Source of the DNA: a virus
Virus record (IMG/VR): IMGVR_UViG_3300002483_000079
Coordinates: 1 to 23,274 of that record
Length of the DNA: 23,274 bases
Direction: 5' to 3' (one strand)
Shown here: positions 1 through 23,274 of the stretch, in pieces
Position numbering within the stretch: position 1 is the stretch's first letter
Layout of the letters: each line of letters begins with the position of its first letter
The notes under the pieces: model-generated
The model's input: only the letters and a program-made list of their open reading frames with translations
What the model was told of the DNA's origin: nothing
Database searches by the model: none
Made by a program: the position numbers and the translations under genes

Positions 1-10
1 GAAAAGCTTT

Positions 11-850
11 TTGGCGGAATCAGAGTCAAAAAGCAACCCCGAAAGTTTATCAGAGATTGATATAGCGGGCGCCATTGGTGCTGCTACTAAAAAATTGGCA
101 GGCATGGGCGCGCGCCCCAAAGACCGCAGCATGGGCGGCAGAACTTCAATGAAGGGCACATTAGCGACTCCAGAAGAAATGCCTCCACAACAAACAGCAC
201 TCGTAGTTCGCACTGTTGGGGAGATAGAGAAAGCATCTTCACCAAATGAAGTGGCTAATATACTTAAGAGTGACTTGTTTACAGCTCTACATAATAGTAA
301 CCCGGATACATATGATTTGGTTCTGAACTCAATTTCAAAAGAGCAATCTGATCTTATTTCGCAAGCTTTACTTGGTGCTATGCTTACTGAAAATCAGGCC
401 GCCTTCAGAGACATGCTCGATGCCTTAAAAATAAAATTTTCCAGGGTTGAACCACTTATTAATAGAATCACAGGCTACCTCCGTGGCGATTCTCGCAAAC
501 AACTGCTTAGTTTAGATGTGATGGCATTAAGAGAAGAAGAAGATTCTTTTGCTGCGAACCTTACAAGAAGGTTGTCACAAATGTTTCAGATGCTTCGCCT
601 ACAATATCAAAAGTATATACTTGGACAAACACTAATTAAATTTTGGGAAATAGTCATAAAAAACAATACTTATGAGGTAAGTGGGGACGCCATGACCGGT
701 CTACAAACTATAGCAAAGATCCAAACAGATTGGATTAAAAACAACATTGACCTCGAAGAAGTTGATGCTTCAAGAAACAAAAACCGCTCTAATATTAAAA
801 AAGCAGCCAACAAGCCTGAAGTCAGAGCTTTGCTGAGCACACAGTCTTAA
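11..850 (+). CDS. Unrecognised phage protein, possibly 5'-truncated by the window edge
   Basis: I do not recognise this protein. The shown start is a TTG at position 11 (279 residues), but the frame is open back to the first base of the window and no clear ribosome binding site is visible, so the true start may lie outside. The first ~60 residues are low-complexity and Ser/Gly/Pro-rich. From about residue 65 onward it is predicted mostly helical, with a basic, Asn/Lys-rich tail. No signal peptide or membrane segment is visible. It stands at the head of the same-strand run leading to bS21 and the virion genes, 20 nt before the next gene, so a head- or virion-associated role is plausible by context only. 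Confidence 0.75.
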   Translation: MAESESKSNPESLSEIDIAGAIGAATKKLAGMGARPKDRSMGGRTSMKGTLATPEEMPPQQTALVVRTVGEIEKASSPNEVANILKSDLFTALHNSNPDTYDLVLNSISKEQSDLISQALLGAMLTENQAAFRDMLDALKIKFSRVEPLINRITGYLRGDSRKQLLSLDVMALREEEDSFAANLTRRLSQMFQMLRLQYQKYILGQTLIKFWEIVIKNNTYEVSGDAMTGLQTIAKIQTDWIKNNIDLEEVDASRNKNRSNIKKAANKPEVRALLSTQS

Positions 851-870
851 AATAAAAAATAGGTAAACTA

Positions 871-1281
871 ATGAAAAAGAATGATTTAAAAAAATTAATT
901 AAACCCATAGTCAAAGAGTGTATCAACGAAGTGCTTATAGAAGAAGGGTTGTTATCAAATATTGTGTCGGAAGTGGCAATTGGAATGCAAGGAAACCAAA
1001 TTGTTGAGAACAAGCCTATCGCAGCCAAAGAAGAGATCCGACACCAAAAGATTAAAAACAAAGAAACGAAGCTAAAGCTCGAACAACACAGAAAAAAGAT
1101 GATGGAAGCTGTCGGAACCGACGCATACAACGGAGTTAACTTATTTGAAGGGACAACGCCAGCACCGGCCCAAAAAGAAGCCGCCGGTGGCTCTGTTGAC
1201 CTTGGAAGCCCAACAGACGCCGGCGTAGACATAAGTTCACTAATGGGTGGCGCATCACAAATCTGGAAGGCAATGAAATGA
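871..1281 (+). CDS. Small hypothetical protein with amphipathic N-terminal helix
   Basis: A 136-residue protein I cannot assign. The N-terminal ~30 residues (Lys-rich, then LIKPIVKECINEVLIEEG) look like an amphipathic helix of a kind often seen at the start of phage virion or scaffold-associated proteins. A charged, coiled-coil-like stretch follows at about residues 50-85. The C-terminal third is Gly/Ala/Ser/Pro-rich and probably flexible. The ribosome binding site is weak (AGGTAA, 7 nt before the ATG). Its stop codon overlaps the next start in an ATGA arrangement, so translation of the downstream bS21 gene is probably coupled to it. Function unknown. Confidence 0.8.
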   Translation: MKKNDLKKLIKPIVKECINEVLIEEGLLSNIVSEVAIGMQGNQIVENKPIAAKEEIRHQKIKNKETKLKLEQHRKKMMEAVGTDAYNGVNLFEGTTPAPAQKEAAGGSVDLGSPTDAGVDISSLMGGASQIWKAMK

Positions 1282-1523
1282 AAAAACAATGCAACTTTAA
1301 GGTAACTTCAAAAGAGTGCCGCGGCAATGTAGAAAGAATGATACGCAGGTTTATTAAGAAAACAAAAAAAGAAAGAATTTTAGATGAAATTCGTGATCGT
1401 CGTTTTCATGAAAAGCCTTCGGTTAAGAAAAGAAAAAAGAGTGAAAAAGCCAGAAGATTGCGAGCCCGCCAAGAGCAAAAACGCCTTAGAGCCAAAGAAA
1501 GGCGCAATAGAAGAAACAACTGA
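1278..1523 (+). CDS. rpsU: Phage-encoded ribosomal protein bS21
   Basis: An 81-residue, extremely basic protein matching the bS21 family. Residues 17-60 carry the family pattern: an Arg-Arg-Phe helix (RRFIKK, 23-28), a second helix with ILDEIRDRRF (34-43), the hallmark EKPS (45-48), then an Arg/Lys-rich tail of the kind seen in cellular bS21. Cellular bS21 is about 70 residues, so this is full length with a slightly longer tail. bS21 sits on the small subunit near the 3' end of 16S rRNA and takes part in initiation on Shine-Dalgarno messages. It is one of the ribosomal proteins most often found in environmental phages. The start overlaps the upstream stop (ATGA), with a GGAAGG site 7 nt before it. 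A swap into host ribosomes to favour late phage mRNA is inference. Confidence 0.9.
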   Translation: MKKQCNFKVTSKECRGNVERMIRRFIKKTKKERILDEIRDRRFHEKPSVKKRKKSEKARRLRARQEQKRLRAKERRNRRNN

Positions 1524-1531
1524 CTATTTAT
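1524..1531 (+). promoter_or_regulatory. Candidate late-promoter box CTATTTAT
   Basis: CTATTTAT preceded by A and followed by ATTG, 30 nt before the start at 1562. It is one of ten such boxes, one in each long intergenic gap of this window. The promoter role is inferred from recurrence and position; it is not the T4 late box TATAAATA in the sense orientation. Confidence 0.45.
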
Positions 1532-1561
1532 ATTGTAAATTAAGAATTAAGGAGTCTTACA

Positions 1562-1975
1562 ATGCCAACTTATAAGAATTTAAATCCTGGCCTAAATCAC
1601 ACCCCTGCATACCAAGCTAGTGGTCGCCCATATGCAACTGGCAGCTTAGTGGTGGACACACCAAAAGAAGTGGAGTTTCCATATGTAACTCGCTGGGTAT
1701 ATGTTATCAACCATGGAACAGGATCTGTTAAGGTAGGTTTTTCGCAGAACGGTGTACTAGGCACCGGCGGTAGCGCTAATTATTTCCAACTTAATGGAAC
1801 ACAAAGCGGAGCCAATGACGCACAATCTATTAGACTAGAATTGAAGGTGTCAGAAATACACTTACACGGGAACAGCAATAATGTTGATGTGGTAGCAGGC
1901 CTGACATCAATCCCAGCAGTTAGAACATCAGGAAGCGCTGGAACCAGTTGGAGTGGTTCAGCAGGAGTTGGTTAA
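1562..1975 (+). CDS. Small virion-like protein, possible appendage subunit
   Basis: A 137-residue protein with a good AAGGAG site 8 nt upstream of ATG. It is rich in Gly, Ser, Thr, Asn and Val, with alternating hydrophobic residues suggesting a beta-sandwich (strands around residues 50-60, 90-110). It ends in a Gly/Ser/Ala low-complexity tail. There is no signal peptide or membrane segment. It immediately precedes a run of fibre-like proteins (2 nt to the next gene), so a role as an appendage or decoration subunit is the best guess. I do not recognise a named family. Confidence 0.75.
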   Translation: MPTYKNLNPGLNHTPAYQASGRPYATGSLVVDTPKEVEFPYVTRWVYVINHGTGSVKVGFSQNGVLGTGGSANYFQLNGTQSGANDAQSIRLELKVSEIHLHGNSNNVDVVAGLTSIPAVRTSGSAGTSWSGSAGVG

Positions 1976-1977
1976 AG

Positions 1978-2637
1978 ATGGCATTTGGATGGGCCTATGT
2001 AGACTGTAGCGACAGTGCTGGTAGTGGAGGTTCTACCGGCCCTAGTGGATCGCTGCAGTTCATGACTGGATCTGGACTCGGCATTTCGACGGGTTCAGTA
2101 AACTTAACATTTCAGAATAACCAGATTCTACAATTAACAGGCACATTACAAGTTAATGGTGTAATCAGTGCTAGTCAGTATCATATTGATGATGTTTCTG
2201 TTATTCATGCTAGTGGCTCAACATATTTTGGAAACACAAATGATGATGTGCATGCCCGCACTGGTAGCCTGACTGTGGCAAATGCTGCCAATGAAGTAAG
2301 TCTAAATGTTAACACTTCAGGCCGCACAGATTTAAGACAACTAACAGTTGAATATACCGCTGTAACAAGCTCTCCATATACCGCTAGTCATCCAGCGTAC
2401 ATTCTTGGTGTACAGGCCACAGGACAAGTAAACATTCAGCTTCCTAGTCCGGTCGGAGTAGCTCTGTCTGGCAACATTATAATGATAAAAGATGAACTAG
2501 TTGCTAGTCGTGGCGGAGACAACATCACACTGAATACCGCCGCAGGCCTTATAGATGGTGGTTCGACTTATGTTCTGACAGGCTCCATGCCAGCAATTAG
2601 TTTATATTCAAATGGTGCCAACTGGTTTGTCTTCTAA
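1978..2637 (+). CDS. Fibre-like virion protein, first member of a four-gene array
   Basis: A 219-residue protein. I choose the ATG at 1978, 2 nt after the previous stop, because an AGGAG site lies 10-15 nt upstream and the next two array members also begin Met-Ala. The longer frame from 1948 would overlap the preceding gene. The N-terminal ~25 residues are Gly/Ser-rich. The module GSVNLTFQNNQ (around 46) reappears in the next protein as SSNLTFQNN. The C-terminal ~85 residues (ILGVQATGQVNIQLPSP to ISLYSNGANWFVF) resemble the C-terminal domain of the next two proteins and end in an aromatic residue. This is typical of trimeric phage fibre or appendage proteins; whether it belongs to tail or head cannot be told. 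Confidence 0.75.
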   Translation: MAFGWAYVDCSDSAGSGGSTGPSGSLQFMTGSGLGISTGSVNLTFQNNQILQLTGTLQVNGVISASQYHIDDVSVIHASGSTYFGNTNDDVHARTGSLTVANAANEVSLNVNTSGRTDLRQLTVEYTAVTSSPYTASHPAYILGVQATGQVNIQLPSPVGVALSGNIIMIKDELVASRGGDNITLNTAAGLIDGGSTYVLTGSMPAISLYSNGANWFVF

Positions 2638-2657
2638 TTAATAAAGGAGGCACATAG

Positions 2658-3395
2658 ATGGCTTATAATGCTATATCAGGTACATTAATTGCAGCGCAAA
2701 ACTATTTGCCTGCTAGTGGCTCATTGGTGGCCAATGTCTTGTCAGGTAATTTGAGCACCTCTGATGGTGCTAGTGTCGTTAATGTGCCAAGAGTTGCAAA
2801 CCCTGTTGCTAATGGTTTGGTCATTGACACCGGAGGAGATGCCAACACGCTTCGTTGCGATGCTGATATCACCTTTGATGGTGGGACACTAAATGTTGTT
2901 GGCGATATTACCGCTAGTGTTGGTATCTCTGCATCAATTTTTGTTGGAGATGGAAGTCAACTTACAAACATTAATTTTGATAATATCACGGCCGCAGGAC
3001 CAGCCTTTTCTGTTCAGCTTCATGACGGCGCAGATGGAGATATTACAGGTTCATCGAACCTTACATTCCAAAACAACATATTGGCCATCGACGGAGGACT
3101 AAGATTATCGAGAAGATTTTCAAACACCTCCATAACTGCATCTATAAGTGATTACTATATTGGTCTTAATAGTGCGAATGGCCCTCTTTCAGTTACACTA
3201 CCACCGGCTGGCCTAATGAGTGACGGTCAAGCCTATGTCTTAAAAGACGAAGGTGGCGTTGCTAATACAAATAATATCACAATTCAAGCCTCCGGATCGC
3301 AAACAATCGACGGCAAAAATTCGATAGTTTTGGAGTCACCTTATGCATCTGTCCAACTTTATTGCAACGGCGCAGACAAATACTATATTTACTGA
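2658..3395 (+). CDS. Fibre-like virion protein, second member of the array
   Basis: A 245-residue protein with a strong AAAGGAGG site. It starts MAYNAISG, like the fourth member's MAYNVLKG. It contains the fibre-type motif GDGSQLTNI (around residues 97-105) and SSNLTFQNN (around 132-140). It ends in the array's C-terminal domain: a strand rich in Pro and Leu (SVTLPPAG), then VLKDEGG, then the hallmark SQTIDGKNSIVLESP, closing with ADKYYIY. The SQTIDG..IVLESP block is nearly identical in the third member. No receptor-binding domain or intramolecular chaperone is visible. Likely a virion appendage subunit; exact location unknown. Confidence 0.75.
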   Translation: MAYNAISGTLIAAQNYLPASGSLVANVLSGNLSTSDGASVVNVPRVANPVANGLVIDTGGDANTLRCDADITFDGGTLNVVGDITASVGISASIFVGDGSQLTNINFDNITAAGPAFSVQLHDGADGDITGSSNLTFQNNILAIDGGLRLSRRFSNTSITASISDYYIGLNSANGPLSVTLPPAGLMSDGQAYVLKDEGGVANTNNITIQASGSQTIDGKNSIVLESPYASVQLYCNGADKYYIY

Positions 3396-3416
3396 AATTT
3401 TTACTGGTTTAATGAT

Positions 3417-3424
3417 CTAATTAT
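3417..3424 (+). promoter_or_regulatory. Candidate late-promoter box CTAATTAT
   Basis: A variant of the recurring CTAWWTAW box, 96 nt before the start at 3521. If it is a promoter, the transcript leader would contain the two hairpins that follow. Confidence 0.35.
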
Positions 3425-3431
3425 AAGCGAC

Positions 3432-3486
3432 CCCTTAGTCATTCTAAGGGTAAAATTTGGATAGGTTTATCTTATTCAAATAAACC
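3432..3486 (+). promoter_or_regulatory. Two tandem hairpins in the leader of the 3521 gene
   Basis: CCCTTAG (3432-3438) pairs perfectly with CTAAGGG (3444-3450) around a 5-nt loop. Then GGTTTAT (3464-3470) pairs with ATAAACC (3480-3486) around a 9-nt loop. Neither is followed by a T-run, so they are not standard terminators. They sit in the leader of a gene with highly biased codons, so an mRNA-stabilising or processing role is possible (inference). Confidence 0.5.
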
Positions 3487-3520
3487 ATATATTAAAACTA
3501 TAAATGGAGGGTTTTTAAAA

Positions 3521-4825
3521 ATGGCTTACAAATTTCAAAACGAACTCGCAATTATGTCGGGTGCATTGGATCAAGAAGGTAACATAACCGTCTTCGATCA
3601 AGCCGGTGCTGCAGCAGTTGCACTTGGTGATGATGGCGAGATTTCTGGTTCTTCTGACCTTAAAATTGGCGGTACAGTTCAGTTTGACGGTGTTGCTACC
3701 GCAGCCGTAACTGCAACTGACGGTATCTTTTTCAAAGATTCTGACGGCCTCATGAAAGTCGACGCTGCAGGCGATCTTCGCGACTTATACTTCAGTGCTG
3801 TTTCTGGTGATGCTACTATCGCTGCTGGTGGTGCTCTCACCATCGCTGCTGACGCTGTTGAAAGCGGAATGCTTAACGACAATGTTATCTCGGGTCAAAC
3901 TGAGTTAGCTCAAGGTTCTCTTGACGCTGCTGACGAGTTCTTAATCTCTGATGGTGGAACTATCAAGCGCTACGGTGTTGATAGCTTGGCTAAGGATTCT
4001 CTTGCTTTAACTACTGAAGCAGCCGCTGATGTGTCTGCTGATTACATCGTCTTCCTTGACGGTGGCGCAACTGGCGAAACTAAGAAAGAGTCATATGCTG
4101 ACTTAGTCGCTAGCTCCGCTGGGCTTGGTCTTGCTTCAGCAGCTGGTCAATATTCTCTTGACTTCAGCGAATTAACTGACGAAGTAATTGCTTCTGGTGA
4201 CAGAATTGCTTTCCGTGATGCTGGTGATGATGGTATGCATGCTGACACTGTTGATGATCTTGCTGCTCTTTTCGCTGGTGCTGGTCTCGCTGCTTCCTCG
4301 GCTGTCATCGGCGTTGCTAACGCAACTAACGGTGGTTTAGCAATTAACGCTAACGACATGCAAGTTGACCTCAACGATCTTTCCGCTGCATCTGTCAGTG
4401 TTGCTAACGATAGCATTGCTATCATCGACTCTGATGATTCCAACGCTTCTCGTAAGGAAAGCATTGCTGACCTTGTTGCTGCCATGGCAGGAACAGGCCT
4501 TACGGCTCTCAACGGCCAACTTAGTGTGACTGATGGTGGCGCTGTTAACGCAATTGGCGATGCCGATGCTACTCTCACTGAGTCGTTCAACTACGCTAGT
4601 GCTACAATTACTGATAACCGCACCTGGACGCTTCCAGCTTCCTCAAACTTTGCGGTTGGTGACACGCTTCATGTCAAGTTGGCAAATGTCGATCCTGGCA
4701 AAAAAGTCACAATTGCAAGAGCTGGTTCTCAAACTATCGATGGTCTTACCGCGATTGTTCTTGAGTCGCCAAACGCTGCTGTTTCACTTAAGTATGTTGC
4801 TGCTAACCTCTTCAAGATTTTCTAA
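3521..4825 (+). CDS. Probable abundant fibre-like virion protein with internal repeats
   Basis: A 434-residue acidic, Ala/Asp/Gly-rich protein with a GGAGGG site. The middle carries degenerate repeats beginning near residues 138, 174, 227 and 297. The pattern is D-x-I-x-F/I-x-D, about 10 residues, then S-x-x-D-L-x-A, and in most copies AGxGL. Related modules are common in large marine phage structural proteins. The C-terminal ~75 residues match the array domain, with SQTIDGLTAIVLESP near residues 401-415 and a final Phe. Codon choice (GCT, GGT, CTT, AAC, ATC, TTC) is much closer to the capsid gene than to its neighbours, suggesting high expression. It has its own structured leader and a strong terminator behind it. 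Particle location unknown. Confidence 0.8.
   Translation: MAYKFQNELAIMSGALDQEGNITVFDQAGAAAVALGDDGEISGSSDLKIGGTVQFDGVATAAVTATDGIFFKDSDGLMKVDAAGDLRDLYFSAVSGDATIAAGGALTIAADAVESGMLNDNVISGQTELAQGSLDAADEFLISDGGTIKRYGVDSLAKDSLALTTEAAADVSADYIVFLDGGATGETKKESYADLVASSAGLGLASAAGQYSLDFSELTDEVIASGDRIAFRDAGDDGMHADTVDDLAALFAGAGLAASSAVIGVANATNGGLAINANDMQVDLNDLSAASVSVANDSIAIIDSDDSNASRKESIADLVAAMAGTGLTALNGQLSVTDGGAVNAIGDADATLTESFNYASATITDNRTWTLPASSNFAVGDTLHVKLANVDPGKKVTIARAGSQTIDGLTAIVLESPNAAVSLKYVAANLFKIF
3932..4531 (+). repeat. Degenerate protein repeat units inside the 3521-4825 gene
   Basis: Four related units start at about 3932 (DEFLISDGG), 4040 (DYIVFLDGG), 4199 (DRIAFRDAG) and 4409 (DSIAIIDSD). Each is followed by a Ser..Asp-Leu block and most by an AGxGL block. 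Spacing is uneven (about 36, 53 and 70 residues), so these are diverged repeats rather than recent tandem copies. Confidence 0.6.
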
Positions 4826-4863
4826 TCAAAACTTTGTTTCGAGAAGAAAGATTCTTATTTCCT

Positions 4864-4894
4864 GGATGCCTCCCTTGTGGGGGCATCCTTTTTT
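4864..4894 (+). terminator. Rho-independent terminator after the 3521-4825 gene
   Basis: GGATGCC pairs with GGCATCC, extended inside by CCC/GGG with one unpaired T, around a TTGT loop, and is followed directly by six T. This closes the transcription unit of the probable abundant virion protein. Confidence 0.85.
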
Positions 4895-4918
4895 ATGTGC
4901 TTAATAAACAAAAATAAT

Positions 4919-4926
4919 CTATTTAT
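4919..4926 (+). promoter_or_regulatory. Candidate late-promoter box CTATTTAT
   Basis: CTATTTAT followed by GTTTG, just downstream of the terminator and 16 nt before the start at 4943. The short distance means the transcript, if it begins about 10 nt downstream, would carry a minimal leader including or just preceding the GAGAGG site. Confidence 0.4.
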
Positions 4927-4942
4927 GTTTGAGAGGAACAAA

Positions 4943-6097
4943 ATGGCTTATAATGTTTTAAAAGGAAATGTAGAAGGCTCCGTAGATCAGTATGCTGATC
5001 AAGAAATAAGCGGCGTGAAAGTATTTAAAAACACAATTAGTGCAAGTGTTTTTTATGACACAGATGCTCAAAGCCCGTGTGCCACTGAAAATAATGTGGC
5101 GATTAAGAAAATAACTGGAACTACTAAAAAAGGAATTGTCACTTATGAGGGTGACAAACTTGCTAGAGCACACTATAACCTTACTTTTGATGGAAAAACG
5201 CTTGTCACGGATAATGCTATTTTCAAACACATTTCTGGTAATGGTAACGGGCTAAAAAATGTTCCAGCAGAGAGTTTAATTGGAAAGATAAATGCTGACA
5301 GAGTTGATTGCGCCAACGAACTAGAATCTTATAACGGAACATTAAGAATAAGAAAGTCCAATGGGGTTACTGCAACCGAACATGGCCTTACACTAGATTT
5401 GTCTCCTAATGGCGCTTTATCCTTTAGAAATGGAAAAGTAACAATAGATCCCCAAAGTACACTAGGTGTCACCACCGGTGGGCAAAATATAAGCGACAAT
5501 GACACCATTTTAATGTTCGACAGTTCTCGTGGAGACTTAAGACACACAACATTCAAAAACCTGTACGATGGTTATATTAATATAAAAACACCACAAGCCG
5601 CAGGTTCAATAAATGCCGTGCAACTCAAGGGTAATAAAAGTTTTACAGCGAGCGATAGTCTTTCTTTTGATGTTGGTAACAATATATTAAATGTTAAAGG
5701 TAAATCTAAAGCTCTAAATGTTGAAGCCAGCAATTCATTGGTATCTAATGGCACGACCGAGATTAACGGTGCGCTTTATAAAACAATTAAGACAATTACT
5801 GACTCTGAATATCATATACAAGATACCGATAATACTGTTTTGTTGGATGTTAGCAACAATAATATTCTCGCCATATTGCCTCTCGCTAAAGAAAATTATG
5901 GAAGAGTCATAAATGTTAAAGTTATAGTCAACGAAAATCAAAAATACAACATTCGTAGTGCTAGGGCCGCGAAAATTAAAACAAACGGCGAACTTATTGA
6001 TTTTACTAAAGAAATCATGCTAAAATCAAACTACTCATCAAGAACATTCCACTCAGATGGTGTTAAATGGTGGGTTATAAATGCAAACGGCTCGTAA
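4943..6097 (+). CDS. Fibre-like virion protein, fourth member of the array
   Basis: A 384-residue protein. I choose the ATG at 4943, with a GAGAGG site, because the in-frame ATG at 4877 lies inside the terminator hairpin. It begins MAYNVLKG, like the second member. It carries the fibre-type motif GNGNGLKNVPAESLIG near residues 97-112 and a C-terminal domain with the same layout as its neighbours (ILAILPLA strand, then a strand block, ending near VKWWVINANGS), though this is the most diverged copy. It is more Lys/Asn-rich and AT-rich than the preceding gene and lacks its codon bias, so it is probably made in smaller amounts. Likely virion appendage; exact role unknown. Confidence 0.75.
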   Translation: MAYNVLKGNVEGSVDQYADQEISGVKVFKNTISASVFYDTDAQSPCATENNVAIKKITGTTKKGIVTYEGDKLARAHYNLTFDGKTLVTDNAIFKHISGNGNGLKNVPAESLIGKINADRVDCANELESYNGTLRIRKSNGVTATEHGLTLDLSPNGALSFRNGKVTIDPQSTLGVTTGGQNISDNDTILMFDSSRGDLRHTTFKNLYDGYINIKTPQAAGSINAVQLKGNKSFTASDSLSFDVGNNILNVKGKSKALNVEASNSLVSNGTTEINGALYKTIKTITDSEYHIQDTDNTVLLDVSNNNILAILPLAKENYGRVINVKVIVNENQKYNIRSARAAKIKTNGELIDFTKEIMLKSNYSSRTFHSDGVKWWVINANGS

Positions 6098-6122
6098 ATT
6101 ATTCCTTTTGCACCACAAAACA

Positions 6123-6130
6123 CTATTTAT
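6123..6130 (+). promoter_or_regulatory. Candidate late-promoter box CTATTTAT
   Basis: CACTATTTATTTTG, 32 nt before the scaffold start. The same CACTATTTAT decamer recurs at 10091-10100. It would drive scaffold and capsid genes together, since the 30-nt gap between those two genes lacks the box. Confidence 0.5.
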
Positions 6131-6162
6131 TTTGAACAATTCCCATTTTAGGAGATGAATTT

Positions 6163-7434
6163 ATGTCAAGCTTACTCAAGGAAGCGATTATCGATGCGAA
6201 AGCGCTTCGTGAATCAGCATTAAAAAGTGCTGAAACCACTATCATTGAAAAATATTCCGATGAAGTAAAACAAACCCTCGACCAATTATTAGAACAAGAT
6301 GAACTTGGTCTGGAAGGCGAAGCACCTACAAGCAGTGAAGAAGTTGCCAAGAATATTCCTTTAGCTGCCACTGATAATCTTTCTGAAGAAGAAGGCGAGA
6401 TGCCTGAGAACATGAACGAAGAGGGTGAAGAAGTTCCCGTAACTATTGATCTTGAAGCCTTGCAGGAAGCGGTTGCTGCCTTAGAGAACGAGCTTGAAGA
6501 AAACGAAGAAATAGAAATTACGGAAGAAGATTTAGCTGCTCTTACTGAAGATGATGACGAGGACCCGCAGGGCTCAGGAGAAATGGCCGGCGATTCTGGC
6601 AGCGCAGGTGAAGGAGAGGCTGCAGCAGCCCAAACCGCCGCGGCTGGAGAGCAAGATGAAAAAGCCATGAAGGGAATGGAAGAAGAAATTAACTTTGATG
6701 CTCTTGTCGATGCAATTATGGAAAAGATTTCTTTAGACGAAGATCGCGACGGCGATGGTGTTCCTGATGATAAAGACGACGATGATGGAGACCACACAAA
6801 CGATAATAACAGAAAAGAAAAATGCGATTATGTAGATTGCGAAGGTGAGACTACGAGCGAAGACATCGACACAGATTCCCTCGTAGACGCCATCATGGAA
6901 AAACTTACTGTAGATATGGGTGCTGACCTTGCCGGCTGGGCCGGAAGATCGTCTGAAGATCAAACTCATCAAATTGAAAAAGAATTAGCACATCGTCGAA
7001 GCACAGATGTGGAAGAAGAATTAGAAACTTTAAAGAAGGCTCAAGAAGAGTTAGTTTTTGAAAATAAACAACTAAACGAGCATCTTTCCCAACACAAGCA
7101 AGTACTCGAAGAGCTTAAAGAAAGTTTACATGATGTAAATCTTTCCAACGCTCGCTTGCTTTATACGAACCGTGTACTGAGAAATACCTCCCTGAATGAG
7201 CGGCAAAAACAAAAGATTGCCGAAGCGATTTCTAACGCTGGTTCTGTAACAGAAGCGAAGGTTATTTATGAGACCCTTCAAAGCACAGTGGAGACAAAGC
7301 CAAAGCGCAGTCCACAATCACTGAGCGAAGCTATCGGTAATAAGCGCTCTTCTGTTATTCGTGCTACCCGTCAGGAAAGCACACCCTCTGATCCTCTCCA
7401 AGAGAGGCTGAAGAGACTAGCTGGCATCAAATGA
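6163..7434 (+). CDS. gp22: Prohead core scaffold protein (T4 gp22-like)
   Basis: A 423-residue protein directly before the major capsid gene, in the position of the T4 scaffold gene. It is very acidic from about residue 45 to 215 and ends in a long helical or coiled-coil region (about 280-350). The C-terminus (residues ~380-423) is basic and ends LKRLAGIK. T4 gp22 is 269 residues, so this one is larger. Inside is a duplicated helix, FDALVDAIMEK (178-188) and TDSLVDAIMEK (237-247), separated by an Asp-rich DRDGDGVPDD stretch (194-203) resembling a thrombospondin type-3 calcium loop. Several (L/I)xE|(A/S) sites of the T4 prohead protease type are present, for example LKE7|A and LRE17|S. Start: TTAGGAGAT site, ATG. 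Role: assembles the prohead interior and is then degraded. Confidence 0.8.
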   Translation: MSSLLKEAIIDAKALRESALKSAETTIIEKYSDEVKQTLDQLLEQDELGLEGEAPTSSEEVAKNIPLAATDNLSEEEGEMPENMNEEGEEVPVTIDLEALQEAVAALENELEENEEIEITEEDLAALTEDDDEDPQGSGEMAGDSGSAGEGEAAAAQTAAAGEQDEKAMKGMEEEINFDALVDAIMEKISLDEDRDGDGVPDDKDDDDGDHTNDNNRKEKCDYVDCEGETTSEDIDTDSLVDAIMEKLTVDMGADLAGWAGRSSEDQTHQIEKELAHRRSTDVEEELETLKKAQEELVFENKQLNEHLSQHKQVLEELKESLHDVNLSNARLLYTNRVLRNTSLNERQKQKIAEAISNAGSVTEAKVIYETLQSTVETKPKRSPQSLSEAIGNKRSSVIRATRQESTPSDPLQERLKRLAGIK

Positions 7435-7464
7435 TGCAAATACAATTAACAGGAGGTATTAAAA

Positions 7465-9279
7465 ATGGCTGGTATTATTGATAGGTTGACCGAAGGTGTT
7501 GTCAACCGTGATATGCGCGCCGAAGGTCACGCTTTGTTATCAAAGTGGGAGCGCACAGGTCTTCTTGAAGGACTTGGTGATGACCGACAAAAAAATTCTA
7601 TGGCTCGACTGCTTGAAAACCAAGCAAAAGAGCTTCTTCGTGAGAGCAGCAGCATGGCTGGTGGTGATGTTGAGGGCTTTGCAGCCGTCGCGTTCCCCAT
7701 CGTCCGTCGCGTTTTCGCAGGTTTGATCGCAAACGATCTCGTTTCCGTTCAGCCAATGAGTCTGCCAAGCGGTCTCATTTTCTTCCTTGATTTCACCTTC
7801 TCGGCAGAGCCTGGTGATATGCCTCGTTTAGGTAACTCGGAAGACAAGTCAATCTACGGTACCGACCGAGTCGCTTCACAGGTGACTGGTGGTGTGAACC
7901 TTGTGGGTGAGACCTACAAGGGTGACCAATCTGGTCCTCGCACCGTTATGGGTTACGCTTACGCTTCCCCAAGTGGTTCCAACGACGGCGCTATCACTCA
8001 AGCACACACAACTGTTAACGCAGTATTCTTGCTTGATGGTTCTGTGACTGACGCAAACAAGAAGCACATTGACTTTGATGTTGATCTTCTTGCTGTAACC
8101 GATTCTTCTATCGGTGCTGTTGTCTTTGAGGTTGACCAAGCTGAGCTTGCTGGTGCTGCCGGCGTTGATGGATTAGATCTCAACAACATGGGTGCTTTCC
8201 AACTTAGCTCGACCGCTCTTGGGACCTTGGATGATGTTATCGACGGTCTTACTGGCGATGCTGACGCACAAATTCGTCGTCTGACTAAGCCTGTTGCAGC
8301 TTCTGCTTCCGGAACTGGTAAAGCAGCAATTCGTTTTGTTGTAACTGCCCGCGCCGCACGCATTGATGCAGGTAACACAAGCAAGTCAAGTACTACACTC
8401 ATCGGTGCTGGTGAGGCCTCTTGGCCACAGCGTGATAACTTCGATGCTAGCGCCGCTCTCGGTTCTATCGTTGGTGCTACACCATGGGGACTTGAAGGTG
8501 AGGCTCGCATCCCAGAGATCGACATCAAGGTTGACAGCATTGCTGTTACCGCTCAAACCAAGAAGCTCAAGGCTAAGTGGACCCCGGAGTTAGGTCAAGA
8601 CCTTAACGCCTACCACAACCTTGATGCTGAAGTTGAGTTGACCTCGATTCTTTCAGAGCAGATTGCTCTTGAAATTGATCGTGAGATTCTTGCTGACCTC
8701 GTTCGCGGCTCCACAGCTTCGACTCGTTACTGGTCTCGCGCTCCAGGTCTTTTCGTGGACGCTAACGGTAATGAGCTTGGTGCTGCTTCTGCTGCTCCTG
8801 AGTTCACAGGAACCGTCTCTGAGTGGTACGAGACTCTCGTTGAGACTATCAACGATGTTTCGGCTGCAATCCACCGCAAGACTCTGCGTGGTGGTGCTAA
8901 CTTCATCGTCTGCGGACCTGAAGTTGCCAACATCCTTGAGTTCACCGCTGGCTTCCGTGCTTCCGTCACTCATGACGATGAGACCGGTTCTGTCGGTGCT
9001 GTCAATGTCGGCTCGCTGAGCAAGAAGTTCGATGTTATCGTCGATCCTTACTTCCTCCGCAATGTAGTCCTCGTTGGTCGTCGCGGTTCGTCTTTCCTTG
9101 AAAGCGGATATGTGTACGCGCCATATGTGCCACTGCAAACTACACCAACCATCTTTGGACCAGAAGACTTCGTGCCCCGTAAGGGCGTGATGACTCGCTA
9201 CGCCAAGAAGATGGTTCGTCCAGATATGTATGGACTGGTTGTCGTTCGCGGCCTGCTTGGCGAGGAAGGAAGCTCCTAG
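7465..9279 (+). CDS. gp23: Major capsid protein (T4 gp23-like)
   Basis: A 604-residue protein with a strong AGGAGG site. The N-terminus resembles T4 gp23: LLSKWERTGLLEG (24-36) and LLENQAKELL (49-58). The conserved capsid core follows, with VRRVFAGLIANDLVSVQPM (80-98), and the C-terminus has the gp23-like RYAKKMVRPDMYGLVVVRG. T4 gp23 is 521 residues; the extra length appears to lie in an inserted Ala/Gly/Asp-rich region at about 165-320. By alignment with T4, which loses 65 N-terminal residues, LRE60|S61 is the likely maturation cleavage; LLE35|G36 also fits the protease consensus. Codons are strongly biased (GCT, GGT, CTT, AAC, TTC), as expected for the most abundant virion protein. It is followed by a strong terminator. 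Confidence 0.93.
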   Translation: MAGIIDRLTEGVVNRDMRAEGHALLSKWERTGLLEGLGDDRQKNSMARLLENQAKELLRESSSMAGGDVEGFAAVAFPIVRRVFAGLIANDLVSVQPMSLPSGLIFFLDFTFSAEPGDMPRLGNSEDKSIYGTDRVASQVTGGVNLVGETYKGDQSGPRTVMGYAYASPSGSNDGAITQAHTTVNAVFLLDGSVTDANKKHIDFDVDLLAVTDSSIGAVVFEVDQAELAGAAGVDGLDLNNMGAFQLSSTALGTLDDVIDGLTGDADAQIRRLTKPVAASASGTGKAAIRFVVTARAARIDAGNTSKSSTTLIGAGEASWPQRDNFDASAALGSIVGATPWGLEGEARIPEIDIKVDSIAVTAQTKKLKAKWTPELGQDLNAYHNLDAEVELTSILSEQIALEIDREILADLVRGSTASTRYWSRAPGLFVDANGNELGAASAAPEFTGTVSEWYETLVETINDVSAAIHRKTLRGGANFIVCGPEVANILEFTAGFRASVTHDDETGSVGAVNVGSLSKKFDVIVDPYFLRNVVLVGRRGSSFLESGYVYAPYVPLQTTPTIFGPEDFVPRKGVMTRYAKKMVRPDMYGLVVVRGLLGEEGSS

Positions 9280-9300
9280 GAGTTAACTTAACCTAAATCT

Positions 9301-9337
9301 AAAGCCCCCCTGTTTTCAGGGGGGTTTTTGTTTTTTT
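9301..9337 (+). terminator. Strong rho-independent terminator after the capsid gene
   Basis: CCCCCCTG pairs with CAGGGGGG around a TTTT loop. The stem is flanked by AAAG upstream and two T-runs downstream. Confidence 0.9.
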
Positions 9338-9342
9338 ATAGA

Positions 9343-9350
9343 CTATATAT
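9343..9350 (+). promoter_or_regulatory. Candidate late-promoter box CTATATAT
   Basis: ACTATATATTGTAG right after the capsid terminator and 51 nt before the GTG start at 9402. The TTGTAG flank recurs after the box at 18592, supporting a shared element. Confidence 0.45.
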
Positions 9351-9401
9351 TGTAGCTTAATGCGATTCATTAATAACACACGCTTATAAAGGAGATTTAT
9401 C

Positions 9402-9974
9402 GTGAACAGAAGATTAGGAAGAAAAAGGCTTTACTCCACCGAGAAGAGAGGTCAGAAGTTAGCAAAAACTACAGGAACAGCTCTTACTGGTGCAGTCGGC
9501 AGCCAAACCCAACACCGCGATGGTCAACTGATAACAACAGAAATTATAATTGATTTAGGATCTTCTAAGGGCGCCCCATATTCTTATCCAACAACAGGCA
9601 CTGGTGGCTCAGGCCCCAGAGCAATTGGTATGGAAAGTGAATCTAACGCACAAGTAATCACCTTGTCTAACTCTTCTAATGGCTATGTAACCGATGGCGA
9701 ATTAGTTTGTTTGGAGACTCCAACTGGCGGCGGTGTTCATGTTGGCCTTTACCGCGGTAGCGCATTGACTGCATCTGGTGCCCACTTAAGCTTGGGAACT
9801 GAGCTTATAGCGCCTGCTGCTCAAGAAATTGGAGCAAATCAAACTTTTGATATTGACTCTGATGTTGGTGGTCAGCACCTTTACTTGGTTCACACCGGAA
9901 GTGGTAATGCTCAATATACTGGTGGTAAGTTTGTTTTAAGATTAAATGGTTACGAAGCATTTAGCGATCTATAA
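9402..9974 (+). CDS. Small virion protein, possible capsid decoration (paralogue A)
   Basis: A 190-residue protein starting at GTG with a strong AAAGGAGA site. It is clearly paralogous to the protein at 10230. Shared features are RLGRKRLYS near the N-terminus, a RDG.LITTEI.IDLGSSK block (about 39-55), a central VTDGELVCLETP-type block, and a closing KFVLRLNGY. The basic N-terminal tail could bind DNA or an acidic capsid surface; the rest is a predicted beta-rich domain with Gly/Ser/Thr loops. It lies just downstream of the capsid gene between two terminators. Capsid decoration or an internal head protein is a contextual guess only; no family name is recognised. Confidence 0.8.
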   Translation: MNRRLGRKRLYSTEKRGQKLAKTTGTALTGAVGSQTQHRDGQLITTEIIIDLGSSKGAPYSYPTTGTGGSGPRAIGMESESNAQVITLSNSSNGYVTDGELVCLETPTGGGVHVGLYRGSALTASGAHLSLGTELIAPAAQEIGANQTFDIDSDVGGQHLYLVHTGSGNAQYTGGKFVLRLNGYEAFSDL

Positions 9975-9997
9975 TGTAGCTAAAGGAATATTAATTT

Positions 9998-10024
9998 AAG
10001 CCCTCAAACGAGGGCTTTATTTTT
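9998..10024 (+). terminator. Rho-independent terminator after paralogue A
   Basis: AAGCCCTC pairs perfectly with GAGGGCTT around an AAAC loop, followed by TATTTTT. It separates the two paralogous genes into different transcription units. Confidence 0.85.
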
Positions 10025-10033
10025 AAAATGTTG

Positions 10034-10069
10034 ATCTCTTAAAATTTTTCGCCGGCAAATTTTTGAGAT
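10034..10069 (+). other. AT-rich imperfect hairpin with GCCGGC loop
   Basis: ATCTC pairs with GAGAT and, after a small internal loop, AAAATTT pairs with AAATTTT. The apex contains GCCGGC. It lies 9 nt after the terminator and 23 nt before the promoter box. It could be a protein binding site or a relic; no function is assigned. Confidence 0.4.
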
Positions 10070-10092
10070 TTTCGTTTTTGTAAATGAACGCA

Positions 10093-10100
10093 CTATTTAT
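10093..10100 (+). promoter_or_regulatory. Candidate late-promoter box CTATTTAT
   Basis: The decamer CACTATTTAT is identical to that before the scaffold gene. It lies 129 nt before the start at 10230, so a transcript would have a leader of about 115 nt containing the elements described next. Confidence 0.5.
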
Positions 10101-10114
10101 TATGACTTGAAATA

Positions 10115-10222
10115 TTCTCCTTTGGGCGAGGCCACTGCCCACAGAAAGATCCTGCTTCGAGGTGGCTGAAGCAGAATCATTGAATAGGACAGGTTATTGC
10201 AATAACATAATAATAAGGAGAA
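10115..10222 (+). promoter_or_regulatory. Structured leader with anti-Shine-Dalgarno and complementary hairpin loops
   Basis: TTCTCCTT (10115-10122) is the perfect complement of the ribosome site AAGGAGAA (10215-10222). Between them are hairpin 1 (TGGGC 10123-10127 with GCCCA 10137-10141) and hairpin 2 (CTGCTTC 10152-10158 with GAAGCAG 10168-10174). Both have 9-nt loops starting GAGG. Loop 1 contains GCCAC (10131-10135) and loop 2 GTGGC (10162-10166), so a 5-bp kissing interaction is possible. This could gate translation of the 10230 gene. It is read directly as base complementarity; regulation is inferred. Confidence 0.5.
10193..10206 (+). repeat. 14-nt perfect palindrome in the leader
   Basis: GTTATTGCAATAAC is fully self-complementary. 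It lies between hairpin 2 and the ribosome binding site of the 10230 gene. It has no loop as drawn, so as DNA it could bind a dimeric protein. As RNA it would form at best a short hairpin. Confidence 0.5.
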
Positions 10223-10229
10223 ATATATT

Positions 10230-10844
10230 ATGGGAAAAAGATTAGGAAGAAAGAGGCTTTATTCTCTTGAGAAGAAAGGTCAATCTAATACTAACACACC
10301 GTCCAACTCCATGACAGGAGCCATTGGACACACAAAGGTTAGCCGTGATGGCAACCTCATTACAACAGAGATTACCATCGATCTTGGTTCATCCAAGTAT
10401 CCAGGTGGCGGACTTATTCAATGTGCTACCGCTAATGCTATTATCGGCACAGGCGCACTTGGTTCTAGCTTGGGACAAATTACAACTGCTGTAAATGGTA
10501 TTGTTACCGAAGCTGAGCTTATTTGTGTTGAATCACCGGTTGGCGGAGTTACAGGTTCTGATATTGATGTTTCTTATGGAACCGGCTCCCAAGGTCTGTA
10601 TTCGGCATCTGCTGGCATGACATCACTTATTGCTGCCGGCGGAGAAAATGTTGTTATTGGCAAGAACTTTGTTGCAGATATTGATGATAATGCATTGGCT
10701 AACAAGTATCTTTACTTGACCAACGGCTTTGCAACTTCAACGCACCCACACTTGCCTGCTACCGACCAAGGTAATGCAACCGCATTTAGCGCTGGTAAGT
10801 TAGTCCTTCGCTTATACGGTTATGCCGTGCCGGATGACCTCTAG
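10230..10844 (+). CDS. Small virion protein, possible capsid decoration (paralogue B)
   Basis: A 204-residue paralogue of the protein at 9402. It shares RLGRKRLYS (4-12), EKKGQ, a RDGNLITTEITIDLGSSK block (about 39-56), a VTEAELICVESP block and a final KLVLRLYGY. The middle is diverged and longer. The AAGGAG site ends 9 nt before the ATG, within reach of the anti-SD element in its leader. It is followed after 12 nt by the small Lys/Ala-rich gene, and the two probably share one transcript ending at the terminator at 11033. The two paralogues appear to be separately transcribed, which would allow different amounts. Decoration function is inferred from position next to the capsid gene. Confidence 0.8.
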   Translation: MGKRLGRKRLYSLEKKGQSNTNTPSNSMTGAIGHTKVSRDGNLITTEITIDLGSSKYPGGGLIQCATANAIIGTGALGSSLGQITTAVNGIVTEAELICVESPVGGVTGSDIDVSYGTGSQGLYSASAGMTSLIAAGGENVVIGKNFVADIDDNALANKYLYLTNGFATSTHPHLPATDQGNATAFSAGKLVLRLYGYAVPDDL

Positions 10845-10856
10845 GAGATACGATAC

Positions 10857-11012
10857 ATGTCTAAAAGAACTGTAATAATCAAAAAGAGAGCTTTGCGCGA
10901 AAGAGCCGCCCAACCAGCGGCCGCTCCTGCGAAGAAAGCAGCGCCAGCCAAAAAGGTAGCTAAAAAAGCTGTCAAAAAGGTCGCTAAAAAGGCTTCTTCT
11001 AAGGAAAAGTAG
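10857..11012 (+). CDS. Histone-H1-like Lys/Ala-rich 51-residue basic protein
   Basis: A short gene with a TAGGAGA site ending 8 nt before the ATG, ending TAG at 11010-11012. The product has 51 residues, with 15 Lys, 4 Arg, 14 Ala and only 2 acidic residues. The second half repeats A-K-K with Val, Ala or Pro spacers (residues 25-46), the signature of histone-H1-tail and Hc1-like DNA-binding tails. No hydrophobic core is evident, so it is probably unstructured until bound to nucleic acid. It lies between a virion protein and a strong terminator in the head module. Packaging-related DNA condensation, neutralisation of head DNA or an ejected nucleoid protein are possible (inference). Confidence 0.75.
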   Translation: MSKRTVIIKKRALRERAAQPAAAPAKKAAPAKKVAKKAVKKVAKKASSKEK

Positions 11013-11032
11013 TATATAAACATTTGTTTATT

Positions 11033-11064
11033 AAGCCCCCTGTGAAAGCAGGGGGCTTTTGTTT
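11033..11064 (+). terminator. Rho-independent terminator after the H1-like gene
   Basis: AAGCCCCCTG pairs perfectly with CAGGGGGCTT around a TGAAAG loop, followed by TTGTTT. Confidence 0.88.
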
Positions 11065-11073
11065 GTCAAATTA

Positions 11074-11081
11074 CTATTTAA
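11074..11081 (+). promoter_or_regulatory. Candidate late-promoter box CTATTTAA
   Basis: TACTATTTAATTTG just after the terminator and 18 nt before the start at 11100. It probably drives the neck and tail-completion genes through 13738, which are packed without gaps. Confidence 0.45.
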
Positions 11082-11099
11082 TTTGAGGAGCCTTATTAA

Positions 11100-12371
11100 A
11101 TGCCAACTAATCTTAATCCTAGATCAGAAACAAGTGCTATTGTATTAACTTCGACCGGCAGCACATCAAAAGTAACCGCATCGTTACCCTTCGGAGTTTA
11201 CAATGATTCGACAGAATTCTTAAGTGGCGCATCTGCACAAGTAGCTTACACATATAAAAAGCTGGGTGGGGATGTCGTAGATATTGAGTTAACACCAGCT
11301 AATGTTTATGCTGCATATGAAGAGGCAGTTTTAGAATACTCTTATATTATAAATTTGCATCAAGGCAAAAATGTTTTATCAACTGTGCTTGGTTCGCAGA
11401 CAGGAACATTCGATCATAAAGGTGGCATAACAGCGGGACCAACAAGTGCAAGCTTGAAATATCCTAGGTTTACTATTGGATATTCGCGAAGAGTTGGTGA
11501 TGGCGGTGCTTCTGCCGCTGGGTTCGGCGGAACAGTTCCATGCTATTCGGCGTCATTTAGGCCAGCAGAAAATGTTCAAGATTATGACATACAACAAATC
11601 ATCCAAAGCGCCTCAGACTCAGGTGTAGATGTGGCCGGTAACGCAGTTGATTATGCAGGAAAAGTAGGAGATAAAAGAGTTATAGTGACTAAAGTCTATT
11701 ATGTTTCTCCTCGTGCTATGTGGCGCTTTTACGGCTACTATGGCGGCATCGGAGTGGTCGGCAACTACTCTACATACGGCCAATTTGCAGATGATTCTAC
11801 ATTTGAGATTATCCCAACATGGCAAAACAAATTACAAGCCATGATGTATGAGGATTCAATTTACACAAGAACATCACATTATTCATATGAATTAATCAAC
11901 AATAAGTTAAGATTATACCCTACACCTCAAGATTGGGGTATGGATGGACTTAATGAAAGAATATGGGTAAAGTTCCATGTAGACTTAGAGCCATATGCTA
12001 CCGGCTCTTATGATAGTGGAGTCGAAGGCGTAAATAACATTAACACAGTGCCATTCGATAATATACCATACGAAAATATTAACTCTATGGGCAAACAGTG
12101 GATCAGAAAATATTCATTAGCATTGTGTAAGGAGATGCTTGGACAGATTCGTGGTAAGTTTACCACAATGCCGATCCCTGGCGAAAGTGTTACACTAAAT
12201 CATTCTGAATTGTTATCGCAAGCAAAAGAAGAACAAACCGCACTAAAAGATAAGTTGCGTGAAATGCTCAAAGAGCTTGAATACCCAGCGCTGGCTAAGG
12301 CAGACCAAGAAGTAACCGATGCCGCTACAAATGTATTGAAAGTTTCGCCATTGGGCATATTCGTAGGGTAA
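11100..12371 (+). CDS. Neck / head completion protein (T4 gp13-like)
   Basis: A 423-residue protein with a GAGGAG site. An N-terminal helical block (ANVYAAYEEAVLEYSYIINLHQGKN read in two parts, residues ~62-88) resembles head-tail adaptor helices. The region near residues 255-275 holds NNKLRLYPTPQDWG, a strand-turn element seen in phage neck proteins. The C-terminal part has a helix with LALCKEMLGQIRGKFT (around 340-355) and a LPIPGESVTLN-like turn, then a coiled segment with LLSQAKEEQTALKDKLREML. T4 gp13 is 309 residues. The position before the next two neck/tail genes supports the call. The role is to seal the filled head and provide the tail-joining platform. Family assignment is by pattern memory and gene order, not alignment. 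Confidence 0.65.
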   Translation: MPTNLNPRSETSAIVLTSTGSTSKVTASLPFGVYNDSTEFLSGASAQVAYTYKKLGGDVVDIELTPANVYAAYEEAVLEYSYIINLHQGKNVLSTVLGSQTGTFDHKGGITAGPTSASLKYPRFTIGYSRRVGDGGASAAGFGGTVPCYSASFRPAENVQDYDIQQIIQSASDSGVDVAGNAVDYAGKVGDKRVIVTKVYYVSPRAMWRFYGYYGGIGVVGNYSTYGQFADDSTFEIIPTWQNKLQAMMYEDSIYTRTSHYSYELINNKLRLYPTPQDWGMDGLNERIWVKFHVDLEPYATGSYDSGVEGVNNINTVPFDNIPYENINSMGKQWIRKYSLALCKEMLGQIRGKFTTMPIPGESVTLNHSELLSQAKEEQTALKDKLREMLKELEYPALAKADQEVTDAATNVLKVSPLGIFVG

Positions 12372-12378
12372 ATAAGAT

Positions 12379-12867
12379 ATGGCTGATGAATGGAAGAAAT
12401 CAAATGCACCGCCTCCTCCTCTCTTTTTGGGGAAGAAAGAGCGAGATCTTGTAAAGCAAGTAAACGATGAACTTATCGAAAAGGTCATCGGCCAACAAAT
12501 ATTATATTACTCAATTGACTTAGAAAATACACAGTTTCACGATCTGTATGGTGAGGCTGTAGAAAAAACTTTCCTACCACCAATACGAATTTATGCTCTG
12601 GTTGAATACACAGACTTTTCTACTTCTTATATGGACGGCTTTGGTGTCGATAAGTCATGGGAAATATTAGTACATTTTCACAGAAGAAGGCTTGAAGAAG
12701 ACCAGAATATGTATGTCAGAGAAGGCGACTTTGTTTTGTATAACGATAATTACTATGAAATTGTAAAATTAGTCGAATCCAGACTTTTGTTTGGACAAAC
12801 TGATCAAGACTTTGAGATCTCGGCCACCTGCAAGCGTGCAAGAAAGGGACTTTTTGATGCTACCTGA
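12379..12867 (+). CDS. Neck protein / head closure (T4 gp14-like)
   Basis: A 162-residue protein, 7 nt after the previous stop with no good ribosome site, so probably translationally coupled. A Pro-rich start (APPPPLFLGKKE) precedes the block DLVKQVNDELIEKVIGQQI (24-42). That is followed by YGEAVEKTFLPPIRIYALVE and a closing GDFVLYNDNYYEIVKLVE element typical of head-closure or neck proteins with a small beta-barrel. T4 gp14 is 256 residues, so this is a shorter relative if the assignment is correct. Gene order (13-like, 14-like, 15-like) matches T4. Its 3' end overlaps the start of the next gene by 11 nt. Confidence 0.65.
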   Translation: MADEWKKSNAPPPPLFLGKKERDLVKQVNDELIEKVIGQQILYYSIDLENTQFHDLYGEAVEKTFLPPIRIYALVEYTDFSTSYMDGFGVDKSWEILVHFHRRRLEEDQNMYVREGDFVLYNDNYYEIVKLVESRLLFGQTDQDFEISATCKRARKGLFDAT

Positions 12868-13738
12868 TAATTTTGATTTTGCAATGATACCTAGCGGTTC
12901 TACTTCTTTCTCATTAAAGGAAGTGGGAATGTATTCGTCTACGATAGAAGATATAGATTATGTTATCACATCATGGCTGAAAGAAGATTTAGAATTAAGT
13001 TGCAGAACTAACGAAGGATATACAAAAGTTCCAGTTTTATGGCAAGCGCCAGAGCGAGCATATCAGGTCAAAAACAAAAAAGAACTAAGAGACGACAATG
13101 ACGCATTAAAGTTGCCTTTAATCAGCATTGAAAGAACAGGAATCACCAAAGACCCAGAGAAAAAGGGCTCATTCCAAGCACACTATTATTCCACTGATAA
13201 AAATGGCCGCTCTGGTCGGTTTGTTATAGCTAAAAAAATAGTTCCTGATAAGACTCAGAACTTTGCAATTGCAGCCGGCACAAGAACAAACAACGATGGC
13301 AAGCTGCAGCGATTTTACCCACGAGTGAACAAGAAGATTGTAATACAAACAGTATCAATACCGATCCCTGTCTATGTAAATGTCGATTATAAGATTTTGA
13401 TAAAAACAGAATATCAGCAGCAGATGAACACCTTAGTTACACCATTTATCGCTAGAACTGGACAAATAAACGCTTTATCCCTCAAGAGAAACGGACATTC
13501 ATATGAGATCTTTATAGATCAAAATTTCTCCCACTCAAACAATGTGGCCTCTTTAGGGGAAGACATACGAGAATTTCAAACAGAGATCACAATACGAGCC
13601 TTGGGCTACTTAATTGGTGAGGGGCCCAATGATGATCGCCCAATTGTCAGAGTGGATGAGAACACAGTAGAGTATCAATTTCCTCAAGAATCGACGGTAC
13701 CCGCCGGAAATACCACTTTGTTTAGCGACGATAATTGA
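12857..13738 (+). CDS. gp15: Tail sheath stabiliser / tail completion protein (T4 gp15-like)
   Basis: A 293-residue protein. I choose the ATG at 12857, with AAAGGGA upstream, instead of the upstream ATG at 12791, because the extra 22 residues lie wholly inside the preceding gene and look like its shadow. Features consistent with gp15: LPLISIERTGI (about 90-100); two strands VSIPIPVYVNVDYKI and TEYQQQMNTLVTPFI (about 171-205); and a late block SYEIFIDQ followed by GEDIREFQTEITIRALGYLIG (about 240-270). T4 gp15 is 272 residues. The protein caps the finished tail tube and sheath and contacts the neck. It is placed between neck and sheath genes as expected. Confidence 0.78.
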   Translation: MLPDNFDFAMIPSGSTSFSLKEVGMYSSTIEDIDYVITSWLKEDLELSCRTNEGYTKVPVLWQAPERAYQVKNKKELRDDNDALKLPLISIERTGITKDPEKKGSFQAHYYSTDKNGRSGRFVIAKKIVPDKTQNFAIAAGTRTNNDGKLQRFYPRVNKKIVIQTVSIPIPVYVNVDYKILIKTEYQQQMNTLVTPFIARTGQINALSLKRNGHSYEIFIDQNFSHSNNVASLGEDIREFQTEITIRALGYLIGEGPNDDRPIVRVDENTVEYQFPQESTVPAGNTTLFSDDN

Positions 13739-13798
13739 GTTCAGGAACTGAAAACACGCTTTTATTGATATCAGGGTATCCTTTAGAAGTCGATAACA

Positions 13799-13806
13799 CT
13801 ATTTAA
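13799..13806 (+). promoter_or_regulatory. Candidate late-promoter box CTATTTAA
   Basis: ACACTATTTAAAG, 51 nt before the sheath start, in a 119-nt gap that otherwise holds no gene and no clear terminator. Confidence 0.42.
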
Positions 13807-13857
13807 AGTATGATTGAGGCATCAATTAATACCATTATATAACGAGGGAAACGAAAC

Positions 13858-16776
13858 ATGTCAGTTAAAAGTTTTAAATTTGTATCTCCGGGAGTGTTTA
13901 TCAACGAGATTGATAATTCTTTCATCCCGAGATCTGCCGAGGCAATCGGCCCTGTGGTCATCGGTCGCGCGCGTAGAGGCCCGGCGATGCAGCCCACAAA
14001 AGTTCAATCTTATTCAGAGTTTGTTGAATTATTTGGAGACACTGTTCCAGGCGGAATCGGTGGCGATGTTTCCAGAGACGGAAACTTGCAGTCTCCAATG
14101 TACGGAACCTACGCAGCAAAAGCATTTTTGGTGTCTAATGTAGCCCCTCTTACTTATATTCGTTTGCTTGGTGAAGATTCTGACAATGCCACCACTGCAG
14201 GCACCGCTGGCTGGGAAACAACCAATGACCCCGCAGCAGCTTTGGGAGATAACGGTGGTGCTTATGGCCTGTTCTTATTCCCAAGTGCAGCTTATGCCGA
14301 CACTGCCGCCCTAAGTTCTGGCGCCTATATCAGTAACGGAGCCGGTGCGGCACAACTTACCGGAACACTAGCAGCTATTTGGTACCTTGACTCGGGTTCA
14401 GCAATTGCGCTTTCAGGAACACTTTGGGGGCCTACAGGTGCTGCAACTACATCGGCTATTGGTCATGTTATCGAGGGTGCGGGCTCAAGCAAAGATTTGT
14501 TTACTGTACAGATTACTGGTACTGATATTGACAAAAAGATTCAATTTTCTTTTGATGACAGCAAGGAGACTTTCATTAGAAAGCGCTTCAACACAAACCC
14601 GCAATTAGCTTCTGAGTCTGGCAAGTTCTATGCCGCCGCTTCTTTTGAAAACTACTGGCTCGGTGAAACATACGAGCAAGAAGTGCGCGATGATTCCCTT
14701 GTTGGTGCGAACACACTCGCAGCTATTTTACCATTAGCAGCCAGTTCATCAGCCGGTACAGGCCCAGGTAACAAGCGAGTTTCACATCAGGAAGGTCGCT
14801 CAGGTTGGTTTATCGGCCAAGATCTTGATGGAGACGCAGGTGCCTTTAATGTTGAGTTGGCGCCAAAGTTGTTCCGCTTAAAAGGCCGAGGACATGGCGA
14901 GTGGTTACACAAGAATGTTAAAGTTTCAATTGAAAAAATTAGAGCATCTCAATCCACTACCACTGATTATGGTACCTTCTCGGTTGTCCTTCGCTCTCTG
15001 AATGATACCGATAACAAGGTTCAAGTTCTTGAGCGATTTGATAACCTTAACTTAGATCCAGGAAGTCCAAACTTCATTGGCCGCAGAATTGGCGACACAT
15101 ATCGTGAGTGGAGTGAATCCGAGAGAAGAGTAAAGACTTATGGAGATTACGCAAATCAATCCAAATATGTCTATGTTCAATTAGAGTCGAATGTCGAAGA
15201 TGGTGGAGCAAACCCACTCTTGTTGCCCTTCGGATACTTTGGACCTCCTAAATATAATGATGTAAACATGGCTAATGAGGCAGCGCGCCCGAGTGATCCA
15301 ACCGACATGATCCATTGGAGAAATGATGGTCTTTACAACGGCGGGTTTTTCCTGCTTCAAGTTGAATCGGGGGATGCGTCCTATGGCCCTTCGGGTGCCC
15401 TCGGGCAACTGAAATTCCCAGTTGCTAGATTAAGGCACTCTTCATCTGACGGCGGGATTGCCGATCAAAAGAACGCATACTTTGGATTCCAAAACACAAG
15501 AACCTCTACATCTACTCGTGCCGACTTGAGCATGGGAGATGTACACAGTATGCTTGACGCACGACTGCTTGATACGGTTGATCTTGGAATGTCAGGCTCT
15601 ATTGACGGAGCCGCGGCAGCCTATGTGTTTACTATGAATGACATTCGTCAGTATGGCGGAGGCTACTTCTACGAGTCTGGTTCATACAAGAATGGAACGG
15701 CAGCTACGATCACTGGCGGAGCAACATACAAGACATTGCTTCAGGCCGGCTACGATAGATTTACTGCACCATTCTTTGGCGGGTTTGACGGCTGGGATGT
15801 TAAGCTTCCCGACCCAGTGTACAACGCAGGCATGACATCCGCTACTGACTTAAATTCTTCACCGTTCTACACGCTGAAGAGAGCAATCGACACAGTTGCC
15901 GACCCAGAAGAGGTTAACATGAACTTGTTAAGTGTTGCTGGTATTACCAACGAGACCCTCACTAATCATGCAATCGACATCTGCGAAGACCGCGGTGATG
16001 CGATGGCCCTTATCGACCTTCCGAATCTTTACTACCCACAGCACGAAGCTTATAAGGCTAGTAAGAAGGATAGACTTGGTGTTGGCGTTAACTCTGCTGC
16101 TACCTCGCTGAAGGATAGAAGAATTGATTCGTCTTATGGCGCCACATTCTACCCATGGGTTCAAACTAGAGACCAGGCTACTGGTCGTGCTGTCTGGATT
16201 CCACCATCCGTCGCAATGATGGGTGTCTTAGCTAGCTCACAAGCTGCTTCTCACCTTTGGTTTGCTCCAGCCGGATTTAACCGCGGTGGCCTTTCGGACG
16301 GCGCTGCAGGCATCCCTGTAGCAAATGTTTCCGAGAGATTAACCTCTAAGGAAAGAGACAAGCTTTACGAAGCTAACATCAACCCAATCGCCTCGTTCCC
16401 ATCTAGCGGAATCGTGGTCTTTGGACAAAAGACCCTTCAAGAGCGCCAATCGGCACTCGACAGAATCAATGTTAGAAGACTGGTCATTTACTTGAAGAAG
16501 CAAATCTCCATTCTCTCTACTCAAGTTCTGTTCGAACAAAATGTACAGTCAACTTGGAACCGTTTCAAGTCGCTTGTCGAGCCGTTCCTTGCAAATGTCA
16601 AGGTTCAGTTCGGTATTACCGACTACAGACTGATTCTCGACGAGACTACAACAACTGCTGACTTGATTGATCAAAACATCATGTATGCCAAGATTATGGT
16701 CAAGCCAGCCCGCGCAATTGAGTACATCGCGATTGACTTCGTGGTTGCCTCAACTGGTGCATCATTCGACGACTAA
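13858..16776 (+). CDS. gp18: Tail sheath protein (T4 gp18-like), oversized
   Basis: A 972-residue protein with an ACGAGGG site. The N-terminus has the sheath signature SPGVFINEIDNS (10-21), then GPVVIGRARRGPA and a PTKVQSYSEFVELFG block. The C-terminal ~150 residues are the conserved sheath core: LTSKERDKLYEANINPI, RRLVIYLKKQI, STWNRFKSLVEPFLANV and the final YIAIDFVVA strand that interlocks neighbouring subunits. T4 gp18 is 659 residues; the extra ~300 appear to lie in the middle (about 100-600), rich in Gly, Ala, Ser and Thr, and may be surface-exposed domains. Role: contractile sheath around the tail tube. Codon bias strengthens toward the 3' half. Confidence 0.93.
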   Translation: MSVKSFKFVSPGVFINEIDNSFIPRSAEAIGPVVIGRARRGPAMQPTKVQSYSEFVELFGDTVPGGIGGDVSRDGNLQSPMYGTYAAKAFLVSNVAPLTYIRLLGEDSDNATTAGTAGWETTNDPAAALGDNGGAYGLFLFPSAAYADTAALSSGAYISNGAGAAQLTGTLAAIWYLDSGSAIALSGTLWGPTGAATTSAIGHVIEGAGSSKDLFTVQITGTDIDKKIQFSFDDSKETFIRKRFNTNPQLASESGKFYAAASFENYWLGETYEQEVRDDSLVGANTLAAILPLAASSSAGTGPGNKRVSHQEGRSGWFIGQDLDGDAGAFNVELAPKLFRLKGRGHGEWLHKNVKVSIEKIRASQSTTTDYGTFSVVLRSLNDTDNKVQVLERFDNLNLDPGSPNFIGRRIGDTYREWSESERRVKTYGDYANQSKYVYVQLESNVEDGGANPLLLPFGYFGPPKYNDVNMANEAARPSDPTDMIHWRNDGLYNGGFFLLQVESGDASYGPSGALGQLKFPVARLRHSSSDGGIADQKNAYFGFQNTRTSTSTRADLSMGDVHSMLDARLLDTVDLGMSGSIDGAAAAYVFTMNDIRQYGGGYFYESGSYKNGTAATITGGATYKTLLQAGYDRFTAPFFGGFDGWDVKLPDPVYNAGMTSATDLNSSPFYTLKRAIDTVADPEEVNMNLLSVAGITNETLTNHAIDICEDRGDAMALIDLPNLYYPQHEAYKASKKDRLGVGVNSAATSLKDRRIDSSYGATFYPWVQTRDQATGRAVWIPPSVAMMGVLASSQAASHLWFAPAGFNRGGLSDGAAGIPVANVSERLTSKERDKLYEANINPIASFPSSGIVVFGQKTLQERQSALDRINVRRLVIYLKKQISILSTQVLFEQNVQSTWNRFKSLVEPFLANVKVQFGITDYRLILDETTTTADLIDQNIMYAKIMVKPARAIEYIAIDFVVASTGASFDD

Positions 16777-16788
16777 TCGAATAAATGA

Positions 16789-16804
16789 GGGGGGATTTCC
16801 CCCC
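16789..16804 (+). promoter_or_regulatory. G6/C6 hairpin between sheath and tube genes, no T-run
   Basis: GGGGGG pairs with CCCCCC around an ATTT loop, 12 nt after the sheath stop. No U-tract follows, so it is unlikely to be an efficient intrinsic terminator. It could slow 3' exonucleases on the sheath message or be a partial terminator. Confidence 0.6.
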
Positions 16805-16810
16805 GACCCA

Positions 16811-16818
16811 CTAATTAA
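16811..16818 (+). promoter_or_regulatory. Candidate late-promoter box CTAATTAA
   Basis: A weaker variant of the recurring box, 32 nt before the tube start. It would let the tube gene be transcribed separately from sheath. Confidence 0.35.
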
Positions 16819-16850
16819 ATTTAGAGTATATTAACAGGAGTACCCAACAA

Positions 16851-17435
16851 ATGCCATTCTGGTCAGAAAACTTTGGAGATGGTCAAGGCCTTAACGATCC
16901 AAAAAGAAATTTTAGATTTACTGTTGAATTTCAAGGAATTCAAGCAGCACAAGGCGGTGCTAAGCTTTGGTATGCTAAGTCAGCAACCAAGCCATCGTTC
17001 GCCATCAATTCCGCGGAGCATAAGTATTTAAATCACACTTTTTATTATCCCGGAAATGTAACATGGAACGATATTACAGTTACCATGGTCGATCCAACCG
17101 ATCCAGACATGGCTGCTACTTTGTCTGCTATTGTAGAGGCTGCAGGGTACGCTCCTCCTTCTGATGCAAATGACATGGCTTCAATTTCTAAAGCCAAATC
17201 TGCATCTGCACTGGGTACTGTCCTTATTACACAACTTGATGCTGACGGAAATCCGCTTGAGACATGGACATTGTGGAATTCTTTCTTAACAGAAGTTAAA
17301 TATGGTGATAGTCTAGAGTATGGAAATGATGACCTTACTGAGCTTTCTGTTACAATTAAGTACGACTGGGCTAGACTCGAAACAAAGGGTAAAGCTGCTG
17401 CCGGTAGTGGTCAGTCGTCATTCTTTAACGCATAA
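16851..17435 (+). CDS. gp19: Tail tube protein (T4 gp19-like)
   Basis: A 194-residue protein with an AACAGGAG site. It has the gp19-like pattern: an N-terminal DPKRNFRFTVEFQGI strand (17-31), LWYAKSATKPSF (40-51), a HKYLNHTFYYPGNVTWNDITV region in two strands (57-77), then TMVDPTDPDMA. A late block has LTQLDADGNPLETWTLWNSF-type strands followed by VKYGDSLEYGNDDLTELSVTI. T4 gp19 is 163 residues. It forms the inner tube through which DNA passes and lies directly after the sheath gene, as in T4. Confidence 0.9.
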   Translation: MPFWSENFGDGQGLNDPKRNFRFTVEFQGIQAAQGGAKLWYAKSATKPSFAINSAEHKYLNHTFYYPGNVTWNDITVTMVDPTDPDMAATLSAIVEAAGYAPPSDANDMASISKAKSASALGTVLITQLDADGNPLETWTLWNSFLTEVKYGDSLEYGNDDLTELSVTIKYDWARLETKGKAAAGSGQSSFFNA

Positions 17436-17456
17436 ATAACAACATAGAGGTGCATA

Positions 17457-18308
17457 TTGTCACGCAATAGAGATCGTTTGGGGACGAGCGCTCCAGAAAA
17501 TAATTCGACCCCACCACAGGCTCTACAACAAAATCCGGGATTTGCGTTTGTCGTTCCGACTGAGTTTGTAGAACTGCCATCAAATGGCCGGTTTTATTCC
17601 GAAAACCACCCACTCCACGGACAAACAACTATCGAAATTAAGCAGATGACCGCCAAAGAGGAAGATATTCTTACATCAAGAACTCTTCTTAAGAATGGTG
17701 TTGCGATTGATAGAGTCATCCAAAGTCTTATAGTCGATAAAAGTATTAATTCTGACACACTGCTGGTAGGCGATCGTAATGCAATACTGATTGCTGCTAG
17801 ATCTTCTGGATATGGTACCGACTATGATACCAAAGTAACCTGCCCATCTTGCGGCGTAGTTCAGGAGTATTCCTTTAATCTAAATGACGCCACAGTTCAT
17901 ACTGGAAACATTTCGCCTGCTTTGGAAATTACTGACAAGGGCAATGGAATATTCGAAACAACACTGCCAAGAACGGGTGTCCAGGTTGGCTTTCGACTTT
18001 TGGATGGAATGGATGAGAAGGGAATGTTGACCCGAGCAGAAAACGCTAGAAAAAGAAAGAAATCGGAACAAGCTGTAACTGACTTAATTAGAACAATGGT
18101 AGTGTCAGTTAACGGTGATCAGAGCCCTCAAGCAGTTGAGTATTTAATTGATAACATTCCATCAATTGACGCTCGCCACTTAAGAACATGCTACAAAGAA
18201 GTTACTCCCAATATCGACATGACACAGTATTTTGAGTGTCAAGAATGTGGTCACGAACAAGATATGGAGGTGCCGCTCACCGCGGACTTTTTTTGGCCTG
18301 ACCGGTGA
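17457..18308 (+). CDS. Baseplate hub/tail assembly protein (T4 gp26-like) with split zinc ribbon
   Basis: A 283-residue protein starting at TTG, with AGAGGTG ending about 5 nt before it. No better ATG is in frame nearby. Residues ~30-55 (PTEFVELPSNGRFY) and ~60-75 (IEIKQMTAKEEDIL) are hallmarks of the T4 baseplate gp26 family, followed by RVIQSLIVDKSIN and LVGDRNAILIAARSSGYG. Two CxxC pairs, C129-C132 and C261-C264, probably make one zinc site across the sequence. T4 gp26 is 208 residues. It is required for hub or tail assembly and lies between tube and tape measure, where tail chaperones usually sit. Its last codons contain a seven-T run overlapping another open frame. Confidence 0.78.
   Translation: MSRNRDRLGTSAPENNSTPPQALQQNPGFAFVVPTEFVELPSNGRFYSENHPLHGQTTIEIKQMTAKEEDILTSRTLLKNGVAIDRVIQSLIVDKSINSDTLLVGDRNAILIAARSSGYGTDYDTKVTCPSCGVVQEYSFNLNDATVHTGNISPALEITDKGNGIFETTLPRTGVQVGFRLLDGMDEKGMLTRAENARKRKKSEQAVTDLIRTMVVSVNGDQSPQAVEYLIDNIPSIDARHLRTCYKEVTPNIDMTQYFECQECGHEQDMEVPLTADFFWPDR
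18288..18294 (+). other. Seven-T run in the overlap of two frames, possible slippery site
   Basis: In the gp26-like frame the codons read GAC TTT TTT TGG and the stop TGA follows at 18306. A +1 or -2 slip on this run would enter the frame of the next ORF and bypass that stop, giving a fusion of about 370 residues. Tail chaperone genes at this position often use frameshifts, but usually -1. This is a candidate only. Confidence 0.3.
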
Positions 18309-18312
18309 GTAT

Positions 18313-18567
18313 ATGGAGAATGTGTATGAGCACTTCTTCTTCCTAAAATATTCTGGTGGCTGGTCATTTGCAGAAGCCTACAATTTACCAGTTGGGCTAA
18401 GAAACTGGTTTGTTAAAAGATTAACTTTTCAAATAAAATCAGAGAATGAAGCTGCTGAAAATGCCTCCAAAGGTAGAGCATCCTCGAATTCTCAAGACCT
18501 GTCAGCATTCAATCAACCAAAAATGCCTACCGAGCTAGCAGAACGGATTAAAAAGCACGATTCTTAG
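18313..18567 (+). CDS. Small tail assembly protein in the gp51 position
   Basis: An 84-residue protein from the ATG at 18313, 4 nt after the upstream TGA. The ribosome site is weak (GGTGAG, 3 nt before the ATG), so coupled re-initiation or frameshift entry is likely. The frame is open upstream to 18232. Residues ~3-35 hold a conserved-looking block: EHFFFLKYSGGWSFAEAY, then LPVGLRNWFVKRL. The C-terminal half is polar and probably flexible, ending ERIKKHDS. It sits between the gp26-like gene and the tape measure, where T4-like phages place gp51, the hub assembly factor. The assignment rests on position. Confidence 0.65.
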   Translation: MENVYEHFFFLKYSGGWSFAEAYNLPVGLRNWFVKRLTFQIKSENEAAENASKGRASSNSQDLSAFNQPKMPTELAERIKKHDS

Positions 18568-18584
18568 GGATCGTGCTTTTTTTC
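18550..18584 (+). terminator. Terminator overlapping the end of the gp51-position gene
   Basis: AAAAAGCACGAT pairs perfectly with ATCGTGCTTTTT around an 8-nt loop, with further T after it. The TAG stop (18565-18567) lies in the loop, so the upstream arm is coding. With A-rich and T-rich ends it could work in both directions. Confidence 0.85.
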
Positions 18585-18591
18585 TTAATAA

Positions 18592-18599
18592 CTAATTAT
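18592..18599 (+). promoter_or_regulatory. Candidate late-promoter box CTAATTAT
   Basis: ACTAATTATTGTAG, 28 nt before the tape-measure start and immediately after the terminator. The TTGTAG flank matches that of the box at 9343. Confidence 0.42.
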
Positions 18600-18627
18600 T
18601 GTAGTATTGATACGAGGGCCCTAATAA

Positions 18628-21231
18628 ATGGCTGATCTTACCCCAGACCAGATTCAAAAATTAAGAGAAGAGTTAGAGCAACTTAATCAGGCCAAGCAAC
18701 AAGGCCTTGATTATGACAAAGAAAGACAACAGCTATTAACCGCCTATCTTCAAACTCAAAATAAAAGTGCTCAAGTTTTAGCTCAGACATTGATTGATCT
18801 AGAAGCTTATCGTCAGAAGCTTGAAAATATTGGTAACACTATCGATGGCAACCTACTCAAAAGAGAGGTTGGCGTTGAGATGCTCAGAGAGCAGATTAAA
18901 TTAAACCAAGAGCTTATAAGATCCGGCGCTGACAACGCAGATGAGTTGCTAAAAGCCAATGCTAAATATCAAGATATGCTTGATAAGCAAGAAACTATTT
19001 TAGATGTTCAAAAAGAAATGAACAAAGACATGAGACAAACCACCTCTCTTGTCCAGGCTGCCGAAAAAGCGGCCGCTAAAATGGCCCTAAGTTTTCAAAA
19101 TCCAACAATGGTCCTTGGCCAACTGAATGTAGGGTTTCAAAAGCTGGGAGGTTTTCTAACAGGCAAATTTATTGACGGCTTTACTGGTATGATAACGGCT
19201 TTTGATGAATCTTCAAAGGCCTTTGAGACCCAGTTCGCGGTTGGTACCGAATACAGAGGGATGCTTGGAGACATATATGGCGAACAAGCAACTTTGGGCG
19301 TCTCCATGGAAGAGCTTACTAAGGGCATGGGTGATTTGATCACGAATTTCACTGATTTTACAATGTTGTTGCCGGCCCAACAAAAACAATTAGCAAGTAC
19401 AGCTACAATGATGCAAGAAGCATATGGCGTCTCAACCGAGGATTTCTCCAAAGGTATCCAAACTTCTACAAAAATGTTGGGTATGGGCGTTAACGCTGCC
19501 GAGGGGTTTGCAACCGAGATAGCTTCGACCGCAGAGGCCCTCGGAGTTGCCCCATCACAGCTTTCAGCACAATTTGCACAAATGGGCCCTGAATTAGCTA
19601 AATTTGGTACTCAGGGCGGAAAAGCTTTCAAAGAATTAGCAAGGATCTCTAAGATTACTGGCATGGAAATGAGCAAGGTCTTGGCAATTACTAATAAGTT
19701 TGATACATTCGAGGGAGCGGCTGAGCAAGCAGGGCAACTGAACGCCGCACTTGGTGGCAACTTTGTAAATGCCATGGATCTTATGATGGCGACTGACCCA
19801 GCAGAGCGTTTTAATATGATTCGTGATGCTATTTTGGATACGGGACTTACTTTTGATACAATGTCCTACTACCAAAAACAATTTTATACGAATTCACTTG
19901 GCTTAAGTGATGTCGGAGATTTGGCACTAATGCTATCCGGTAACATGGATGCTTTAGGTGGCGCTACCAATCAGACTTCAAAAGATTATCAAGAGCAGGC
20001 CGAACGCGCCAAAACTCTTATGACAATTCAAGAAAAACTTCAGTCTATCTTTCTTCAGAGCGCGCCCCAAGTAGAATATTTTGCGCTCAAGCTTAGCGAA
20101 TTAGCCTCATTTTTGCAAGAAAACGGAAAACAGATACTCTTTTTTGCTGGTGTTTTGCAATCGTTAAATTTAATTTGGGCCGGCTGGCGCGCTATTCAAA
20201 TGTTTAGGGCTACAAATGCAGTTATAACGCTAGCGCAAGGTGGCAAGGAGATAGTACAAACTAAAGCACAAACAGTAGCGCTTGCCGCCCAAAACAAAGT
20301 GGTGCTTACCAACATCAAATTGAATGCAAATCGCAAAGCGTTACTTGCTTCGATGCCTGCGGGCGCAAGCCCGGCTTCGGCGTTTGGAACAGCAGCGTCT
20401 ATTGCTGCTATTGGAGTGGCGCTAGCGGGATTTGGGGCCGCAGTGTATTTTGCTGGCGCCGGCGTGTCAATGATGGCAGATTCATTTAAACAACTTAGTG
20501 TTGAACAAATGGAGGGCCTTAATAATGTCATGATAACTTTAGGGCTAACGATGGGTGGACTAGCAATTGTTTTAGGTATTTTTGCTATGGTAGCCGGCGC
20601 CTCAGCAGGACCACTGCTAGCATTTGGTGGCGCTGTTGCACTTATCGGTGCTGGTATAGGTATTGCTGCTGCTGGTGTAGGTTATATGGCCGAGGGCATA
20701 TCAACATTGTTTACCGCTACTGATCCCACCAAGATTACAGCATTAATCGGATTAGTTGTAGCCGCTGCAGCCGGCTCAGCTGGTTTGGTTATTGCGGGGC
20801 TTGGCTTTGTAGCCATGGCCGGCGGAATGGGGCTTCTGGCATTTGTGTTGAAAAGAATAGCTACGAAAGATCTGGAAGCAATTGCACTCTTCACAGAATC
20901 GCTAGCCAACACATCAGCTTCCGATATGGCAAAAGTAGCATCTGAAATCAGAGCAATTGCCAAAGCTATGGATGGAATTCCAGTTAAAAAGAGCACTGTA
21001 TTCGAAGCTGTCTTAAAACAAACAGCGATGACTGCAGAGATAATAGCTGAAACGAGCCGAACAGCCGTTCGTTCTACTGCGTCGGCTGCAGCCACAGCTA
21101 GCACAGGGCAACAAGGTGGGGTTATTGGCACTATTGAAATAACTTTTGATAATGAACTTTTTGATAAGAAGGTAGTTACTTTAAGCAAGAACGCTGAGGG
21201 TGCCTACATAGCGTCTGAGTTGCAAGGCTAA
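18628..21231 (+). CDS. Tail tape measure protein (gp29 position)
   Basis: An 867-residue protein with an ACGAGGG site. Residues 1-150 are predicted long helix or coiled coil (Gln/Glu/Lys/Leu-rich). A middle region (about 155-470) is Ala/Gly/Met/Thr-rich and helical. Hydrophobic segments follow at about 497-520, 589-617, 632-690 and 703-742, typical of tape measures that enter the host membrane on ejection. The C-terminus (about 830-867) is a small polar domain. T4 gp29 is 590 residues; tape-measure length scales with tail length, so a tail longer than T4's is expected. Placement before the tube-cap gene agrees with the T4 order 29-48-54. Confidence 0.85.
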   Translation: MADLTPDQIQKLREELEQLNQAKQQGLDYDKERQQLLTAYLQTQNKSAQVLAQTLIDLEAYRQKLENIGNTIDGNLLKREVGVEMLREQIKLNQELIRSGADNADELLKANAKYQDMLDKQETILDVQKEMNKDMRQTTSLVQAAEKAAAKMALSFQNPTMVLGQLNVGFQKLGGFLTGKFIDGFTGMITAFDESSKAFETQFAVGTEYRGMLGDIYGEQATLGVSMEELTKGMGDLITNFTDFTMLLPAQQKQLASTATMMQEAYGVSTEDFSKGIQTSTKMLGMGVNAAEGFATEIASTAEALGVAPSQLSAQFAQMGPELAKFGTQGGKAFKELARISKITGMEMSKVLAITNKFDTFEGAAEQAGQLNAALGGNFVNAMDLMMATDPAERFNMIRDAILDTGLTFDTMSYYQKQFYTNSLGLSDVGDLALMLSGNMDALGGATNQTSKDYQEQAERAKTLMTIQEKLQSIFLQSAPQVEYFALKLSELASFLQENGKQILFFAGVLQSLNLIWAGWRAIQMFRATNAVITLAQGGKEIVQTKAQTVALAAQNKVVLTNIKLNANRKALLASMPAGASPASAFGTAASIAAIGVALAGFGAAVYFAGAGVSMMADSFKQLSVEQMEGLNNVMITLGLTMGGLAIVLGIFAMVAGASAGPLLAFGGAVALIGAGIGIAAAGVGYMAEGISTLFTATDPTKITALIGLVVAAAAGSAGLVIAGLGFVAMAGGMGLLAFVLKRIATKDLEAIALFTESLANTSASDMAKVASEIRAIAKAMDGIPVKKSTVFEAVLKQTAMTAEIIAETSRTAVRSTASAAATASTGQQGGVIGTIEITFDNELFDKKVVTLSKNAEGAYIASELQG

Positions 21232-21254
21232 ATGATTAAGGAATTAATATAATT

Positions 21255-22463
21255 ATGTCTGATGAGTATGATGAAAAATTTTTTGATATTGCAAGAATGT
21301 CCAAAACTCCAACTATGCAGAGACTGTCTGAGCTTGGCACAGTTGGAACCGAAGGTGTTTGGGACAATATTGGCCGCACTAGTGCATATATTATAGATGG
21401 ATCGGATAATCTTGCTAATACACACAAACAGATTATAGAGTTTCAGCATGTACCTAGCGAAAAAAGTACAGCGTTCAAGGCATTTATTACGGCATTTAAC
21501 GAATCTTATGTTAGCGATTGGTCCGAAGAGCCAGTATATGGTCGTGTTGATCCAATTCGCATGTTTAAACAAACAACCAGGAGCATAACAATTTCATTTG
21601 TTGTTCCCGCAGCAACCGAAGGTGAAGGTTTTGAAAATCTGGGAAGAGTGCAGAGGCTAGTGTCGTTTCTTTATCCAAACTACTCAAATGCCGATAATGC
21701 ACTGACAATTTCACAGTCCCCTCTTATTCGATTAAAAGTTATGAACTTAGTCAAACAAAATTTACCACAAGAACAAAGTTTTGGTGGCACTTATGCCAAT
21801 CATCGTGATGAAGATGGGCTTGCTGGACTTGGCAAGGGTCTTTTAGGTGCGGTTACAAATGTCGCGATACAACATAACATAGATAACCCTGACATAGGTG
21901 TTTTTGCAACTGCCCCAGGTACAATAATTCCAAAAGCCATAGAAGTAACAGTAGACTTTAAAGTGATTCACGAAGTTCATTTAGGCTGGGACGACGAAGG
22001 TGACTTTAGTGCAGAAAACTTCCCGTATGGCGCAGATATAAAAGGCTCGAAACCGCTGAACTATGCTGATACAAACGCTGCATATCGAAACGCTGCTCAG
22101 ACATACAGCGCAGATCTTGCTAGGCTAAGAGAAGAAGAAAGAGCTAATCAACAACTTCAGGCGGCCAAAGATATTGCAAAATCTCATTTTTTAAACGCCA
22201 ACGGAGACTTAAACATGTGGGGTAAACATGTTCAAAGGAGATTAGGCGAAACAAAAAATGCTGCAGCCGGCGACGGCAGTGCACTCAGGTTTGGCATAAA
22301 AGATAGAAACAAGGCCGCCTATTATGCTGGAGCTATGGCTGTTATAGGTGAGGATGGTCGGCTTAACGAAAACGCTACTGCAGATGATGTGGCATCAGCG
22401 CGCGCCGAAGCCTCAGAGGCCGCCGGCACACTGAGTGAAAAAAGTGTGTCTTGGATTAGATAG
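21255..22463 (+). CDS. Baseplate tail-tube cap / initiator (T4 gp48/gp54-like)
   Basis: A 402-residue protein with a TAAGGAAT site. Residues ~60-130 carry IIEFQHVPSEKSTAFKAFI, RVDPIRMFKQTTR and a hydrophobic strand SITISFVVPA, followed by RVQRLVSFLYPNY. Around residues 216-252 lie GTIIPKAIEVTVDFKVIHE and VHLGWDDEG. This pattern, a domain used to cap membrane-proximal tail-tube rings, fits the gp48/gp54 group, and the gene lies right after the tape measure as gp48 does in T4. The C-terminal ~130 residues are Ala/Asn/Glu-rich and probably helical and flexible. T4 gp48 is 364 residues. Which of the two T4 proteins it corresponds to cannot be decided by eye. Confidence 0.68.
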   Translation: MSDEYDEKFFDIARMSKTPTMQRLSELGTVGTEGVWDNIGRTSAYIIDGSDNLANTHKQIIEFQHVPSEKSTAFKAFITAFNESYVSDWSEEPVYGRVDPIRMFKQTTRSITISFVVPAATEGEGFENLGRVQRLVSFLYPNYSNADNALTISQSPLIRLKVMNLVKQNLPQEQSFGGTYANHRDEDGLAGLGKGLLGAVTNVAIQHNIDNPDIGVFATAPGTIIPKAIEVTVDFKVIHEVHLGWDDEGDFSAENFPYGADIKGSKPLNYADTNAAYRNAAQTYSADLARLREEERANQQLQAAKDIAKSHFLNANGDLNMWGKHVQRRLGETKNAAAGDGSALRFGIKDRNKAAYYAGAMAVIGEDGRLNENATADDVASARAEASEAAGTLSEKSVSWIR

Positions 22464-22472
22464 GATTAGAAT

Positions 22473-22817
22473 ATGGCATCGCGATATACAAAAACAGAAA
22501 TTATTGATAACGACACAGAATTTTACAGCTTTTTAAGAAAAAAGAGGGGAAATCTTAAAAACATAAGACATCAAGAAACACCAATACTCAAGAACCCTAC
22601 GGTTTTAGAAAGAGCCGCAATTAGCACGACAGGATACATTTGGACATACGGTGATAGATATTACAATTTGGCTCACAAATATTATGGTAACGCTGATTAT
22701 TGGTGGATTATTGCGTGGTACAACGGCTATCCAACTGAAGCAGACATCTTGCCAGGGGATGCTATTTCCATACCTTTGGATCTAGAACAAGCGTTGATGA
22801 TCCTTGGAGTTTACTAA
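22473..22817 (+). CDS. gp53: Baseplate wedge protein with LysM-like domain (T4 gp53-like)
   Basis: A 114-residue protein, 9 nt after the previous stop, with a weak TAGGATTAG site. Residues ~53-104 form a LysM-like fold: YGDRYYNLAHKYYGNADYWW, then IIAWYNGYPTEADILPGD and ISIP. This is the pattern of gp53 baseplate wedge proteins and related phage baseplate LysM proteins. T4 gp53 is 196 residues, so this is a compact version. It probably helps clamp wedges around the hub. The next gene begins directly after its TAA with no gap. Confidence 0.82.
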   Translation: MASRYTKTEIIDNDTEFYSFLRKKRGNLKNIRHQETPILKNPTVLERAAISTTGYIWTYGDRYYNLAHKYYGNADYWWIIAWYNGYPTEADILPGDAISIPLDLEQALMILGVY

Positions 22818-23274
22818 ATGAGTAATCAAGAAGAAATTAGGCAAGCATGGGAAGACTGGGAAGATCAACCAGGAAACTCCCAGGAAGAGTGGACAAAAAG
22901 CAATGTTTCCAGTGTGGTGCAGAAGTATAACTTTTCAGCAAACTGTAAAAAAGCAATAACAATATCATACACCACAGCTGGCGATGTTGGCAGCAACTAC
23001 ACCGAATATATAAACCAAGGCGGAAAACCAGAGGATATACCTCGTGGAAACGACGCCGGTTCTGCCAATGCTGGGGCGGTTGGTGCATTTGCTAATACCG
23101 ATGCCGGCCGGGAAGCTGCCGACCGTATGGTCATGGAGGCTCACTTTAGTAACTATGTAAGAAATTTGTGTTCAGCGCCACTTGCAGATAGGGGTGAAGC
23201 AAACATTGGTGAGATTTTAGATTATGAATATGAATCGGCGCGCGCACAAGCTACTTATGAACAAACTGTAGCAA
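22818..23274 (+). CDS. Unrecognised protein, cut by the right edge (baseplate region)
   Basis: ATG at 22818, immediately after the preceding TAA, with GGAG 11 nt upstream. The frame stays open for 152 codons to the last base, so the 3' end is missing. The N-terminus is acidic and Trp-rich (IRQAWEDWEDQPG), followed by a likely beta-strand region (KKAITISYTTAG) and a Gly/Ala/Asn-rich stretch. I recognise no family. Context right after gp53 in a tail module suggests a baseplate component. Direct stop-start adjacency suggests coupling with the gp53-like gene. Confidence 0.75.
   Translation, partial: MSNQEEIRQAWEDWEDQPGNSQEEWTKSNVSSVVQKYNFSANCKKAITISYTTAGDVGSNYTEYINQGGKPEDIPRGNDAGSANAGAVGAFANTDAGREAADRMVMEAHFSNYVRNLCSAPLADRGEANIGEILDYEYESARAQATYEQTVA

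Follow-up and report, generated by a model that had tools for sequence, protein, structure and literature searches.

A bS21 gene tied to a conserved partner gene in the head/tail module of T4-like marine phages

Ribosomal protein bS21 is the commonest ribosomal protein encoded by phages (PMC9976891). Here we describe a bS21 gene that belongs to a strictly linked two-gene cassette, in which it follows, on the same strand, a gene for a small protein without known family. The analysed DNA (the window), a single IMG/VR fragment of 23,274 bases, comes from a T4-like marine phage and carries its head/tail module, with genes for a gp23-type major capsid protein (MCP), tail sheath, tail tube and baseplate hub. 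The cassette is kept throughout a large clade of relatives that use ordinary Shine-Dalgarno (SD) initiation, and bS21 is tied there to one partner; it is thus part of a concrete two-gene module rather than a lone auxiliary gene. The clade is also a warning against assuming that phages encoding bS21 have Bacteroidota hosts.

Identity and conservation of the bS21 gene

1278..1523, + strand: bS21 (rpsU-like) gene, 81 aa, ATG start

The original prediction that this open reading frame (ORF) encodes bS21 is borne out by profile and structure databases alike. Residues 16-60 matched the Pfam family PF01165 (Ribosomal_S21) in a profile search with an E-value of 3.5e-12 and 46.3 bits against a curated cutoff of 27, and the NCBIfam model TIGR00030 scored 36.4 bits, also above its curated cutoff (28.95); PHROG 21469, 'ribosomal protein S21', matched at 2e-5. 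All 31 PDB sequence matches at E<=0.01 are bS21 or mitochondrial bS21m, the best being that of S. aureus (5e-7). The AlphaFold2 model (mean pLDDT 84) has the expected two-helix form, with helices at residues 18-43 and 47-80 and the KPS turn, rather than a different fold; a Foldseek search with this model returned the B. subtilis bS21 as the sole PDB match, a weak one (E 0.85). Judged by its sequence, the ORF is a genuine bS21, with an N-terminal strand region, helix 1, the EKPS turn and a long Lys/Arg-rich helix 2.

The protein differs from bacterial bS21 in a conserved insertion of three residues (CRG) in the N-terminal region. Its Arg60 aligns with Tyr54 of the F. johnsoniae protein, where E. 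coli has Lys, and is conserved in at least 90% of the bS21s of the clade. In Bacteroidota, bS21 masks the anti-SD through Tyr54; the aromatic residue of that masking type is absent from the window bS21. Compared with the nearest relative, the bS21 gene has a dN of 0.10 and a dS of ~1.5, and across six close relatives dN is 0.10-0.19 while dS is at least 1.5 or saturated. Because dN is low relative to dS, these substitution rates indicate that the gene is maintained by purifying selection. At another locus (L014, 9998-10348), bS21 carries a tandem duplication of the KPS turn and the basic tail.

The partner gene and the two-gene cassette

871..1281, + strand: obligate partner gene, 136 aa, without known family, directly upstream of bS21
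11..850, + strand: 279-aa gene separating the cassette from the prohead protease, found there in only 6 of 110 relatives
1562..1975, + strand: 137-aa gene directly 3' of the cassette; 81 of 92 relatives also have it in this adjacent position

The partner has no match in Pfam, in PHROGs or among cultured phages. Its conserved parts are an N-terminal helix and a C-terminal GVDISS..IWKAM, and the low-confidence structure model (pLDDT 61) places helices at both ends. Relatives were gathered independently with bS21 and with the partner as query, which yielded at least 454 and at least 520 matching contigs, respectively, and both genes were found at every locus where the contig reaches far enough. 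In all 143 distinct pairs the partner adjoins bS21 on the same strand. In the window the partner stop overlaps the bS21 start by 4 nt (ATGA); this overlap recurs in 35 of the 143 pairs, and most of the remaining gaps are 1-16 nt. At each of the 110 loci whose upstream sequence extends for 3 kb or more, the prohead protease gene lies upstream of the cassette, and it directly adjoins the cassette at only 42; other genes have been inserted between the two, and none within the cassette. The linkage of partner and bS21 is therefore tighter than general synteny. The SD of bS21 itself is weaker (ctGGAAGGcaatgaaATG, -5.5 kcal/mol), and from this arrangement the bS21 start probably relies on translational coupling to the upstream gene. 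Conserved adjacency is, nevertheless, no proof of a common function.

Genomic setting

6163..7434, + strand: probable scaffold/prohead core gene, acidic product, directly before the MCP gene as in T4 and Flavobacterium phage immuto
7465..9279, + strand: MCP, gp23 family (PF07068, 3.4e-72)
13858..16776, + strand: tail sheath protein (Pfam/PHROGs profile matches)
16851..17435, + strand: tail tube protein (profile match)
17457..18308, + strand: T4-type baseplate hub protein (profile matches)

A relative of 195,690 bases (G001) is syntenic with the window, with protein identities of 40-91%. The related contig L057 shows the genes that lead up to bS21: TerL, portal, other genes, prohead protease and partner, in this order, where TerL, portal and protease were named by eye from the sequence and TerL additionally by matches. 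The bS21 gene lies within ten genes of a prohead protease, MCP or portal gene. Its placement in the virion gene run had been singled out as unusual: the position is right, but it is not outstanding, since bS21 genes near those for prohead protease, MCP, portal or TerL have been reported in hundreds of phages (Chen 2022, PMC9723584). As for the label 'late', it follows from this position and from a putative late-promoter motif, which in the window comes after bS21 and not before it.

Several other features of these genomes deserve mention. The sheath protein is unusually large (972 aa), and the sheath domains match mainly its C-terminal third. The + strand ORF at 10857-11012, between two structural genes, encodes a Lys/Ala/Pro-rich basic protein of 51 aa resembling a histone H1 tail. 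The run of + strand genes at 1948-6097 encodes proteins with common C-terminal repeats (TIDG...LESP.A.V.L), which probably arose by duplication and belong to the virion surface or the fibres. Several otherwise unrelated proteins of G001 (179061-182698) share the N-terminal motif MKI[TS]KxxLKxIIKEEI/L, which might serve as a tag for targeting or for delivery to the capsid.

A conserved element behind bS21

1523..1531, + strand: ACTATTTAT element joined to the stop codon of bS21; candidate late promoter of the following unit

The bS21 stop codon is followed at +4 or +7 by the CTATTTAT element (CTATTTA) in 116 of 125 distinct relatives, and CTATTTA occurs near this stop at 119 of 125 loci against a shuffled expectation of 1.6, while the 300 nt that precede the partner show no excess of it (4 of 131, 2.9 expected). 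Across 204 loci (1.54 Mb), the gene strand carries 495 copies of CTATTTA[AT] and the opposite strand 12. All six (A)CTATTTA(T) sites of the window are on the + strand (1523, 4918, 6122, 10092, 11073 and 13798; none on the - strand), mostly 25-140 nt 5' of structural genes; at 6122 the ACTATTTAT form precedes the probable scaffold gene. Further copies are present in several relatives close to the protease, at a distance of 1.2-2 kb 5' of bS21. The element is also present in phage immuto, and its reverse complement includes most of T4's TATAAATA. A literature search on CTATTTA found nothing useful. The element is probably the late promoter of this phage group, in place of T4's TATAAATA; an RNA element is a possible alternative. 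If it is a late promoter, bS21 would end a protease-partner-bS21 unit.

SD use and the type of host

Strong SD sites had been noticed on most genes, and the counts agree: 75% of the 20 starts in the window have a core SD (GGAG, GAGG or AGGA), compared with 10% in an upstream control window. In five large relatives 50-63% of starts have an SD, compared with 6-8% in control windows. Over these five genomes, core SDs precede 74% of structural genes and 55% of other genes (combined p 1.3e-4); structural-gene SDs are stronger in all five, the excess being modest and the genomes sharing ancestry. In T4, which is without bS21 and serves as the sole control, the values are 62% and 56% (p 0.31), no clear difference. 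The proposal that bS21 tunes ribosomes toward SD-rich phage mRNA is weakly favoured by this excess, which is suggestive only, given one control and related genomes. The strong SDs of structural genes may simply be due to high expression.

Promoters were assessed in relatives, because all genes of the window are virion genes. Five large relatives, G001 among them, contain 5-13 sigma70-type promoters (TTGAC N17-20 TATnnT) against 0.2-0.3 expected, and TTGACA occurs 27 times in G001 against 4 expected. Early promoters (TTGACA-17-TATATT) are repeated in arrays in the G001 region at about 83-98 kb, where short genes are often preceded by several TTGAC elements in tandem. Related Flavobacterium phage immuto has neither sigma70-type promoters nor SD use, its starts being SD-depleted. 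Since the five relatives use both, a Bacteroidota host is, by these signals, unlikely.

A scan of 84,980 genomes retrieved one phage contig of the clade, L057 (PAAD01000063.1), in a Flavobacteriaceae metagenome bin, and one Oscillospiraceae bS21. The bin, whose own bS21 has the anti-SD-masking Tyr, probably contains this contig as contamination, and a Flavobacteria host was rejected on the promoter and SD evidence.

Proposed role of the cassette

We know of no test of the purpose of a phage bS21 in its native host. The explanation we favour, with fair but not high confidence, is that the phage bS21 would replace or supplement the host bS21 on the 30S subunit during the synthesis of head and tail proteins, and that ribosomes carrying it would initiate well on SD-led phage messages. 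Its gene, second in the cassette, would be translationally coupled to that of the small helical partner, which is probably made in step with bS21 and might aid its loading, exchange or stability. Alternatively, the partner might be a head-assembly protein whose translation sets the dosage of bS21. A stronger version, in which the partner is a dedicated factor that ejects the host bS21 or loads the phage one, so that the cassette is a two-protein module respecifying ribosomes in time with virion production, is rather doubtful.

The function might instead be one of supply, the phage bS21 topping up a limiting, exchangeable ribosomal protein for complete 30S subunits with no preference for SD-led messages. 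Such a role fits a protein that retains what it has in common with bacterial bS21 (helix 1, EKPS turn, basic helix 2), and SD use that is phage-wide with only a modest structural excess; the conserved insertion and the near-invariant Arg60, however, suggest a specialised form, and the linkage to the partner is left unexplained. We regard supply alone as unlikely, if still a serious alternative.

That a phage bS21 can enter foreign ribosomes is known from Pelagibacter phage HTVC008M, whose protein is incorporated into E. coli ribosomes in vivo and was proposed to replace the host protein; these ribosomes made only ~5% of the normal product (Mizuno 2019, PMC6375957). Incorporation therefore need not mean preferential translation, and inhibition is possible instead. 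The phage bS21 might thus impair the reading of host mRNA while another phage factor, perhaps the obligate partner, rescues phage mRNA. But the HTVC008M result concerns a heterologous pairing and another bS21 than that of the window, and its authors also offer incompatibility as an explanation; we consider such a shut-off improbable. Slightly less probable still is that bS21 is packaged with the head via the partner, injected, and active from the start of infection: the cassette does lie between prohead protease and capsid genes, and packaging has been raised (Chen 2022, PMC9723584), yet the partner has no detectable family. Finally, that Arg60 in place of Tyr54 frees the anti-SD of a Bacteroidota host for SD-led phage mRNA is very improbable, as the SD-rich genes, the Flavobacteriaceae bin with its Tyr-type bS21 and the nearest cultured TerL, from a Flavobacterium phage (48%), are set against strong sigma70 promoters in five relatives rather than the TAnnTTTG type, a bin contig that is the scan's only phage-type match and may be contamination, an SD-depleted immuto whose annotation lists no bS21 over the 50 kb inspected, an about equally related phage (Mel-JY01) that infects Microcystis, and the only moderate effect of Y54A on initiation in F. 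johnsoniae (PMC9976891).

Comparison with known systems

Among cultured phages, megablast with the first 12 kb of the window and tblastn with its bS21 found no match. HTVC008M is likewise a T4-like marine myophage with bS21, but its protein is of the host-derived SAR11 type and was not found by this tblastn; in pelagimyophages, S21 is reported to lie outside any specific gene cluster (PMC7029224). Flavobacterium phage immuto has the closest cultured TerL, an MCP match and the ACTATTTAT motif before its genes, and differs in its SD depletion and in the bS21-free annotation of the part of its head region inspected. The cultured Microcystis phage Mel-JY01 (PP395634), on which we found nothing useful in the literature, has the order prohead protease, 154-aa hypothetical protein, RpsU and, further on, capsid on one strand. 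Its bS21, located only via synteny, matches the clade bS21 profile at 1.9e-11, and its TerL is 44% identical; its 154-aa protein, however, has no detectable relation to the partner, and its bS21 has a longer N-terminus and a shorter tail.

The lake Bacteroidetes phages (PMC9723584) also have bS21 beside structural genes with a conserved hypothetical neighbour, and lake metatranscriptomes showed late co-expression of phage bS21 with capsid genes; a late-stage takeover of ribosomes with preferential translation was proposed (Chen 2022, PMC9723584). In their clades a-e, however, bS21 is on the strand opposite to the structural genes and has an aromatic residue at position 54, whereas in the window and all cassettes it is on the same strand, with an overlap with its partner in the window, and the clade has Arg60 and SD/sigma70-type signals. 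The reading of a late bS21 that retunes ribosomes has thus already been published (Mizuno 2019, PMC6375957; Chen 2022, PMC9723584); the additions made here are the coupled partner on the same strand, the motif conserved downstream of bS21 and the phages' SD use and sigma70 promoters.
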